Shown here: in pieces, positions 1 to 64,000 of the stretch | Layout: each line of letters starts with the position of its first letter | Numbering within the stretch: the first letter of the stretch is position 1 | Assembly (NCBI GenBank): GCA_038869515.1 | Contig: JAWCQZ010000002.1 | Location: 235,837 to 299,836 of the forward strand | Length of the DNA stretch: 64,000 bases | Source of the DNA: JAWCQZ01 sp038869515 [NCBI: Halobacteria archaeon] | GTDB lineage: Archaea; Halobacteriota; Syntropharchaeia; JACQPP01 | Direction of reading: 5' to 3' | Program-made: the position numbers and the translations under genes | Notes under the pieces: model-generated | Seen by the model: the letters and a program-made list of their open reading frames with translations, nothing else | What the model was told of the DNA's origin: nothing | Databases searched by the model: none

Positions 1-1482
1 AACATCGTCCTGACCAACCGGTGCGACCTGACCTGCTGGTACTGCTTCTTCTACGCCAAGGAGAACGAGCCCATCTACGAGCCCACCCTCGACCAGATCA
101 AGTTCATGCTGAAGCGGATGAAGATGGTGAAGCCCGTCGGGGCCAACGCGGTCCAGTTGACCGGCGGCGAGCCGACGCTGCGGGACGACTTCCTCGACAT
201 CATCCGGGCGGCCAAGGAGGCCGGATACGACCACGTCCAGCCGAACACCAACGGCATCCGCATCGCCCGGGAGCCCGAGTTCGCCCAAAAGATGCGGGAG
301 GCGGGCGCGAACAACCTCTACATGTCCTTCGACGGCGTGACCCCCGCGACCAACCCCAAGAACTTCTGGGAGGTCCCGCGGGCCCTCGAGAACTGCCGGA
401 AGGCCGGCCTGGGGGTCGTCCTCGTCCCGACCGTCATCGGCGGCGTCAACGACCACGAGCTCGGCGACATGATCCGGTTCGGCGCGGGCCACATGGACGT
501 TGTCCGCTCCGTGAACTTCCAGCCCGTCAGCCTCGTCGGGCGCATCCCCGACACCCTCCGGAAGCAGCAGCGCATCACGATTCCGGGGGCCATCAAGCGC
601 ATCGAGGACCAGACCGACGGCCAGGTGGGCAGGGAGGACTTCTTCCCGGTCCCCTGCGCCAAGCAGGTCACCGATTTCATCGAGGCCATCAAGGAGGAGC
701 CGAAGTACCGGCTCTCCATCCACTTCGCCTGCGGCATGGCGACCTACGTCTTCAAGGACAAGGACCGGCAGAGCCGGCTGGTCCCCATCACGCGGTTCTT
801 CGACGTGGAGGGCTTCTTCGAGTACCTCGGACAGTTGACCGAGGAGATCCACTCCGCGAAGTATCGCAAGGCGCGCAAGGCCCTGGTGGTCGCGAAACTC
901 CTCGCGAACATCAACAAATACCTCGACCGGAAGGAGAAGCCGAAGAGCCTCAAGTTCGGGAGGATGCTCGCGGGCGCCATGACAGGGGGCAACTACCACG
1001 GCCTCGCGGACTTCCACTACAACTCGCTCTTCATCGGCATGATGCACTTCCAGGACCCCTACAACTGGGACATTGACCGCATCCACAAGTGCGACATCCA
1101 CTACGCGACCCCCGACGGCCGGGTACTGCCCTTCTGCACCTTCAACGTCATCCCCGAGATGTACCGCGACAAAATCCAGCGCAAGTACTCCATCCCCGCC
1201 TCCGACTGGGAGCGGAAGACCGGGAAGCGGTTGAATCAGGACAAGTACCACCGGCAACTCACCCCCGACGAGATGAAGGCCATCGTGGCCCACTACAACC
1301 AGTTCCGCAAGACCCAGGTGAAGATCAGCCCCGAGCCCGACTGGGGCCCGGCGGCCCTCCAGCCCGACATGGTCACCGGCTCCCTCCCCATCCTCAGCGC
1401 GTCCGGCGCGGTCGCCCCCATGACGGAGAACGGCATGCTGGTCGGCAAGGGCGGCTGCGGCTCCGGCTGCGGCGGGCACTAG
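1..1482 (+). CDS. tes: Tes-like radical SAM enzyme (tetraether lipid synthase family), 5' end outside window
   Basis: The reading frame is open from the first base, so the N-terminus is missing; 493 residues are visible. A radical SAM CxxxCxxC motif lies at visible residues 8-15, followed by a GGEPT motif near residue 55. The middle and C-terminal parts (NFQPVSLVGR, HFACGMATYVF, CDIHYATPDG, PFCTFNVIPE) match what I remember of the MJ0619/COG1964 family, whose members join biphytanyl chains to form tetraether lipids. The protein ends in a Gly-Cys tail (GGCGSGCGGH). Genes for ferredoxins, geranylgeranyl reductase and GGGP synthase follow on the same strand, which fits a lipid role. An uncharacterised COG1964 paralogue remains possible. 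Confidence 0.72.
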   Translation, partial: NIVLTNRCDLTCWYCFFYAKENEPIYEPTLDQIKFMLKRMKMVKPVGANAVQLTGGEPTLRDDFLDIIRAAKEAGYDHVQPNTNGIRIAREPEFAQKMREAGANNLYMSFDGVTPATNPKNFWEVPRALENCRKAGLGVVLVPTVIGGVNDHELGDMIRFGAGHMDVVRSVNFQPVSLVGRIPDTLRKQQRITIPGAIKRIEDQTDGQVGREDFFPVPCAKQVTDFIEAIKEEPKYRLSIHFACGMATYVFKDKDRQSRLVPITRFFDVEGFFEYLGQLTEEIHSAKYRKARKALVVAKLLANINKYLDRKEKPKSLKFGRMLAGAMTGGNYHGLADFHYNSLFIGMMHFQDPYNWDIDRIHKCDIHYATPDGRVLPFCTFNVIPEMYRDKIQRKYSIPASDWERKTGKRLNQDKYHRQLTPDEMKAIVAHYNQFRKTQVKISPEPDWGPAALQPDMVTGSLPILSASGAVAPMTENGMLVGKGGCGSGCGGH

Positions 1483-1578
1483 GGGGCGCGATGGCCTCTC
1501 CTTCGCCCATGGCTGCGGTCCAGAGGATTCGTTTCCCGTCGAGCGCGGGGTCTCTAAACGACGATTTCCGAGGCCGCG

Positions 1579-1836
1579 ATGGCGCGCTATAAGGTGGAGT
1601 TCGACCGGAAAGGGTGCATCGGCGCCGAGACCTGCGCCATCATCCACGAGAAGGGGTACAGGATGAACAAGGACGGGAAGGCAGACCTCCTCGGCGGAGC
1701 CCCCAGCGGGCAGGAGGGGCACTTCGAACTGATGGTCGAGGAGCCCGACCTCGCCCTCCACAAGCAGGCCGCCGAGGGGTGCCCGGCGGAGGTCATCCGC
1801 ATCACCAACCTCGACACCGGGGAGAAGGTGTTCTGA
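1579..1836 (+). CDS. Small 3Fe-4S-type ferredoxin
   Basis: An 85-residue ferredoxin. The motif CIGAETC near residue 13 has Ala where the second cluster cysteine normally lies, and a later GCPAEVI supplies another cysteine. This C-x5-C...CP layout is typical of single-cluster [3Fe-4S] or labile [4Fe-4S] ferredoxins. It lies 96 bp after the Tes-like gene and 1 bp before the next gene. By position it probably carries electrons to the Tes-like enzyme or the geranylgeranyl reductase. That role is inferred. Confidence 0.8.
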   Translation: MARYKVEFDRKGCIGAETCAIIHEKGYRMNKDGKADLLGGAPSGQEGHFELMVEEPDLALHKQAAEGCPAEVIRITNLDTGEKVF

Positions 1837-1837
1837 G

Positions 1838-2668
1838 ATGGCCGACGGCCCCCCCCAACTCCCGCCCGGCCTCACCCCGGAGGACCTGCGCCAGATGGCC
1901 GCCTCGGTCCCCGCCGACCCGGTGGTTCCCGGCCGGCCCGTCACCGGCACGATGCGCCTCGGCGACATCCTTGCCGCCTACCCCGCGGCCGCGGCGGTCG
2001 TCTCGAAGTACGGCCTCCACTGCTCCGGCTGCCACGCCAACGTCCTCGACACCCTGGAGGTCGGCGCCCGGGGCCACGGCCTCGGCGAGGTCGAGATCAA
2101 GGCGATGGTGTGGGAGATCAACCAGGTCGCCCGGGGCAAGGAGGTCTCCCCGGCCCCCGCTGCGGCCGCCCCGGCCAAGGCCAGCGCGTTCTGCTCCTTC
2201 ATCGGGAACCCGGACTCCATCAACCTCAGCGATGGAGCGGCGGCCCGGTTGCGGGAGGCCCTCGTCCGGAGGCAGCGGCCTCGCCACGGAATCCGCATCG
2301 GAATCCACAAGGAGGGCCCCGCGGGCTACATCTACTACATGGACTTCGAGCGCAAGCCGAAGAAGGGCGACGCCGTCTTCAAGGAGAAGGGGTTCCGGTT
2401 CTTCGTGGATGCTTCCATCGAGAAGTTCATCCGCGGCATCCACCTGGACTACGAGAGCGGGTTCGAGGGCGAGGGGTTCCGGCTCACGAACCCGAACCTC
2501 TCCAACGCCGACTTCCTGAAGCGAAGGGCCGAGGCGCCCCTTCCGCTGCTCGAGGCCGCCCCCGGCGGCGGTCCGGCGGACGCGCCATCCCCGTCCCGCT
2601 CCGAACCGGAGGTGAACGGGGTTCCGGCAGAACTGGCGCCGCAGCGCTACCGGAACCTGGGGTTGTGA
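1838..2668 (+). CDS. DUF1858 domain fused to an IscA/HesB-like domain lacking the usual cysteines
   Basis: A 276-residue protein. Residues about 28-90 match DUF1858, including the LHCSGCHAN segment. After an Ala/Pro linker, residues about 115-225 follow the A-type iron-sulfur carrier fold: INLSDGAAARL, then a VDASIEKFIRG-like strand, then GFRLTNPN. The three cysteines that carriers use are absent: the GGCSG position reads EGPAG, and the C-terminal CGCG is missing. The domain may therefore bind a partner or use the DUF1858 cysteines instead of carrying a cluster in the usual way. It starts 1 bp after the preceding ferredoxin stop and has a Pro-rich tail of about 40 residues. Confidence 0.7.
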   Translation: MADGPPQLPPGLTPEDLRQMAASVPADPVVPGRPVTGTMRLGDILAAYPAAAAVVSKYGLHCSGCHANVLDTLEVGARGHGLGEVEIKAMVWEINQVARGKEVSPAPAAAAPAKASAFCSFIGNPDSINLSDGAAARLREALVRRQRPRHGIRIGIHKEGPAGYIYYMDFERKPKKGDAVFKEKGFRFFVDASIEKFIRGIHLDYESGFEGEGFRLTNPNLSNADFLKRRAEAPLPLLEAAPGGGPADAPSPSRSEPEVNGVPAELAPQRYRNLGL

Positions 2669-2670
2669 CG

Positions 2671-2793
2671 ATGGTCGAAAAAAAACCCGAGGTCCGGGCT
2701 TGCGTTTCCGGCGCGGTCATCGTCGAGGAGAAGGAGACCCGGTTCAAGGATGGCATCCGGCGGCTCGCCGCCGTCCTGGGGGCCCGCTGGTGA
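2671..2793 (+). CDS. Small 40-residue protein, unknown
   Basis: A 40-codon frame starts 2 bp after the preceding stop. It ends inside a GTGA overlap with a possible GTG start of the next ferredoxin gene (2790). The product is basic, has one cysteine and matches no family I recognise. Tight spacing on both sides suggests translational coupling. It could also be a non-coding spacer frame. Confidence 0.4.
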   Translation: MVEKKPEVRACVSGAVIVEEKETRFKDGIRRLAAVLGARW

Positions 2794-2798
2794 CCGGC

Positions 2799-3209
2799 AT
2801 GACCTCCGGGACCCAGTGGACGGCGAAGGGGGCGGACTCCCCGACGGCCGCCGAGGCGCCCCGGGCCGGCGGAGGGCCGACCATGTCGGCCCACGGCGCC
2901 CCGAAGAACGGCGCTCCGGCCCCGAAAACGGTCAAAATCCGCATCGTCTACAACAAGAAGGGGTGCATCGGCTCGGGCCACTGCGTCCTCAGCGACCCCT
3001 ACAACTTCGTCCTCGACGACGAGTTCCACGCCGACCTGAAGGGGGGCAAGCCCATGGGGGGGCTGAACAGCCAGGTCTTCGTCCGGGAGACCGAGACCGA
3101 CTCGCCGCATCTCGCCATCAACGCGGCCCACACCTGCACGCCGAAGGTCATCGCGGTCTTCCAGCAGGTGGAGGAAAACGGGAAGTCCTCCTGGAGGCGA
3201 ATGGATTAG
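2799..3209 (+). CDS. 3Fe-4S-type ferredoxin with disordered N-terminal extension
   Basis: A 136-residue protein. The first 45 residues are Ala/Gly/Pro-rich. The ferredoxin part begins at about residue 47 with VKIRIVYNKKGCIGSGHC and ends with HTCTPKVIAVFQ, the same C-x5-C...C-P arrangement as the ferredoxin at 1579, so it is a diverged paralogue. I chose ATG 2799. GTG 2790, which overlaps the previous stop, and ATG 2883 are alternatives. It is followed after 1 bp by a bacterial-type ferredoxin gene. Confidence 0.78.
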   Translation: MTSGTQWTAKGADSPTAAEAPRAGGGPTMSAHGAPKNGAPAPKTVKIRIVYNKKGCIGSGHCVLSDPYNFVLDDEFHADLKGGKPMGGLNSQVFVRETETDSPHLAINAAHTCTPKVIAVFQQVEENGKSSWRRMD

Positions 3210-3210
3210 G

Positions 3211-3504
3211 ATGAAAGTAGACAACAGCGTCTGCCTCCACTGCGGCGCCTGCGTGGGCATCTGCCCGCCCAACGCCCTCTTCCTCCACGAGACCGAGACC
3301 ATCGAGTTCCTCGACAATTGCACCGAGTGCGGCCTCTGCGTCTGGGTCTGCCCGGTCGGGGCCATCGACTTCGGCGACTCCCCCGCCAAGCCGCCGCCGC
3401 GGAAGGTCCCGGCGGAGCCGCGGCTCTTCCTGGTCGGCGTGGACGGCGGCTGGAAGTCCAGGGGGAACGGGAAGCACAACGGGACGGAGGGGGCCCCGAA
3501 ATGA
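3211..3504 (+). CDS. 2x[4Fe-4S] ferredoxin
   Basis: A 97-residue ferredoxin with two full cluster motifs, CLHCGACVGICP and CTECGLCVWVCP, followed by a 40-residue basic tail. Its stop codon overlaps the start of the geranylgeranyl reductase gene (ATGA), so the two are probably made together. Archaeal geranylgeranyl reductases can take electrons from ferredoxin, so this is the best candidate donor. It is the third ferredoxin in less than 2 kb. Confidence 0.88.
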   Translation: MKVDNSVCLHCGACVGICPPNALFLHETETIEFLDNCTECGLCVWVCPVGAIDFGDSPAKPPPRKVPAEPRLFLVGVDGGWKSRGNGKHNGTEGAPK

Positions 3505-4700
3505 GAACCCTGGAATATGACGTCCTGGTCGTCGGCGCCGGCCCGTCGGGCAGCAGCGCGGCCCGCTACGCCGCGCAGGGGGGCGCCCGGACCCTCATGA
3601 TCGAGAAGCGGCAGGAGATCGGCTCGCCGGTCCGGTGCGGCGAGGGGCTCTCCAAGTCGGTCCTCGACGAGGTCAAGATTCCCCGGTCCAACAAGTGGGT
3701 AGCGAACGAGGTCGCCGGGGCGCGCATCTTCTCCCCGAACGGCGCCTGCATGAAGTTGCGGGCCGAGCAGGCGGGCAACGAGGTCGGCATCGTCCTGGAG
3801 CGGGACGCCTTCGACAAGGCCCTCGCCGAGCTCGCCGTGCGGGCGGGGACCGACCTCCTGGTGAAGACCAGCGCCACCTCCATCCTCAAGTCGAACGGCC
3901 ACGTCGAGGGCGTCCGGGCGGTGGTCCAGGGAGAGCCGGTCGAAATCCGCGCCAGACTCACCATCGGGGCCGACGGCTTCGAGTCCCAAATCGGGCGCTG
4001 GGCCGGCCTCAACACCCTGCTCAAGACGCGGGACGTCGACGCGACCCTCCAATACCGCCTCGCCAACATCGAGTGCGACGCCGACTTCTGCGACTTCTAC
4101 CTCGGCAACGAGGTGGCCCCCGGGGGCTACGTCTGGGTCTTCCCCAAGGGCGAGGACGTGGCCAACGTGGGCATCGGGGTCCAGTTGAGCCAGACGAGGC
4201 AGAAGGCCGACACCCGCTACTACTTGGACAGGTTCATCGCCGAGCACCCCGGAATCGCGAGGGGGAGGCCCCTCGACATGGTGTGCGGCGCGGTCTCCAC
4301 CTGCAAGCCCCTCTCGAAGACCGTGACCGACGGCCTCATGCTCGTCGGCGACGCGGCGCGGATGATCGACCCCATCACCGGCGGCGGCATCGCGAACGGA
4401 TGCCTCGCGGGGATGTTCGCGGGCCAGGTGGCCAACGAGGCCCTCCAGGCCGGGGATTTCTCCGGCGCCTTTCTCCAGCGATACGAGAAGGCGTGGCGCT
4501 CGCGGCTGGAGCGGCTACTTACCCGGAACTGGATGGCCAAGGAGAAGTTCGGGAAGCTGAGCGACGACACGCTGAACAAGGTCATCGAGACCCTCTCCGA
4601 GGTCCACATGGACGAGATCAACACCCTCAACCTGCTCAAGGCGGTCCAGAGCAAGCACCCCGAACTGCTCCGGGAACTCAACGAGCTCATGGCGGCCTGA
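3501..4700 (+). CDS. Digeranylgeranylglycerophospholipid reductase (geranylgeranyl reductase)
   Basis: A 399-residue FAD enzyme. The N-terminal dinucleotide-binding motif is VVGAGPSGSSAARYAA, followed by the family motif PVRCGEG and a second FAD motif LMLVGDAARMIDPITGGGI near residue 285. The length is normal for the family. It saturates the isoprenoid chains of archaeal ether lipids at the membrane. The start overlaps the ferredoxin stop and the GGGP synthase gene follows after 5 bp, so it sits in a lipid operon. Confidence 0.9.
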   Translation: MRTLEYDVLVVGAGPSGSSAARYAAQGGARTLMIEKRQEIGSPVRCGEGLSKSVLDEVKIPRSNKWVANEVAGARIFSPNGACMKLRAEQAGNEVGIVLERDAFDKALAELAVRAGTDLLVKTSATSILKSNGHVEGVRAVVQGEPVEIRARLTIGADGFESQIGRWAGLNTLLKTRDVDATLQYRLANIECDADFCDFYLGNEVAPGGYVWVFPKGEDVANVGIGVQLSQTRQKADTRYYLDRFIAEHPGIARGRPLDMVCGAVSTCKPLSKTVTDGLMLVGDAARMIDPITGGGIANGCLAGMFAGQVANEALQAGDFSGAFLQRYEKAWRSRLERLLTRNWMAKEKFGKLSDDTLNKVIETLSEVHMDEINTLNLLKAVQSKHPELLRELNELMAA

Positions 4701-4705
4701 GGGAT

Positions 4706-5497
4706 ATGGCCTCCCCTCTCTGGAAGAACGGAAACGGCCACGGCCTGGTCTCCTTCCTCGAGAGGCGGATGGCCCGCAAGGCCCTCCACTTCGTCCTGGT
4801 GGACCCCGACAAGGCCCGGAACGGCGAGGCCGCGAGGGTGGCCCGCGCCGCCGCGGCGGCGGGCAGCGACGCCCTCCTGGTCGGCGGCTCCACCGGCCTC
4901 ACCCCCGTCTCGGTGGCCCGCACCGTGGAGTCCCTGCGGGCGGAATTCTCCGGCCCCATCCTCCTCTTCCCGAGCTCCACCCGGGCATTCTCCCCCAACG
5001 CCGACGGAATCCTCTTCCTCTCCCTCCTCAACTCCCGCTCCCGCCGCTTCATCGTCGGGGAGCAGGTCCGGGGAGCCGAGGCCATCCGCCGCTCCGGCGT
5101 CGAGCCCATCCCGACCGCCTACCTCATCGTGGCCCCCGGGCGCCGGGCGGGCCGGGTGGGGCGGGCGACTCCGCTCCCCCGCGAGCGCCCTTCCGCCGCC
5201 GCCCGCTACGCCCTCGCCGCCCAGATGCTCGGCATGAGGTGGGTCTACCTCGAGGCGGGTTCCGGCGCGGACCAGCCGGTCCCCCCCGGGCTGGTCTCCC
5301 GGGTCCGCGCCTCGGTGGACCTCCCCCTCCTCGTGGGCGGCGGCGTCCGGACCCCGGCCCAGGCGCGGGCCCTGGTCGAGGCGGGGGCTTCGGCGGTCGT
5401 GACCGGGACCGCCGTGGAGCGGGCCGCCGACCCGGCGCCCCTGCTCCAGGGGTTCGCCAGGGCCATCCACGGGGCCTCCCATGGCCCCGGCCATTGA
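4706..5497 (+). CDS. Geranylgeranylglyceryl-phosphate synthase
   Basis: A 263-residue TIM-barrel protein of the PcrB/GGGPS family. It has the family pattern HFVLVDPDK near the N-terminus, GSDALLVGGSTG, FPSS, YLEAGSGA near residue 183 and LLVGGGVRTPAQA plus VVTGTAVE at the end. The enzyme makes the first ether bond between sn-glycerol-1-phosphate and geranylgeranyl diphosphate. The ATG at 4706 lies 5 bp after the reductase stop. The segment at about residues 145-165 (GRRAGRVGRATPLPRER) is Arg-rich. The 3' end overlaps the next reading frame by 17 bp. Confidence 0.9.
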   Translation: MASPLWKNGNGHGLVSFLERRMARKALHFVLVDPDKARNGEAARVARAAAAAGSDALLVGGSTGLTPVSVARTVESLRAEFSGPILLFPSSTRAFSPNADGILFLSLLNSRSRRFIVGEQVRGAEAIRRSGVEPIPTAYLIVAPGRRAGRVGRATPLPRERPSAAARYALAAQMLGMRWVYLEAGSGADQPVPPGLVSRVRASVDLPLLVGGGVRTPAQARALVEAGASAVVTGTAVERAADPAPLLQGFARAIHGASHGPGH

Positions 5498-6611
5498 GGC
5501 GGCTGAGTTGCGGAGCAAAGCGACCGGAGGCACCGGAGACGACTCTGCGGATATGCGATCCGGGACGGCCGCCCCGACCCCTCATCCCCGCGAGTTGCCC
5601 CTCGGCGCACCCTTCGAAATTCCCGCGGACCCGTTGCCGCCCGGCCTCCTGCCCGGCGGCGACGACGTGATCGACCTGCGCCAGGCCGCCCTCCGGATCC
5701 TTCAGCGCCACTACGCCGGCCGGGGCTGGGCGGTCCTGCAGGGCGCCGACTTCGAGGAGAACCTCCTCCACGCCGAGCACGACACCGTGCCGCGGCGGGA
5801 GTGGGACGAATACGCCCGCATCAAACTGGGGAAGTCCCCATTCAGCCACCGGGCCCGGAGATACTCGGCCGAGGTCCTGCGCCACGCGCCTCCGGGAGCG
5901 GTCGAGAACCTCCTCGCCGCGTGCCGCCTCTGCACCTACGCGGGGGGCCCCGGGTTCCCCGACATGGTGCTCCTGGGCGACGGGCTGCGGCTCCGGGCCC
6001 TGGCGGTCGGGGAGCGGGCCCCTTCCGACGGAAGGGGGCGGGGGGCGCCGGAGATGGGCCCGTGGACCCGGGAGCAGAAACTCTTCGCGTTCATTGCCAC
6101 TCTGTCGGGTCTGGAGATCCGAGCCGCGGGCCCCGGGGCCCCGGTCCGTTTCGTTCCCGCAGAACTCCTCGACGCGGTCCTCGCCGACCCGCGGGCCCGC
6201 GCGATGCGCGATGGGCTCGAGGCCGCCCTCGCGAGGGAACGGGAGCGGCTCCCGAAGGCCGCGCCGGAGGAGGCCCGCCGCGCCCAGGACGAAATCGAGG
6301 CCCTGGAGGTGGAGCGCTTCCGCAGCCCCTTCCCTCTCCTCCGGAGGTGGCGGGAGGAGGGCGTCGCCCGGTGGAGGGACGTGGAGGCGCACCGGGATCT
6401 CCTCCGGGCCTCCCACCGGGCCCGACTGGCGCGCTTCGCTTCGGTGGAGTCCACCCTGCGGGGCGACCCCCGCTTCCCCCGGTGGACCGGGAACCCCGCC
6501 CCCGAGGCGCTGGCCGACCTCGCCGGGCTCCTCGGGACCCGCTTCGGCCTGGGGGAGACCCGGGCCAAGGCGTTCCTCCTCTATCTGAAGGATTCGGCAT
6601 CGACCCCTTAG
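5481..6611 (+). CDS. Conserved hypothetical protein, helical C-terminal half
   Basis: A 376-residue protein with no family I recognise. The segment CRLCTYAGGPGFPDMVLLGDG (residues about 139-159) recalls the core of VRR-NUC-type nuclease folds, but the catalytic residues cannot be placed with confidence. Residues about 225-320 are long, charged helices, probably coiled coil. The start overlaps the GGGP synthase by 17 bp; ATG 5553 is a plausible later start because the first 24 residues look non-conserved. A strong hairpin follows directly after the stop. Confidence 0.65.
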   Translation: MAPAIEAAELRSKATGGTGDDSADMRSGTAAPTPHPRELPLGAPFEIPADPLPPGLLPGGDDVIDLRQAALRILQRHYAGRGWAVLQGADFEENLLHAEHDTVPRREWDEYARIKLGKSPFSHRARRYSAEVLRHAPPGAVENLLAACRLCTYAGGPGFPDMVLLGDGLRLRALAVGERAPSDGRGRGAPEMGPWTREQKLFAFIATLSGLEIRAAGPGAPVRFVPAELLDAVLADPRARAMRDGLEAALARERERLPKAAPEEARRAQDEIEALEVERFRSPFPLLRRWREEGVARWRDVEAHRDLLRASHRARLARFASVESTLRGDPRFPRWTGNPAPEALADLAGLLGTRFGLGETRAKAFLLYLKDSASTP

Positions 6612-6612
6612 A

Positions 6613-6653
6613 GAGAGGGGGAGGGGGGGCCTCCGGCCCCCCCTCCCCCTCTC
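6613..6653. terminator. 19-bp perfect GC hairpin
   Basis: Left arm 6613-6631 (GAGAGGGGGAGGGGGGGCC), a 3-nt TCC loop, then an exact complement at 6635-6653. It begins 2 bp after the upstream stop codon and precedes the promoter of the KaiC-like gene. It could end transcription or insulate the two genes. No T-tract follows. Confidence 0.55.
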
Positions 6654-6699
6654 CATTCCGGTCCAATTCCTCTCCCCCCGCCCCCCGAAAGGGTCAGAA

Positions 6700-6710
6700 A
6701 ACGTTTATCT
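6700..6710 (+). promoter_or_regulatory. TATA-like box for the KaiC-like gene
   Basis: AACGTTTATCT is centred about 28 bp before the ATG at 6733. This spacing suits a leaderless archaeal transcript. Confidence 0.55.
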
Positions 6711-6732
6711 TGAAAGGGGGCCATTCTCGCCC

Positions 6733-7470
6733 ATGAAAATCCTCAAGACCTACGTGGAGGGGCTCGACGAGAAGCTCGGGGGCGGTATCCCCGAGAAGCA
6801 CATCGTCGTCGTCACGGGGAACCCCGGGACTCTCAAATCCACCATCACCTACAACATCCTCTACCACAACGCGAAGAACGAGGGCGTCAAGGGTGCCTAT
6901 GTGAGCCTCGAGCAGCGGGCCGAGGACCTCACGGCCCAGATGGACCGGCTGGGAATGAAGCACGCCGACGTGAAGAAGGACCTGGTCATGGTGGACGTGG
7001 GCAAGGTCCGGTTCGTCACCGAGGACTACGGCCTCAAAAAGGGGTGGATCTTCATCGTCCAGGACCTCATCAAGGAGGCGAAGGAGCAGGTGGACTTCAG
7101 CACCATCGTCATCGACTCCCTCGACGTCTTCGAGACGATGTTCGGGGGCGAGGACCCCCGCATCAACCTGTTCAAGTTCCTGGAGTTCCTCAAGGGCATG
7201 AACCTCACCTGCTTCCTCATCGCCGAGATGTCCATGGACTCGAAGGAATACGCCAAGCACGGCATCGACTTCCTCGCCGACGGCATCATCGCCCTCTCCC
7301 TCGCCCCGGTGAAGGTCCAGACTCAGATGGGCTTCTTCGACGACCCCAAGGAGCGCGTCCGGAGCATCGCCTGCGTCAAGTTGCGGGGGATGAACAACAG
7401 CACCCAGACCTACCAGCTGGTTCTGGAGAACAACAAGCTGAAGGTCACTGACCTGCCCGTCAAGAAGTAG
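6733..7470 (+). CDS. Single-domain KaiC/GvpD-like RecA-superfamily ATPase
   Basis: A 245-residue protein with a Walker A-like GNPGTLKST near residue 33, an SLEQ segment after strand 2 and a Walker B-like STIVIDSLD near residue 125. It is one RecA-like domain, unlike the double-domain KaiC. Archaea carry many such proteins of unclear, mostly regulatory, role. A paralogue sits at 10918-11637 on the other strand and shares the DGIPEKH-type start, SLEQ, EDYGL, EMSMDSKE and DFLADGII segments. A TATA-like box precedes the start. Confidence 0.85.
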   Translation: MKILKTYVEGLDEKLGGGIPEKHIVVVTGNPGTLKSTITYNILYHNAKNEGVKGAYVSLEQRAEDLTAQMDRLGMKHADVKKDLVMVDVGKVRFVTEDYGLKKGWIFIVQDLIKEAKEQVDFSTIVIDSLDVFETMFGGEDPRINLFKFLEFLKGMNLTCFLIAEMSMDSKEYAKHGIDFLADGIIALSLAPVKVQTQMGFFDDPKERVRSIACVKLRGMNNSTQTYQLVLENNKLKVTDLPVKK

Positions 7471-7535
7471 TTGCCGGTCCACTCCGAAACCCTCTCATCG
7501 CGTCGGCAACGGTTTTCCTTTGAGGCTCCTTGAAG

Positions 7536-8120
7536 ATGGAGATGGCCCCGAAGAAAACCGCCCCGGCACCCGAGTCGAAGTCCGCGCCCCCCCCGGATTC
7601 GCTGGTCGTCGTCTACACCGGCGGCGGCAAGGGCAAGACCACGGCGGCCCTCGGCATGGCCATCCGCGCGGTGGGGCGGGGCTGGAGGGTCTGCATGGTC
7701 CAGTTCATCAAGGGCTCCTGGCACTACGGCGAGGAGGTGGGAGCGAAGCGCCTGGAGCCAGACTTCGAGATGGTGAAGGCGGGGAAGGGGTTCGTGGGCA
7801 TCCTCGACGACAAACTGCCCCGGGAGGAGCACGAGAAGGCGGCCCGCGAGGCCCTGGAGGGGGCACGGAAGCGCATCGCCTCGGGGAACTACAGGCTGGT
7901 CATCCTCGACGAAATCAACTACGCGGTCCAGATGGGGTTGCTCAAGAAAGAGGAGGTCCTCGACCTGGTGAAATCGCGGCCGTCGAACGTCCACCTGGTC
8001 CTCACCGGGAACCACGCGACGCCGGAGTTGGTCGAACTGGCGGACCTCGTCACCGAGATGAGGGAGGTCAAGCACCCGTTCAGGAGGGGGATTCCGGCGC
8101 AGAAGGGGATTGACTATTGA
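7536..8120 (+). CDS. cobA: Cob(I)yrinic acid a,c-diamide adenosyltransferase (CobA/BtuR type)
   Basis: A 194-residue P-loop protein. VVVYTGGGKGKTTAALGMAIRA is the family's nucleotide-binding motif, followed by VQFIKGSW and LVILDEINYA (Walker B region), and GNHATPELVELADLVTEM near the C-terminus. It adds the adenosyl group to corrinoids, giving coenzyme B12. The B12-dependent methylmalonyl-CoA mutase at 18393-20636 is a likely user. TTG 7530 and ATG 7542 are alternative starts. A 10-bp GC hairpin follows the stop. Confidence 0.9.
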   Translation: MEMAPKKTAPAPESKSAPPPDSLVVVYTGGGKGKTTAALGMAIRAVGRGWRVCMVQFIKGSWHYGEEVGAKRLEPDFEMVKAGKGFVGILDDKLPREEHEKAAREALEGARKRIASGNYRLVILDEINYAVQMGLLKKEEVLDLVKSRPSNVHLVLTGNHATPELVELADLVTEMREVKHPFRRGIPAQKGIDY

Positions 8121-8166
8121 GGCGGGGCCCCGGCGGGCAGATGGGCCTGCGGTCCCGGGCCCCGCC
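8121..8166. repeat. Inverted repeat after cobA
   Basis: GGCGGGGCCC at 8121-8130 is exactly complementary to GGGCCCCGCC at 8157-8166, with 26 bp between. It starts immediately after the cobA stop codon and may act as a 3' end signal. Confidence 0.5.
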
Positions 8167-8327
8167 CCGGAAAGAGTGATTGACGATGGCGTTTCCATCC
8201 GCCCCCTCGGACCGACCCTCGCGTTTCGATATATGACGACGGGGCCGGTCCTCGCTCCCACCCGCGCCCCCCGCCGTCCTCCCCCCCGACCGATGGCCCT
8301 CCTGGAAGTTTTTCTATCGCCGCGAGA

Positions 8328-8798
8328 ATGGACCTGATGGTTTCGAAAACAGGCCCCATCCGCCCCCTCCGCATCGGCCACGTCGTGCTCCGCGTCCGCG
8401 ACCTGAAGCGCTCCACGGAGTTCTACACGAAGGTCCTCGGGTTCCGCAAAGTCGCCGATTACGGCGGCCGGATGTCGTTCTTCACCGCAACCGGCGAGAA
8501 TCACCACGACCTCGCGCTGATGGAGGTGGGTCCCGAGGCCCCCGCGCCCTCCCCCGGCTCGGTCGGGCTCTACCACATCGCCATCCGCCTCCCGGACGAG
8601 GCGGCCGTCCGCGCGGCCTACCGGCGGCTGGTCGAGGCGGGGGCCGACGTCGTCGGGGCGAGCGACCACGGCGTCTCGAAGTCGGTTTACCTGCGGGACC
8701 CCGACGGAATTGAAATCGAACTCTACGCCGACGTCCCCGGCTGGGAGGAGAAAGGGGAGTCGGCGGTCGCCACCATCCGCCCCTGGGACCCGGAATAG
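8328..8798 (+). CDS. VOC-family (glyoxalase/extradiol dioxygenase-like) protein
   Basis: A 156-residue protein with two beta-alpha-beta-beta-beta modules. Likely metal ligands are the His in RIGHVVLRV, the His in GLYHIAIRL and the Glu in GIEIELYAD. The DPDGIEIELY ending is typical of the family. The fold covers glyoxalase I, methylmalonyl-CoA epimerase, fosfomycin resistance enzymes and ring-cleaving dioxygenases; this one looks closest to catechol-2,3-dioxygenase-like members. The substrate cannot be read from the sequence. ATG 8337 is an alternative start, and a T-rich box (TTTTTCTATC) lies about 20 bp upstream. Confidence 0.8.
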   Translation: MDLMVSKTGPIRPLRIGHVVLRVRDLKRSTEFYTKVLGFRKVADYGGRMSFFTATGENHHDLALMEVGPEAPAPSPGSVGLYHIAIRLPDEAAVRAAYRRLVEAGADVVGASDHGVSKSVYLRDPDGIEIELYADVPGWEEKGESAVATIRPWDPE

Positions 8799-9121
8799 TT
8801 GCCGACGGCACAGTCGAAGGGCCCGGCGCGGGCGTCCTCGTCGGCAACGCATTCGGCAACGTCACCTGCGCCATCTGCACGGCCGCCGGCATCGGGGGGC
8901 CGCCTGAACTCGACGACGAAGCGTGCCTCCGGCATCTGCCCACTTCACCGGGTAAATTTGAACGACCTCCCGCGATTTGATATAACCTGTCCCTGGCCCG
9001 GCAGCAGCGGCTCTTCCAGAAGAATGCGGATTGTTCGCGGGAGGCGGATGGATGGTGCGGTTTGCCAAGAAGCGGCCTTGGAAGAAACCCGGTTGAGGGG
9101 GGAGGGTGAACTCCCGCCCCT
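8799..9121. other. Stretch without a clear gene
   Basis: No confident gene. On the plus strand a GC3-biased open frame (8798-8980) encodes a CxxC segment (VTCAICTAAG) but has no ATG, GTG or TTG start. On the minus strand a 70-residue frame (8935 down to 8723, beginning MPEARFVVEFRRP) overlaps the 3' end of the VOC gene, and a TATA-like TTATATC lies about 50 bp upstream of it. One of the two may be a real small gene. Confidence 0.4.
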
Positions 9122-9397
9122 CTACCCCCCCTGCACGAAGAACCGCTCCCTCCGCGCCCACTCCTCCTCGCTGAAGACGCCGGTCAGCCCCATCTCCTCC
9201 TCCCTGCACTCGTCGCACTCCACCCTCTTCGCCGCCCCCCCTTTCCCCCTCCACCGGGCGGCCTCGGCCCCCATCTCCCCAGTCCCGACGGCCCGCCCGT
9301 GGAGGACGTAGCCGCACGCCCCGCACCGGAAGACCAGCCGGGCCGAGGTGGCCCCGGCGGCGGCGAGCGCCTCCAGCCTCCCGACCGGGTCCTCCAT
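9122..9397 (-). CDS. Small zinc-ribbon-like protein
   Basis: A 91-residue protein with two cysteine pairs, CGAC near residue 25 and CDEC near residue 60, spaced as in a zinc ribbon. Nothing else identifies it. Support for a real gene comes from its position: its ATG lies about 27 bp from an AT-rich box (9419-9429) that also faces the divergent MFS gene, so the two appear to share a bidirectional promoter. Confidence 0.6.
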   Translation of the reverse strand: MEDPVGRLEALAAAGATSARLVFRCGACGYVLHGRAVGTGEMGAEAARWRGKGGAAKRVECDECREEEMGLTGVFSEEEWARRERFFVQGG

Positions 9398-9418
9398 CGG
9401 GCCCCTTGGGAGGCAACC

Positions 9419-9429
9419 TCTATTAATTC
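9419..9429. promoter_or_regulatory. Shared TATA-like box between divergent genes
   Basis: CTATTAATTCC contains a near-symmetric TATTAAT core. It is about 24 bp from the MFS start (9448, plus) and about 27 bp from the zinc-ribbon start (9397, minus), so it can serve both strands. Confidence 0.5.
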
Positions 9430-9447
9430 CGGGGCGGGAAGGGGGCC

Positions 9448-10857
9448 ATGGCGGACCCGGGTGGCACGAAAGCGAGGACCCGCCTCCCCAAGGGGGCCGT
9501 CATGACCTTCCTGGTCCTCCTGGTCCTCGGCGGGTTCAACTTCGCCGACCAGGGCATCCTCATCCCGTTCTACGACCAGGTCCAGAAGGAGTTCGGCCTG
9601 AGCCAGACCGCCGTCGGAGTCATCGGCTCCTCCTTCATCGCGGTGGTGGGGGTCGTCATGGTCCTGTGGGGCTTCTTCGCCGACAAATACTCCCGGAAGA
9701 AACTCCTGCTCTTCGGCGCCTTCCTCTGGTCCATCACGGCCTACGCGGTCACCTGGGTCCGGACCTACGAGGAGCTGCTCCTGGTCCGCACCCTCGGGGG
9801 CATCGGCATCGGCTCCTTCTTCCCGGTCGCTTTCTCGATGACCGCCGACCTCTTCGGCCCCGGCCAGCGGGGGAAGGCGGCGGCGTGGCTCAACATGCTC
9901 CCCGCGGTGGGCGCCGTTGGCGGCGGCGTCGTGGCGGTCATCTACGGCGAACTCTACGGCTGGCGCTACCCGTTCCAAATCGTCGGCCTCGGGGGCCTCG
10001 TGGCCACGGCGGTCTTCTGGTTCCTCATGAAGGAGCCCGCGCGGGCCCAGACCGAGCCGGAGTTCGAGGAGCTCATCGGCCGCGGAGAGGCCTACGCCTA
10101 CCGGGTCAAGCTCTCCGACTGGAAAATCCTCTACCGGGAGAAGGCGAACCTCTTCCTCATCCTCCAGGGCATCCCGGGGACCGTCCCGTGGGGAGTCCTC
10201 CTGACCTGGGCCATCTTTTACCTCAAGGACCAGAAGGGGTTCCCCACCATCTTCGCCTTCGGCTTCCTGGCTGGCTTCCTCTTCGGGGCGCTCGTCGGCA
10301 ACATCATCGGCGGCTACCTCGGGGACCGCCTCGCGCGCAAGGGCATCCAGCGGCGGGTCCCCCTCTGCGTCCTCGGCATCCTCGGCGGCATGGCCCTCAT
10401 CGTCTTCATCCTCTGGAGGGACATCCCGCCCCTGCCGCCCGGGATGTTCACGGGCGACTTCTCCGAGATCCCCCGGTTCGCGCAGTTCATGTGGGAGCGC
10501 TGGGAGTACGGCATCCCGTTCAACCTCTTCATCCTCGCCTCGGCCCTCGCCACCCTCACCGGGCCCAACTGGTTCGCCATCATGCAGGACATCAACCTCC
10601 CCGAGATCCGCGGGAGCGTCTCCGGCGTCAACAACGTGATGAGCCAGGTCGGCTCCGGCCTCGGCCCCCTCCTCGGCGGCCTCCTCGCCGACGCCCTCGG
10701 CCTGCGGATGGGCATCATCATCGCCTCGCTCTTCTGGGTCGGTTGCGCGGCCTTCTGGCTCCCCCTCTGGTGGCACCTGCCCCGGGCCGAAAAGCGGGTG
10801 CGGGAGACCCTTGGGGCGCGGGCCCGGGGCGAGGGCGAGACGGAGAAGTCTGGCTGA
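9448..10857 (+). CDS. MFS transporter
   Basis: A 469-residue membrane protein with about 12 hydrophobic segments. The loop between helices 2 and 3 carries the MFS motif GFFADKYSRKK, repeated in the second half as GGYLGDRLARKG. The glycine-rich RTLGGIGIGSFFPVAFSM is typical of helix 4. Members of this type move small solutes or drugs by proton or sodium coupling; the substrate is unknown. The C-terminus is short, charged and cytoplasmic. Confidence 0.85.
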   Translation: MADPGGTKARTRLPKGAVMTFLVLLVLGGFNFADQGILIPFYDQVQKEFGLSQTAVGVIGSSFIAVVGVVMVLWGFFADKYSRKKLLLFGAFLWSITAYAVTWVRTYEELLLVRTLGGIGIGSFFPVAFSMTADLFGPGQRGKAAAWLNMLPAVGAVGGGVVAVIYGELYGWRYPFQIVGLGGLVATAVFWFLMKEPARAQTEPEFEELIGRGEAYAYRVKLSDWKILYREKANLFLILQGIPGTVPWGVLLTWAIFYLKDQKGFPTIFAFGFLAGFLFGALVGNIIGGYLGDRLARKGIQRRVPLCVLGILGGMALIVFILWRDIPPLPPGMFTGDFSEIPRFAQFMWERWEYGIPFNLFILASALATLTGPNWFAIMQDINLPEIRGSVSGVNNVMSQVGSGLGPLLGGLLADALGLRMGIIIASLFWVGCAAFWLPLWWHLPRAEKRVRETLGARARGEGETEKSG

Positions 10858-10917
10858 GTCCTCCGGCGGCAATGGTCGTTGCCGGCGATGCGAGAGGGCT
10901 TCCGGGGAGAATGGCGA

Positions 10918-11637
10918 CTACTTCCAGACGTCCGCAATCCCCATCGGGATGCGGAACTTCCCGGAGCCGAAGATGAGCGCGAAGAAGTCGGTGGAGTGGT
11001 TGCATCCGCGCATCTTGACCACCTTGATGCGGCGGTGGGAGTGGATGTCGTCCACCATCTCCAGGGCCATGTGGATGATGCCGTCCGCGAGGAAGTCCGC
11101 CCCGTGGCGCGCGAACTCCTTGGAGTCCATGGACATCTCGGAGATGAGGAAGGAGGTGGCGTTCAGCCCCCGGAGCCACTTGAAGAACTCGAACAGTTCG
11201 ATGCGCGGGTCCTCGACGCCGGCGATGGTCTCGTAGATGTTCAAACTGTCGAGGACCAGGATGTCGAGGCCGCGCTCCCGCTTCGTGGTCTCGATGAGGT
11301 CGCGGATGATGAACGACCACGATTTCCGGAGGCCGTAGTCCTCGGTCTCGAGGCGGGTCTTGCTCAGGTCGAGGAGCGAGACCTTGTCCTGGACGTTGGC
11401 GTGGGTGAGGCCGAGCCCCTCCATGTGCTCGACGAGGCTCTCCCGGTCCTGCTCCAGGGAGAAGTAGGCGCCGTTCATCCCGTTCTCCACCGCGTTGTGG
11501 TAGAGGATGTTGTAGGCGAGGCTGGACTTCATGGTGCCAGCGGTCCCGGCCAGGAGGACCACGTGGTTCTTCGGTATCCCGCCGCCCAGGTGCTTGTCGA
11601 ATCCGTCGACGAAGGTCTTGATGCGCTCCTTGGCCAT
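10918..11637 (-). CDS. Single-domain KaiC/GvpD-like RecA-superfamily ATPase, paralogue
   Basis: A 239-residue paralogue of the ATPase at 6733-7470. Walker A-like AGTAGTMKSS near residue 30; SLEQ; a Walker B-like DILVLDSLN near residue 122; then EMSMDSKEFARHGADFLADGII. The two proteins align over their whole length but differ in the loop after the DGII segment, which is shorter here. It is convergent with the MFS gene. No partner gene is evident. The role is unknown, probably regulatory. Confidence 0.85.
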   Translation of the reverse strand: MAKERIKTFVDGFDKHLGGGIPKNHVVLLAGTAGTMKSSLAYNILYHNAVENGMNGAYFSLEQDRESLVEHMEGLGLTHANVQDKVSLLDLSKTRLETEDYGLRKSWSFIIRDLIETTKRERGLDILVLDSLNIYETIAGVEDPRIELFEFFKWLRGLNATSFLISEMSMDSKEFARHGADFLADGIIHMALEMVDDIHSHRRIKVVKMRGCNHSTDFFALIFGSGKFRIPMGIADVWK

Positions 11638-11695
11638 CGTCTAGCTCTCCGGGCGAGACGAGGCGCGGCGAAGTCGTGCCATGCCTACCCCTCCT

Positions 11696-12024
11696 TCACC
11701 CGGGAGACCATAAACCGCACCGCCCGGGAGCGGGCCACTCCCCCGCCATGCGCCGGATTTGCCGCCACCGGGCCTCGGTCACCCGAGAGACCGACAGGCG
11801 GGGGATGCGCAGGAATGGCATCTCCTTCAGCCTCGGGTTCGCCTTCATCTCCCGCAGCGGGACGGGCTTCCGAAACCGAGGACCGCGTCCCCCCTCCGGA
11901 CCTCCCGGAGGAACCGGTTGGCCAGGGGGTTCTTCACCCCGTCCCAGAGGTCCCGCCCCTTTCGGAGGAGGTCCTCGAAGGAACAGGTCTCGGGGTCGGT
12001 GGAAAAGAGCCATATCCCCGGCAT
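11696..12024 (-). pseudogene. Decayed EVE-domain (DUF55) gene
   Basis: Reading the minus strand from ATG 12024, the frame begins MPGIWLFSTDPETCSFEDLL and continues to GDAVLGF, the usual N-terminal half of an EVE domain. It then goes out of frame. Another frame gives PVPLREMKANPRLKEM and PRLSVSRVTEARW, the usual C-terminal half, ending at 11696. The middle of the domain (about 35 codons) is missing, so a deletion plus frameshift broke the gene. EVE domains bind modified bases in DNA or RNA. Confidence 0.65.
12010..12017 (+). promoter_or_regulatory. TATA-like box for the nitroreductase gene
   Basis: CCATATCC is centred about 28 bp before ATG 12042. It overlaps the start of the broken EVE gene on the opposite strand. 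Confidence 0.4.
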
Positions 12025-12041
12025 CCCTGGGACATCTCCCC

Positions 12042-12791
12042 ATGGAGAAAAACCCGACGGAGAACCCCCTCCTGCGCGTCCTCACCGGCCACCTCTCGGT
12101 CCGGCGCTACACGGATGAGCCCGTCGAGCCCGAGGACCTGCGGGCCGTCGAGGAGGCGGGCCGCCGCTCCCCCACGGACGCCTCGGGCCACCTCTACGCC
12201 TTCGTCCGGGTCACCGACCCCGCCCTCCGGCAGCGCCTCTTCGAAATCTGCGGCCGGCAGGAGCACGTCCTCAGGGCCCCCGAGTTCCTCGTCGCCTGCG
12301 CCGACTTCCGGCGGGTCCGGCTCCTCCTCGGGAAGCAGGGCAAGGAGTTCTCCATGGGCCCCCGGGCGATGCTCCTCTTCGGGACCCTCGACGCGGCCAT
12401 CGCCGGCCGCTCCATGGCGGTCGCGGCCCAGGCCCTCGGCTACGGCATCTGCTTCGTCGGGGCTGTCCAGAACCGGCCCGCGGAGGTCGCCGAGGCCCTG
12501 AAACTGCCCGAAGGGGTCCTTCCCCTCTTCGGCCTCTGCGTCGGCCGCCCTGCGGAGCCGCTGCCGGCGCAGAAGCCGCGGCTCCCCCCGGAGGCGCTCT
12601 TCATGGAGAACCGGTACCGCGAGGCCGATGACGGGCTCCTCGCCGCCTGCCTCTCCGCAATGGAGTCGAAGAAGAAGCCGATGGCGTGGCCCGAGCAGTT
12701 GAACCTCTACTTCGGCAAGGGCGGCATCTTCGAGAAGCGGGAGGAGGAGATGCGCAGGGCGGCGGCGCGGGCGGGCTTCTCCAGGGAGTAG
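12042..12791 (+). CDS. Nitroreductase-family flavoprotein
   Basis: A 249-residue protein. The N-terminal SVRRYTDEPVEPEDLRAVEEAGRRSPT is the FMN-phosphate-binding signature of the family, and MAVAAQALGYGICFVGAVQ plus LPLFGLCVGRPAE are the usual dimer and FMN segments. The C-terminal extension of about 50 residues resembles NfsA/FRP-type members. These enzymes reduce nitro groups, quinones or flavins with NAD(P)H; the natural substrate here is unknown. The gene overlaps no neighbour and is followed after 3 bp by a gene of unknown function. Confidence 0.82.
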   Translation: MEKNPTENPLLRVLTGHLSVRRYTDEPVEPEDLRAVEEAGRRSPTDASGHLYAFVRVTDPALRQRLFEICGRQEHVLRAPEFLVACADFRRVRLLLGKQGKEFSMGPRAMLLFGTLDAAIAGRSMAVAAQALGYGICFVGAVQNRPAEVAEALKLPEGVLPLFGLCVGRPAEPLPAQKPRLPPEALFMENRYREADDGLLAACLSAMESKKKPMAWPEQLNLYFGKGGIFEKREEEMRRAAARAGFSRE

Positions 12792-12794
12792 TCC

Positions 12795-13730
12795 GTGGAG
12801 CCCTTCGTCGTCTGGCTCCGCCACCTCCTCGGCCCCCGCCCGGAGTCCGACCTGGAGGCCCTGGAGGCGGAGGCCCGGGCAGCACGGGGTCTGGACGTGC
12901 GCGCCTGGATCAACCACCGGGGCCCCCGCGCCCGGAAGGCCGCCGTTCGGTGGAGGCCGCGGGGGATCCGCGTGGTCCGTGGCCCAGCCCGCGGTCCCGG
13001 GGCGGCCCTCGTCGGCCCCCTGCTCGACCCGCGGGGAAAACTCTATCCTGAAAATGAATCAAATCGAATCCGGGTCGTGATGGATTGGGACGCCCGCGAC
13101 CTCCGCGACCCCCGGGTGCGGCGGGCGGTGGCCGGGCTGGCCCGGCGGATGCGGATGCGCGGCGCCCTTCTGGGCCTCGGCGCGCGGGACATAGTGCTCC
13201 TCGACCCCGACCCGCGACTCGACCGGGCCCGGCAGGTCGCCGAGATGCTCCACGCGGGCTTCATCCGGAGCCTCGGCCCGGACCTCGCCCCGGAGAATCC
13301 CCTCCGGGTCCGGCGACGCCTCCCCGGGGCATACCGCGCCTTCGGCGACCCCATCCCGGGCCTCTACGCCGTGGACCCCGCGCACCCGCGGTTTCAACTC
13401 TTCCGGAGCGCCGTGTCGAGAGAGAGGGGGCGCGCCGACCTCGACGGATACGCGGGGGACCCCCACCTCGTGATGCGCGCGGCGCTCCTCGCCCCCATCG
13501 CGTCGGTCGTCGTCCCTGTGCGGCCGGAGCCCGGGCCCCGGGGGGCCTACTCCCTGCGGACCATCGGGCGGCTGCACCGCGAAATTTCGAAGACCTCCAT
13601 CGGCCCCGCCTACCGCCGCTGGATGGAGGAAGACTCGAGGTTCCCCCGCGCCCTCGCCCGCCGCTACCCGCGCGCGACGGTGGGGGAGGTCCGCCGCTGG
13701 GCCCTCGGAGGCCTCGGGGAGCGCCCGTGA
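12795..13730 (+). CDS. Hypothetical protein, Arg-rich
   Basis: A 311-residue protein I do not recognise. It is rich in Arg and Pro, has no signal peptide or membrane segment, and shows a possible alpha/beta core (VVRGPARGPGAALVGPLL, GARDIVLLDPDPRLDRARQV). It starts 3 bp after the nitroreductase and ends in a GTGA overlap with the next gene, so it belongs to a three-gene unit. Confidence 0.65.
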   Translation: MEPFVVWLRHLLGPRPESDLEALEAEARAARGLDVRAWINHRGPRARKAAVRWRPRGIRVVRGPARGPGAALVGPLLDPRGKLYPENESNRIRVVMDWDARDLRDPRVRRAVAGLARRMRMRGALLGLGARDIVLLDPDPRLDRARQVAEMLHAGFIRSLGPDLAPENPLRVRRRLPGAYRAFGDPIPGLYAVDPAHPRFQLFRSAVSRERGRADLDGYAGDPHLVMRAALLAPIASVVVPVRPEPGPRGAYSLRTIGRLHREISKTSIGPAYRRWMEEDSRFPRALARRYPRATVGEVRRWALGGLGERP

Positions 13731-14356
13731 GGCTGGAGAAGGGCGACCCCTCCGCCTACCGCCGCTTCGCCGAGGCCCTCCGCCCCCTCGACCCCTACCT
13801 CGGTCCCCCCCATCTCGCGGAGTTCCACGCCCCGGGGCCCGAAACACTCCTCGGCCGCTTCAAGCCTCTCTGGATGCCCCTCGTCTACTGCGAGGAGTTC
13901 GTCTCGGAGGGGCGGAAACTCCTGCTGCTGGAGGTCGCCGAAGTGGAGGTCGCGTTCGAGGGGCGAAAACTGGCCTCCCTCCGGGTCCGGGCCGACGACC
14001 GGCTCGCGACCCAGGACCTGCCCGCCGAGGAGGGCGTCCTGAAGGCCCTCCGGGGGGGCCCCAGCCGCCACTACTCCTTCAAGCCCCCCGTGGGAAACAT
14101 CTTCCACGAGAATCCGACCACGCTCCCCGACGCCATCCGGGCCCGTCTCGAGGCGATGCGGGTCGAGCGGCTGGAGTTCGAGGGGTGGTTCATCCCGGCG
14201 TGGGAACTGGCGGAGCGGCTGCGGGTCTACGAGGAGTGGATCCGGGCGGAATGCATCGAGGTGGAGCCCCTGGAGATGGAGCACGAGCGGCCCCTCGAGT
14301 TCGTGCTGAAGCGGGAGTCGAAGGAGTTGAGGCGGATGGCGGCGGAGGCGAAGTAG
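13727..14356 (+). CDS. Hypothetical protein
   Basis: A 209-residue protein starting with GTG 13727, which overlaps the preceding stop. It is mostly alpha/beta with a Glu-rich C-terminal third (EECI... EVEPLEMEHERPLEF). There are no obvious motifs and no transmembrane segment. Codon use and the tight overlap support it as a real gene. It converges on the aIF5B gene with 2 bp between the stops. Confidence 0.65.
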   Translation: MRLEKGDPSAYRRFAEALRPLDPYLGPPHLAEFHAPGPETLLGRFKPLWMPLVYCEEFVSEGRKLLLLEVAEVEVAFEGRKLASLRVRADDRLATQDLPAEEGVLKALRGGPSRHYSFKPPVGNIFHENPTTLPDAIRARLEAMRVERLEFEGWFIPAWELAERLRVYEEWIRAECIEVEPLEMEHERPLEFVLKRESKELRRMAAEAK

Positions 14357-14358
14357 CG

Positions 14359-16149
14359 CTACGCCCCCACTCCCCACAGCGGATTCCCGGTCACCGCCCT
14401 CCGCTTCTGCACGATTTCCTCCAGCGCCTCCATCTCGTCCGCAGGCAGTTTGGCCGCCAGCCCCCGGCTCAACCGGACGTCCCTCTCGTTCATCTCGACG
14501 TAGAGGATGTCGGACTCGCGGACCTGCCTCCCGAAGGTCGGCCCGTCGATGCTCACCGCCACCTCGTCCCCGCTCCTCGCCTCCTGGACCGGCTTGTTCT
14601 CTTTCTGGATGGACTTCAGTTGGCCGATCGGCTTCCCCTCCCTGTTCATCAGGTCCACCCCCGGCCTCAGCGTCCCCGCCAGGACCCGGACCCCCACGAC
14701 CATCGGCTTCGACGCCCGGAAGACGTGGTCGGGCAGGACCTGGAACTTGGCCGCCCGCGCGACCGAGTCGAGGCGGGCCTTCTCCATCGCCTCCCGCTTC
14801 TGGACCAGCCACTCGCGGTATTCGGTGATGAGTTTGTAGATGACATCGCCGTTGAACAGGGGCACGCCGAGCCGGTGCGCCTCCTCCTGCGCCTCGGGCA
14901 GCACCCGGACGTTGAACCCGAGGAGGACCGAGAGGAGCGGGTTCCTCTCCTTCAGCGCCGCAGCCTCCACCACGTCCCGCCGTGAGACGTCCCCGACCAC
15001 CGCCTTCTGCACCGGAATCTCCGTCCCCCGAAGTTCGAGAGTGAGCGCCTCGAGGCTTCCGAGGGTGTCGGCCTTGACGAAGACCCCGAGGGGGTCGGTC
15101 TTCACCGCCATCTCGGAGACCTCCGCCTTCAACTCCGACACCACCTTCCCCTGTTCCCCTTTCGGGACGACCCGGAGGGGCATCCCCGGCACCGCGCGCT
15201 CCAGGCCGGGCGCCACCAGCCTCACCCCGGCGGCGGCGGTCACCGTCTCCGCAGGCCCCCCGGGCAGGAGGAGGGTCCGGGCGCGCGCCACCGCGGGCTC
15301 CCCCCCGGTCGCCACCGCGACCGAATCGCCCTTCCGCAAGCTCCCGTCCCAGAGGACCGCGTCGAGGACCACCCCGTGCCCCTTCTCCTCCTTCACCTCG
15401 AGCACCGTCCCGTGGCCCGGCGCGCCCGGGTCCACCTCCAGTTCCTTCGCCAGGAATCTCTGGGCGAGCCCCACCAGGACGAGCAGCAGGTCGGGGATTC
15501 CCTCGCCTGTCCGGGCGCACATCGGCACGACCGCGATGTTCCTGGCGAAGTCCCGGATGCGGTCGTAGCGCTCGGCGCTGTAGCCGTGCTCGGAGAACCT
15601 CCCCACGAAGTTGTAGAGCCGCTGCTCCAGTTCGAGGCGCCACCGCTCCGGCTGCCCCTCCCAGAGCGTGACGAAGGGCTCTCCGGGCGAAGGGGCGAAG
15701 GAGGGCAGGCGGTCAATCTTGTTGGCGGCGACGACGAAAGGGGTCTTGAACCGCCGCAGCATCTTCAGCAGCTCCGCGGTCTGCTGCTGGAAGTTGTCCG
15801 CCACGTCCACGACCAGGACCGCGAGGTCGGCGAGCGAGGTCCCCCGGGCCCGGAGGGTGGTGAAGGCGTGGTGGCCCGGGGTGTCGATGAAGAGGAGCCC
15901 CTTGACCCGCACCGCCTCCTGCTTCTGGAGGGGCGCGGTGAGCCGCGCGATGGTGGCGCGGGAGACCTCGGTCGCGCCGATGTGCTGCGTGATGGCGCCC
16001 GCTTCCTTGGCGGCCACGGCGGTGCCGCGGATTTGGTCCAATAGCGTCGTCTTTCCATGGTCAACATGCCCTACAACGCAGACGATGGGGCTTCGCAACT
16101 CCATGATGGGAAGAGGCTTCCGGCGCGAATAACCCTTGCGAGGAATCAT
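14359..16149 (-). CDS. infB: Archaeal translation initiation factor aIF5B
   Basis: A 596-residue GTPase that joins ribosomal subunits at initiation. G1 is VVGHVDHGKTT near residue 25, switch II is DTPGHH near residue 87, and the base-specificity motif is AANKID. Domains II-IV follow, with GVFVKADTLGSLEAL marking domain III. The length matches archaeal aIF5B. I used ATG 16149; ATG 16104, just before ELRSPIVCVVG, is an equally reasonable start because the first 15 residues are basic and not conserved. Confidence 0.93.
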   Translation of the reverse strand: MIPRKGYSRRKPLPIMELRSPIVCVVGHVDHGKTTLLDQIRGTAVAAKEAGAITQHIGATEVSRATIARLTAPLQKQEAVRVKGLLFIDTPGHHAFTTLRARGTSLADLAVLVVDVADNFQQQTAELLKMLRRFKTPFVVAANKIDRLPSFAPSPGEPFVTLWEGQPERWRLELEQRLYNFVGRFSEHGYSAERYDRIRDFARNIAVVPMCARTGEGIPDLLLVLVGLAQRFLAKELEVDPGAPGHGTVLEVKEEKGHGVVLDAVLWDGSLRKGDSVAVATGGEPAVARARTLLLPGGPAETVTAAAGVRLVAPGLERAVPGMPLRVVPKGEQGKVVSELKAEVSEMAVKTDPLGVFVKADTLGSLEALTLELRGTEIPVQKAVVGDVSRRDVVEAAALKERNPLLSVLLGFNVRVLPEAQEEAHRLGVPLFNGDVIYKLITEYREWLVQKREAMEKARLDSVARAAKFQVLPDHVFRASKPMVVGVRVLAGTLRPGVDLMNREGKPIGQLKSIQKENKPVQEARSGDEVAVSIDGPTFGRQVRESDILYVEMNERDVRLSRGLAAKLPADEMEALEEIVQKRRAVTGNPLWGVGA

Positions 16150-16196
16150 CGTTGCAGACGGCTCGCGCGCGGCCGGACCTGCAACAAGGCGCAGGT

Positions 16197-16205
16197 CTTT
16201 AATTT
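16197..16205 (+). promoter_or_regulatory. TATA-like box for the membrane-protein gene
   Basis: CTTTAATTT is centred about 25 bp before GTG 16225. On the opposite strand it lies about 50 bp before the aIF5B start, so it may also drive that gene with a short leader. Confidence 0.4.
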
Positions 16206-16224
16206 CCCGGCCCACTTCATCACC

Positions 16225-16860
16225 GTGGAGCGCACCCGCCCCCCCCTCCCCCGCATCCTCCTCGACATCGCCCTCAAGCCCCGGATCACCCTCCACCGGG
16301 GACGCGAGGGGGACTGGTTCGACTGGCGCCTCGCGCTGCTCTTCCTGGTCGGCCTCAGCGCGGTCGAGGCGGCGGTCTGGGTGGCGACCGGCCAGTCCCG
16401 GGGCGGCAACCCGCTGAAGGTCCTCTACATGGGCGACGTGGTCCCGGAGCGGCTCCAGTTGATGAACGCGTGGAGCCCGCTCATGCAGTTCCCTGCGCTC
16501 CTCGGTGCCAAGGTCGGGGCGGACCTCTTCATCATGGGCGTGACCCACCGCTTCGCCCGCCTCTCGAAGGCCCCCCGGGGCACCTTCAAGGAGTGGTTTG
16601 CGGCCTACGGCTATATCCTCGCCATCCTCGACCTCTACTTCATCTTCGCCACCGGAATCGCCATCCTTCCCGGGACGCGCGCGCTGGCGGTCTCCCACAT
16701 CCTCCTCGCCATCACGCTGGCGTGGATCATGCTGGTCTACACCTGGGCCTACGCCGAGGTCTACGGGCTGGACGACGACAAGGCCTACCGGAACTTCTTC
16801 GTCTTCTTCCTGGCCATCCCGGTGGCGTTCCTGGCCCCGGCGGCGCTGCTGATTCCGTGA
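16225..16860 (+). CDS. Integral membrane protein (Yip1-like)
   Basis: A 211-residue protein with about five hydrophobic segments, starting with GTG 16225. A short N-terminal stretch (RILLDIALKPRITL) precedes the first segment, as in Yip1-type proteins. A similar-sized membrane protein lies at 51323-51919. No catalytic motif is visible. Frames upstream of 16225 lie in the aIF5B 5' region and are not credible. Confidence 0.6.
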   Translation: MERTRPPLPRILLDIALKPRITLHRGREGDWFDWRLALLFLVGLSAVEAAVWVATGQSRGGNPLKVLYMGDVVPERLQLMNAWSPLMQFPALLGAKVGADLFIMGVTHRFARLSKAPRGTFKEWFAAYGYILAILDLYFIFATGIAILPGTRALAVSHILLAITLAWIMLVYTWAYAEVYGLDDDKAYRNFFVFFLAIPVAFLAPAALLIP

Positions 16861-16885
16861 GCAGAATCGCCCTTGCCCGTCGCCA

Positions 16886-16896
16886 TTTTTATATAG
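16886..16896 (+). promoter_or_regulatory. Strong TATA box
   Basis: TTTTTATATAG is centred about 27 bp before ATG 16918. It is the clearest TATA box of the window and implies a leaderless transcript for the SDR gene. Confidence 0.75.
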
Positions 16897-16917
16897 CCCG
16901 GGCGTTCATCCGCTTCC

Positions 16918-17925
16918 ATGCCCCTGGCCCTGGTCACCGGCGCCTCCGGCTTCGTCGGGGGACACGCGGTGGAGCGCCTCCTCCAGGAGGGGTTCGATGT
17001 CCGGGCCACCGACGTGCGGCCCCCGGCCAACGGCTTCGCGAAGGGTGTCGAGTTCGTCGAGGCCGACATCACCAAGAAGGAGACCCTGAAGAAGGCGATG
17101 GACGGGGTGGACAACGTCTACCACATCGCCGCGGTCTTCGACTACTCGACCCCCTGGGAGGTCCTCCACAAGGTGAACGTCGAGGGGACGAGGAACGTGA
17201 TGGAGGCGGCGGGTGACGCCAGGGTCAAGTCCCTCGTCCTCTGGGGCGCCGTGGCCTCTTACGGACTCCCGAACCCCAAGAACCTCCCCATCACCGAGGA
17301 CCACCCCCTTACCGCCATGGACGTCGGATACGACCGTTCGAAGCGGGAGCAGGAGGAGGCCGCGTGGAAAATCCACAAGGAGAACGGCGTCCCCCTGACG
17401 GTCATCCGGCCCGGCGGAATCTACGGCCCCCGCTCCAGATACGGCCTCTACGCATTCATTCTCGCCGTGGCCCAGGGGTGGGTCCCGGGCGTGCCCACGA
17501 ACATCGACTACAAACTGCCCGCGGTCCACGTGAAGGACGTGGCGGGCGCCGCCGCCTTCCTCTCGAAGAAGAGGGAAGCCAACGGCCAGGCCTACAATGT
17601 GGTGGACGACAACGTCGTGGACATGCGCCACGCCATGAAGTTCATCGCGGCCATCACCGACTCCCACGTAGGGGACATGCCTCCGCTCTTCCCGCCCAGG
17701 GTCATCGCCAACCTCACCCTCGGCTTCGCCCGGGGAGTCGAAAAGAAATACCGGAAGAAGGGCCTGAAGCCGGTCTTCGGAGCTGAATCCATGCAATACA
17801 TGAAGGGGAACTACTGGGTCTCCAACGAGAAACTGAAGAAGGCGGGGTATCAACTCCTCTATCCGGATATCCGCTTCGGGCTCCTGGAGACGGTCACCTG
17901 GTACCGGAAGGAGGGGATGCTCTGA
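16918..17925 (+). CDS. NAD(P)-dependent epimerase/dehydratase (extended SDR)
   Basis: A 335-residue Rossmann enzyme. VTGASGFVGGHAVERLL gives the GxxGxxG NAD(P) motif at the N-terminus. The catalytic pair is the YDRSK segment (Tyr and Lys) near residue 140, and PGGIYGPRSRYG follows, as in 3-beta-hydroxysteroid or isoprenoid-type reductases. The substrate is unknown; the C-terminal half is basic. Its stop overlaps the start of a small membrane-protein gene (TGATG), so the two are coupled. Confidence 0.85.
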   Translation: MPLALVTGASGFVGGHAVERLLQEGFDVRATDVRPPANGFAKGVEFVEADITKKETLKKAMDGVDNVYHIAAVFDYSTPWEVLHKVNVEGTRNVMEAAGDARVKSLVLWGAVASYGLPNPKNLPITEDHPLTAMDVGYDRSKREQEEAAWKIHKENGVPLTVIRPGGIYGPRSRYGLYAFILAVAQGWVPGVPTNIDYKLPAVHVKDVAGAAAFLSKKREANGQAYNVVDDNVVDMRHAMKFIAAITDSHVGDMPPLFPPRVIANLTLGFARGVEKKYRKKGLKPVFGAESMQYMKGNYWVSNEKLKKAGYQLLYPDIRFGLLETVTWYRKEGML

Positions 17926-18359
17926 TGTCCTTCATCCTCGACGGCCCGATTCTGTTCGGCCTCGGCTTCGCTGGCGCCGCTCTCGCGCGCCAGCTCTACG
18001 ACCGGAACCGCTGGACCATCCACATCTACAGCGTCGCCGTCCTGGCGGTCTTCTACGTCACAAGCGTCTCCGCATTCATCGATGCGGACTGGATCAAGCC
18101 CATCCTCCGGCCCCCCTTCACCCTCTGGTACGACTACACCGGCCTGAGCGGGACCGACTGGATGGTGAGCAGCGGCTTCCTCCCCTTCCACGCCTCCTGG
18201 CCCCCCACCAAGGCGGTGACCTTCGTCGCCATCATCGCCTTCGCCACCTACCCCTTCTGGCTCTGGCTCGGCTACTGGAACGGCCGCGGCTTCTTCGGGC
18301 GCCACCCGCGGCAGGCGGGCCTCCTGGGCCTCCTCCGGATGAAGGTCCGGCAGCCCTAA
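17925..18359 (+). CDS. Small membrane protein, four predicted helices
   Basis: A 144-residue protein with hydrophobic segments at about residues 5-22, 32-52, 90-112 and a weaker one near 55-70. There is no known domain. It is translationally coupled to the SDR gene (1-bp overlap), suggesting that the two act together at the membrane, perhaps on a lipid substrate. That is inference. Confidence 0.65.
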   Translation: MSFILDGPILFGLGFAGAALARQLYDRNRWTIHIYSVAVLAVFYVTSVSAFIDADWIKPILRPPFTLWYDYTGLSGTDWMVSSGFLPFHASWPPTKAVTFVAIIAFATYPFWLWLGYWNGRGFFGRHPRQAGLLGLLRMKVRQP

Positions 18360-18360
18360 A

Positions 18361-18377
18361 CATATTTCTTTAAATAT
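18361..18377 (+). promoter_or_regulatory. AT-rich promoter of the mutase operon
   Basis: CATATTTCTTTAAATAT lies 16-32 bp before ATG 18393 and contains two overlapping TATA-like cores. The upstream gene ends at 18359, so the box starts directly after its stop. Confidence 0.6.
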
Positions 18378-18392
18378 CCCCTGATTTGACCC

Positions 18393-20033
18393 ATGGCGTC
18401 GTCGCAGAAACCGCCGGCCGGGGCTCCGGAGCGCAGGTTCGTCACCCTCAGCGGCCTCCCGGTGAAGCAGGTCTACCTCCCCGGCGACGTCCGGCCCGGG
18501 CTGGAGGAGCGCGTCGGCAAGCCCGGGGAGTTCCCATTCACCCGCGGCATCCACCCGACGATGTACCGGGGCCGCCTCTGGACGATGCGGCAATACTCCG
18601 GCTACGCCTCGGCGGAGGAGACCAACAAGCGCTACCGCTACCTCCTGGAGCAGGGGCAGACCGGCCTCAGCGTCGCCTTCGACCTGCCGACCCAACTCGG
18701 CTACGACCCCGACGACCCGCGGGCCGAGGGCGAGGTGGGGAAGGCGGGGGTTTCCATCGCGACCCTCAAGGACATGGAGCGCCTCTTCGACAAAATCCCC
18801 CTCGACAAGGTCTCCACGAGCATGACCATCAACGCGCCCGCCGCGATGCTCCTCGGCTTCTACGCCGTGGTCGGCGAGAAGCAGGGGGTCCCGATGGCCA
18901 GCCTCTCAGGCACGGTCCAGAACGACCTCTTCAAGGAGTACATCGCCCGCAAAAACTACATCTTCCCTCCCGCCCCGAGCCTCCGGCTCATCACCGACAT
19001 CTTCGAGTTCACATCGAAGCGGATGCCGAAGTGGAACTCCATCTCCATCTCGGGCTACCACATCCGGGAGGCGGGCTCGACCGCGGCGCAGGAGATCGCC
19101 TTCACCCTCGCCGACGGCATGGCCTACGTCGAGGCGGCCCTGGAGCGCGGGCTGCAAATCGACGACTTCGCTCCCCGTCTCTCGTTCTTCTTCAACGCGC
19201 ACCTCGACTTCTTCGAGGAGGTGGCGAAGTTCCGCGCCGCCCGGAGGATGTGGGCCCACATCATGAGGGAGCGCTACGGGGCGAATGACCCGAGGTCGTG
19301 GATGGTCCGGTTCCACACCCAGACGGCCGGCTGCTCCCTCACCGCCCAGCAGCCCGAGAACAACCTCATCCGCACCACCATCGAGGGGCTCTCGGCGGTC
19401 CTCGGAGGGACCCAGAGCCTTCACACGAACGCCATGGACGAGGCCCTCGCCCTGCCCACGGAGAAAGCGGCGCGGCTCGCGCTGCGGACCCAGCAGGTCA
19501 TCGGCTACGAATCGGGCGTGGTCAACACCGTGGACCCCCTGGCGGGCTCCTACTTCGTCGAGAACCTGACCGACGAGGTCGAGGCTCAGGCGTGGGGCCT
19601 CATCCGCCACATCGAGAAGGAGGGCGGAGGCGCCATGCTCAAGGGAGTCATCAAGTGCATCGAGAGCGGCTGGTTCCAGCGGGAGATTGCGGAGGCCTCC
19701 TACCGCTACCAGCGGGAAGTGGAGTCGGGGCAGCGCGTCGTGGTCGGGGTGAACGCCTACCGGGAAGGGGACGGCGGCGAGCCGCCCGAAATCCTGCGGG
19801 TGGACGAGACCGTCCGCGGAAAGCGCGCGCAGGAGATGAAACAGGTCCGCAAACACCGGGACGCGGGGAAAGCGGAGAGGGCATTGGCGAACCTCCGAAA
19901 GGCCGCCGAGACCCCCGGCGTGAACCTGATGGAGCCCATTTTGGAGTGCACGCGGGCCTACGTGAGCGTGGGAGAGATGTGCGGGACCCTCCGCGAGGTT
20001 TTTGGGGAGTACCGCGAAGCGGGGATGATATGA
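18393..20033 (+). CDS. Methylmalonyl-CoA mutase, large (catalytic) subunit
   Basis: A 546-residue TIM-barrel subunit. It has the family patterns [55 protein letters not shown] and [21 protein letters not shown]. It isomerises methylmalonyl-CoA and succinyl-CoA with adenosylcobalamin. It lacks the B12 domain, which is encoded separately just downstream, the usual archaeal arrangement. MeaB, the mutase chaperone, is found only after a 6.5-kb island. Confidence 0.95.
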
Positions 20034-20159
20034 CCGGCTTTCACTACGTGGACACGAGTGAGAAAATATTCGGGCGGGAAGTCAATTTTCAATCGTCTGA
20101 GCAAGGACCGCCGGCCGCAAGGGCTTTTGGTTCTTCCTTCGATGGATGTGGAAGGTAGG

Positions 20160-20636
20160 ATGCCCAAGAAATCCCCCCCCAAGCCCGTCCGTTCCACTCG
20201 GGCCGCGACCCCCGCGTTCCGAGATGAAGCGGGGTCGGATCGCGGGCCTCGTCCCATCCGCGTCATGCTCGCCAAGCCCGGCCTCGACGGCCACGACCGG
20301 GGGGTGAAGGTGGTCGCCCGGGCCCTCCGGGACGCCGGCATGGAGGTCATCTACACCGGCCTCCACCAGACCCCCGAGCAGGTGGTCGAGGCGGCGGTCC
20401 AGGAGGACGTGGACGCCATCGGCCTCTCCATCCTCTCCGGGGCCCACATGGCCCTCTTCCCGCGCATCGTCGAGTTGCTGAAGAAGAGCAAACTCAACGT
20501 CCCCCTCTTCGCGGGGGGAATCATCCCGGAGCAGGACGTCCCGGCGCTGAGGAAGATGGGCATCGCGGCGGTCTTCGGGCCGGGGACGAGCACGGAGACG
20601 ATAGTCAAGACGATTCGGGAGAAGGCGGGGAAGTAG
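20160..20636 (+). CDS. Methylmalonyl-CoA mutase, B12-binding small subunit
   Basis: A 158-residue cobalamin-binding protein with the base-off motif [11 protein letters not shown], then GLSILSGAH and [11 protein letters not shown] 20160 follows a GGAAGG purine stretch; ATG 20142 is an alternative. The first 35 residues are a poorly conserved extension. Part of it ([19 protein letters not shown]) is encoded by a degenerate palindrome at 20196-20255 that resembles the palindromes in the island at 25722-25770 and 26784-26832, which suggests an in-frame insertion. The core domain looks intact. Confidence 0.92.
20196..20255. repeat. Degenerate palindromic element inside the mutase small-subunit gene
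   Basis: It shares CGACCCCCGCGTT, the right arm GGGCCTCG and the overall order with the perfect palindromes at 25722-25770 and 26784-26832. Left arm GGGCCGCGACCCCCGC pairs with a right arm GCGGGGTCG...CGCGGGCC with one bulge. It is read in frame in the host gene. Confidence 0.55.
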
Positions 20637-20711
20637 GCGGCCGGGAACACTTTCACCGCGCTCGGGCAGGGGTCAAAACATGGGGGAGGGCCTCCGGTCG
20701 GAATGAGAAAA

Positions 20712-20798
20712 GCCGGGACGCATAGCGCGGCCCATGCAGAGGCCCCGTCAAACCTCTGCCCCGCAAAGGGCTCCCGGGTTCGAATCCCGGCTCCGGCC
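20712..20798 (+). tRNA. tRNA-like sequence, probably a degenerate type II tRNA
   Basis: A T-arm (CCGGG-TTCGAAT-CCCGG, 20775-20790) is perfect. Its 3' neighbour CTCCGGC pairs with GCCGGGA (20712-20718) except for an A-C mismatch at the inner pair. A D-arm (GCAT/ATGC, loop with GG), a long variable arm (GCCC/GGGC) and an 87-nt length fit a type II (Leu/Ser) tRNA. Position 8 is C instead of U, and the anticodon stem AGAGG/CCTCT encloses a 10-nt loop, so no anticodon can be assigned. It may be a pseudo-tRNA left by integration at the island border. Confidence 0.4.
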
Positions 20799-20959
20799 AT
20801 CCCGGCCGGAGATCCGAGGGGGCCGGGAGTTAATTTCCTGCCCTGATGGCCGCGGAAGCGAATCGGGAGACCCCGCCCGCCGCCCACCTGGCGGTCTCGG
20901 GGACCGGGCCGCCACCACCGGAAACCGTTTACCTGTTCGGACTTTTGGAGAGTCCGGGC

Positions 20960-23900
20960 ATGGTGACGAAGGAGCAGGCCAGGGAGGCGATTGGGAAACT
21001 GGTCCAGGACTACCTCGTCCAGGAGGGCTCGGTCAAGTCCCCAGGCTACAAGGAGGAGTGGGCGAAAGAGAACTTCATCGGGCCCCTGTTCCGGGCGTTG
21101 GGGTGGGATGTCGGCAACAAGGAGGGGAAGCCGTTCCAGGACCAGGAGGTGCAGCCGCAGGCGAGGGGGACGAAGGGCACGCCCGACTATGCTTTCAAAA
21201 TCGGTCGCACGACGAAATTTCTTCTGGAGGCCAAGAAGCCCTCGGAGTCACTCGCGAACCACGTCCTGCAGGCGAAGCAGTATGCCTGGAACAGCGGCGA
21301 GACCCCATTCGCGGTCCTGACCAATTTCGAGGAACTCCTCGTCTACCGGGTGCTCCGGAGGCCGACCCGGGACTTCAGCGAGGGCCGCATCGAGCGCTTC
21401 TTCCACACAGACTACGTCCCGCGCTTCGACGAGCTCTGGGCCCTCCTGTCCAGGGAAGCCGTCGAACAGGGTTCCCTCGACGCGGTCCTCCGAAAGAGAC
21501 CGGAGCCCAAGGAGCCGGTCAGCGACGCCTTCCTGAAGGACCTGGAGGGGTGGCGCATCGAACTCGCGAAGGACCTCTACAAGCGCAACCCCAAAATCGA
21601 CGCCAGACTCATGACGGAAGTGGTCCAGCGGATGCTGGACCGGCTGGTCTTCATCCGCATCGCGGAGGACCGGGGAATCCTCGAAGCGAGGAGCCTTGAA
21701 AAAATCGCGGACCTCTACCGGAGCAAGCCGGGCACGCACCCCGGGCCCCTGAAGTCGCTCTTCAAGGAGGTCAACGAGAAACTGAACGGGGACATCTTCA
21801 AGCCCCACGCCATCGACGAGCCCGAATACCGGTTCGACCCCACCCTCCTGGTCAAAATCATCGCCAGCCTCTACGACAACCACTACCGGTTCGACGTCAT
21901 CAAGGTCGAGCTGCTCGGCACCATCTACGAGCGCTACCTCGGGAGCGTCATCCGCCTCACCGAGAAGCGGGTGAAGGTCGAGGAGAAGCCCGAGGTCCGG
22001 AAGGCGGGGGGCGTCTTCTACACGCCGAAGTATATCGTGGACTACATCGTGGAAAACACGGTCGGGAAACTCATCGCGGGCAAGAGCCCCGCCGAAATCG
22101 AAAAAATCCGCATCCTCGACCCCGCCTGCGGCTCGGGGTCGTTCCTGCTCGGCGCCTACCAGAAACTGATTGACCACCACATCCAGTGGTATGCCGACCA
22201 CCGGGAGGAGGCCGCGGGCCGCGTCGTTTACGACAGCGAGGGGGGCATTCGCCTCTCCCTCACGGAGAAGGCCCGCATCCTCAAGAACAACATCCACGGA
22301 GTGGATATCGACCCGCAGGCGGTCGAAATCACCATGATGAGCCTCTACGTCAAGGCCCTGGAGGGGGAGCGGGTGGTCCCGCAGGGCCGCGACCTGCTGC
22401 CCCGCCTCTCGAAGAACATCATCTGCGGCAACAGCCTCATCGGGACCGACGTGGAGGAGGTCCTCGGGCGCAAACTTACCGAGGAGGAGGCGAGGCGCAT
22501 CAACGCCTTCGACTGGAAGGTGGGGTTCCCGGACATCTTCGGGCAGGGCGGGTTCGATGCGGTGGTTGGGAACCCGCCCTACATCCGCATCCAGACGATG
22601 CAGGAGTGGGCGCCCGCCGAGGTCGAATACATCAAGGAGAAATACCAGAGCGCCAAGTCCGGAAACATTGACATCTACCTCCCATTTGTCGAGAAGGGAG
22701 TTGGCCTCTTGAAGCCGACCGGGAAGTTCGGGTTCATCCTGCCCCACAAGTTCTTCCAGGCCAAGTACGGCGAGAACCTGCGCCGCATGATTTCCGAGAA
22801 GCGGATGCTGGAGCACGTTGTCAACTTCCGCGACCAGCAGGTGTTCGAGGGGGCCAGCACGTACACCTGCCTCATGTTCCTGACGCCGGGCGGTGCGGAG
22901 AGGATGCGGTATGCTGAGGTGCGGCAGTTGGTGGAACCGGAGAAGCAGTTGGAGTTCCTCATGGGCCGAGAGGAGTATTCAGACGAGGCGATGGTTGTGG
23001 GCGTTGTAGAACCGCCTTCTGGGGAAGAGGAGGTGTGGAACTTTTCGATAGGAAATCGCGTGCGGGAGCTCTACGAACGGGTCAAGAAGAAAAATCCCTT
23101 ACTTCGAGATGTCGCTGATAGAATCTTTCAAGGCTTGGTGACGGGTGCCGATAAGGTTTTCATCTTGGAATTGTGCGGGGAACTTTCACTGGAGAATAAA
23201 CGCACAAGAGTATTCTCAGAGGAGTTGAATGACGAGTTAAATTTGGAAACCGAACTTCTGCGTCCTCTCCTCAAAGGATCAGTGAGTATCCGACGGTATA
23301 GTGCCGAGGGTATAAATCGTTGTATTCTATTCCCGTACCGTATTGTCAACGGCGAAGCCGAGTTGATTTCGCCAAAAGAATTTGAGACTCGTTATCCAAA
23401 ATCGTGGGAGTATCTGAACAAGTGCAAAAAGACCCTCCAGGGACGAGAAAGGGGAAAATGGCACGTTGCAAATTGGTATGCGTTTGGACGAAATCAAAAT
23501 CTGAACATGATGGCAATCCCAAAAATTCTTACCCCTTCAATCGCCAACAAGGCGTCGTTCACTCTCGATTCCTCAGGCGAGTACTATTTCGTGGGTAGCG
23601 GGGGCGGAGGAGGCGGCGGTTATGGCATTACGTTGAGTGATAAGAACTGGCCACTTCAATATCTGGTCGCGCTCTTGAATAGCAAACTTCTGGATACCTT
23701 CTTGAAGCAAGTCAGTACTCCATTTCGAGGCGGCTTTTTCGCTTACAATCGACAATACATCGAACTTCTCCCAATCCGCCCCATCTCCCCCTCTAACCCC
23801 GGCGACAAAAAAGCCCACGACGACCTAGTGCGGCTCGTGGACCGCATGCTGGAGTTGCACAAGCGGCGCGCCCCGCTCCCCGAGTCGGCGGAGCGGGAGC

Positions 23901-24007
23901 GCCTCACGCGCGAGATTGACGCGGTGGACCGGCGGATTGACGATATCGTCTACGGGCTCTACGGCATCACGGAGGAGGAGCGGAAGATTATTGAGGGCCG
24001 GGGGTGA
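20960..24007 (+). CDS. Type IIG restriction-modification protein (nuclease, methyltransferase, specificity region)
   Basis: A 1015-residue Eco57I-like fusion. A PD-(D/E)XK nuclease lies at the N-terminus (GTPDYAF near residue 74, LLEAKK near 90). The adenine methyltransferase has LDPACGSGSFLLGAY near residue 387 and NPPY near 538. A target-recognition region follows (about residues 660-940), then a conserved helical end with DKKAHDDLVRLVDRM and YGITEEERKII. The DNA for the recognition region (about 22900-23790) is clearly AT-richer than the rest. I chose ATG 20960; ATG 20846 would add 38 unconserved residues. The conserved 3' end recurs at 25598 and 26685. Confidence 0.9.
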   Translation: MVTKEQAREAIGKLVQDYLVQEGSVKSPGYKEEWAKENFIGPLFRALGWDVGNKEGKPFQDQEVQPQARGTKGTPDYAFKIGRTTKFLLEAKKPSESLANHVLQAKQYAWNSGETPFAVLTNFEELLVYRVLRRPTRDFSEGRIERFFHTDYVPRFDELWALLSREAVEQGSLDAVLRKRPEPKEPVSDAFLKDLEGWRIELAKDLYKRNPKIDARLMTEVVQRMLDRLVFIRIAEDRGILEARSLEKIADLYRSKPGTHPGPLKSLFKEVNEKLNGDIFKPHAIDEPEYRFDPTLLVKIIASLYDNHYRFDVIKVELLGTIYERYLGSVIRLTEKRVKVEEKPEVRKAGGVFYTPKYIVDYIVENTVGKLIAGKSPAEIEKIRILDPACGSGSFLLGAYQKLIDHHIQWYADHREEAAGRVVYDSEGGIRLSLTEKARILKNNIHGVDIDPQAVEITMMSLYVKALEGERVVPQGRDLLPRLSKNIICGNSLIGTDVEEVLGRKLTEEEARRINAFDWKVGFPDIFGQGGFDAVVGNPPYIRIQTMQEWAPAEVEYIKEKYQSAKSGNIDIYLPFVEKGVGLLKPTGKFGFILPHKFFQAKYGENLRRMISEKRMLEHVVNFRDQQVFEGASTYTCLMFLTPGGAERMRYAEVRQLVEPEKQLEFLMGREEYSDEAMVVGVVEPPSGEEEVWNFSIGNRVRELYERVKKKNPLLRDVADRIFQGLVTGADKVFILELCGELSLENKRTRVFSEELNDELNLETELLRPLLKGSVSIRRYSAEGINRCILFPYRIVNGEAELISPKEFETRYPKSWEYLNKCKKTLQGRERGKWHVANWYAFGRNQNLNMMAIPKILTPSIANKASFTLDSSGEYYFVGSGGGGGGGYGITLSDKNWPLQYLVALLNSKLLDTFLKQVSTPFRGGFFAYNRQYIELLPIRPISPSNPGDKKAHDDLVRLVDRMLELHKRRAPLPESAERERLTREIDAVDRRIDDIVYGLYGITEEERKIIEGRG

Positions 24008-24022
24008 GGAGGTAAGTCGAGG

Positions 24023-24724
24023 ATGGAGACGTTGGCGAAGGTGAAACCCTCTGCGGCGACTCCCGAGGAACTTCTGGGCCCGCTGAACGACGTAGAGCGG
24101 AAGTTCGCCCCGTCAAAACTGTATGTGGCGGGCGACGTCGGGATTCTGCGCGCCGCGCCCCGGGCCGCCATCATCGGCACCCGCAAAGCCTCTCCCGGCG
24201 CCCTCCAGGCCGCGGGCGACCTTGCGAAAGCCCTCGCGAAAAACGGCGTGGTGATAGTCAGCGGGCTGGCGGAAGGAATCGACACCGCGGCCCACAAAGC
24301 GGCCATCGAAGCGGGAGGTCGCACGATTGCGGTCCTGGGAACCCCCCTGGACAGGGTCTATCCCGCGCGCAATTTCGAACTCCAGCAACTCATCATGCGG
24401 GAGCATCTGGCGATGACCCAATTCCCGACCGGCCACCCGGTCCAGCGGAGAAACTTCCCGCTCCGGAACCGGACCATGGCCCTCATCGCCAACGCCTCAA
24501 TCATCGTGGAGGCCGGGAACACGAGCGGCTCCCTCCATCAGGGATGGGAGGCCCTCCGCCTCGGCAGGCCGCTCTTCATCTGGAAGTCCCTTGCGGAAGA
24601 CGCCTCGCTGACATGGACCCGGGAAATGCGGAGATACGGGGCCATGGTGCTCTCGGACCCCGGAGAGGTCATCGAAGTCCTGCCCGCCCCGAATGCGGTC
24701 ATCCATGTGAATGCCCTTCCCTGA
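24023..24724 (+). CDS. DprA/Smf-like nucleotide-binding protein
   Basis: A 233-residue protein with the DprA Rossmann fold: AAIIGTRKASPGALQAAGDL, then IVSGLAEGIDTAAHKAAIEAGG, then LGTPLDRVYPARN. It lacks the DprA winged-helix C-terminus. The next gene, 2 bp downstream, encodes a phosphoribosyltransferase. A DprA-like antitoxin beside a phosphoribosyltransferase is the PsyrTA (RqlHI) arrangement known from bacteria, so a defence or toxin-antitoxin role is likely. It starts 15 bp after the RM gene, after a GGAGG-containing stretch. Confidence 0.85.
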   Translation: METLAKVKPSAATPEELLGPLNDVERKFAPSKLYVAGDVGILRAAPRAAIIGTRKASPGALQAAGDLAKALAKNGVVIVSGLAEGIDTAAHKAAIEAGGRTIAVLGTPLDRVYPARNFELQQLIMREHLAMTQFPTGHPVQRRNFPLRNRTMALIANASIIVEAGNTSGSLHQGWEALRLGRPLFIWKSLAEDASLTWTREMRRYGAMVLSDPGEVIEVLPAPNAVIHVNALP

Positions 24725-24726
24725 GG

Positions 24727-25428
24727 ATGGTTCGGTTTCGGGCGCCACAATGCTTATCGGTGATTGAATACGGGGCGTTGCTCTCCTACTCGACCCGGGG
24801 GGAAGGTGAAGAAGCGAGACAATCTCAAGAAGCGATGAAGTACCTCAAAGGCGATAGAGTCGTGCGCGTCCAAGAGAGCCCGTCGCGTCCCAACACCCCA
24901 CCCATTTCCATGTGCCAGTGGATCGCCCAATACATTCGACAGCATCAATCTACTTTGCCATTTGCCGGCCTCTTGACGCCCGCCGCCACGCTCGTTCCCG
25001 CGCCGAAGAGCTCCTTGATGAAGCCGGGGTCCCTGTGGGTCCCCCAGCGGCTCGCCGCGGCATTGGTCAACGCAGGCCTTGGAAAAGTGGTCCTATCCTG
25101 CCTCGAACGGGCTACTCCTGTCGAGAAGGCCGCGCTCAGCCCTCCCGAGAAGCGCCCGACGGCCCAAAAACACTTCGAGACCCTGCGCGTAGTGCCCGGC
25201 TTGGAGGCGACATCCGAGATTGTGGCGGTTGATGACGTTGTGACCACCGGCGCCATGCTTCTGGGGTCCGCAAGCCTGTTGTCGAGGGCTTTTCCCAACT
25301 CCCGCATTCGCGGCTTTGCGGCGATGCGGGCGATGACCGACCCCGGCCGGTTCGAAGATATCATCGCCCCCTGTGCCGGGACGATTACATTCCTCCCGGC
25401 GACAGGCAGAACTATACGTTCCCCATAG
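24727..25428 (+). CDS. Phosphoribosyltransferase-like protein paired with DprA
   Basis: A 233-residue protein. The PRPP-binding motif reads IVAVDDVVTTGAMLLG near residue 165, as in type I phosphoribosyltransferases. The first 60 residues are less typical. In PsyrTA-type toxins this domain follows a RecQ-like helicase; no helicase is present here. The start lies 2 bp after the DprA gene, so the two are translated together. GC content is a little lower than in the chromosomal genes around it. A toxin role is inferred from the pairing. Confidence 0.7.
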   Translation: MVRFRAPQCLSVIEYGALLSYSTRGEGEEARQSQEAMKYLKGDRVVRVQESPSRPNTPPISMCQWIAQYIRQHQSTLPFAGLLTPAATLVPAPKSSLMKPGSLWVPQRLAAALVNAGLGKVVLSCLERATPVEKAALSPPEKRPTAQKHFETLRVVPGLEATSEIVAVDDVVTTGAMLLGSASLLSRAFPNSRIRGFAAMRAMTDPGRFEDIIAPCAGTITFLPATGRTIRSP

Positions 25429-25501
25429 GAGTCTATCGAAAATGTTCGCCATCGACCCCTTCCCCAACGTCCCGGCGGAACGAGAGAGTTCCCGGGAGGA
25501 C

Positions 25502-25562
25502 CGGCGCGGGCCTCCGATATTGCCACGCGTCCCGGAGGGACGCGAGATAGAAGCCCGCGCCG
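25502..25562. repeat. Nested palindrome (outer CGGCGCGGGC, inner CGCGTCCC)
   Basis: Outer arms CGGCGCGGGC (25502-25511) and GCCCGCGCCG (25553-25562); inner arms CGCGTCCC (25526-25533) and GGGACGCG (25537-25544). Both pairs are perfect. It lies in an open frame upstream of RM copy 2. Confidence 0.7.
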
Positions 25563-25653
25563 ACGAAGCGAGAGAGTTTCCGAGTGGCCCGGGACTTCCC
25601 GACGACAAAAAAGCCCACGACGACCTAGTGCGGCTCGTGGAGCGTCGCCGCGT

Positions 25654-25689
25654 TGCGAAGCGAGGCGGCGAGGGCCAGCGAAGCTGGCC
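25654..25689. repeat. Double hairpin inserted in RM copy 2
   Basis: CGCCGC...GGCGGCG followed by the perfect GGCCAGC-GAA-GCTGGCC (25673-25689). The intact RM gene has no such sequence between its GTGCGGCTCGTGG and GCATGCTGGAG segments. The insertion keeps the reading frame. Confidence 0.65.
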
Positions 25690-25721
25690 CGGCATGCTGG
25701 AGTTGCACAAGCGGCGCTCTC

Positions 25722-25770
25722 GGCCCCCGACCCCCGCGTTGCGAAACGCAAACGGGGCGGGTCGGGGGCC
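25722..25770. repeat. Perfect palindromic element in RM copy 2
   Basis: Arms GGCCCCCGACCC (25722-25733) and GGGTCGGGGGCC (25759-25770) are exact complements. An inner GCGTT...AACGC stem lies in the loop. The same element occurs in copy 3 (26784-26832) and, degenerate, at 20196-20255. Confidence 0.8.
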
Positions 25771-25923
25771 TCGGCCCCTCCCCGGGTCGGCGGAGCGGGA
25801 GCGCGTCACGCGCGAGATTGACGCGGTGGACCGGCAGATTGACGAAATCGTCTACGGGCTCTACGGCATCACGGAGGAGGAAAGGAAGATAATCGAGTCC
25901 GGCGGAGGTAGGGGTTGAGTGCG

Positions 25924-26283
25924 ATGTCCCCCTCTGAATCCTCCCGGTCCGGCTCCCCCGAGCCGTGGCGGGTCGCCGTGGCCGAGTTCCAGCGGGAGGT
26001 CCGCGCCCTCTACGGCCCCCGGCTGGTCCGGGTCATCCTGTATGGGTCGCGGGCCAGGGGCGACGCGGAGGAGGGGTCGGACATTGACCTGATGGTGGTT
26101 CTGAAGGACGCGGTCAATGTCTGGAGCGAGTTGGACCGGATGAACCCGATTTCCAGCCGTCTCTCCCTGGAGCACAATGTGGTGATTACGACCATTCCCA
26201 TCGAGGAGAGGGAGTACCAAGAGAGGCGCTCTCCTCTCTTGCTGAACGTCCGGCGCGAGGGGGTCCCGGTCGATGCGCTCTGA
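25924..26283 (+). CDS. MNT-type nucleotidyltransferase (antitoxin-like)
   Basis: A 119-residue minimal nucleotidyltransferase. ILYGSRARGDAEEGSDIDLMVVL carries the GSxxxG...DxD signature that binds NTP and metal. It overlaps the HEPN gene by 11 bp, the usual MNT-HEPN pair. In MntA-HepT systems the transferase adds AMP to the HEPN toxin and silences it. TTG 25915 is an alternative start. It lies 5 bp after RM copy 2. Confidence 0.88.
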   Translation: MSPSESSRSGSPEPWRVAVAEFQREVRALYGPRLVRVILYGSRARGDAEEGSDIDLMVVLKDAVNVWSELDRMNPISSRLSLEHNVVITTIPIEEREYQERRSPLLLNVRREGVPVDAL

Positions 26284-26653
26284 CATCGAGGAACTTGTGA
26301 CGAAGGGCCGAAGGAGCTTGGATGCGGCGCGCCTGATGCTTGAGAACGGCCACTACGACTTCTGCGCGTCGCGGGCGTACTACGCAATGTTTTACCTTGC
26401 GGAGGCGGCCCTGCTGACCCTGGACCTGTCCTACTCCAAGCACAGCGCCGTCATCTCCGCATTTGGAGAGCGCTTCATCAAGCCCGGCGTCTTCCCGCGG
26501 AATCTCCACGAATCTCTCCGGAAGGCATTCGAGAAACGGGGCATCGGCGACTACGAGTCCACGCCTTTTTCCAAAGAAGACGCCAGTCTCCTCCTTCGCT
26601 ATGCCCGGGAGTTCGTGGATTCGGTGACGGCCTACCTGGCGAAGCACGGTTGA
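26273..26653 (+). CDS. HEPN-domain protein (toxin-like)
   Basis: A 126-residue four-helix HEPN protein with the family's FCASRAYYAMFYLAEAALL helix near residue 35. HEPN proteins of this kind are often RNases. The classical RxxxxH motif of HepT cannot be assigned with certainty, so the catalytic state is unclear. It overlaps the MNT gene and is followed by RM copy 3. Confidence 0.85.
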   Translation: MRSDIEELVTKGRRSLDAARLMLENGHYDFCASRAYYAMFYLAEAALLTLDLSYSKHSAVISAFGERFIKPGVFPRNLHESLRKAFEKRGIGDYESTPFSKEDASLLLRYAREFVDSVTAYLAKHG

Positions 26654-26684
26654 TGACCGTCCAAAGCGTGATGCGCGATGCAAT

Positions 26685-26917
26685 CCGCCCCATATCCCCC
26701 TCCAACCCCTCCGACAAAAAAGCCCACGCCGAACTGGTGCGGCTCGTGGCCCGGCATGCTGGAGTTGCGCAGGCGGCGCTCTCGGCCCCCGACCCCCGCG
26801 TTGCGAAACGCAAACGGGGCGGGTCGGGGGCCTCGGCCCCTCCCCGGGTCGGCGGAGCGGGAGCGCGTCACGCGCGAGATTGACGCGGTGGACCGGCGGA
26901 TTGACGAAATCGTCTAC
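26685..26917 (+). pseudogene. Partial copy of the RM gene 3' end (copy 3)
   Basis: The DNA again matches the RM 3' end, starting earlier than copy 2 (IRPISPSNPSDKKAHAELVRLV) and stopping at DEIVY, before the YGITEEER end. It carries the same perfect palindrome as copy 2 (26784-26832). At the place where copy 2 holds the double hairpin, copy 3 has GTGGCCCGGCATG against GTGGACCGCATG in the intact gene: one extra base that breaks the frame. This looks like the scar of a lost element. Confidence 0.75.
26784..26832. repeat. Perfect palindromic element in RM copy 3
   Basis: Same 49-bp element as at 25722-25770, with arms GGCCCCCGACCC and GGGTCGGGGGCC. Confidence 0.8.
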
Positions 26918-27136
26918 AAGAACGCCGCAGGGAAGAGGGTCGCCATCCCGCGCGAGCGCAAGGGCGCGCCCGCTAACCCCCGTCGGGGCCACTCGACGGG
27001 CCGCGGCGCTCTTAAACCGCCCCGAACGCTCGCGTGGCTCGCGCTCATCGCAATACTGCCGCCTGCGGGCGCCTTCGTGCGGCGGCCCTTGCTATTGCGA
27101 AGGGATTTTCACTGGAATCAGTCAGAGTCCTCTGAG
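26918..27136. other. Right border of the island, palindrome-rich spacer
   Basis: No gene is seen. The stretch contains short GC inverted repeats (GGGCGCGCCC; GTCGGGGCCACTCGAC) and ends with an AT-richer section (GCTATTGCGAAGGGATTTTC) just before the meaB start. The promoter of meaB may lie here, but no clear TATA box is visible. Confidence 0.4.
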
Positions 27137-28108
27137 ATGACCGTCAACAAAACCAAATCCGACCTCCCCCCCCTCCTCTCCGCCCTCCGCCGCGGCGACA
27201 AGCGCGCCGTCGCCCGGCTCATCACCCTCATCGAGAACGACCACGACGCGGCCCGGGAAATTGTCAAGGCCATCTACCCGCTCACCGGCAAGGCCCACAT
27301 CGTCGGCGTCACCGGCCCCCCGGGGGCGGGCAAGTCCACCCTCATCGACGTCCTGGTCAAGCACTACCGGAAGGCGGGAAAATCGGTGGCGGTGGTCGCG
27401 GTGGACGTCTCATCCCCCTTCACCGGCGGCGCGTTTCTGGGCGACCGTCTCCGCATGGCCTCGGCCCAAGACCCCGAGGTCTTCGTGCGCTCCATGGGGA
27501 GCCGGGGCGCGGTCGGGGGTCTCGCCCGGGCGACCCGGGACGCGATTCGGGTGCTCGACGCGGCGGGCCGGGACGTGATTTTTGTCGAGACCGTCGGCAC
27601 GGGCCAGGACGAAGTGGACATCATGAACGCCGCCCACACCTGCCTCCTGGTCGCGGTGCCGGGCCTGGGCGACGAAATCCAGGCCAGCAAGGCCGGCTCG
27701 ATGGAAATTGCCGACCTCTTTGTGGTGAACAAGTCCGACCGGGAGGGGGCGGACAAGGCGGCCCGGGAACTCCAGGAGATGGTCCATCTCGGGCCGAAGC
27801 GCGACTGGACGCCTCCGGTCCTCAAGGCGGCGGCGTTGAAGGGGGAGGGCGTCGCGGAGGTGGCCTCTGCCCTGGAGGAGCACCGGAGGTTCCTCGGGTC
27901 GCGCATGGGCGAGTGGCGGCGGCGGACGGCGGAGGCGGAGGTGCGGGACCTGGTCCGGGGCCTGGTGGAGGCGCGGCTGGCGGACCTGAAGGGGAGCCCG
28001 GAGACGCGCAAGGTGGTGGAGCTGGTTGCGGCGAAGAAGGCGGACCCCTACACCGCTGCGGAAGAGACCCTCCGCAAAATCAACTCCGGGAAGCCTAAGC
28101 GGGCTTGA
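27137..28108 (+). CDS. meaB: Methylmalonyl-CoA mutase-associated GTPase MeaB (ArgK family)
   Basis: A 323-residue G3E GTPase. Walker A is GVTGPPGAGKSTLIDVL near residue 57; the family pattern AVDVSSPFTGGAFLGDRLRM follows; then ETVGTGQDEVDI, and the base motif VVNKSD. It loads and protects adenosylcobalamin in the mutase. It would be expected next to the mutase genes; here the 6.5-kb island separates them. ATG 27137 starts the conserved region. Confidence 0.93.
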   Translation: MTVNKTKSDLPPLLSALRRGDKRAVARLITLIENDHDAAREIVKAIYPLTGKAHIVGVTGPPGAGKSTLIDVLVKHYRKAGKSVAVVAVDVSSPFTGGAFLGDRLRMASAQDPEVFVRSMGSRGAVGGLARATRDAIRVLDAAGRDVIFVETVGTGQDEVDIMNAAHTCLLVAVPGLGDEIQASKAGSMEIADLFVVNKSDREGADKAARELQEMVHLGPKRDWTPPVLKAAALKGEGVAEVASALEEHRRFLGSRMGEWRRRTAEAEVRDLVRGLVEARLADLKGSPETRKVVELVAAKKADPYTAAEETLRKINSGKPKRA

Positions 28109-28955
28109 CCAAGAACGCCAGCGCGACGAGCGTCGTCGTGTTGTAGAGCATGTGGGCCGCCACGGGGGCGAAGATGCTCCCCGACCGCTCGTAGACCCAC
28201 GCCAGGACGGCCCCGAACGCTACGATGATGGGCAGGACCACCGGGTCCCCGTGGACAACCGCCCAGGCGAGCCCGCTGAGGAGGGCCGCGCTCCAGAAGG
28301 CCGCGCGGGGCCCCCGGCCCCGGCCGAGCCACGCCCGCAGCGCGCGGTGGAAGAACCCCCGGAAGACCAGCTCCTCGGCCGCCGGGGCGAGGAGGCCCGC
28401 GACCGGGATGGCGAATGCGAGGAACTCGGGCCGGGCGAGGAGCCCGGTGAGCCGGGACTGGAGGCTGTCGTCGAACCGCTTGACCCCCTCCGCCCCGGCC
28501 ACAGCCCGGATTCCGACCTCGAGGGCCGCGGAGACCCCAAGGATGAGGGCGAACCCGAGAAGGCCCCAGGCGAGGGGGCGTGCTCCGGGCCGCCCCCGGA
28601 GCCCCTTCGCGTCCCCGAAGGTGTTCCGGTGGGCGATGACCGAGAGGGGGATGGCGACCCCGGCCGACGCGGCAGCCCCCGAGAGGAGGACCGCGGCGGT
28701 CCACCCCTCCCCGAGCCCCGGGAGGCCCGCCCCCGGTCCGGCGGCAGGCGTCCCCAGGAGGCCGTTCAGCAGGGCCCCCGGGTCGCCCCCCGCCGCGACC
28801 CAGGCGAACGTGACCACGGCGCCGGCCACCATCTGGGCCCCGAAGAAGGCCGCGATGAGGATGAGGCCCCAGACGGCGGGGTGGAGGGCGCGGCCGTCGG
28901 GGGTCGCGGGGGGCGGACCCGCCTCCGCCGGAGGGCCTGCAGGCTCGTCCGCCAT
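28095..28955 (-). CDS. CPBP-family intramembrane metalloprotease (CAAX-like)
   Basis: A 286-residue membrane protein with about seven hydrophobic segments. The CPBP motif EELVFRGFFHRAL lies near residue 190, followed by WAVVHGDPVV and PVAAHMLYNTT, giving the EExxxR, His and HxxxN-type residues of the family. The first 30 residues are Pro/Ala-rich. Its start directly abuts the ilvN stop. It may process prenylated or secreted peptides; the target is unknown. Confidence 0.85.
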   Translation of the reverse strand: MADEPAGPPAEAGPPPATPDGRALHPAVWGLILIAAFFGAQMVAGAVVTFAWVAAGGDPGALLNGLLGTPAAGPGAGLPGLGEGWTAAVLLSGAAASAGVAIPLSVIAHRNTFGDAKGLRGRPGARPLAWGLLGFALILGVSAALEVGIRAVAGAEGVKRFDDSLQSRLTGLLARPEFLAFAIPVAGLLAPAAEELVFRGFFHRALRAWLGRGRGPRAAFWSAALLSGLAWAVVHGDPVVLPIIVAFGAVLAWVYERSGSIFAPVAAHMLYNTTTLVALAFLVKPA

Positions 28956-29489
28956 CTACGCCGGCTTCGCGCCCTTCTTCGGCTCCGTGCCGTTGGCCGG
29001 AGACCGCTCCGCCTTGGCCCCGCGGCTGATCGCAGTCTTTCCCGTCCGGGCGGTCTCCTCGATGCCGAACTTCGACATCAGGGCGAGAAAGGCCTCCACC
29101 TTGCTGTCGTCTCCGGTCAGTTCGATGGTGATGGTGCGCGCCGCTACGTCCACGATGCGGGCGCGGAAGATGTCCACCAACTGGAGAATTTCGGGCCGGC
29201 TCTTCTCGTCGGCCCGGACCTTGGCGAGAACCAGCTCACGCTCCACGATGGAGCCCGGGGGCATGTCCACGATCTTGATGACGTCGATGAGTTTGTAGAG
29301 CTGCTTCTTCACCTGCTCCACGTGGCGCTGGTCGCCGTCCACCACCAGGGTCATGCGGCTGACCCCCGCCTCCTGGGTGGGCCCGACCGAGACCGAGGCG
29401 ATGTTGAACCCCCGGCGCCGGAAGAGCCCGGAGACGCGCGCCATGACGCCCGGCTTGTCCTCGACGAGGACCGCAAGGACCGATTTCAT
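28956..29489 (-). CDS. ilvN: Acetolactate synthase regulatory subunit
   Basis: A 177-residue protein with an N-terminal ACT domain (LAVLVEDKPGVMARVSGLFRRRGFNIASVSV) and the typical second domain (ELVLAKVRADEKSRPEILQLVDIFRARIVDV). It binds valine and modulates acetolactate synthase in branched-chain amino acid synthesis. The catalytic subunit is not in this window. The C-terminal 25 residues are a basic low-complexity tail. Confidence 0.92.
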   Translation of the reverse strand: MKSVLAVLVEDKPGVMARVSGLFRRRGFNIASVSVGPTQEAGVSRMTLVVDGDQRHVEQVKKQLYKLIDVIKIVDMPPGSIVERELVLAKVRADEKSRPEILQLVDIFRARIVDVAARTITIELTGDDSKVEAFLALMSKFGIEETARTGKTAISRGAKAERSPANGTEPKKGAKPA

Positions 29490-29512
29490 CGTGGGATTCC
29501 GTGAGTGGGGCC

Positions 29513-29524
29513 GGTATTAACGAT
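29513..29524 (-). promoter_or_regulatory. TATA-like box for ilvN
   Basis: On the minus strand the box reads CGTTAATACCGG, about 30 bp before the ilvN start. It overlaps the end of the acyltransferase gene. Confidence 0.45.
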
Positions 29525-30749
29525 TCCGCGGCTTTTTCGGCATCCCCGGGCGGATTCCGTCACGGTCCATCACCGCGCCCTTCGGGACGCTCCGGGTCAC
29601 GAAGGAGTAGGGGTGGAGGCGGGCGCCGTCGCCCACCACGGTCCCGGGCACCAGGCAGGTCCCCGGCTCCAGGACCGCCCGCTTGCCGATCTTCACATCG
29701 CCGATGCGGAGCCGCCCGACGAGCCCCTCGTGGGCGAGGAGGACGCACCGCTGGCGGATGACCGCGCCGTCGCCCACCGAGATGCGCTCCGGGAAGAAGG
29801 AGTCGAAGAAGACGCCGGGCTCGATGCGCGCCCCCTCGCCGACCCGGACGCCGGCCATCCGGAGGAGGCGGTTCCGGGTCTCGTAGTCCGTGCTCTCCAG
29901 CCGCTGGAGGGCGAGCCAGAGATTGTTCATGCCGAACCGGAGGGGCCTCCACATCGGGTCCTCGGAGCGCGGCGGCTTCTGGACGATCATCCGCCACCAC
30001 TGGGTCAGGTCGTAGGGCAGCTCCTCCACTTTGCGGCGGCTCACCGCAGGCCGGGCCTTTCGGGGGGCGCGCTTCTCCCCCGCGAGTCCCCGCGCCACCG
30101 TCTCGCGGTCGAGGTCGGAGGCGAGCACCCCCGGGGTCACCGCGGCCCGGTCGCCGATGGCGGTTCCGGGCAGGAGAATCGTGCCGAAGGAGATGAGCGC
30201 CTCGCGCCCGACGGTCACCGGGCCGACGAAGAGCTCCCCGTCCACCACTTCGTGGGTGAAGAGGCAGGCGCCCATGCCGAGGATGGAACGGTCGCCGACG
30301 GTGATGAGTTCGGGGAAGACCGCGTCGATGGTGTTGTAGTAGGTGAGGACCGCGTCCCGGCCCACGGAGGCCCCGAGGGCCCGGAGGTGGGCCACCTTCG
30401 CCTCGGGAAGGCCGGCGGAGAGGTAGTCGAGGTCGCTCCGCAGTTTCAGGCGGCCCGTGGTCGTCGCCTCCTCGAACCGCTTCCGCTCCGCGGGGGTCGC
30501 CGGCCGGGTGCGGCGCGGCCCCTGCCCCTTCGCGCTGGAGCGGGCGTTCGCGAGCAGCTCCTCCACGAGGGCCTTCTGCCGCTTCTCCAGCTCCCCCGCT
30601 GCGTCCTCCGGCATCCGGGGGATTCCCGGGAAGGCGGAGGGGGGAGGGACCAGGAGGGGGTGGAAGTGGGGGACGTGGCGGAGGAGGGGGTAGAGGTCGA
30701 ACAGGGGGGCGAGGGGCCCCTCCTCGACTCCCTTTGCAGGCTTCGCCAT
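29517..30749 (-). CDS. Acyltransferase-like protein with two hexapeptide-repeat (left-handed beta-helix) domains
   Basis: A 410-residue protein. Two blocks of hexapeptide repeats are visible: about residues 120-215 (SVGRDAVLTYYNT... VGDRSILGMGA... IGDRAAVTPG) and about 295-390 (VGEGARIEPGVFFD... VGDGAVIRQRCVL... IGKRAVLEPG). Such folds transfer acetyl or acyl groups to sugars or lipids. The first 100 residues hold no known domain. The target is not evident from neighbours. Confidence 0.72.
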   Translation of the reverse strand: MAKPAKGVEEGPLAPLFDLYPLLRHVPHFHPLLVPPPSAFPGIPRMPEDAAGELEKRQKALVEELLANARSSAKGQGPRRTRPATPAERKRFEEATTTGRLKLRSDLDYLSAGLPEAKVAHLRALGASVGRDAVLTYYNTIDAVFPELITVGDRSILGMGACLFTHEVVDGELFVGPVTVGREALISFGTILLPGTAIGDRAAVTPGVLASDLDRETVARGLAGEKRAPRKARPAVSRRKVEELPYDLTQWWRMIVQKPPRSEDPMWRPLRFGMNNLWLALQRLESTDYETRNRLLRMAGVRVGEGARIEPGVFFDSFFPERISVGDGAVIRQRCVLLAHEGLVGRLRIGDVKIGKRAVLEPGTCLVPGTVVGDGARLHPYSFVTRSVPKGAVMDRDGIRPGMPKKPRNR

Positions 30750-30861
30750 GGAGACCCTGTTTTCGGCTCTGCTAAAGAACCCTGCCTTTCACGGCTTTCG
30801 CAGCGGTAGTGACCGCGTGGATATTCGGGGGAGGGGGCGCACAGCTCCCCCCCGGCGGCAG

Positions 30862-31197
30862 TTAGCCGTACATCGGCCCCGTCTTCTCCCTCTCTATTTT
30901 CAGGAACTCCTCGATGTAGTGGAGGACGTCGAAGTTCTCCAGCGCCGAGCCCTGGGCGGCGTGGGTGTAGTTCTTCCCCCGCTTCACCAGGGAGCGGGCG
31001 TCCCGGTAGAGGAGGAGGAAGTGGCTCAGGGGCAGGATGTCGCGGAACACCTTCCGGTTCTTCCGGTAGGAGAACTCCACCTCGACCTCCTCCCACTCGC
31101 TCTCGGACATGGTCTCCTCGTCCACGTCCGACATCCGGGTCGAGCGGGAGGCCTCGACTACGATTCCATACTTCGGATCGATGTCCTTCATGCGCAT
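30862..31197 (-). CDS. Conserved small acidic protein, unknown
   Basis: A 111-residue protein with an acidic central stretch (SDVDEETMSESEWEEVEVE) and a helical C-terminal half. I do not recognise it. A good TATA-like box (31221-31230) lies the right distance upstream, and the codon use is normal, so it is probably expressed. Confidence 0.65.
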   Translation of the reverse strand: MRMKDIDPKYGIVVEASRSTRMSDVDEETMSESEWEEVEVEFSYRKNRKVFRDILPLSHFLLLYRDARSLVKRGKNYTHAAQGSALENFDVLHYIEEFLKIEREKTGPMYG

Positions 31198-31220
31198 CTT
31201 CCGACACCCGGTGGGCGCAG

Positions 31221-31230
31221 GATATATCTT
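31221..31230 (-). promoter_or_regulatory. TATA-like box
   Basis: AAGATATATC on the minus strand, about 28 bp before the start at 31197. Confidence 0.6.
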
Positions 31231-31247
31231 TGTGCAGGAAATTATAG

Positions 31248-31301
31248 CGCGGAACCCCGCCCTCCGCTCGCGCTTCGCGCTCGCTCCGGGCGGGTTCCGC
31301 G
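31248..31301. repeat. Inverted repeat with a CGC-rich loop
   Basis: CGCGGAACCCCGCCC (31248-31262) pairs with GGGCGGGTTCCGCG (31288-31301) with one bulged base. The loop is itself a repeat of CGCTCGCG-type units. Confidence 0.65.
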
Positions 31302-31353
31302 AGTGGAGACCCCCGGGACCCCGTGTGCAGGGGGAGGCCCCGGGGGTGGACCT

Positions 31354-31392
31354 GCCGCTTTCCGCGCGGGCTCCGCCCGCGCGGAAAGCGGC
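31354..31392. repeat. 18-bp perfect hairpin
   Basis: GCCGCTTTCCGCGCGGGC (31354-31371), a 3-nt TCC loop, then the exact complement (31375-31392). It has the same TCC loop as the hairpin at 6613-6653. Confidence 0.75.
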
Positions 31393-31786
31393 CTATGTTC
31401 TTCGCACCTCTCCCGGGCCCCCCGTGCCGCTTTTCGGCCTCGGGCAGGATGTCGGCCCGTCTTCCCCACGCCGCAACGGAAGTCAATTAAACCTTTAGAA
31501 TCAGAGTGTAAAGAAAAATCTGTTAAACTTTAGAACATCGTAGAAGAGTTGTTATAATAGGCCACATAAAGAATGTTTTTAAAGACATATTATGCCTCGA
31601 GCTTTCGGCACCCCGAAATACTCCGGATCCCCGCCCTTTCTGAGTCCATTCCCGGCATTCCCGGGAGTCCGCGGTTTGCGGGGGGCGGACCTGTGAACGA
31701 AGTCCGAGCCCCATCGGAAACCCTCTCGCACTGGGTTGCGTCGGGGGCCGAGAGGAGGCGGAGTCCATCTCCCCTCCCGGCGGCGA

Positions 31787-32689
31787 TCAGAGCAGGTCCA
31801 TGGGGCTCTTGACTTTCTTCAGCTCCTCGGCGGAGACCTGGGTGTAGCGCTGGGTCGTGCTCAGGTTGGCGTGGCCCAGGAGCTCCTGGATCTTCCGGAT
31901 GTCGGTCCCCGCCTCGAGGAGGTGGGTGGCGAAGGAGTGGCGGAGGGTGTGGGGGGTGACCGGCTTGGGGATTCCGGCCCTCTTTGCGGCTGCGGATATC
32001 GCTTTTTGGATGGCGGAGGGGTGGAGGTGACTCCCGTTGCGGCCCGGGAAGAGCCACGGCGAGTCGTGCCGCTTCAAGTGGCGCTGGAGGGGCCCCCGGA
32101 GGCTCTCCGGCAGGACGAGGAGGCGGTCCTTGGCCCCCTTGCCCTTGCGGACCCACCCGACGCGCTCCGCGAGGTCGAGGTCCCCGACCTTCAGGGCCGC
32201 GCACTCCGACACGCGGAGCCCCGTGGCGTAGAGCATGGAGGCGAGGAGCCGGTCCCTCGGGTTCTCCAGGGCCCCCAGGAGGCCCCTCACCTCCTCCCTG
32301 GAGAGGACCACGGGCAGCTTCTTCTCGGCCTTCGGGGTCCTGACCTTCTGGAGGTCCCGACCCACCACCTCGGCGAAGTAGAAGCGGAGGGCCGCCCGGA
32401 TGAGGTTCAGGGACTGGGGGGAGAGGCCGCGCTCCATCTCCCCGGCCAGGAAGGCCTTGATTTCGGCCTCCGAGGCCTTCCGGGGGTCGCGGACCTTCGC
32501 GAGGAATTTGGAGGTCCAGAAGGTGTAGGCCTTCGCCGTCCTCGGGCTGAAGCCCCGGATCTTCAACTCGGTCGTTAGCGCCTGGAGGTCCGCGGGCTCC
32601 GCGCTCCCCGCCCGCCCCCCGCCGCTCCGTTGCGCCTCCGGCGGGCCCTCGGGGGGCCGCGCCGGGGCCTCGAAACCCGCTCGTGCCAT
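31787..32689 (-). CDS. xerA: XerA-type tyrosine recombinase
   Basis: A 300-residue integrase. A SAM-like N-terminal domain (FSPRTAKAYTFWTSKFL...) is followed by the catalytic domain with the R in ATGLRVSECAAL, K in KGKGAKDR, H-x-x-R in TPHTLRHSFATHL, H in LLGHANLSTTQ and the nucleophile Tyr in RYTQVS. The size and single-gene context suit the archaeal chromosome-resolution enzyme XerA more than a plasmid integrase. ATG 32689 is about 37 bp from a TATA-like box; GTG 32713 is an alternative start. A dif-like site lies just upstream. Confidence 0.88.
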   Translation of the reverse strand: MARAGFEAPARPPEGPPEAQRSGGGRAGSAEPADLQALTTELKIRGFSPRTAKAYTFWTSKFLAKVRDPRKASEAEIKAFLAGEMERGLSPQSLNLIRAALRFYFAEVVGRDLQKVRTPKAEKKLPVVLSREEVRGLLGALENPRDRLLASMLYATGLRVSECAALKVGDLDLAERVGWVRKGKGAKDRLLVLPESLRGPLQRHLKRHDSPWLFPGRNGSHLHPSAIQKAISAAAKRAGIPKPVTPHTLRHSFATHLLEAGTDIRKIQELLGHANLSTTQRYTQVSAEELKKVKSPMDLL

Positions 32690-32720
32690 GCGCCCGTCCC
32701 GGAGCCTGGGCACGGCGCCA

Positions 32721-32730
32721 CGATATACTT
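32721..32730 (-). promoter_or_regulatory. TATA-like box for xerA
   Basis: AAGTATATCG on the minus strand lies about 37 bp before ATG 32689 and next to the dif-like site. Confidence 0.45.
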
Positions 32731-32757
32731 GTCTGTATAATCTACCTTATACCGACT
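32730..32757. other. Candidate dif site (XerA recombination site)
   Basis: Two 11-bp arms flank a 6-bp spacer TCTACC (32741-32746). Left arm TGTCTGTATAA (32730-32740) and the complement of the right arm (AGTCGGTATAA) match at 9 of 11 positions. The centre TATAATCTACCTTATA follows the same plan as the dif site I remember from Pyrococcus abyssi (TATAATCGGCCTTATA). It is 41 bp upstream of the xerA start codon. Confidence 0.65.
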
Positions 32758-33277
32758 TTTTGCGCGTGGAATCCGTTTCGATGCGGCTCGGGGCCCGAAC
32801 CCCCCTCGGAGCTGCGGGGGCGCGGCCCCCGATGGGGCTCTCCTGGCCCTCCGGCCCCCGGGGGGCGGGCTCCCCAGGGGCGGCCCGCGGCGCGCCCGGA
32901 GGGCCGGCACTTCCGGCCCCGCGGTCCGCTCTCGAATCGCCCGACCCCCTCCGCGTTCCGGAAGGCCTGCGGCCCCCCTCTCTCCGGGCCCCCGCCGCCG
33001 GGGCGCGCGGACCCCCCCCGACGTCACGGCCGCTCCGGCCCGTCCAGAGCCGGCTACCTCCCCCTCTGCCCCCCTCAAGCAATTTCGGCGCACCGAAGGT
33101 CTCTGCGTCAATATATTTAATGTGAAACAATTGTTACAAAGTGTTCATTGTAATGCATAATTTATAAAACAGTCGTTATAACAAGACTAATTTATGATAT
33201 ATTATTTTCGACAGCCCGAAAAACCATTCCATGCTGTTTCCAGAAACCGCCACCCGCGGCCGGCGCCAGGCCGCCCC
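32758..33277. other. Non-coding stretch: GC-rich core followed by an AT-rich island
   Basis: 32760-33080 is very GC-rich, full of possible stems, and encodes no convincing protein. 33105-33225 is strongly AT-rich and contains TTAAATATATTGAC (minus strand, 33108-33121), a TTACAA...TTGTAA repeat and GTTATAAC. A structured RNA in the GC-rich part is possible. Confidence 0.5.
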
Positions 33278-33838
33278 TCAGAGGGCCCCGATGGATTCCA
33301 ACTGGTGCCGGAGGACCTGCATCGCCCTCTGGCAGTCCGGGGAGTTCTTGCTGCCGGTGATGATGACCTTCCCGGAGCCGAAAATCAGCAGCACGGTCTT
33401 GGGGTCGGAGATGCGGTAGACGAGGCCCGGGAACATCTCCGGCTCGTATTCGACGTTCTCGAGCCCCAGGTTGACCGCGATGGAGTCGAGGTCCACGAAC
33501 TCCGTGTGGAGGTCGGCGCTCGCGACGATGTTCTGGACCACGAACTCCGGCCTCTGGGTGATTTCGATGCCCAGGTTCTTCAGGTCGGCCATCAGCTGCT
33601 CCACCCCCGCGTTCACGTCCTCGATGGAGCGAAAACCGGTCCCAACGGCCTTGCCGGTGCTGAAGAGGAGGAACGCCCCCTTGGGGTTCTCGACCCGGTA
33701 GATGAGGCCGGGGAACTTCTTCTTCTTGTACTCGGCCCGCGGCAACTTGCTCTCCAGCCACGGCAGGTCGAACTTGTCGGCGATGACCGCGTTGGCCACG
33801 ACGTTCTCGATTTTGATGTCCTCCTTGGAGGTCTCCAT
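33278..33838 (-). CDS. tbp: TATA-binding protein
   Basis: A 186-residue general transcription factor with two direct repeats. The first contains YRVENPKGAFLLFSTGKAVGTG and the second YRISDPKTVLLIFGSGKVIITG, the two DNA-contacting halves of the saddle. ATG 33838 is preceded at about 30 bp by a TATA-like box; a TTG at 33850 is less likely. It is a reliable archaeal marker. Confidence 0.96.
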   Translation of the reverse strand: METSKEDIKIENVVANAVIADKFDLPWLESKLPRAEYKKKKFPGLIYRVENPKGAFLLFSTGKAVGTGFRSIEDVNAGVEQLMADLKNLGIEITQRPEFVVQNIVASADLHTEFVDLDSIAVNLGLENVEYEPEMFPGLVYRISDPKTVLLIFGSGKVIITGSKNSPDCQRAMQVLRHQLESIGAL

Positions 33839-33861
33839 GGGGCGTTTCAAGGGACGCCCCT

Positions 33862-33874
33862 CCCTTATTAACGG
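33862..33874 (-). promoter_or_regulatory. TATA-like box for tbp
   Basis: CCGTTAATAAGGG on the minus strand, about 30 bp before ATG 33838. Confidence 0.55.
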
Positions 33875-33955
33875 TTTCGAGACCGGGAGACGCCGGAATC
33901 CCCTCCGAAACCCCGGCCTCCCGATGGCGGTTCAGGCCCCGGACCGCAGGCGAAA

Positions 33956-33965
33956 TGTCTTTAGG
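33956..33965 (+). promoter_or_regulatory. TATA-like box for secE-spt5
   Basis: TGTCTTTAGG, centred about 28 bp before ATG 33989. Confidence 0.45.
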
Positions 33966-33988
33966 GGGACACCGGTCCCAGGGGAACC

Positions 33989-34162
33989 ATGCCGTTCGAG
34001 AGGGCCAAGGAGTATCTCCGCATCCTCCAACTCGCCCGGAAGCCCGGCCGGGAGGAGTTCTCCCGCGTCGCCAAGATATCCGGCGCGGGCATGCTCATCG
34101 TGGGTGGCATCGGGTTCCTCATGTACCTCGCGATGGTCGTCCTGCCCGGGAGGTTCAGGTGA
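33989..34162 (+). CDS. secE: SecE/Sec61-gamma translocase subunit
   Basis: A 57-residue protein with a short amphipathic helix (RAKEYLRILQLARKPGREEF) and one membrane span (GAGMLIVGGIGFLMYLAMVV), the SecE plan. It is the small subunit of the SecYE channel. The gene overlaps spt5 by a GTGA, the conserved secE-spt5 pair of archaea. Confidence 0.85.
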   Translation: MPFERAKEYLRILQLARKPGREEFSRVAKISGAGMLIVGGIGFLMYLAMVVLPGRFR

Positions 34163-34797
34163 CCGAAGGCCAGGAGCCGGGAGCCCCGCCCGGGGAGTCC
34201 CCCCGGCCGGTGGTCCCCGAGAGTCCCCCGGCAGCGGAGCCCGAGTCCCGCCCCTCCCTGCTCCCCCCCGAGCCGGCCCCCGCGCCCGCACCCCCGGCCC
34301 CGGAGCCCGCCCCGGACCTCCCGGAGGAGCGGGAGGCGCCCGTTTCCATCTTCGTGGTCAAGACGACCGCCAACCAGGAGCGCGCCGTGGCGGCGCTTCT
34401 CGAAAAAGCGGCCTTCCGCGGCGGGTTCGACATCCGCTCCATCCTCGTCCCCGAGGAGTTGAAGGGCTACGCCCTCGTGGAGACCCCCTACCGCGAGAAC
34501 ATCGAGCAGGCGATGGCGGGGCTCCACCACGCGCGGTCGGTGGTCCGGGGCACGACCACCATCCAGGACATCGCCCACTTCCTCATTCCGAAGGCGATGG
34601 TCACCGGCATCTCCGAGGGGGCCATCGTGGAGGTCACCTCCGGCCCCTTCAAGGGGGAGAAGGCCCGCATCAAGCGAATCGACTCCGGCCGCGAGGAGAT
34701 CACCGTGGAGCTCTTCGACGCCCTGGTCCCCATCCCGGTCACCCTGCGGGGGGACCACGTGCGGGTCCTGACGAAGGAAGAAACCGAAACGGCCTGA
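34159..34797 (+). CDS. spt5: Transcription elongation factor Spt5 (NusG-like)
   Basis: A 212-residue protein. After a 60-residue Pro/Glu-rich extension comes the NGN domain (SIFVVKTTANQERAVAALL... YALVETPY... VRGTTTIQDI) and a KOW motif (GAIVEVTSGPFKGEKARIKRID). The usual archaeal protein is about 150 residues, so the N-terminal extension is unusual. It starts with GTG 34159 overlapping the secE stop. It increases RNA polymerase processivity together with Spt4, which is not in the window. Confidence 0.93.
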   Translation: MTEGQEPGAPPGESPRPVVPESPPAAEPESRPSLLPPEPAPAPAPPAPEPAPDLPEEREAPVSIFVVKTTANQERAVAALLEKAAFRGGFDIRSILVPEELKGYALVETPYRENIEQAMAGLHHARSVVRGTTTIQDIAHFLIPKAMVTGISEGAIVEVTSGPFKGEKARIKRIDSGREEITVELFDALVPIPVTLRGDHVRVLTKEETETA

Positions 34798-34807
34798 GCG
34801 CCCCCGT

Positions 34808-35044
34808 CTATTTTTCCTCTTCGGGGGGCTTCGCGGAGAGTTTGACCTTCCCCACGACCTGGGCGAACTCGTTCCAGACCTCTTCGGGGATGCGGATGCC
34901 GCTCTTCGTCCAGCCGGTGTAGGTTGAAGTGGTCACATATTCGCGGATGTCCACGCCCCGCATGCCGCGGTAGTCGCTCTGGCGGACGACAATCTCCGTG
35001 CTGGGGCTCTTCCGCACGCGGCCGAACTCCTGCTCGTTGGCCAT
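34808..35044 (-). CDS. PC4/Sub1-like DNA-binding protein
   Basis: A 78-residue protein. EIVVRQSDYRGMRGVDIREYV and TKSGIRIPEEVWNEFAQVV match the PC4 single-stranded-DNA-binding fold. The residues before it are basic. Archaeal relatives act at melted promoters or in recombination. A TATA-like box precedes it. Confidence 0.75.
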   Translation of the reverse strand: MANEQEFGRVRKSPSTEIVVRQSDYRGMRGVDIREYVTTSTYTGWTKSGIRIPEEVWNEFAQVVGKVKLSAKPPEEEK

Positions 35045-35068
35045 GGTGGCAACTTGTCCGGGGCCCCG

Positions 35069-35080
35069 TAATAAACGTTT
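35069..35080 (-). promoter_or_regulatory. TATA-like box for the PC4-like gene
   Basis: AAACGTTTATTA on the minus strand, about 29 bp before ATG 35044; it lies just downstream of the mobA stop. Confidence 0.5.
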
Positions 35081-35084
35081 CTAT

Positions 35085-35711
35085 CTAAATATTAAAGCGC
35101 TCCGCAGACCGCCTCCGGAGGAGTCCCCGGACCCTCTCGAGCTCCTCCGGGGTGTTCACGTTGACGAGGCTGGCGAGCCCCGGCTCGATCTCCCGCAGTT
35201 CCGCCTCCTCGGCCCACCGGACCCCGATGGCGGGGAAGAACGAGACCATCCGCTTCTCTCCCCGGGCCAGGGCCTCCTCCACGGGTCCCAGGCAGCTCCG
35301 GCGGTAGAGGGCGCAGAGGGGGTGGGCTCCATGCTCCCCGGTGCGGGGGACCACCGCGTCGGCCTCCCCGCGGAGCTCCCAGAGGCGCTCGACAAACTCC
35401 CGCCGCAGCAGGGGCAGGTCGCACGACGCCGCCAGGCTCCACTCGCTCCGCGCGGCCCGGAGCCCCTCCCGGAGTCCCGCCAGAGGTCCCTCGAAGGGGA
35501 CCGGGTCCACCACGACGCGAACCGGCAGCCCCCGGAACTTGCCGGGGTCGTTGGTGACCGCGACCACCTCCTCGGCCGCCTCCCGCAGGGTGCGGAGCAT
35601 CCGGTCCACCACCCGCACTCCCGGCACCACCTCCGCCAGCGCCTTGTCTGCGCCCATGCGGCTGGAGCGCCCCCCCGCGAGGAGGAGGGCGGTGATGGGG
35701 AGGGGGGTCAC
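35085..35711 (-). CDS. mobA: Molybdenum cofactor guanylyltransferase
   Basis: A 208-residue nucleotidyltransferase with LLAGGRSSRMGADKAL at the N-terminus (GTP binding), GPLAGLREGL and CDLPLL motifs and a C-terminal VNVNTPEEL. It adds GMP to molybdopterin to form the guanine dinucleotide cofactor of formate dehydrogenase. Its GTG start overlaps the fdhA stop (GTGA), so cofactor maturation and apoenzyme are made from one operon. Confidence 0.92.
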   Translation of the reverse strand: MTPLPITALLLAGGRSSRMGADKALAEVVPGVRVVDRMLRTLREAAEEVVAVTNDPGKFRGLPVRVVVDPVPFEGPLAGLREGLRAARSEWSLAASCDLPLLRREFVERLWELRGEADAVVPRTGEHGAHPLCALYRRSCLGPVEEALARGEKRMVSFFPAIGVRWAEEAELREIEPGLASLVNVNTPEELERVRGLLRRRSAERFNI

Positions 35712-38482
35712 TTCCGCGAGGGACGCCGCCGCCTCTCCGGCTCCACTCGGACGGCGCAGAATTTGAACTCGGGAATCTTGGCGTGGGGGTCGAGGGCGTC
35801 AATCGTGAGGAGGTTGGCCGCGGCCTCACGGTAGTGGAATGGCAGGAAGACGGTTCCGGGCCGGACCCCGGAATGGGCGCGGACCTTGAGGACCACCTCG
35901 CCCCGGCGGCTCGCCACCCGCGCCCGGTCGCCGTCCTTGAGCCCCACTCTCCGGAGGTCCGCGGGGTTCATGTCCGCCCTCGGCTCGGGTGCGATGGCCT
36001 CCAGGGCATCCGCGCGGCGGGTCATGGTGCCGGTGTGCCAGTGCTCCAGGTAGCGACCGGTGTTGAGGACGAAGGGGTAGTCGCGGCTGGGCAACTCCCG
36101 GGCGGGGGCGAACTCGGCGGGGACGAACTTGGCCCGGCCGGGCACCGCCCGTCCCGCGTAGAGGAACGGCGTCCCGGGGTGCTCCTCGGAGGGGCAGGGC
36201 CACTGGAGGCCCCGCTCCGCGACGCGGGGGTAGGTGATGCCCGCGAACTCGGGGACCACCCGGCGCACCTCCTCGTGGATCTCCTCGGGCCCCTTGTAGG
36301 GCTGGGGGCTGCCCAGGCGCGCGCAGAGGTCGAGGAGGATCTCCCAGTCCTGGCGAGCCTGCCCCGGCGGCTCCAGGACGGCGCGCCCCAGTTGGACCCG
36401 CCGGTCTGTGTTCACGTAGGTCCCGTCCTTCTCGAGGCCGCTCGCGGCGGGGAGGACCACATCGGCGTATTCGGCGGTCTCGGTGAGGAAGATGTCCTGG
36501 ACCGCGAGGAAGTCGATGGCCCGGAGCGACTCCTCCGCGTGGCGGAGGTTGGGGTCGGAGAGGAGCGGGTTCTCCCCCATGACGTAGAGGCCGCGGATCT
36601 GCCCCCGTCCCACCGCGTCGACGATTTCGGTCACCGTGAGGCCCCTCCCGGGCAGGGGGGCCGCCCCCCAGGCCGAGGCGAACCGCTCCCGAACCTCGGG
36701 GCTCTCCGCGGGCTGGTAGCCCGGGTAGTACATCGGGATGGCGCCCATGTCGCTCGCCCCCTGGACGTTGTTCTGCCCGCGCAGCGGGTTGAGTCCCACG
36801 CCCGGGCGCCCGAGGTTGCCGGTGAGCAGGATGAGGTTGATGAGGCTGAACGAGTTGTCGCTGCCGGTCGTGTGCTGGCTGACGCCCATCCCCCAGCAGA
36901 CCGCGACGCGGTCGGCCTCCCCGATGGCGCGGGCCGCGCGCTTAAGGTCGGCCACGGGGACGCCGGTGACTCTCGACACCCGCTCCGGAGTGTATCGGCG
37001 GACCGTCCGCTTCAGCGCCTCGAACCCCTCGGTGTGCTTCTCGATGAACTCCCGGTCCTCCAGGCCCAGCTTCAGGACGAGGTGCATGAGCCCGTTGTAG
37101 AGCGCGACGTCGGTTCCGGGCCGGATTTGCAGGAGGAGGTCGGCGTGGCGCGCGAGGGGGATGGAGCGGGTGTCCACGACAACCAGTTTGGAACCCCGCT
37201 TCGCCGCCTGCTTGAGGAAGGTGGCGATGACCGGGTGGTTCTCGGTGGTGTTGCTGCCGGTGACGATGAGGAGGTCCGCCTCCGGGATGTCGTCGATGGA
37301 GTTGCTCATCGAGCCGCTCCCGAGGCTGGTTTGCAGGGCGTAGACCGATGAGGAGTGGCAGAGGCGGGTGCAGTGGTCGATGTGGGGCGACCCCAGGACC
37401 GCCCGGACGAACTTCTGGAAGAGGTAGTTCTCCTCGTTGGTGCACTTGGCCGAAGAGAACCCGGCGAGCGCATCGGGCCCGTGCGCCTCGCGGATTTCCC
37501 GCAGGCGGCGGGCGACGAGGCCGAGCGCCTCCTCCCAGGTCGCCTCGCGGAACACCCCGGAGACCGGGCGGCCGTCGAGGGGGCCCCGCGGGACTCCCTC
37601 GCGCCGGATGAGCGGGGCCGTCAGCCGCTCCGGATGGAGGGCGTAGGTCCAGCCGAAGCGGCCCTTCACGCAGAGGCGGCCCCGGTTGGCCGGCCCGTCG
37701 TCCGCTCCGTGGACGCGGGTGATGGCCGGCTGGCCCTCGATGGTCGCCACGTGGTAGTCGAGGGCGCAACCGACCCCGCAGTAGCCGCAGACCGAGCGCA
37801 CCCTCTCCTCGGAGACCGGCGCCGCGAGGTCCGCGACCGTCTTCTCCAGGAGAGCCCCCGTCGGGCAGACCTGCACGCACTCGCCGCAGGAGACGCAGGA
37901 GGACCTCCCCATCGGGTCGCCGTAGTCGAAAATGACCGCGGCCTCCGAGCCCCGGCCCCGCAGGCCGATGACCTCGTTGACCTGGATGTCGTCGCACGCC
38001 CGGACGCACCGGTGGCAGAGGATGCAGGCGGCGGGGTCGAAGACGATGGCGGGGTTGGAAGGGTCCTTGCCGTGGCCGTTCATGCGCGGAGCGAAGCGAC
38101 TGGTTGCAAGCCCCCCCTCCTTCGCCCAGTTCTCCAGTTCGCACCCCTCAGGGAGCCGCGTCTTCTGGCACGGGGCCGGGTGGTCGGCCAGCAACAGTTC
38201 GAGGACGAGTCTCCGCGACCTCCGGGCCCGGTCGGTGGCCGTCCGGATGACCATGCCGGGTTCGGCCTTCCGGGCGCAGGCGGGGACGAGGACGCGGCTG
38301 CCCTCGACCTCGACGAGGCAGGCGCGACAGGAGCCGGAGACCGGCAGCCGCGGGTGATGGCAGAGGACCGGGAGGCGGATGCCGAGGGAGGAGGCGGCCT
38401 GGAGGAGGGTCTGGCCTTCGGAGACCTCGGCGGGTTTGCCGTCGATGGTGAGTCGGACCGTCTGGAGATTGCTTTCAGGCAT
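35708..38482 (-). CDS. fdhA: Formate dehydrogenase catalytic subunit (Mo-bis-MGD, iron-sulfur)
   Basis: A 924-residue enzyme. N-terminal [2Fe-2S] domain (LCHHPRLPVSGSCRAC, VPACARK), then cysteine-rich 4Fe-4S motifs (CILCHRCVRACD; CVSCGECVQVCP), then the molybdopterin domain beginning VCGYCGVGC. The likely Mo ligand is the Cys in CTRLCHSSSV, not selenocysteine. It matches the large soluble NAD-linked formate dehydrogenases. The NuoE-NuoF fusion gene upstream and mobA downstream support this. A distinct molybdo-oxidoreductase is less likely. Confidence 0.9.
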   Translation of the reverse strand: MPESNLQTVRLTIDGKPAEVSEGQTLLQAASSLGIRLPVLCHHPRLPVSGSCRACLVEVEGSRVLVPACARKAEPGMVIRTATDRARRSRRLVLELLLADHPAPCQKTRLPEGCELENWAKEGGLATSRFAPRMNGHGKDPSNPAIVFDPAACILCHRCVRACDDIQVNEVIGLRGRGSEAAVIFDYGDPMGRSSCVSCGECVQVCPTGALLEKTVADLAAPVSEERVRSVCGYCGVGCALDYHVATIEGQPAITRVHGADDGPANRGRLCVKGRFGWTYALHPERLTAPLIRREGVPRGPLDGRPVSGVFREATWEEALGLVARRLREIREAHGPDALAGFSSAKCTNEENYLFQKFVRAVLGSPHIDHCTRLCHSSSVYALQTSLGSGSMSNSIDDIPEADLLIVTGSNTTENHPVIATFLKQAAKRGSKLVVVDTRSIPLARHADLLLQIRPGTDVALYNGLMHLVLKLGLEDREFIEKHTEGFEALKRTVRRYTPERVSRVTGVPVADLKRAARAIGEADRVAVCWGMGVSQHTTGSDNSFSLINLILLTGNLGRPGVGLNPLRGQNNVQGASDMGAIPMYYPGYQPAESPEVRERFASAWGAAPLPGRGLTVTEIVDAVGRGQIRGLYVMGENPLLSDPNLRHAEESLRAIDFLAVQDIFLTETAEYADVVLPAASGLEKDGTYVNTDRRVQLGRAVLEPPGQARQDWEILLDLCARLGSPQPYKGPEEIHEEVRRVVPEFAGITYPRVAERGLQWPCPSEEHPGTPFLYAGRAVPGRAKFVPAEFAPARELPSRDYPFVLNTGRYLEHWHTGTMTRRADALEAIAPEPRADMNPADLRRVGLKDGDRARVASRRGEVVLKVRAHSGVRPGTVFLPFHYREAAANLLTIDALDPHAKIPEFKFCAVRVEPERRRRPSRK

Positions 38483-38736
38483 TCAATCCCCCTTCCTCGA
38501 ATTCGACCGCCCGCAACCGTGATTGGTAATGGCGCTCTCGCAGGCGCAAGGGCCGCAGCGTGCGCTTGCCCCGGAGGCGAGAGCTCGTGCGAACGCGGCC
38601 GCGCGTTCGCAGCTCGAAGATGCGCGTAGGCGGCATTTGTGCGGCGTGCGCGAGCAGCGCATCGAGCGCGCGGCCCGGCGAGCGGCCCCGTATGGGGATG
38701 GCGCTGGACAAATTCGGCTCGAAACGATTCCTCGAC
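38483..38736. repeat. Palindrome-rich spacer inside the formate dehydrogenase operon
   Basis: No gene is seen. Two inverted repeats are clear: GCTCTCGC (38534-38541) with GCGAGAGC (38577-38584), and GAGCT..GCGAACGCG (38581-38597) with CGCGTTCGCAGCTC (38602-38615). More GC symmetry continues to 38710. Such a spacer is unusual between cotranscribed subunits. Confidence 0.6.
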
Positions 38737-40434
38737 TCATCTCCCGCACACCCCCGCCGGACAGACTCCCCGGAGGTGCGCCCCCCACTCCTCCCGGAAG
38801 TGCTTCAGCCCGCTCATCACCGGAGCCGGGGCTGTCTGCCCCAGCCCGCAGATGGAGCCGTCCGCCATCACCGCCGCCAGGTCGTCGAAGTGGCCGAATT
38901 CCACCGGCTCCAGCCGGCAGAGGCGGTCGAGGAGTCCCGCCATTTTCTCCGTCCCCGCCCGGCAGGGCGTGCACTTGCCGCACGACTCGTGGGCGAAGAA
39001 GCGGAGGCAGTTGTGCGCGGCGTCCACCGTGCAGCGGCGGTCGGAGAGAACGATGAACCCGCCGGAGCCCAGGCCGCTCCCCTCCTTCGCCAGGGCGCTG
39101 AACTCCAGGGGGACGTCCAGTTTCGACGCGGGCAGGAAGCCGGTGGCGACTCCGCCGGGGACGAACGCCTTGACCTCCGTGCCCGGGATCGGGCCGCCCG
39201 CCAGGTCGAAAATCAACTCGCGGGCCGTCGTTCCCAGGGGCGCCTCGTAGATTCCGGGCCGGACGACGTCCCCCGAGACCGAGAAGAGTTTCAGGCGGGC
39301 CGCGACCTCCCCGTGCTCCAAGACCCCGGGCACCAGCGAGAGCGTCTCCACGTTGCTCACCAGCGTCGGCTTTCCCCACAGCCCGCGGGTCGCCGGAAAG
39401 GGGGGGCGGAGACGGGGCTCGCCCCGCCGCCCCTCCATGGACTCGAGGAGCGCGGTCTCCTCCCCGCAGACGTAGGAGCCCGCGCCGATGGCGAGCCGGA
39501 CGCGCGGCTTCATCGGCGAGGGTCCCGGACCCGCCGCCAGCCCGGCCGCCGTCGCCTGCCGGATGGCCGCTCCCAGGACCCGCCGGGAACGGGCATACTC
39601 CTCCCGGAGGTAGACCCAGACCTCCGCGGCCCCGACGGTGGCGGCGGCGATGAGGGCCCCCTCGAGGAGCCGGTGGGGGTCGCGCTCCATGATGAACCGG
39701 TCCTTGAAGGTCCCGGGCTCCCCCTCGTCGGCGTTCACCACGACGTACTTGGGGCTGCCGGGGGCCCGGAGCACCGCCTCCCACTTGGCGGCGGCGGGGA
39801 ACCCCGCGCCCCCGAGTCCGCGGAGGCCGCTCTCCTTCAGCGCCGCGATGACCGCCCCCGGCGTCGCCTCGGCGCGGACGCGCGCGAGAGCCCGGTAGCC
39901 CCCCGCCTTCCGGTAGTCGGCGAGTCCGCGGAGCCGCGGCCCGGCCCGCGCATCGCGGCGCCGCACCGCGCGCGCGACCCCCCCCGGCGCGACCCGCCCC
40001 CGCGGCCGCCCGTTCAGGAGCATGGCCGGGGCCTCGTCGCAGAGTCCGAGGCAGGAGACGGTCCGCACCTCGGCTCCGCTCCCGAGAGCTTCGGCCGCCC
40101 TCCGGACCGCGTCGCACCCCGCGAGGTGGCAGGAGAGACTCCCGCACACCTTCATCACCACTCGGGGAGGGGGGGAGAAGCGGAAGTTCGCATAGAACGA
40201 GGCGGTTCCGAACAGCTGCTCCCTCGGAAAGCGGGCCTCCGCCGAAAGCGCCTCCAGAGCGTCGCGGGGCAGGAAGCCGAAGCGCTCCTGGAGGGAGTGG
40301 AGGAGGTCCAGGAGGAGCAGGTCCCCCGACCGGAGCCCCCCGGCCTGCCGGCGGATGAAGGCCGCGTCGGCCGGGGAGAGGGCGCGGGCCTCCGGGGCGG
40401 GCGGGCCCGGGGAGAGGACGGTGGCGGCGGCCAT
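38737..40434 (-). CDS. NuoE-NuoF fusion, diaphorase subunit of formate dehydrogenase
   Basis: A 565-residue flavoprotein. The first 140 residues are a NuoE-like thioredoxin fold with [2Fe-2S] cysteines (CGSLSCHLAGC; CLGLC). The rest is NuoF-like: GLRGLGGAGFPAAAKW (FMN), VVNADEGEPGTFKDR, AGSYVCGEETALLESMEG and the 4Fe-4S motif CGKCTPCRAGT. Electrons from the formate dehydrogenase subunit pass here to NAD(P)+. ATG 40434 is chosen; a longer form from 40503 would run into the divergent promoter. Confidence 0.88.
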   Translation of the reverse strand: MAAATVLSPGPPAPEARALSPADAAFIRRQAGGLRSGDLLLLDLLHSLQERFGFLPRDALEALSAEARFPREQLFGTASFYANFRFSPPPRVVMKVCGSLSCHLAGCDAVRRAAEALGSGAEVRTVSCLGLCDEAPAMLLNGRPRGRVAPGGVARAVRRRDARAGPRLRGLADYRKAGGYRALARVRAEATPGAVIAALKESGLRGLGGAGFPAAAKWEAVLRAPGSPKYVVVNADEGEPGTFKDRFIMERDPHRLLEGALIAAATVGAAEVWVYLREEYARSRRVLGAAIRQATAAGLAAGPGPSPMKPRVRLAIGAGSYVCGEETALLESMEGRRGEPRLRPPFPATRGLWGKPTLVSNVETLSLVPGVLEHGEVAARLKLFSVSGDVVRPGIYEAPLGTTARELIFDLAGGPIPGTEVKAFVPGGVATGFLPASKLDVPLEFSALAKEGSGLGSGGFIVLSDRRCTVDAAHNCLRFFAHESCGKCTPCRAGTEKMAGLLDRLCRLEPVEFGHFDDLAAVMADGSICGLGQTAPAPVMSGLKHFREEWGAHLRGVCPAGVCGR

Positions 40435-40505
40435 GGGTCCAGGAAGTCCTCGGAGCGGGGGCGGAAAGAGTTTTTTCGGCCCGCGCGCTCTCCCCACAGC
40501 CACCC

Positions 40506-41747
40506 ATGACCCTGCCCTACGTCGCCGCCTCGGCCCTGAACCTCCTCATCAGCATCGCCCTCGGCCTCTACGTCTACCGCCGGAACCCCCGGGCCGTGAT
40601 GAACCGCCTCTTCGTCCTCATCCTCTTCGGCGAGGCTTTCTGGGCGGCCACCATCCTGGCCAGCCGCATCCCGCTCCAGGACCCCGGCATGCAGTATCTC
40701 TACAAAATCACCGGGTTCACCCCGATTTTCCTGGTCGCCCTCGTGCTCCACTTCGTAATGGCCTTCGTCCGCCACCCCTTCCTGGAGCGGCCGGGCCGGT
40801 GGGCCCTCCTCTACTTCCCGGGCCTGGCCTTCACGGTCCTCTTCCTCTACGACCTCGACCTCTACGCCACCGGCGTCCGGTTCTACGACACGGGCTACCA
40901 CCTGGAGTTCGGCCCCCTCATCGGACCCTACGTGGCCACCATGGCGGGCTTCGCCGTCGGCAGCCTGGTGGTGGCGGGCCGGGCGTGGCTCCGGGCGACG
41001 GCCCCTGAGACGCGCCGCCAGCGGCGGCTCCTCTTCCTCGGCCTCCTGGTCCTCACCCTGTTCATCGGCTCCATCCAGACCGTCCGCATGGTCTACGACC
41101 GGCCCCTGCCCGTCACCCAGAACGACGCGGTCCTCGCCATGTGCGCCCTCTGGGCCTACGGAGTCTTCCGCCGCGGCTTCCTGGTCATGCCGGTGGAGGA
41201 GGTCCGGAGCCACGACGGGCCTCGCTACGCCCCGCCGCGGGGCTCCTCATTCCTGGTCCGGGAGGAGCGGCCCGACCTCGCGTACCGCGTCTTCGCCGAC
41301 CTGGTGACCCACGGCGCCCAGGGCATCTGCTTCACCCGGACGCCCCCCGACCGGTTCCGGAGCGCCCACGGCCTGGAGCGGACGCCCGTCGTCTGGGTGG
41401 GGGAGCAATCCCCCTCCCCGGACATCCCCGTGGCGAGCGACTCCGATGAAATCGCCTACCTGACCGCCAAGTTCCTGGCGGCCTGCACCGACGGCGTCGT
41501 CCTCTTCGACTGCTTCGAGTACCTGGTCCAGGAGATGGAGTTCTCCAAGGCCCTGAAACTGTTCTACCACCTCCGGGAACTGGTGGGTCGCCACGACGCC
41601 CGGCTCCTGCTCTCGGTGAACCCGGCCGCGCTGCCCGCCCGGGGCCTCTCCCTGCTGGAGAAAGAGTTGGAGCCCTTCGTCGAGGGGTCGCCGGGCCTGG
41701 GCCGCGAGGGGCGCCCGGCGCCTCACTCCGCGGGCCGCCCCGCGTAG
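40506..41747 (+). CDS. 7TM membrane sensor-like protein with C-terminal DUF835 domain
   Basis: A 413-residue protein. About seven hydrophobic segments fill residues 5-235, in the style of the 7TM N-terminus of archaeal histidine kinases. A cytoplasmic DUF835-like domain (SFLVREERPDLAYRVF... GICFTRTPPDRF... GVVLFDCFEYLVQEMEFSKALKLFYHLRELVGRHDARLLLSV) replaces the kinase. It lies between the divergent formate dehydrogenase operon and the convergent fdhD gene. A regulatory link to formate metabolism is inferred from position only. Confidence 0.72.
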   Translation: MTLPYVAASALNLLISIALGLYVYRRNPRAVMNRLFVLILFGEAFWAATILASRIPLQDPGMQYLYKITGFTPIFLVALVLHFVMAFVRHPFLERPGRWALLYFPGLAFTVLFLYDLDLYATGVRFYDTGYHLEFGPLIGPYVATMAGFAVGSLVVAGRAWLRATAPETRRQRRLLFLGLLVLTLFIGSIQTVRMVYDRPLPVTQNDAVLAMCALWAYGVFRRGFLVMPVEEVRSHDGPRYAPPRGSSFLVREERPDLAYRVFADLVTHGAQGICFTRTPPDRFRSAHGLERTPVVWVGEQSPSPDIPVASDSDEIAYLTAKFLAACTDGVVLFDCFEYLVQEMEFSKALKLFYHLRELVGRHDARLLLSVNPAALPARGLSLLEKELEPFVEGSPGLGREGRPAPHSAGRPA

Positions 41748-42439
41748 AGATTGAGGCTCCGCCCACGGACGTAGCCTATCAGGGCCGCGCCACCCGCCCG
41801 CGCGAGCCGGACCCCCTCCGCGGTGGTCCCTCCGATGGTGGCCATCACCGGGACCCCCATCCGGAGCCCCTTGGAGACCATCCCGCCCGTGAGGCGCCCG
41901 GTGGTCAGCAGAGTGAGGCCCCGGGTCGGCCGGCCCTGGAGGTGGGCGAGCCCCCGCAACTTGTCGAGAGTGTTGTACTTCCCCACATCCTCCACCAGCC
42001 ACCGGAGACCCCGGCCGTCGGCGAGGGCGGAGGTGTGGACCCCCCGGGCCGCCTTGTAGAGGCGCGCGCCCTCCAACATCTCCTCCGTCCTCTTGAAAAT
42101 CGCCCCGGGAGTCACGGTTCGCGGGGCCACCCGGGGAAGGGGGCGGGAGGGCTCGTGCTCGACTCTCCGGGTGCGGACCCGGACGACGCGCAGCCGCCGG
42201 TGGACGCGGGCCATCTCGATGTCCGCGGGCAGGCAGTATCCCTCGTTCAGAAGGTGGCCCACGGCCAGGGCCTCCAGGTCGGCGGGAGTGCAGAAGAAGG
42301 GTCCGGCCTTGTTCAGGAAGCCGAACTCGACGGTCCACGCCTCTTCCGTCGCCACCCGTGCGCGGCGGGCGACCCAGCGCCCGTCTTCCAGGGCGCGGAG
42401 GGAGAGGACGCGGGTGGAGCCGCGGGGGAGGTGGGCCAT
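41723..42439 (-). CDS. fdhD: Formate dehydrogenase accessory sulfurtransferase FdhD
   Basis: A 238-residue protein with family motifs FLNKAGPFFCTP-like, LVEDVGKYNTLDKLRG near residue 160 and TTGRLTGGMVSK. FdhD moves sulfur from a cysteine desulfurase to the molybdenum cofactor of formate dehydrogenase. The CxxC loop of bacterial FdhD is not visible here. I chose ATG 42439 because a TATA-like box is centred 27 bp upstream; a start at 42511 would overlap the divergent gene. Confidence 0.85.
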   Translation of the reverse strand: MAHLPRGSTRVLSLRALEDGRWVARRARVATEEAWTVEFGFLNKAGPFFCTPADLEALAVGHLLNEGYCLPADIEMARVHRRLRVVRVRTRRVEHEPSRPLPRVAPRTVTPGAIFKRTEEMLEGARLYKAARGVHTSALADGRGLRWLVEDVGKYNTLDKLRGLAHLQGRPTRGLTLLTTGRLTGGMVSKGLRMGVPVMATIGGTTAEGVRLARAGGAALIGYVRGRSLNLYAGRPAE

Positions 42440-42460
42440 CGGCTCTGCGTCGTCCCACGC

Positions 42461-42470
42461 GATAAAAGAA
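42461..42470 (-). promoter_or_regulatory. TATA-like box for fdhD
   Basis: TTCTTTTATC on the minus strand, centred 27 bp before ATG 42439. It decides the start. Confidence 0.6.
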
Positions 42471-42509
42471 TATGGCACCTTTTTCCTTTCGCGGCCCTGT
42501 GGGACAGGC

Positions 42510-43457
42510 ATGCGCAGAGACGCGGGCTACGCCACCCTCCTCGACGCCCTGATTTTCCTCGTCCTCGTCTCCGTCGCCGCCGCCCTGGTCTTCACCACCC
42601 TCTCCCGGAGCTCCGGCCTCCAGGCCGCCCGGGAGCTGCGGAGCCAGAGGCTCGACTCGGCGGCCATCGACGCGCTGCTGGCGGTCCGGCCCGAGGGGCG
42701 GGATATCGGGATGAGAATCGGGGAGGGGCTCTTGGCCCTCTATGTGGATGAGAAAGGCCGGGACCCCGGGCTCGAAGGGGTCGTGAACGACACCCTGGCG
42801 CGCCTCCTCGGGCCCCGCCACCGGTTCAACCTCACGGCCGCGTGGAGGCCCGTGCCGTGGGCGGGGCCGGAGTGGCGGTTTGCGGTCGGGTCTCCTGCCC
42901 CGGAGAGGGCGACGAAGGTGGAGAGGGTGATGACGCTGCCGGTGGCGGACGGGTTCCGGGAGTTGCTGGATGTGCGACTGGAAAAAATCAACGTCGTGGA
43001 GGAAGCAGCCGAGGTGTTGAACCGCTCCGTGGAGGCGGTCCGGCTGAGCCTCGTCCGTGTCAAAATCGCATATTGTGAGCTGTGCGATGGCTACAACCGG
43101 AAGGCCGAGGCCCTGGAGCGGCGCCTGGAGGAGCGGGTGAAGAGCTCCGACCGCGTCTGGCTGGAGCCGGTCCGCGCCGATGTGTTTGACGTGGTGGTGA
43201 ACGACCAGTGGCGCTTCTCCGAAGCGGTGAAGGGGTGCTCTCCGGAGCAGGGGTGCTTCCCCGAGCCGGATGACATCAACCTCCAGCCCGGGACCTGGGA
43301 GGTCCGGCCCGACGTTCAGGCCCTGGCGGCGGAGGCGTTGAGAGAGAGGGTCCGGGGGCTGGGCCTGGAGAGCGCGAGGCGCGAGGCCCGGAGGTGGCTT
43401 ATGGAGGAGCAACTCCACCCCGACCGGGCCCGGGTGGTCCTGGCCATCTGGCAATAA
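42510..43457 (+). CDS. Pilin-like or surface-anchored protein, one N-terminal membrane helix
   Basis: A 315-residue protein. The N-terminus MRRDAGYATLLDALIFLVLVS looks like a class III (pilin) signal peptide with an uncut hydrophobic core, as in many archaeal pilin-like proteins. The rest is hydrophilic, with one CxxC and another cysteine pair (CSPEQGC) that could form disulfides. The DNA after its stop is a 27-bp palindrome. Confidence 0.62.
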   Translation: MRRDAGYATLLDALIFLVLVSVAAALVFTTLSRSSGLQAARELRSQRLDSAAIDALLAVRPEGRDIGMRIGEGLLALYVDEKGRDPGLEGVVNDTLARLLGPRHRFNLTAAWRPVPWAGPEWRFAVGSPAPERATKVERVMTLPVADGFRELLDVRLEKINVVEEAAEVLNRSVEAVRLSLVRVKIAYCELCDGYNRKAEALERRLEERVKSSDRVWLEPVRADVFDVVVNDQWRFSEAVKGCSPEQGCFPEPDDINLQPGTWEVRPDVQALAAEALRERVRGLGLESARREARRWLMEEQLHPDRARVVLAIWQ

Positions 43458-43482
43458 GAATTTTCGCTGCGCGAAAATTCTT
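43456..43482. repeat. 27-bp perfect palindrome, copy A
   Basis: AAGAATTTTCGC, TGC loop, GCGAAAATTCTT. The identical sequence occurs at 51920-51946. Here it overlaps the last two bases of the stop codon of the upstream gene. Confidence 0.85.
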
Positions 43483-43655
43483 AGAGAGGGGCCCGTCGTG
43501 GATACCGGGCTCGCTCTCGGGCGAGGAGGAGCCAGAGGGCGGCGGCGATGGCGAGACGCGGGCCTCTCATGTCCCCGGGCGAACTTCCGGCACCCGGAAA
43601 AACTTTGGGACAGCCGGGGGGCAGGGTTATCCGGCGCGACAGCCCCACTCCCGGG

Positions 43656-44159
43656 ATGGTCCGCGTCGGCCAGCCCGCCCCGCTCCGTGCCGGCCCCCTC
43701 GACCTGCGGCTCTACCGGGGACGGAACCTCGTTCTGGTCTTCTACCGCGGGGCCTGGTGCCCCGTGTGCGACCTCCAGTTGCGCGGCCTGGCGCGGGACT
43801 ACGGGAAATTCCGGAAACGGAACGCCGAGATAGCGGGGGTCAGCAACGACCCCGAGGCGGTGTCTCGGGCCGCGCGCAGCGCTCTCCGCCTCCCATTCCC
43901 GCTGGTGAGCGACCCCGGGGGCGCGGCCATCCGCCGCTGGGGGGTCACCCGGGGCCGCAACCGGCTCAACGAACTTGACCGCTGGTCCCACGGCCTCGTG
44001 GGGCTCAAGGGATACGCCCAGCCTGCGGTCTTCGTCGTGGACGCCGCAGGCAGGGTCCGCTACGCCCGAATCGGCGCCGACCCCCTCGACCGGCCGTCGA
44101 ACGCAGAACTTCTGAAGGTCCTTGGAGAACTCCGGAAGCGCAGGAGGGCTCATGGCTGA
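43656..44159 (+). CDS. Peroxiredoxin/redoxin-like protein
   Basis: A 167-residue thioredoxin-fold protein. FYRGAWCPVCDLQLRGL carries the active-site Cys with a second Cys three positions later, and GVSNDPEAVSR, FPLVSDPGG and PAVFVVDAAGRVRYA follow the AhpC/TSA pattern. It probably reduces peroxides. ATG 43656 begins the conserved domain; earlier ATGs at 43548 and 43569 add unconserved residues. The methyltransferase gene overlaps its end by 8 bp. Confidence 0.8.
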   Translation: MVRVGQPAPLRAGPLDLRLYRGRNLVLVFYRGAWCPVCDLQLRGLARDYGKFRKRNAEIAGVSNDPEAVSRAARSALRLPFPLVSDPGGAAIRRWGVTRGRNRLNELDRWSHGLVGLKGYAQPAVFVVDAAGRVRYARIGADPLDRPSNAELLKVLGELRKRRRAHG

Positions 44160-44760
44160 CGGCCACCCGGTCTTCGCCGCCCTCTACGACCGCTTCATGC
44201 GGCAGGCCGAGAAGAGGGTCGGCCGCCATCGGGAGTGGATTGTGGGCGGCGCCCGGGGGCGGGTGCTGGAGGTCGGGGCCGGCACCGGCGCGTCGTTCCC
44301 CTGCTACCGCAAGGCCGACGAGGTCGTCGCGCTGGAGCCCGACCCCTTCATGCGGGCGAAGGCGGAGGCGCGCCTGAGGGACCTCCGCGACGCGGCCCCC
44401 ATCTCCCTGCGGCCCGGCCCGGTCGAGGCCCTGCCCTTCAAGGACGCCTCCTTCGACACGGCCGTCTCCACCCTCGTCTTCTGCTCCGTCGCGAGCCCCC
44501 GCAAAGGCCTCTCCGAACTGAGCCGCGTCCTCCGGCCCGGGGGGGAGTTCAGGTTCATCGAGCACGTGCGGGGCGACGGCCCCGGCGCGGCGGTCCGCGA
44601 CGCCCTGACCCCGCTCTGGAAGCGCATCTCCGCCGGCTGCCACCTCAACCGGAGGACCGTGGAGGAGATGCGGCGGGCGGGGTTCCAGGTGGGGGAGGTG
44701 CGGCGGGATGCGCTGCCGCCCGGGGTGCCTCTCGTCGCCGGAGTGGCGCGGAAGCCCTGA
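44152..44760 (+). CDS. Class I SAM-dependent methyltransferase
   Basis: A 202-residue UbiE/COQ5-like methyltransferase with VLEVGAGTGASFPCY (motif I), a Glu-containing ALEPDPFM (motif II) and the LRPGGEFRFIEHV motif. The substrate is unknown; related proteins methylate small lipophilic molecules or act on arsenic. It overlaps the redoxin gene by 8 bp, so the two are coupled. Confidence 0.82.
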   Translation: MADGHPVFAALYDRFMRQAEKRVGRHREWIVGGARGRVLEVGAGTGASFPCYRKADEVVALEPDPFMRAKAEARLRDLRDAAPISLRPGPVEALPFKDASFDTAVSTLVFCSVASPRKGLSELSRVLRPGGEFRFIEHVRGDGPGAAVRDALTPLWKRISAGCHLNRRTVEEMRRAGFQVGEVRRDALPPGVPLVAGVARKP

Positions 44761-44844
44761 CCGGGAACGCCAGGGCAAATCTGCCAGACGACTCAGGGCG
44801 GCGTGGGACAGAACGGGCACAGGGGGGGCCACGCGGTTCCATGG

Positions 44845-45810
44845 TCAGCCGCCGGGGACCCAGAGGACCGACCACGTTGCGCCTCCGTCCACCGACCGGT
44901 AAATGGTTTTGGAGACCGTGCTGGCGTAGATCTTGTCGGTGGCCGTGGGGTCGATGGCCACGAACAGGACCGCGTCCCCGGCGGGGAGCCCCCTGCTCGA
45001 AATCCTGAAGGTGGCCCCCCCGTCGGTGGACTTCCAGAGGCCGGTGAACTGCCCCGAGGCGTAGAGCGTCCGGGGCTCCTTCGGGTCGATGGCGACGGCC
45101 AGCACGGGCCCACCGTCGAGGGGCCCCGGGAGCGGGCTCCAGGACTCCCCCCCGTCGGCGCTCCGGTAGAGCCCCGAGTCGGTCCCCGCGAGGACCGTCT
45201 GCTCGGAGGCCGGGTCCCCTGCAAGGGCGACCACTCCCGCACCCAGCCCCCGGGCCGCGGGATTGGTCCAGGTCACGCCGGCGTCGGTGCTGCGGTAGAA
45301 CCTCCGGTCGCCGTAGTACCAGGCGTAGAGCGTTTGGGGATTGGCCGGACTCACGGTCATGGCGTGGAAGTCCACCGGCGTCCCGGGGAGGGTGTCCACG
45401 CGCTTCCAGGCGAGGCCGCCGTCCTCCGACTTGATGACCCCGGTGTTCCCGCCCGGCCCCGGGTGGCCGCTGGAGTAGTGGACGCGGCCGTCGACCGGGG
45501 AGGCTGAATAGCCCATGAGGTCGAGACGGTTGTTGCCGACCCGCATCGGCCTGCCCCCGATTTCGAGGCGGACCACGCCGTGGCCGTGGGTGCCGATGTG
45601 GAGGAGATTCGGGTTCTTCGGGTCCACCGCGAGGCCGTGGGTGTGGGGCCAATCAGTAATTGGGGTCAGGTCCGTCCCCGAGCCCCCTCCGGGTCCTCTC
45701 GGGACAAAAGCAATCGCCGCCAGGCTCGCCCCGACGGCGAGAACAAGCAGCAACCACTTCCGAGGCATCTCGACCACCTCCGGAGCCGGGGACCTGCCCT
45801 TGGCCGCCAT
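44845..45810 (-). CDS. Membrane-anchored Asp-box (BNR) repeat protein
   Basis: A 321-residue protein with an N-terminal membrane anchor (about residues 15-38) and a beta-propeller-like body with repeated Asp-box motifs of the form SxDxGxxW ([40 protein letters not shown]). It faces outside the cell. Such proteins resemble sialidase or sortilin-type propellers without proof of enzymatic activity. ATG 45810 is chosen over an upstream TTG at 45837. Confidence 0.75.
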
Positions 45811-45860
45811 GGGATCCTCTGTGCGACTCCAATGCAAAAACAGTGGCTTTTGGCAAGAAA

Positions 45861-45870
45861 GAAGTATAGG
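45861..45870 (+). promoter_or_regulatory. TATA-like box for the P-type ATPase
   Basis: GAAGTATAGG, about 27 bp before ATG 45893, lies between the divergent Asp-box gene and the ATPase. Confidence 0.5.
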
Positions 45871-45892
45871 ACCTCATCTCCCCACTCCCCCG

Positions 45893-48265
45893 ATGGCCAA
45901 GGACCCCGTCTGCGGCATGTTCGTCGCCGAGACCCCCGACGCCCTGAAGTGGGCTTCGGAGGGCCGGACCTGGTTCTTCTGCAGCGAGACCTGCCTCCGC
46001 ACATTCCAGGCCCCCGAGAAGGAGTTGCGCTGGCTCAAGCGGATGGTGGCCCTCTCCTTCGTCCTCGGGATTCCCGCCCTCGTCCTCACGTGGGTCCCTC
46101 CGGCCATGGTCCCCGGTCGTCTCGGGCCTGTGGAGTTGAACAGCCTCGTCCTCTTCCTCCTGGCCACCCCCGTCCAGTTCGTCGCGGGCCTCCCCTTCTA
46201 CCGCGGCCTCCTCCACGCCCTCCGCGCCCGGGCCGCGAACATGGACACCCTCATCGCGGTCGGGACCTCGGCCGCGTGGGGCTTCAGCACCCTGGTGACC
46301 TTCGCACCGGGCGCGGTCCCCGAGTCGGCCCGGGGCCTCTACTTCGAGGTGTCGGCCCTCATCATCGGCCTCATCCTCCTCGGCAAATGGGGCGAGCGCC
46401 TGATGAAGCAGCGGGCCCTCCGGGACGTCCGGGCGCTCCTCGACCTCCGGCCCCCGGCCGCGACCGTGCTCCGGGACGGCCGGGAGGCGCAGGTCCCCGT
46501 CGAGCAGGTGTCGGCGGGCGACCGGATGGTCGTCCGGCCCGGGGAGAAGGTCCCCGCCGACGGCGTCGTCGAGGAGGGGCGTTCGGCCGTGGACGAGTCG
46601 ATGCTCACCGGAGAGTCCATGCCTGTGACGAAGGGGCCGGGCGACGAGGTCATCGGGGCGACCCTGAACAAGCAGGGGCTCCTCAAGGTCCGGGCCACCA
46701 AGGTCGGGCAGGACACCGCCCTGGCCCAAATCGTGAAACTGGTCGAGGACGCGCAGGCGGCCCGGGCCCCCATCGAGCGCATCGCCGACCGGGTCTCCCG
46801 CTACTTCGTCCCCGCGGTCGTGGCGGTGGCCCTCCTCTCCTTCGCCGGGTGGAGCGCGGCCGGGGCCTCCTTCGGCTTCGCGTTCTCCGCCCTGGTTGCG
46901 GTCCTCATCATCGCCTGCCCCTGCGCCCTCGGCATCGCTACGCCTGCGGCCCTCGTGGTCGGGACCGGTCTCGGGGCGCGGAGCGGCATCCTCATCAAGG
47001 GGGGCGAGCCGCTGGAGAAGGCGGGGCGCATCCAGGTCGTCGTCCTCGACAAGACCGGGACCCTGACCCGGGGCGAGCCCTCGGTGACCGACGTGGTCGC
47101 GCTGGGCGGGTTCCCGGAGGGCGAGGTCCTCCGCCTCGCCGCAGCCGTCGAGCGCGGCTCGGAGCACCCCCTCGCCCGGGCGATTCTGGAGCGGGCCCGG
47201 GAGGTCGGCATCGTGCTCCCCGAGCCGCGGGACTTCGAGGCGCTGGAGGGGCGCGGGGTGCGGGCGCGGGTGGATGGCCGGGCGGTCCTCCTCGGGAACC
47301 GGAGGCTGATGGATGAGCAGGGCGTGGTCCTCGGAGGCGGCGAGAGCGCCCTGGACCGCTTGGAGAGCGAAGGGAAGACGGCCATGCTCCTCGCAATGGA
47401 CGGCCGGCTGGCGGGAGTCGTCGCGGTTGCGGACACCCTCAAGCCCGGGGCGGCCGAGGCGGTGCGCGACCTGAAGGAGATGGGAATCGAGACGATCCTC
47501 CTGACCGGCGACAACCGCCGGACGGGGGAGGCGGTGGGGCGGCAGGTCGGGACGGACAGGGTCCTCGCGGAGGTTCTGCCGGCCCGGAAGGCGGAGACCA
47601 TTCGGGCCCTCAGCAGCCGGGGAAAAACGGTCGCCATGGTGGGCGACGGCGTCAACGACGCCCCCGCCCTCGCGGCGGCCGACGTCGGCATCGCCATCGG
47701 CGGGGGGACCGACGTCGCCATGGAGACCGCGTCGGTCGTCCTCGTCGGGGGCGACCCCCGCGGCGTGCCGGCCGCCGTCAAACTGAGCCAGAAGACCCTG
47801 TCGAAAATCAAGCAGAACCTCTTCTGGGCCTTCGCCTACAACACGGTCCTCATTCCGCTCGCGGCGTGGGGCCTTCTCAACCCGATTCTCGCGGGGGCGG
47901 CGATGGGCTTCAGCAGCGTCTCGGTGGTGGCCAACTCCCTCTCCCTGCGGAGGTTCGACCCCAAGACGGCGAAGGGGAGGCGGGTCCGGCCCGCCCTGCG
48001 GCGCCCGGCAGAGCCCCCTCCCACGCACGCCCACCCCCCGGCGACGCCCCTGCAGATGCGCCCCTCCGCCCCCGCCCTCCACGAGGACCCCTCCGGAATC
48101 CAAAACCTCGAATCCACGGGACCTTCCGACCTGTCGGTTTTGGACCCAGTCTGCCACATGAAGGTGGACCCGAGGGCGGCGGCGGGCAGCAGCGTGCGGG
48201 GGGGCAAGACCTACTACTTCTGCTCCCCCCGCTGCAAGAGGACCTTCGACGCGCAAACCCGGTGA
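45893..48265 (+). CDS. P1B-type copper/heavy-metal-transporting ATPase with N- and C-terminal YHS domains
   Basis: A 790-residue pump. An N-terminal YHS domain (DPVCGMFV... [13 protein letters not shown]) is followed by membrane helices with the metal site [13 protein letters not shown]. The phosphorylation motif is DKTGTLT, the A-domain motif [12 protein letters not shown], and [10 protein letters not shown] the hinge. After the last helices a second YHS/TRASH-like domain ([10 protein letters not shown]... [12 protein letters not shown]) ends the protein. CPC and two YHS domains point to copper or silver export. A second C-terminal YHS domain is unusual. Confidence 0.93.
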
Positions 48266-48273
48266 AGGAGACG

Positions 48274-48300
48274 CCTTTTTCTACCCTGCCGCACGGGTAG
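48274..48300 (+). promoter_or_regulatory. TATA-like box and inverted repeat at a predicted transcription start
   Basis: CCTTTTTCTAC (48274-48284) is about 26 bp before ATG 48305. An inverted repeat CTACCC...GGGTAG (48281-48300) covers the expected start site and could be an operator. Confidence 0.4.
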
Positions 48301-48304
48301 CCCC

Positions 48305-48868
48305 ATGGATGAAGAGTTCGGGCAGCATCTCCCCCTGGAAGGCGCCATCCGCTTCTTCCAGGCGGTAGAGCGGTTCGGGAAATATTGCTCCCTCTGCAAG
48401 TCCTTCAAGGAGCCCGAGGCGCGCCTCGGCTGCAGCGGCCAGGTCCGGGAGAGCCTCGACACCGCCTACGCCGAGTTCCTCATGGCCTTTCCCCTCGTCC
48501 TCCCCCTCTCGGAGGGGACGCGCCCGATGCCCGCCACCGGGGACGTCACGACCGAGGAGTTGAAGGCGCTCTTCCAGAAGCAACTCAGGGCCCTCGACGG
48601 GGGGCGGGTCAAGGAGGTCATCGGGTGGATCGAGAAGCTCCGCGCCTCCGTCCCCGGCGACGGATGCCTCCTGGAGACCTCGAAGGCCGAGTCGGAGGCC
48701 CTCCAGGCCTTCGCGGGGAGGGTGAAGAAGGGGGCGGAGGCGTTCTTCGTGGAGGACGTGCTGAGCACCATCCGGAGGCAGTTGGAGGCGGCGGCGAAGG
48801 ACCCCGACTCCTTCCGGGCGATGCTGCCGCTGCCGCCGAAGCCGCTCAAGGACGAATACCGGCTGTAA
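48305..48868 (+). CDS. Conserved hypothetical protein with cysteines near the N-terminus
   Basis: A 187-residue, mostly helical protein. Two close cysteines (YCSLCKS, residues 28-31) and another at residue 43 (LGCSGQV) may bind metal. I do not recognise the family. It follows the copper-type ATPase, so a metal-related role is possible but unproven. A palindrome-rich spacer follows. Confidence 0.62.
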   Translation: MDEEFGQHLPLEGAIRFFQAVERFGKYCSLCKSFKEPEARLGCSGQVRESLDTAYAEFLMAFPLVLPLSEGTRPMPATGDVTTEELKALFQKQLRALDGGRVKEVIGWIEKLRASVPGDGCLLETSKAESEALQAFAGRVKKGAEAFFVEDVLSTIRRQLEAAAKDPDSFRAMLPLPPKPLKDEYRL

Positions 48869-48870
48869 CG

Positions 48871-48939
48871 CGGCGCGCGCCTTGCGACCGCGTCGCAAGC
48901 GAGAGCCCGTGAACGCGAGTTCACGCTCGCGCGGCCCGA
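48871..48939. repeat. Palindrome-rich spacer
   Basis: CTTGCGAC-CGC-GTCGCAAG (48881-48899) and CGTGAA...TTCACG (48909-48925) lie within a longer GCGCGC...CGCGCG frame. At 48991-49007 the 17-bp TTTCCGAGTGGCCCGGG is identical to 25577-25593 in the island. Confidence 0.65.
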
Positions 48940-49021
48940 AATCGGACAAGTCTCTAACATGTCGTAGATGACGGCCCGAAGCGGCAACAATTTCCGAGTG
49001 GCCCGGGCCTTTCCACCTACG

Positions 49022-49031
49022 GGTTTTTAGT
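49022..49031 (+). promoter_or_regulatory. TATA-like box for purB
   Basis: GGTTTTTAGT, about 30 bp before ATG 49057. Confidence 0.45.
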
Positions 49032-49056
49032 CACCCCCGTCCAACAGTCCCCACCC

Positions 49057-50394
49057 ATGCCCATCCACCCCATCGAAACCCGCTACGGAACCCCCGAGAT
49101 GCGCTCCATCTGGACCGAGGAGGCCCGCATGAAGCGCGGCCTCGAAGTCGAGGTCGCCCTTGCCAAGGCCGAAGCGGAGCTGGGCATGATTCCGAAGGAG
49201 GCTCCCGAGGCCATTGCCCGCGGGGTCCCCAAGGTCAAACTCGACCGCGTGAAAGCCATCGAGAAGCGGACCCAGCACGACCTCATGGCGCTCGTCGAGG
49301 CGCTCGCGGAGCAGTCGGGGCCCGCCGGGGAGTTCGTCCACTTCGGCGCGACCTCCTACGACATCGTCGACACCGCGCTCGCCCTCCAGATGCGGGACGC
49401 CCTCGACCTGCTGGAGAAGCGGCTGAAGGGACTGCTGAAGGTCCTCCTCGACCGCGCGGTCCGCCACCGTGACCTGGTGTGCGCCGCGCGGACCCACGGC
49501 CAAATCGGGACCCCGACGACCTACGGGATGCGGTTCGCCCTCTGGGCCGACGAGACCGCCCGCCACCTGCGGAGGCTGCGGGAGATGCGGCCCCGGGTGC
49601 TGGTCGGGAAACTGGGGGGCGCGGTGGGCACTCAGGCGTCGCTCGGGTCCAAGGGGCTCGACGTGGAAGCCCGGACCATGGCCCACCTCGGGCTGGCCCC
49701 GGCGGCCATTGCCACCCAGGTGATTTCCCGCGACCTCCACGCCGAATACCTCTTCTGGCTCGCCCAGGTGGCCACGACCCTCGACAAAATCTGCACCGAA
49801 ATCCGGACCCTGGCACGCTCCGAACTCCACGAGGTCGAGGAGCCATTCGCGGCGGGGCAGGTGGGCTCCTCCACCATGCCCCACAAGCGCAACCCGGTGA
49901 AGTCGGAGCAGGTGTGCGGCCTGGCGCGCATCGTGCGCTCCTTCGTGGAGCCCGGCCTCCTGAACAACACCCTCTGGGACGAGCGCGACCTCACGAACTC
50001 GTCGGCCGAGCGCGTGCTCCTGCCCGAGGCGACCATCCTCCTCGACCACCTGCTCGCCACGGCGACCCGGGTCCTCAAGGGGCTCCGTCTCTTCCCCGAC
50101 GACATCCGCCGCAACCTCGGCGTCCTCGGGGGCCTCGAACTGAGCGAGTCGGTGATGATGCGCCTGGCCCCTGAAATCGGGAGGCAGAGGGCCCACGAGG
50201 CGGTCCGCAGGGCGGCGATGGAATCGCGGGAGAGGCGCAAGCCATTCGCGGAGGTGCTGGCGAGGCGGCTGGGCGGAAAGGCGTCGCGGAGGGAGCTGGA
50301 GCGGGTCCTTCGGCCGCAGAACTACCTGGGGACCGCCCGCGAGAGGGTCGACCGGGTCGTTGCCGAACTCCGGAAGGAACTCCGGGCGAAATAG
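49057..50394 (+). CDS. purB: Adenylosuccinate lyase
   Basis: A 445-residue fumarase/aspartase superfamily enzyme. The signature SSTMPHKRNPVKSE (GSSxMPxKxNP type) lies near residue 270, and the other catalytic loop contains RTHGQIGTP near 147. It works in two steps of purine synthesis (SAICAR cleavage and AMP formation). Length and domain order are normal. A TATA-like box precedes the ATG. Confidence 0.95.
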   Translation: MPIHPIETRYGTPEMRSIWTEEARMKRGLEVEVALAKAEAELGMIPKEAPEAIARGVPKVKLDRVKAIEKRTQHDLMALVEALAEQSGPAGEFVHFGATSYDIVDTALALQMRDALDLLEKRLKGLLKVLLDRAVRHRDLVCAARTHGQIGTPTTYGMRFALWADETARHLRRLREMRPRVLVGKLGGAVGTQASLGSKGLDVEARTMAHLGLAPAAIATQVISRDLHAEYLFWLAQVATTLDKICTEIRTLARSELHEVEEPFAAGQVGSSTMPHKRNPVKSEQVCGLARIVRSFVEPGLLNNTLWDERDLTNSSAERVLLPEATILLDHLLATATRVLKGLRLFPDDIRRNLGVLGGLELSESVMMRLAPEIGRQRAHEAVRRAAMESRERRKPFAEVLARRLGGKASRRELERVLRPQNYLGTARERVDRVVAELRKELRAK

Positions 50395-50417
50395 CATCGC
50401 TCAAAGATGCGCAAAAT

Positions 50418-51326
50418 TCAGGCAGACCCCGGCGGCGGCCCCCGGCGCCCCCACGGCCCCCACCTCCCCAGCATCGCCACCGCCAAGGCGGCGAAGAACG
50501 CGTGGCTCACGACCTTCGTCCAGAGGGCGGGCTCCTGGGTGATTTTCGCGACCGCCTGCGGGTTCGCATTCAACTCGTCGGCCATCGGCCCGAAGAACCT
50601 GCCCCCGATGGTCGCCGCGCTCCGGCCCGCTTTCATCTCCGCCGCGATGGCCCCCCAGGTCCTCTCCGCGGCGACGACGCAGGCCTTGGCCTGCCCCGTG
50701 TTGGCCCCGAGGTGGGTGTCGCTCACCCCGACCCACCCGACCCCCCGGAGGAAACCGGCCTCGGTCATGTTTTTGACGAAGGCGTCCACCTGCGGTTGGT
50801 CCCCCTTGTTCCAGGGGCCCATGTTGATGTACTCGAAGACGTCGAACCGCCGCTCCGCCATCAGGGGGATGAGCGCGGGCCAGAACTTCTCGACCGGGTG
50901 GTTGGCGCTGGCCAGGCCCCCCTGGCGGTGGATTTCGGCCACCACTTCGTCCGCCGGCGTCGTGTAGGGGATGGACCTCGAGATGCCAAGGGCGTTGATG
51001 TGGTATTTCGGATTGGTGACCTCCTCCCCCTCCACGACAATCACCGGGCTGCCGACGAGCCGCGCCACCTCCTGCCCCCACGCACCGCCGCCCACCCGGT
51101 TGTGCTCGCTGAAGACGATGAAGTCGAGGCCCCGCCGGTGGGCGTGAACCAGGTGGACGAGGGGCGTCCCCGCGTGGAATGAGAGGTAGGTGTGCACGTG
51201 GGTGTCGCCGCAGAGGAGGGTCCCGTTCCCGATGCGGGCCTCGAGGGGGGCCACCGAGTCCACCGCCCAACCGAGAGCGAGGGCGAGTCCGACGGTGGCC
51301 GCTGCGATTGCGAGGATGGGTTTCAT
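50418..51326 (-). CDS. PHP-domain protein with signal peptide and C-terminal membrane segment
   Basis: A 302-residue protein. Residues about 5-25 form a signal-like hydrophobic helix. The PHP-type metal site begins LLCGDTHVHTYLSFHAG, followed by FIVFSEHN and VGVSDTHLGAN. A second hydrophobic stretch near the C-terminus suggests membrane attachment. PHP domains hydrolyse phosphodiesters. The start overlaps the end of the preceding membrane-protein gene, so the two are coupled. Confidence 0.75.
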   Translation of the reverse strand: MKPILAIAAATVGLALALGWAVDSVAPLEARIGNGTLLCGDTHVHTYLSFHAGTPLVHLVHAHRRGLDFIVFSEHNRVGGGAWGQEVARLVGSPVIVVEGEEVTNPKYHINALGISRSIPYTTPADEVVAEIHRQGGLASANHPVEKFWPALIPLMAERRFDVFEYINMGPWNKGDQPQVDAFVKNMTEAGFLRGVGWVGVSDTHLGANTGQAKACVVAAERTWGAIAAEMKAGRSAATIGGRFFGPMADELNANPQAVAKITQEPALWTKVVSHAFFAALAVAMLGRWGPWGRRGPPPGSA

Positions 51327-51919
51327 ATGATGTAGAGCAGGTCCGCGCTGGTGACGAAGGCGTAGAGGGCGAGCCCGAAGAAGACGTAGAGGAGAGCAAC
51401 TGCCGTGCCCACTGCCATGGAGCGCCTCGGGGAGAGGCGATACATCTCCTCCGCGATGAGCCGGGAGGTGTGGGAGACCATGGCGAGGACGATGATGATG
51501 ACGGCCACGCCATGGAGGTAGCGCACCCGCTCGTCGAAGAAGTAGTCGTAGAAGAGGTCCGGGCTCAGCAACTGGATGGGGACATAGGCGACCAGGAAGA
51601 AGACCACCACCGGCAGCCAGGTCAGGGGCGCGGCCCAGAGGCTCTCGCCGAGGGCGACCTTCGCCCCCGCGAGCCGCAGGGCGACCCAGAAGACCCCCGC
51701 CTGGAGCAGGAGGACGGCCAGGGCCCCGACCGCGGCGGGCCCGAAGTGGGGGATGGAGAGGAGTTGGGAGTAGAAGAGGCTCGTGTGGACGCCGAGGAAG
51801 AGGACCACCCACCCCAGGGGCTCCAGCCGGGCCCAGCCCGCGGGGGGCCGGACCTCCCGGAAGGCATCCCGCCCCCTCCAGAGGTAGCGGAGGGCGGGGA
51901 GGTCGAGGAGCCCCTTCAC
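51323..51919 (-). CDS. Membrane protein (Yip1-like), GTG start next to a palindrome
   Basis: A 198-residue protein with about five hydrophobic segments and a short N-terminal amphipathic start (VKGLLDLPALRYLWRGRDAF), like the protein at 16225. I chose GTG 51919 because it is the first start of the conserved frame; it sits one base from the 27-bp palindrome. It ends overlapping the PHP gene start by 4 bp. Function is unknown. Confidence 0.58.
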   Translation of the reverse strand: MKGLLDLPALRYLWRGRDAFREVRPPAGWARLEPLGWVVLFLGVHTSLFYSQLLSIPHFGPAAVGALAVLLLQAGVFWVALRLAGAKVALGESLWAAPLTWLPVVVFFLVAYVPIQLLSPDLFYDYFFDERVRYLHGVAVIIIVLAMVSHTSRLIAEEMYRLSPRRSMAVGTAVALLYVFFGLALYAFVTSADLLYII

Positions 51920-51946
51920 AAGAATTTTCGCTGCGCGAAAATTCTT
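51920..51946. repeat. 27-bp perfect palindrome, copy B
   Basis: Identical to 43456-43482. It ends directly against GTG 51919 of the membrane-protein gene on the minus strand. Confidence 0.85.
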
Positions 51947-51962
51947 AAAAGGCCCGCCGGCG

Positions 51963-51990
51963 GACGCCCCGGGCTTCAGGCCGGGGCGTC
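51963..51990. repeat. 10-bp perfect inverted repeat
   Basis: GACGCCCCGG (51963-51972), an 8-nt loop, then CCGGGGCGTC (51981-51990). It lies between two other palindromes. Confidence 0.75.
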
Positions 51991-51991
51991 G

Positions 51992-52026
51992 CAGAACTCG
52001 CGCTCGCTGCGCTCGCGCGAGTTCTG
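51992..52026. repeat. 12-bp perfect hairpin abutting the metG stop
   Basis: CAGAACTCGCGC (51992-52003), an 11-nt loop, then GCGCGAGTTCTG (52015-52026). The metG stop codon begins at the next base on the minus strand, so it can form in the metG 3' untranslated end. Confidence 0.75.
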
Positions 52027-53676
52027 TCACTCCCCCTTGCCCCCCTTCCCGGCGGCCTCGGCGAGACGCTGCCGGAGGACGTCCTCCAGCCGCTCGACGT
52101 GGTGGTCCTCCAGCCGGGAGAAGAGGGGCGCGGGGATGCCCATCGGCCGCCCCGCGGGGACCTCCTCGTCCATCTCCTCCAGCGGGATGGTGTGGACGTC
52201 CCCCTCCAGTTTCAACTGGGACCACACCTCGGCCATTTTGGAGGGCATGACCGGCTCGAAGAGGATGCTCAGCGCCTTGCACAACTGGAGGCCGTTCTTC
52301 ACCACGCTCCCCGCCTCGTTCCGGTCCTCCTTGAGGAGGTGCCACGGCTCCCTGGACTGGAAGTAGTTGTTCCCGAAGGTCGCGAGGCCCATCGCGGCGT
52401 CGGTCATCTTCTTGAACTCGAACTGGCGCAGCCCCTCCAGGAAGTTGCGGCGGGTGTCGGCGATGCGGTTGGAGACCGTGCGCTCGATCTCGCCCGGGGG
52501 GATGCGGCCGAAGTTCTTCCAGGCGAAGGACTGGATGCGGTAGAGGAAGTTGCCGAGGATGGCGACCAGTTCGTTGTTCACCTTCTCCTGGAAGAGGCGC
52601 CACGAGAAGTCGAGCTCCCGGGTGTGGCTCGTCGTCGCGGCGATGTAGTAGCGGAGCAGGTCGGGGTGGAGGTTCTGCTTCAGGTAGTCCTCCTCGACCC
52701 AGACCACGTAGCCCCGGCTCTTGGAGAACTTGTTGCCGTCGATGGTGAGCATCCCGGACGCGGCCACCGCCATGGGCAGGGTGAGCCCCGCCCCCTTCAG
52801 CAGCGCGGGCCAGAAGATGCAGTGGTGGTAGACGATGTCGGAGCCGATGAAGTGGACGATGCGGGAGGGGTTCTTCCAGATCTTTTCCCACCCGGGGGTG
52901 AACGAGACGTAGCCGATGGGCGCGTCCACCCAGACGTAGACCGTGAGGTCCGACCCGGGGAACTTGACGCCCCACTCGAGGTTCCGGGTGATGCACCAGT
53001 CGCGCAATTCCCGCGCCACCCACTCCTTGGCGTAGTTGCGGGCGTTGGCGGTGCCTCCGAGGTCTTCGAGGTAGTCGAGCAGGAACTCCTTGAAGGCGGA
53101 GAGCTTGAAGAAGTGGTGCTCCTGGGCCCTGTTCTGGGCCGCCGAGCCGCAGGTGCGGCACTTGGGCTTCTTGATCTCCCCGGGCTCCAGGTGGCGCTTG
53201 CACCCCTGGTCGCACTCGTCGCCCCGCGCCTGCGCCCCGCAGTGGGGGCAGATCCCCTCCACGTAGCGGTCGGGGAGGAACCGCTTGCATTTCGGGCAGT
53301 AGGCCATCTCGACGGTCCTGGGGTAGATATGGCCCGCCGACTGCAGGGCCGTGACGATCTCCCGGGTCCGCTCGTGATTCGCCGGGTCGTCGGTAGAGCC
53401 GTAGACGTCGAAGGAGATGGAGAGGGCCTTGAAGACCTCCTGGAAGTGCTTGTGGCAGGTCTCGACGAGCGCCTTCGGAGTCGTTTTCTGCTCCTCCGCG
53501 TTCACCACGATGGGGGTGCCGTGGGTGTCGGAGCCGCAGACGAAGAGGGGCTTCTCCCTCAGGTGGCGCAGGGTCCGCACGTAGAGGTCTCCGGGGATGT
53601 AGGTCCGGAGGTGGCCCAGGTGGCAGGGGCCGTTGGCGTAAGGGAGTCCGCAGGTGACGAGAATCGGGTCGCTCAT
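52027..53676 (-). CDS. metG: Methionyl-tRNA synthetase
   Basis: A 549-residue class I synthetase. [16 protein letters not shown] holds the HIGH motif, [11 protein letters not shown] the KMSKS motif, and zinc-binding cysteines occur ([20 protein letters not shown]). The C-terminal tRNA-binding extension found in many bacteria is absent, as in the short archaeal form. ATG 53676 starts the conserved [16 protein letters not shown]. Confidence 0.95.
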
Positions 53677-53772
53677 CGGGCCCTGTCTTGGAGGGTCGCG
53701 GGCCGCATGGGGTCAGGAGCGCTCGTTCATTCTTGAAAACGGTCCCGTCGCGCGCGGCTCCCCTGCTTCGAC

Positions 53773-53961
53773 TCAGCCCTTCGTCCGCTTGCCCACGGAG
53801 AGGGGCCCGATGGTCAACTTCCCGCTGAACGAGAACTTCCGGTCGCCGATGACGATGCCCACGTCGTCCAACTGCAGGTTCAGGACGCTCCGGGTCCCGA
53901 GGATGCGCTCGATGAGGTCGCCGAACTCGTCTCTCGGTTGCGCTTTCTTCTTCGCGGCCAT
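53773..53961 (-). CDS. Conserved small protein, unknown
   Basis: A 62-residue protein with a basic N-terminus (AAKKKAQPRDEF) and a small beta-rich core (LNLQLDDVGIVIGDRKFSFSGKLTIGPL). No family is recognised. A TATA-like box 25 bp upstream supports expression. Confidence 0.6.
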   Translation of the reverse strand: MAAKKKAQPRDEFGDLIERILGTRSVLNLQLDDVGIVIGDRKFSFSGKLTIGPLSVGKRTKG

Positions 53962-53980
53962 GGCCCGTCTCTATAGTCCG

Positions 53981-53990
53981 GCTTAAAAAC
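53981..53990 (-). promoter_or_regulatory. TATA-like box
   Basis: GTTTTTAAGC on the minus strand, about 25 bp before ATG 53961. Confidence 0.5.
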
Positions 53991-54070
53991 CCTTCGCAGT
54001 TCCCCGGCCCGAAACGCGCGGTGAAACCGCGGCTCGCCGATGCCGTTTTCTGCCGCGGGGCGGGCCGATA

Positions 54071-54080
54071 AACCTATATC
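54071..54080 (+). promoter_or_regulatory. TATA-like box for cofG
   Basis: AACCTATATC, about 25 bp before ATG 54101; implies a leaderless transcript. Confidence 0.55.
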
Positions 54081-54100
54081 TGAAGCACGAAGGACCCTGG

Positions 54101-55153
54101 ATGGCCCTTCCGCCCTGCGTGACCTTCTCCAAGAACCTCTTCCTGCCCGCCACCATGGTCTGCCGGGACACCTGCGACTACTGCACCTTCCGGCAGGACC
54201 CGCGGACCGGCCTGCTGATGGAGCCCGCGGAGGCGGAGGCGGTCCTGCGCGACCCCGGCGGGGCGACCGAGGCGCTCTTCGTCACCGGGCAGAGCCCCGA
54301 GAACCACCCCGCTTTCCGGGAGCGCCTGCGCTCCCTCGGGCACGAGAGTCTGGTGGATTACGTCGCGGAGTTGTGCGAGCGCGCGCTCGCCCTCGGCCTC
54401 CTGCCCCACTCCAACCTCGGGGTGCTGGAGGAGGGCGAGATGGCGCGGCTCGCCGAGGTCAACGCCTCGATGGGCCTCATGCTGGAGTGCGTCGAGCCCC
54501 TCCCGGTACACCGGCGCGCCCCGAGCAAGAGCCCGGCGGAACGGCTGCGGACCATCGAACTCGCGGGCCGCCTCCGCGTGCCCTTCACCACCGGCATCCT
54601 CGTCGGCATCGGGGAGACGCGCGAGCAGCGCATCCGGAGCCTTGAAGCCATCGCCGCCCTCCACCGGAGATTCGGCCACATCCAGGAGGTCATCGTCCAG
54701 CCCTTCCACCCGAAGCCGGGGACCGAGATGGCGGGCCACCCCCCCGCGCCCCTCGACGCGGTGGCCGACGCCGTGGCCGAGGCGCGGCGCATCCTGCCGC
54801 CCGAGGTTGCGGTCCAGATTCCGCCCAACCTCGCGCCCGTCGAGATGGTGAGGCACGGGGCGAACGACCTCGGCGGCATCTCGACGAGGACCATTGACTA
54901 CATCAGCCCCGAGGCCCCGTGGCCCGCAGAGGAGGAGTTGCGGCGCGCCCTCGCGCCCGTGCCCCTGCGGGAGCGGCTCTGCATCTACCCGAGGTATGTG
55001 AAGGTGGGGTGGTACAGCGACACGGTGGCGGCCGTGGTGGAGGGGCTGGCGGACGGGGAGGGGTTCCGGAGGAAGGATGAAGGCGGAAGGATGAAGGCGG
55101 AAGGCGAGGCTTCATCCTTCATCCCTCATCCTTCATCCTTTATCCATGGCTAG
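54101..55153 (+). CDS. cofG: FO synthase subunit 1 (F420 biosynthesis)
   Basis: A 350-residue radical SAM enzyme. CRDTCDYCTFRQ gives the CxxxCxxC cluster motif and the family sequence LFVTGQSPE follows. With CofH it makes the deazaflavin FO from a ribityl-pyrimidine and tyrosine. The last 25 residues are encoded by a simple repeat of GGATGAAGG-type units that folds back on CTTCATCC units (55073-55143), so the C-terminus is a low-complexity addition. It overlaps cofH by 8 bp. Confidence 0.92.
   Translation: MALPPCVTFSKNLFLPATMVCRDTCDYCTFRQDPRTGLLMEPAEAEAVLRDPGGATEALFVTGQSPENHPAFRERLRSLGHESLVDYVAELCERALALGLLPHSNLGVLEEGEMARLAEVNASMGLMLECVEPLPVHRRAPSKSPAERLRTIELAGRLRVPFTTGILVGIGETREQRIRSLEAIAALHRRFGHIQEVIVQPFHPKPGTEMAGHPPAPLDAVADAVAEARRILPPEVAVQIPPNLAPVEMVRHGANDLGGISTRTIDYISPEAPWPAEEELRRALAPVPLRERLCIYPRYVKVGWYSDTVAAVVEGLADGEGFRRKDEGGRMKAEGEASSFIPHPSSFIHG
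55073..55145 (+). repeat. Simple repeat and hairpin at the cofG 3' end
   Basis: Units of AAGGATGAAGG are followed, after a CGAGG spacer, by CTTCATCCTTCATCC units that can pair with them. The stem is inside the coding sequence and ends at the cofH start. Confidence 0.65.
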
Positions 55154-56312
55154 CCAGCTCTCCCCCCGCCCGCGTCCTCTCCCCGCCCCCTCCGGCTGGG
55201 CCGACGAGGTCGCCGACCGCGCCCGCCGCGGCGAAGCGACAAAGGAGGACGGACTCCTCCTCGCCCGGCACCCCGGGGTGCTCATTCCGCTCGCCGACTC
55301 CCTCCGCCGCGAGGCGGTGGGGGACACGGTGACCTACGTCGTGAACCGGAACCTCAACTTCACCAACATGTGCATCGGCTCCTGCTCCTTCTGCGCCTTC
55401 TCCCGGGAGGACCCCTACTTCCGGAGCGACGAGGAGATGCGCCTGCGGGTCCGGGAGGCGGTGGACTACGGCGCCACCGAAATCTGCATGCAGGCGGGCC
55501 TCTTCCCGAACTTCACCTTCGAGGACTACGCCCGCCGCCTCGACGTCATCAAGGAGACCGCGCCGAAAATCCACGTCCACGCCTTCTCCCCCGAGGAGGT
55601 GCGCCACATGTGCCACAACTCGAAGATGCACCCGGAGGACGCCCTGCGCGGGCTGAAGGAGCGCGGCCTCGGGTCGGTCCCCGGCACCGCCGCCGAAATC
55701 TTCGCGCCCCGGGTCCGGAAAATCATCTGCCCCGGGAAACTGACAGCCGACGACTGGGAAGCGATCATCGTGGCCGCCCACCGGGTCGGCGTCCCGACGA
55801 CCTCCACCATGATGTACGGCCACGCGGAGACGTGGGAGGAGCGGGTGGAGCACATCCTCCGCATCCGCGACATCCAGAGGCGCACCGGCGGCTTCACCGA
55901 GTTCGTCCCCCTTCCGTTCCTCGACCGGAACAGCCCCCTCGCCGACCTGGGCTACCGGAGCCCCGACCTCGACACCAACCTCCGGGTCCACGCCCTCTCC
56001 CGCGTCCTGCTCCACGGCCACGTCAAGAACATCCAGGCCTCCTGGGTGAAGATGGGGCCGGAGGGGGCGAGGGCGATGCTGGCGGCGGGGTGCAACGACC
56101 TGGGCGGGACCCTCATGGAGGAGAACATCTCCCGCTCGGCGGGGAGCCCGTGGGGGGTCGTCTTCCACCCCTGGCAGTTCGAGGCGCTCATCCGGGAGGC
56201 GGGCCGGGAGCCCCGGGAGAGGACCACGCTCTACGGAAGGGTGGAGCGTGAGGCGCCGCTCCGGGGCCCCCCGCCGACTCTCCGCCCCCGAATTCACACT
56301 CCCCCGGATTGA
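55146..56312 (+). CDS. cofH: FO synthase subunit 2 (F420 biosynthesis)
   Basis: A 388-residue radical SAM enzyme with CIGSCSFCAFSRE as cluster motif and the family sequences ATEICMQAGLFP, HVHAFSPEEV and GTAAEIFAPRVR. It partners CofG. The N-terminal 40 residues and a Pro-rich C-terminal end are less conserved. The ATG overlaps the cofG stop. Confidence 0.93.
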   Translation: MASQLSPRPRPLPAPSGWADEVADRARRGEATKEDGLLLARHPGVLIPLADSLRREAVGDTVTYVVNRNLNFTNMCIGSCSFCAFSREDPYFRSDEEMRLRVREAVDYGATEICMQAGLFPNFTFEDYARRLDVIKETAPKIHVHAFSPEEVRHMCHNSKMHPEDALRGLKERGLGSVPGTAAEIFAPRVRKIICPGKLTADDWEAIIVAAHRVGVPTTSTMMYGHAETWEERVEHILRIRDIQRRTGGFTEFVPLPFLDRNSPLADLGYRSPDLDTNLRVHALSRVLLHGHVKNIQASWVKMGPEGARAMLAAGCNDLGGTLMEENISRSAGSPWGVVFHPWQFEALIREAGREPRERTTLYGRVEREAPLRGPPPTLRPRIHTPPD

Positions 56313-56379
56313 AATCGCGGAATAATCTGCCCGAAGAGCGGGAATAGGAATCGAAATCAGTAATTGACTCTTCGGAGAA

Positions 56380-56389
56380 CTTTTTATGG
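56380..56389 (+). promoter_or_regulatory. TATA box for the PadR-like gene
   Basis: CTTTTTATGG, centred about 27 bp before ATG 56411. Confidence 0.6.
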
Positions 56390-56410
56390 CTGCCCGCCCC
56401 CCCGCGCCTC

Positions 56411-56794
56411 ATGGGTGGCGGTCAGGGTCAATCGTTGAAGAATGGGGCGGCCACCCTCTCCCGGGAGCACTCCCTCAACGGCCTCTTCGCCTCCCAGGTG
56501 AAGGGCAACCTCCCGACAATCGTCGTCGCCTACATCCTCGAAGGGCCCCGGACCGGCCGCGAACTCATGGACGACATCTTCAAGGACACGGGGGTCCGGC
56601 TGAGCCCCGGGCGGGTCTATCCCCTCCTCCGCTCCCTGGAGAAGCGGAGCCTCCTCGTCTCCCAGGAGGGGGCGCGGCAGGTGGTCTACCGCGCCTTCAA
56701 CCGGGGGCAGGCCGAGGAGATGCTCCGGAGGGAGTTGGAGGCGTGCGCGAAGATGCACGACCTCTGCAAGAGACTGGCGAGGATTCGGGGGTAG
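56411..56794 (+). CDS. PadR-family winged-helix regulator
   Basis: A 127-residue regulator. After a 25-residue leader comes the PadR winged helix: TIVVAYILEGPRTGRELMDDIF, then LSPGRVYPLLRSLEKRSLL, then ARQVVYRAFNRGQAEEM. These dimers often repress genes for membrane proteins or stress. Target genes are unknown. Confidence 0.82.
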   Translation: MGGGQGQSLKNGAATLSREHSLNGLFASQVKGNLPTIVVAYILEGPRTGRELMDDIFKDTGVRLSPGRVYPLLRSLEKRSLLVSQEGARQVVYRAFNRGQAEEMLRRELEACAKMHDLCKRLARIRG

Positions 56795-56892
56795 GACCCC
56801 CTGGACCCCGTCGCCGCTCGCAGCCCCCCTGAAACCGGTTTCAGGCGGTTTCCGGCCAAGGGCCATGGCCCCCTTCATCACCGGGGGGGGCG

Positions 56893-57150
56893 ATGGCCTC
56901 CCCGAACCACCTCCCGGCCGCCGCCGTCGAGGACCGGGAGAGGAACGGCGTCCTCCCCGCCCAGGGGCTCAATCTTCTCCGGGAGGGCTCCCGGGTCAGC
57001 GACATCGCCCGGCGCTTCCGGGTCTCGCGGACCAGCATCTCCCGCTCCCTCGGCAACATCCGGCTGAAGGTGAAGCACGACCCGGTTTCCGAGCCATTCC
57101 CGCTTCCGCTCCGGCCCGTCATCCTTTCAACATCCTGCTTCCGTGGCTCA
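56893..57150 (+). pseudogene. Helix-turn-helix fragment without its own stop codon before tldD
   Basis: From ATG 56893 the frame encodes about 75 residues with a clear helix-turn-helix (REGSRVSDIARRFRVSRTSIS). The frame then stays open far into tldD in the wrong phase, so its true end is not seen. A run of eight G lies just upstream of the ATG. It may be a broken regulator whose 3' end was lost. I set the end only approximately. Confidence 0.35.
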
Positions 57151-57154
57151 CTCC

Positions 57155-58579
57155 ATGGAGGACATCCTGCGCTCCGCCCTCGCCCGCGGCTCCGGACTCG
57201 GCGCCAAGTTCCTGGACATCCGTTTGGAGAGAGGCCCGTCCACCTCCGTCACCGCCGAGGACGGGAACGTGAAGGACCTCACGCGCTCGACGACCTTCGG
57301 CGCCGGGGTCCGCGCCCTGGCGGGGGGCTCGTGGGGCTTCGCGGCGGTAACCCTCGACGAAAGGGGCGCCGCCCGGGCCCTCCGGGGCGCCGTGGAGCGC
57401 GCTGTCCGGCTCGCGAAAGCCAATCGTCGCGACAGGGTGAAACTGGCGGAGGAGCGCGCCGCGCGGGCCGACTTCGAGTTCCCCCACCGGGAGAACTCCG
57501 AGGAGGTCCCCCTCGACGATCGGGTGGAACTGGTGAAGGAGGCCTCCCGGGCCGCGAAGGAGCACCCCTCGGTGGTCCGGGGACTCGCATTCCTCGCGAC
57601 GGAAGACCTGGAGCGGTGGTACGCTTCGAGCGATGGGGCTCTCGTCCGGCAGCGGCGGGTCTTCTGCGGCGCGCTCGCAGGGGCCGTGGCGAAGCGCGGG
57701 CCCACGGTCGAGTTCATGCACCGGACCGACGGGGGCTTCGCCGGCTTCGAGCGCATCCGGCAGTGGGACCTCGTGGAGCAGGGGGCCGAGGCGGCCCGCA
57801 AGGCGGCCCTCTTCGCCGGGGCGCGCGCCGCGCCCGCGACGAGGACGCGGGTCGTCCTCGACCCCGAGTTCGTCGCGCTGGTCGTCCACGAGGTGATGGG
57901 CCACCCCTCGGAGGCCGACCGGGTCCTCGGGCGCGAGTCGGCCTGGGCCGGGAGGGCGTGGTGGGCGGACAAGGTCGGCCGGCACCTCTTCTCCCCGCAG
58001 GTCACCGTGGTCTCCGACGCGACCCTCGGCGGGGGCCACGCGGGCTCCTATCCCTTCGATGACGAGGGGGTCCCGGGGAAGCGGGTGGTCCACGTCGAGC
58101 GAGGGGTTCTGAAAGGGTTCCTCCACTCCCGCGAGACTGCGGCCCTCACCGGTGCGGAGGCGAGCGGCGCGATGCGCGCCACCGGCTACGGCTTCGCCCC
58201 CCTCATCCGCATGACCAACACCTTCCTGGAGCCAGGCGACTGGGAGGCCGACGAAATCATCCGCGACACGAAATCGGGAATCTACCTCGCCGGCAACAAG
58301 GTCCCCTCGGTGGACGCCCTCCGCTACCACTTCCAGATTTCGGCGTGGGAGGCCTATGAAATCAGGAACGGCGAAATCGGCCGCCCCCTGCGCGGGGCGA
58401 TCCTGCGCGCCAACACGAAGGAGTTCTTCTCATCGGTGGACGCGGCGGGCCGGGACTTCAAGATGACCCAGATCATCTACCCCGCCTGCGGGAAGGGGGA
58501 CCCGATGCAGTCCATGTACGTGGGGAACGGGGGGCCCACCGTCCGCGGGGAGGGGATGGTGGTGGGGCCGGGGAGATGA
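57155..58579 (+). CDS. tldD: TldD/PmbA-family metalloprotease, TldD-like subunit
   Basis: A 474-residue protein. The zinc site VVHEVMGHPSEADRV (HExxxH) lies near residue 245, with GGG and a conserved Cys-containing C-terminal end (YPACGKGDPMQSMYVGNGGP). With TldE it forms the TldD/E peptidase that degrades unfolded peptides or matures modified peptides. GTG 57143 is an alternative start. The stop overlaps a tiny reading frame (ATGA) before tldE. Confidence 0.92.
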   Translation: MEDILRSALARGSGLGAKFLDIRLERGPSTSVTAEDGNVKDLTRSTTFGAGVRALAGGSWGFAAVTLDERGAARALRGAVERAVRLAKANRRDRVKLAEERAARADFEFPHRENSEEVPLDDRVELVKEASRAAKEHPSVVRGLAFLATEDLERWYASSDGALVRQRRVFCGALAGAVAKRGPTVEFMHRTDGGFAGFERIRQWDLVEQGAEAARKAALFAGARAAPATRTRVVLDPEFVALVVHEVMGHPSEADRVLGRESAWAGRAWWADKVGRHLFSPQVTVVSDATLGGGHAGSYPFDDEGVPGKRVVHVERGVLKGFLHSRETAALTGAEASGAMRATGYGFAPLIRMTNTFLEPGDWEADEIIRDTKSGIYLAGNKVPSVDALRYHFQISAWEAYEIRNGEIGRPLRGAILRANTKEFFSSVDAAGRDFKMTQIIYPACGKGDPMQSMYVGNGGPTVRGEGMVVGPGR

Positions 58580-58755
58580 TTCTCGTCACCGGCGGCTCCG
58601 GCTTCATGGGCCGCGCCCTCCTCCCCCTCCTCGCCCGGCGGGAGCGAGGGCTGGAGCCGGTCTCCCTCCGCATCCGGATGGTGCTCGGGTCCGGCTTCTA
58701 CCATGAGAAGTCGGTCCTCGCCCTCCTCCGGCTCGCGTTCGGGAGGTGGGCATGA
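58576..58755 (+). pseudogene. Epimerase-like mini-frame between tldD and tldE
   Basis: A 59-residue frame overlapping both neighbours by ATGA. It begins ILVTGGSGFMGRALLPLLARRE, the NAD(P)-binding start of an epimerase/SDR, and continues RIRMVLGSGFYHEKSV, which looks like a distant internal part of such an enzyme. A large internal deletion of an epimerase gene is the likely origin. The translation overlaps suggest it may still be translated. Confidence 0.55.
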
Positions 58756-60131
58756 CCGCCACCGTCGTCGAACGGTTGTCGGAGCTCTGCCGCGCCCGCA
58801 AGCCCGACCAGTGGGAGGCCTACGCCTCGCGCAACCGCGTCCTCACCGTCCGGTGGGCGACGAGCCGCATCCTGGAGGCGAAGGAGTCGCTCATCTCGGG
58901 CCACTCCGTCCGCATCGTCAAGAAAAAATCGGTCGGCTTCTCGGCCGCTGACGGGGCCTCGGACCCCGCAGCGACCGTCGAGGCGGCGTCGGACGCGGCC
59001 GCCCGGAAGCCCCCCGACCCCCGCTTCCGCTCGCTGCCCTCCGGCGGCAAGGCCCGGCCCCTCTCGCGGGACCCCCGCCTCGCCCACCTCTCGCTCGAAG
59101 AGGCGGTGCGACTGGCGGAAGCGACCCTTGAGGCCGCCCTCGGCGGCGGAGCGGATCTCGACGTCGCGGGCTCTCTCAACGCGGTCTCCGAGGAGGTGTG
59201 GATCCGCAACTCCGAGGGCGTGGACGCCCACGAGGCCGGCGCCTTCCTCGTCGAGAGCCTCACCGTCGAGAAGGGAGACGCCCTCTCCGCCCTCGGGACC
59301 GCCGGGGCCCGCCGCCTCTCCGACTTCGACCCGGTCCAGCCCGCGCGGGACGCCTTGGAGACCGTCGGCCGCAGCCGGAGGGTCTCCCGGGCCCCGCCCG
59401 GCAGGGCCACCGTCCTCTTCACCCCCGACGCCATGGCCGAAATCCTCGAGCAGGAGCTGTCCGCTGGCGTGAACGGCCAAGCCTACGAATACGGCATCTC
59501 GTTTTTCATCGGCAAATTGGGGAAGCGGGTCGCGGAGCCGGGATTCACCCTCACCGACGACAACCGCCACCCCGGGGGGGTCGCATCGAAGGCGGTGGAC
59601 GACGAGGGGGTCCCGGCGAAGCCCCTGCGGTTGATTGACCGCGGGCGGCTCACGGGACTCGTGCTCGACTCCTACTACAGGGAGTGTTTGCGCCGGAAGG
59701 GGCTGAAGAGCCTGGCCGGGGGGAGAGGTTTTCGCTTCGGCACCGTCCCGGGCCGGAGCCACGCGGCGACGCCCTCGCCCTCCGCGACCAACATGGTCGT
59801 GTCGCCGGGCGATTGGAGCGCGGAGGAGTTGGTGGAGGAGACGCGCCGCGGTCTCCTGGTGGGCCGCCTCTGGTACACCTACCTTGTGAACCCCGCCGCC
59901 GGGGATTTCGCCACCACGAATCGCGGGGCGACTTTTCTCATCAAGGACGGCGAAATCGGCCCCGCCGTCAAGCCGAGCACCTTCCGCATCCAGGACAACA
60001 TCCTCCGGTGGCTCGGAGCTCTCCGGGGGCTCTCCAGGGAGCGGAAGCAGTCCTCAATCTGGGCGGGGGTGTCGTCCTGCATCTCGCCGTGGGCGAGGGT
60101 GGAGGGGGTGCCGGTTACGAGGTACAAATAA
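58752..60131 (+). CDS. tldE: TldD/PmbA-family protein, TldE-like subunit
   Basis: A 459-residue non-catalytic partner of TldD. It shows the family's N-terminal domain and the segment EGVDAHEAGAFLVESLT, with C-terminal PSPSATNMVVSPGD. The HExxxH zinc site is absent, as expected for TldE. ATG 58752 overlaps the mini-frame stop. Its last 17 bp overlap the minus-strand surface-protein fragment. Confidence 0.88.
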   Translation: MTATVVERLSELCRARKPDQWEAYASRNRVLTVRWATSRILEAKESLISGHSVRIVKKKSVGFSAADGASDPAATVEAASDAAARKPPDPRFRSLPSGGKARPLSRDPRLAHLSLEEAVRLAEATLEAALGGGADLDVAGSLNAVSEEVWIRNSEGVDAHEAGAFLVESLTVEKGDALSALGTAGARRLSDFDPVQPARDALETVGRSRRVSRAPPGRATVLFTPDAMAEILEQELSAGVNGQAYEYGISFFIGKLGKRVAEPGFTLTDDNRHPGGVASKAVDDEGVPAKPLRLIDRGRLTGLVLDSYYRECLRRKGLKSLAGGRGFRFGTVPGRSHAATPSPSATNMVVSPGDWSAEELVEETRRGLLVGRLWYTYLVNPAAGDFATTNRGATFLIKDGEIGPAVKPSTFRIQDNILRWLGALRGLSRERKQSSIWAGVSSCISPWARVEGVPVTRYK

Positions 60132-60700
60132 CGAACGTAAGCGTTTCGTTGATTACCGTCACGTTGTACCCCCGCCGCCGCGCCTCTTTCGCGAACCCGG
60201 TGTAGTCGGCGCACTCGGGGCGCTGGCAGGGGGCGGAGGGGATTCCAATCAGCCCGCCGTGGCCGATGTCGATGGTGAGGGTCGAGATGATGGGGGGCAG
60301 GATTTCCTCGGGGCCTTGCGGGGGCAACTTCTCGACGAGGGCTTCGATTTCCGAAGCCAAGGCCCTCAACTCTTCCAACGCCGCTGGGTCGCCATGGATG
60401 GCCCGGAGCGAGACCGCCTCGGCCCTCGCCGCCGCCTTGTAGATGTCGGCGAAGGCGAAGTGGCCGCCCGTCCGCAACAGCAGTTCCCGGGAGTCCTCTT
60501 TGATTGTCCGCGCCAGCGCATGGGCCACGAACGGGTCGGGGTTGGTGACGTTCTTGAGGTCGCGAATCATCTGCTGCAAGGTCTCGTTCTCCTCGGCCGT
60601 CCAGTGGGTCTTGGAGTCGCGGAGGGTGAAGATGCCGTTTTCAAGGGCCGCGTGGGTCGCGTTGATGGAGACATTGGGATGAAAAGATTCAAGGAGTTAT
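60115..60700 (-). pseudogene. N-terminal fragment of a surface-protein gene (array copy 1)
   Basis: The frame 60579-60115 reads from MQQMIRDLKN to FVICTS and is closely similar to the N-terminal part of the 535-residue protein at 60925 (shared TGGHFAFADIYKAAARAEAVSL and LPPQGPEEILPPIISTLTI). Similarity-like sequence continues upstream to about 60700 (NATHAALENGIFTLRDSK), but no start is visible and a stop precedes it. The rest of the protein is missing; the frame ends in the tldE 3' end. Confidence 0.65.
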
Positions 60701-60928
60701 TCATATCCCGAGTCGGATTAGGATTATATTTGCAAAGATGATTCCAACGGAACCGTATAGTAAGCCCCTTTTCAACCCAAGTCCATTATTTGTCATCCAA
60801 AATGCTGATGCCAATATCGCCACTAAAAATGCGATATTATTGAGGCCAATTTTATTGAAAATGAAAACGCATCCAAAGTAAAGTAGAGTTGGGACTGCGA
60901 TACTCGTTCCGAGGTCCTTGAGATTCAT
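60701..60928 (-). CDS. Small membrane protein
   Basis: A 75-residue protein with two hydrophobic segments (IAVPTLLYFGCVFIF and IAFLVAILASAFW, then GLLYGSVGIIFANIILI). It starts with an ATGA overlap after the large surface-protein gene. AT-rich codons differ from the chromosomal core. No family is recognised. Confidence 0.6.
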   Translation of the reverse strand: MNLKDLGTSIAVPTLLYFGCVFIFNKIGLNNIAFLVAILASAFWMTNNGLGLKRGLLYGSVGIIFANIILIRLGI

Positions 60929-62532
60929 TTTCCACACTTTGCGAATATAATGGCTAGTCCAGTCCCGGATGTGATTGCGGAAGCAATAATCGTTCCAAAT
61001 CCAAAACTTGCTAAGCTACCACCTGCTATGAACCCTCCTGGATTTGCCGCTAAAGCCGCTGGTATCGCAATCAATAAGCCCAGGCCAAGTGTCCCAAAAC
61101 CGATGAGTCCACCAATGCCACCTTGAAATGCCCTGTCAACTCCACCCTGGCAGGTGATAGGTTCAGAGGTCAGAGCGCTAAGGAAATCGAAGCCAATTCT
61201 ACTAGGAGTGACGCCGACGTCCTTCAGAACAGATTCGGGAGATGAGCCGTGGGCCTGTAGAGTATATACGCCCTCCAACAAAGTTAGTGTGCAAAACCCA
61301 GCATCGTTTGTTATGCACGAAAAAGTTTCGTTTGTAGATTTGTTTTTAGCGTCCACATGGAGTCCGCTTAGTGGGGAACCGCGAGCGTCAGCCACGGACA
61401 CAACTTCGACTCCAAATCCCTCTGGAATCGCGGGAACCCGCACCGTTCCAACAGTTGAGGCCCCGGGACGTAAGAATTCCAAAATGTTCAGCGCGAATTG
61501 TCTGTTGCTCCCCGCATCCAAATCTGGAGCTCCATCGTCGTCCCGGTCCCCGTCATCGAAGAGATGGAGGTCCGACACGAAAAACGCACTTCCGTTGCCG
61601 AGTCCCGAGGCAGCAGCGAGAACAGGGCCGGGCGGGTCCGTCCCGTTGAACAAACGGACTCTTGTGCTACTCCCGTTCCCTGTCACGATGGGCTCCGCGC
61701 CGAACAGGGTGATGAGGTCGGAGCCGTTGTAGGACTTGACTTCGGAGACGCCCTCGGTGGTCCGATGGGGAGTGAGATTGGTATAGGAGACGGTCGTGGA
61801 GAACGAAACGCCGTTGAACTGCTCGATTTGGCCAGCCCGGTAGATGACGCCGAACGGCGACGAGAGGTTGTTCACGGGCAAATCCTGGCTGACGTTCCAC
61901 AGCGCCTTGAAGTCGGGGTCGAAGCCAATCACGAACAGACCCCCTCCGGCCTCGACATACTGCTGAATCGCGTTCAGTTCGTCTGACGAGAAGGGGGTCA
62001 CGGGCGGGGGCACCATGAAGACATCTGTGCTGTTGAGTTTATCAAAGGTGATGGTCCCGTTGATTACGGTCACGTTGTGTCCACGGCGGCGGGCCTCTTT
62101 CGCGAACCCGGTGTAATCCACGCACTCCGGCCTCTGGCAAGGCGCGGCGGGGACTCCAATCAGGCCGCCGTGGCCGATCTCTATCGTCAAGGTCGAAATG
62201 ATTGGCGGCAGAATCTCCTCCGGGCCTTGGGGCGGCAGTTTGGGTATCAACGACTCAATCTCGGAGGCCAGGGCCCTCAACTCCTCCAGGGCGGCCGGGT
62301 CCCCGTGGATGGCCTGGAGGGAGACCGCCTCCGCCCTCGCCGCAGCCTTGTAGATGTCGGCGAAGGCGAAGTGGCCGCCGGTCTTGAGGAGGAGGGCCTG
62401 GACGCTCTCCTTGAGGCCCCGGGCGATGGCGAGGGCGAACCGCCGACCATCCCCAGAATTGACATTCGGGGCACTGTTGCTGTTGAAAAGGGCCGGAGGA
62501 GTTCCACACGCAGCTATCTCACCACCCGTCAT
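60925..62532 (-). CDS. Modular surface-protein-like protein with Gly-rich membrane C-terminus (array copy 2)
   Basis: A 535-residue protein. N-terminal helices are shared with the fragment at 60115. Residues about 150-330 hold a GATase-like/DUF4350-type domain (EARRRGHNVTVINGTITF, QQYVEAGGGLFVIGFD, SAFFVSDLHLF). Then comes a beta-sandwich domain, and a Gly/Ala-rich C-terminal pair of membrane segments. Many N-x-S/T sequons suggest glycosylation. The visible N-terminus lacks a signal peptide. It overlaps a small membrane-protein gene at each end. Confidence 0.6.
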   Translation of the reverse strand: MTGGEIAACGTPPALFNSNSAPNVNSGDGRRFALAIARGLKESVQALLLKTGGHFAFADIYKAAARAEAVSLQAIHGDPAALEELRALASEIESLIPKLPPQGPEEILPPIISTLTIEIGHGGLIGVPAAPCQRPECVDYTGFAKEARRRGHNVTVINGTITFDKLNSTDVFMVPPPVTPFSSDELNAIQQYVEAGGGLFVIGFDPDFKALWNVSQDLPVNNLSSPFGVIYRAGQIEQFNGVSFSTTVSYTNLTPHRTTEGVSEVKSYNGSDLITLFGAEPIVTGNGSSTRVRLFNGTDPPGPVLAAASGLGNGSAFFVSDLHLFDDGDRDDDGAPDLDAGSNRQFALNILEFLRPGASTVGTVRVPAIPEGFGVEVVSVADARGSPLSGLHVDAKNKSTNETFSCITNDAGFCTLTLLEGVYTLQAHGSSPESVLKDVGVTPSRIGFDFLSALTSEPITCQGGVDRAFQGGIGGLIGFGTLGLGLLIAIPAALAANPGGFIAGGSLASFGFGTIIASAITSGTGLAIIFAKCGK

Positions 62533-62981
62533 TACAGAAGGCCTTTTCGTCTAAGAGCATCTCCCATCGCAATGAGATAGACTTCCGACAAGGTGTCAAG
62601 CATTAATACTCCTGCAAAGGCAGCCATGAAGAGTGGGAGCGCGGTATTTGCGATAATGCTTGAGGACTCATCAACCGGAATCAAATGCGATAGATAGCTC
62701 ACTAAAAGGGGGCCAATTATAAGCAGCCCGATAAAGGGAATCAGTAGTAGTAGCTTAATTCGTAGGAATGACCTTTTAATTCGAAAATAGGTTTTCAGAA
62801 TTCCAATTACCGGGTCACTCTCCTTAGTTTTTGAGAACATTTTTATTAACTCTTCGACTGGAAGATGCTGAATAGATTTTGTTAGGCGTCTGAGATATAC
62901 GTACCGAAAAACTATAACGGCTAAAAGTAAGAGGAATACTAAAAGAAATCGTCCATCTATCTCCAATCTTAGGATAGACAT
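62532..62981 (-). CDS. Membrane protein
   Basis: A 149-residue protein with about four hydrophobic segments and a cytoplasmic helix (LTKSIQHLPVEELIKMFSKTKESD). AT-rich codons. It overlaps its neighbours by 1 and 13 bp, so it is coupled to the surface-protein genes. Unknown function. Confidence 0.6.
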   Translation of the reverse strand: MSILRLEIDGRFLLVFLLLLAVIVFRYVYLRRLTKSIQHLPVEELIKMFSKTKESDPVIGILKTYFRIKRSFLRIKLLLLIPFIGLLIIGPLLVSYLSHLIPVDESSSIIANTALPLFMAAFAGVLMLDTLSEVYLIAMGDALRRKGLL

Positions 62982-63469
62982 TTACCACCCAGTTGCAACA
63001 ACTCAGTCAAACCAGCTGATAAGGTGACTCCTCCAAATCCAATTAAAAAGCCGCCAATACCCGCGGCGCCCCAAACGGCAACCGGTATGGTCGGCGCCGC
63101 TAGACCGCCGGTTGCCGCAGTCCCAAATCCGGTGGCTATCGCGGCACCCACTGGGAGTAAAATACCGCCGATTATCATCGTCAACCCACCGAAAATATTC
63201 GACCCAGCACTAAGGGCTCCGGCTATTAAACAGCGCGTTTGCTCTACCGAGAACGAAGATCGAGACTGAACGAAGCTCGTTTGGCCGTCGCTTGCCTGTG
63301 GGTCTATAAAAGACGTAAAAACGGACCCATCTTCAATCACACGCGACTCTATTGAATAGTTTCCAACAGGTACAAGGACGCGACAAAAACCAAGTTCGTT
63401 GGTCGTACATGTGAATTTTTCACTAGTAATCTTGTAAGAGTTTAGCCAACCGGTCTGCCCCGGGCGCAT
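62969..63469 (-). pseudogene. C-terminal fragment of a surface-protein gene (array copy 3)
   Basis: A 166-residue frame. From about residue 9 it resembles the last third of the 535-residue protein (FTCTTNELGFCRVLV against FSCITNDAGFCTLTL), including the Gly-rich membrane segments. The first residues come from the 3' end of the transposase, so the N-terminal two thirds are lost and the gene is truncated. Confidence 0.65.
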
Positions 63470-64000
63470 CGAGAGAGAGTCCGCTCCAGCAGTTTAATAA
63501 AGTTCCGGCCACTGCGTCGGCAGCTCTCCTTCACACTGACGAGGACCGTCGTGGTCTCCGCCCCCGCCTGCGACTTGCTCCCGTGGGTGTTGTTCCGGAC
63601 CACCACCATCGGGCGAATCTCCCGCTCCACGCCGTTGGAGTGCCAGGGCACCCCGGGATACCGCAGGAAGGTGAACATCTGGTGGCGGCACTTCCGGAGC
63701 CCTCCGGCCAGTTGGTCCGCGTGGGGGTCCCGATGCTCCCGGTCGATGAGCCGGTCGAGCCGCCTCTCGAACCGGTCGGCGCCCTGTCTCCGGCGCCTCG
63801 GCCCCTCCACGCTCTCGTGGAAGTCGATGGCGTCCCGCAGGATGCGCCGCAGTTTCTTGATGAACCGGATGAACTCGTGGCACGGACGCCCCGCCCGGGT
63901 GAACCTCGGGGGCTCGCTCCTCCGGAGGGGCCTCGGCTCCATCCCCTTCTCGACCTCGAACCGCTGAATCCTCCGGTTCACGTGGACGAGGCATTGCTGC
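63442..64000 (-). mobile_element. IS66-like transposase, cut by the window end
   Basis: The frame stays open from the window end to 63442. The C-terminal PWHSNGVEREIRPMVVVRNN resembles the NNxxER end of IS66-type DDE transposases, followed by the TTTVLVSVKESCRRSG helix. The start and N-terminal half are outside the window. The stop lies 27 bp inside the truncated surface-protein frame. No terminal inverted repeat could be identified. Confidence 0.7.

What the first reader, a model, noticed from the sequence alone, without database searches (positions are those of the whole stretch)
20196..26832. Palindromic elements carried in frame inside coding sequence
A 49-bp element (arms GGCCCCCGACCC) is identical in RM copies 2 and 3. 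A degenerate relative encodes part of the N-terminus of the mutase B12 subunit. Each is read without a stop and adds a Pro/Arg/Gly-rich linker of similar sequence ([32 protein letters not shown]). This resembles the Rickettsia palindromic elements, which insert into genes, but I know of no archaeal counterpart.
Basis: partly seen in the sequence, partly recalled or inferred. Interest (0 to 1): 0.85.

Follow-up and report, generated by a model that had tools for sequence, protein, structure and literature searches.

The report
Small palindromic insert in archaeal genes
A roughly 55-letter DNA palindrome occurs at three separate places in this stretch of archaeal DNA, one of them inside the start of a vitamin-B12 enzyme gene, where it adds about 19 amino acids without breaking the gene, much like small selfish inserts known from Rickettsia bacteria.

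Summary
A 55-nt palindrome is identical in RM-tail copies 2 and 3, and a relative lies in the 5' coding part of the mutase B12-subunit gene (E 8e-11; score 58 against a null maximum of 36). Corrections: copies 2 and 3 are one insertion, later duplicated (98% identical over 171 bp, flanks included), and both are 3' remnants of an RM gene, so only the mutase insert lies in an evidently intact gene. RM copy 1 is an empty site: net +54 nt. A start codon lies within 22 codons of the KPG motif in 92 of 95 parsed mutase homologues, against 38 here; 0 of 95 has the peptide. I found a third, intergenic copy at 8206-8255, supported by a sequence-plus-structure model (33.4 bits), not by sequence alone. 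All copies read CTCG-stem-loop-stem-CTCG. Best reading: a small non-autonomous palindromic element, working like intragenic REPs or RPEs but failing tests of both. The window's genome is not held, so copy number is unknown; searches elsewhere found no convincing copy.

The parts
20197..20251 (+). element copy in the mutase B12-subunit gene (mutB12); encodes residues 13-31
   Evidence: 80.6% identical over 67 nt to the RM element, E 8e-11; no canonical start codon between it and the conserved core except an ATG 3 codons before KPG
25719..25773 (+). element copy in RM-tail copy 2; arms 25722-25733 and 25759-25770
   Evidence: fold z -4.34
26781..26835 (+). element copy in RM-tail copy 3, identical to copy 2, same insertion event
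   Evidence: 98% identity of 171 bp including flanks
8206..8255 (+). third independent element copy (probable), intergenic between cobA and a VOC-fold gene; new here
   Evidence: R1 33.4 bits, E 3.5e-5 (same bits with default filters); background best 19.7 bits in 220 kb, none at E<=1 in 1.19 Mb; sequence-only score not above null
23844..23995 (+). empty site: 3' end of the intact RM gene; insertion point corresponds to 23869/23870
   Evidence: offset to copy 2 steps from 1848 to 1902
20160..20636 (+). mutB12, methylmalonyl-CoA mutase B12-binding subunit (host gene)
   Evidence: PF02310 3.2e-31, TIGR00640 3e-48
20846..24007 (+). intact Eco57I-type RM protein (copy 1)
   Evidence: PF07669 1e-45, TaqI_C, HSDR_N
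25572..25918 (+). RM-tail remnant, copy 2
26681..26917 (+). RM-tail remnant, copy 3; the element ends about 300 nt upstream of meaB; 1-nt shift before the element
25644..25691 (+). second insert, net 48 nt, two small hairpins, in RM-tail copy 2 only
   Evidence: offset 1800 to 1848; alignment; fold
27137..28108 (+). meaB GTPase gene downstream of copy 3
   Evidence: TIGR00750 8.6e-101

Best explanation
This is a small non-autonomous palindromic element of about 55 nt, built as CTCG-stem-loop (5' half CGCGTTNCGANA)-stem-CTCG. It occupies three independent places in this 64-kb archaeal stretch: between two genes (probable copy), in the 3' part of an RM gene that was later reduced to a tail and duplicated, and in the 5' coding part of mutB12. 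It survives in coding DNA where it keeps the frame, the frame used has no stop, and the site is a linker or a loose end. Shown: the repeated unit, its palindrome, the net +54-nt step against the empty RM copy, the reading frames. Inferred: that mutB12 and the intergenic site once lacked it, and that it moves. Likeliest way of moving (the weakest step, about 0.35 by itself): as a single-stranded hairpin taken in trans by a tyrosine (IS200/IS605-like) transposase, as discussed for REPs, since I see no target duplication.
For: The two strong copies share a unit that begins exactly at CTCG in unrelated genes. RM-mutase alignment score 58 against a null maximum of 36 in 60 simulations. Empty allele in the window, net 54 nt. 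Mutase: window start 38 codons before KPG, homologues at most 22 in 92 of 95 parsed loci, peptide in 0 of 95. AlphaFold model: pLDDT below 50 at residues 9-22 and 25-28, first strand from 34 (the 12 homologue rows start at about residue 28-33, so low confidence before that is partly lack of alignment). Third copy by model R1 with clean backgrounds. Three pairs change on both sides across three distinct copies. RM copy open in all six frames, the other two copies in five.
Against: Only three independent copies, one not significant by sequence alone. The pair-change result is weak: 37 of 500 shuffles do as well, on an alignment fitted to the structure, and 234 of 500 for the two-copy alignment. 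RM-mutase similarity runs about 11 nt past the right-hand CTCG (8 of 11 letters alike by my count), so that end is not sharp. No convincing copy elsewhere: 0 of 37 and 1 of 389 genomes by pattern, that one with 3 mismatches and about what chance gives by my own estimate; 0 of 250 and 0 of 292 by model at reduced sensitivity; none in viral contigs. No such transposase was among the ORFs that I scanned, only part of the window. Three of 95 homologues have longer N-termini: 26 and 34 codons, and one of doubtful parse. The RM difference could also be a loss from copy 1.
Confidence: 0.72

Rival explanations
1. A cis-acting regulatory hairpin (RNA or operator) of the B12/methylmalonyl-CoA genes: copies lie between cobA and a VOC-fold gene, in the 5' end of mutB12, and about 300 nt upstream of meaB.
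For: Positions and gene identities; all four copies lie on the strand of the genes around them.
Against: The copy by meaB sits in an RM-gene remnant and has an identical sister before a nucleotidyltransferase gene; the VOC protein matches no methylmalonyl-CoA epimerase model among the 25 NCBIfam rows shown (a capped list); no comparable element in 39 loci from archaeal phyla, 33 of them around mutase genes (best 19.7 bits); the mutase copy folds no better than shuffles.
Confidence: 0.12
2. Local duplication or gene conversion: a piece of the mutB12 5' end was copied into the RM gene, or the reverse, with no mobile element.
For: Only two strongly similar copies, 5.5 kb apart, and similarity that runs slightly past the palindrome on the right.
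Against: The shared segment is essentially the palindrome in both places, homologous mutases lack it, and a probable third copy lies 12 kb away.
Confidence: 0.08
3. GC-rich hairpin-forming sequence that arises repeatedly without common descent.
For: The 68%-GC window has about as many simple hairpins as simulated sequence (17 against a mean of 15.35 in 20 simulations); the 25440-25780 stretch holds several other hairpins (z -5.55).
Against: The RM-mutase similarity includes part of the loop and is far above null.
Confidence: 0.05

Closest known systems
Rickettsia palindromic elements (RPE)
   Same: Palindromic, hairpin-forming, translated in frame inside unrelated genes (passages of PMC2229807, PMC10969869, PMC3733652).
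   Different: Long RPEs are 105-146 bp (PMC2229807); the small RPE-4 and RPE-6 are counted as CGTC repeats (PMC3733652). This unit is 55 nt, archaeal and bounded by CTCG; no RPE sequence was compared.
Tagged REPs (GTAG / CGTC repeats), including intragenic ones
   Same: Small hairpins with a tetranucleotide at the foot; also found inside coding regions, where dimers or groups encode 20-30 residues (passages of PMC3733652).
   Different: REPs are given as 20-40 bp, tagged at one end, with loops of 2-20 (GTAG) or 4-5 (CGTC); here 55 nt, 25 nt between the outer arms, CTCG on both sides. In that paper the word archaea occurs only in the reference list. A 2025 survey reports archaeal REPs, predicted in intergenic regions (passages of PMC12306157).
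Prokaryotic MITEs (for example ERIC, Correia, RUP; archaeal MITEs)
   Same: Non-autonomous, inverted repeats, able to fuse in frame with genes (passages of PMC2229807 and PMC10969869).
   Different: The MITEs tabulated in PMC2229807 are mostly larger and several have target duplications; none is seen here. Archaeal MITEs are named in PMC10969869, but the passages that I saw tell of no in-frame archaeal case.

Membership tests
Rickettsia palindromic elements | palindromic, stable stem-loop | tested here: met
   RM copy z -4.34, intergenic copy z -2.07; the mutase copy is not above shuffles
Rickettsia palindromic elements | inserted in frame in conserved genes | tested here: inconclusive
   one conserved gene, mutB12, with the segment in frame, but no near relative with an empty allele; the RM tail is a remnant
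Rickettsia palindromic elements | length 105-146 bp (long RPEs) | tested here: not met
   55 nt; length from passages of PMC2229807. The small RPE-4/RPE-6 fall under the CGTC rows below
Rickettsia palindromic elements | sequence relationship to a known RPE family | not tested
   no RPE sequence was compared
REP (GTAG or CGTC tagged) | GTAG or CGTC at one end of the hairpin | tested here: not met
   CTCG on both sides in all four copies (left side; right side read)
REP (GTAG or CGTC tagged) | short palindrome, 20-40 bp | tested here: not met
   55 nt; 49 nt from outer end to outer end of the arms
REP (GTAG or CGTC tagged) | high copy number in the genome | not testable with these tools
   own genome not held; three independent places in 64 kb
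MITE | target-site duplication | tested here: not met
   the flanking CTCG is not at the empty RM site in that orientation; no other direct repeat seen there; only this one site could be examined
MITE | parental transposase with matching ends | not testable with these tools
   own genome not held

The most novel reading that the evidence does not exclude
An archaeal lineage carries a genome-wide family of 55-nt palindromes, bounded by CTCG and open in nearly all frames, that repeatedly inserts into protein genes and adds a Pro/Arg/Gly-rich linker: an archaeal, independently evolved counterpart of the Rickettsia palindromic elements.
Probability: 0.4. Interest if true: 0.72.

Novelty: new variant of a known kind. 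Interest (0 to 1): 0.5.

Why it matters
In the papers seen here, in-frame palindromic inserts are described from Rickettsia and other bacteria. A convergent archaeal case would show that small hairpin elements can reshape proteins in both domains, and a mutase with and without the segment would allow a direct test of whether such inserts are neutral. The CTCG-bounded model and the occupied/empty pair make a genome search simple once the genome is at hand.

Tried and rejected
Own-genome search: not held. Placing the lineage: a TBP gene and a translation-factor gene that I take for aIF5B (name recalled, not scanned against a family library) say archaeon. That protein is about equally far (best rows about 47-51% identity) from Thermoplasmatota (225 of 243 genomes match at E<=1e-50; 0 of 52 at 1e-163; 0 of 5 at 1e-160) and Thermoproteota (2 of 151 at 1e-158), so the phylum stays open and no near relative was found. 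mutB12 matched 99 of 389 genomes at E<=1e-45, up to 73% identity.

Element elsewhere: pattern 0 of 37 and 1 of 389 (3 mismatches, judged chance); models 0 of 250 and 0 of 292 (in 19 of the 20 genomes listed at most 18 candidates, out of up to 6,542, were scored, so a weak negative). Genomes recur between these sets. Viral contigs: 0 and 0; a shorter pattern hit 8 contigs, none of which matched R1 at E<=1; the RM protein found no relative there. Phages: no match to the RM-tail DNA. Plasmids: only the RM tail, in two haloarchaeal records; the protein of the copy-1 tail found nothing. Rfam: nothing at gathering score in the window; one hit far below its gathering score.

Rejected: the second insert (25644-25691) as a member of the same family; it shares CGCGTTGCGAA but scores only background with R1 (8.7 bits for part of it on the other strand). 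Alignment A2 was dropped because I judged it to misplace the 3' half of the intergenic copy; A3, fitted to the model, was used instead, so its pair counts lean to the structure. R2 was trained on the intergenic copy, so its 54.3 bits are not independent. Ten of 105 mutase loci could not be parsed and were left out of the start-codon count; two earlier listings were not used for counts. The peptide test looked only for TPA.R or RGPRP.

Full report
What is there. The window is 67.7% GC and archaeal: it carries a TATA-binding protein gene (33281-33850) and a translation-factor gene that I take for aIF5B (name recalled), with matches throughout two archaeal phyla. The finding lies in and after a mutA-mutB12 pair; meaB follows about 6.5 kb later, beyond an Eco57I-type RM gene, a DprA homologue, a nucleotidyltransferase/HEPN pair and two partial RM tails.

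The element. At 25719-25773 and 26781-26835 is a 55-nt unit with perfect 12-nt arms 25 nt apart; it folds well as RNA (z -4.34). A relative begins at 20197 in mutB12, 80.6% identical over 67 nt. Against simulated sequence the similarity is far outside chance (58 against a maximum of 36 in 60 simulations), and the best other place in the window scores 31-32. The relative keeps 10 of the 12 outer pairs but does not fold better than shuffles: a decayed or tamed copy.

A third place. A covariance model (R1) built from the two distinct copies found a further match at 8203-8256 (33.4 bits, E 3.5e-5; the next match that is not a known copy or its reverse strand has 14.9 bits; also found with default filters). 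Backgrounds were clean: best 19.7 bits in 220 kb of 39 loci from archaeal phyla, nothing at E<=1 in 1.19 Mb of 80 other loci. By sequence alone this copy is not above null (29-31 against null means of 29-30), so I call it probable. It is intergenic, between cobA and a VOC-fold gene, and its own stem GGACCG...CGGTCC is intact (z -2.07). Across the three distinct copies three pairs change on both sides; 37 of 500 shuffles do as well and the alignment was fitted to the structure, so this is weak support.

Ends. In all four copies the stem is bounded by CTCG on both sides (left side; right side read). CTCG is not at the empty RM site in that orientation, which suggests that it travels with the element. 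The RM-mutase similarity starts exactly at the left CTCG but runs about 11 nt past the right one (8 of 11 letters by my count), so the right end is less certain.

Occupied and empty. RM copy 1 is intact (1053 aa) and has no element. Between flanking blocks the offset to copy 2 steps from 1848 to 1902, net +54 nt or 18 codons; by eye this is 56 nt gained and 2 lost beside the junction. Copies 2 and 3 are 98% identical over 171 bp that include both flanks: one insertion, then duplication. Both are 3' remnants; copy 3 has a one-base shift before the element. Copy 2 also carries a separate net 48-nt hairpin insert that copies 1 and 3 lack, in a stretch rich in hairpins (z -5.55).

The mutase case. 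The conserved fold begins at about residue 34. The nearest canonical start before it is the ATG 38 codons before the K of KPG; the only later one is an ATG 3 codons before KPG, inside strand 1. So if the gene is translated with its first strand, the element is translated too, as residues 13-31. In 92 of 95 parsed homologues a start lies within 22 codons; two have unrelated extensions of 26 and 34 codons and one is of doubtful parse; none has the peptide (TPA.R or RGPRP). A Thermoplasmata N-terminus, MPRGSPKAPPIRVLIA in L027, lines up by eye with the window's MPKKSPPKP...PIRVMLA on either side of the segment. The AlphaFold model leaves the segment at low confidence, but the homologue rows do not reach that far, so this says little. 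That the ancestor lacked it remains an inference until a near relative is read.

Frames. The RM copy is open in all six frames, the mutase and intergenic copies in five. RM and mutase use the same frame; the intergenic copy is in the frame of the VOC gene downstream, but I see no start codon before it, so that may be chance.

Mechanism. I favour a non-autonomous hairpin element that is tolerated where it keeps the frame and the site is a linker. Movement by a tyrosine transposase acting on single strands is the likeliest route by analogy with REPs (passages of PMC3733652), but nothing here shows it. A regulatory hairpin of B12/methylmalonyl genes is the main rival because copies lie near such genes; the RM context, the lack of a comparable element in the other mutase loci examined and the VOC identity speak against it.

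Known kinds. Closest are RPEs and intragenic tagged REPs (passages of PMC3733652, PMC2229807, PMC10969869). The element fails the long-RPE length and the REP tag and length tests. A 2025 survey reports archaeal REPs predicted in intergenic regions (passages of PMC12306157). The listings of eight searches of open-access papers showed no archaeal in-frame palindromic insert; the listings were cut (15 of 775,162; 12 of 30; 10 of 53), one search was too broad to be useful, and subscription papers and preprints are not held.

Limits. The genome is not held, the phylum is unresolved, and the searches elsewhere were limited in reach and sensitivity. Copy number, mobility and expression are untested.

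Noticed in passing
window 25440-25700: Several GC-rich hairpins before RM-tail copy 2, two with GCGAAGC loops; fold z -5.55 over 25440-25780. Possibly a second family of small palindromes.
   Followed up: partly
window 43455-43483 and 51920-51946: Almost identical AT-rich palindrome (TAAGAATTTTCGC TGC GCGAAAATTCTTA), both outside the genes that I predicted, in a 68%-GC window; maybe an operator or terminator.
   Followed up: no
window about 20713-20800: Stretch that reads to my eye like the 3' half of a tRNA (GGGTTCGAATCCC) right after mutB12 and before the RM gene; neither ARAGORN nor the Rfam scan calls a tRNA there. May be an integration scar of the RM block.
   Followed up: no
window 20846-26653: mutB12 and meaB are separated by a defence-like block: RM gene, DprA homologue, nucleotidyltransferase (sub-cut-off MntA-like match) and HEPN gene.
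   Followed up: no
window 25837-25883: The RM tail is 87-89% identical over 46-47 nt to two haloarchaeal plasmids, one in an N-6 DNA methylase gene, hinting at exchange.
   Followed up: no
window 6613-6653: 19-bp perfect hairpin with a 3-nt loop between predicted genes.
   Followed up: no
window 60129-60525 and 62040-62436: Direct duplication of about 400 bp at 77-80% identity, near an IS66-type transposase fragment at 63445-63984.
   Followed up: no
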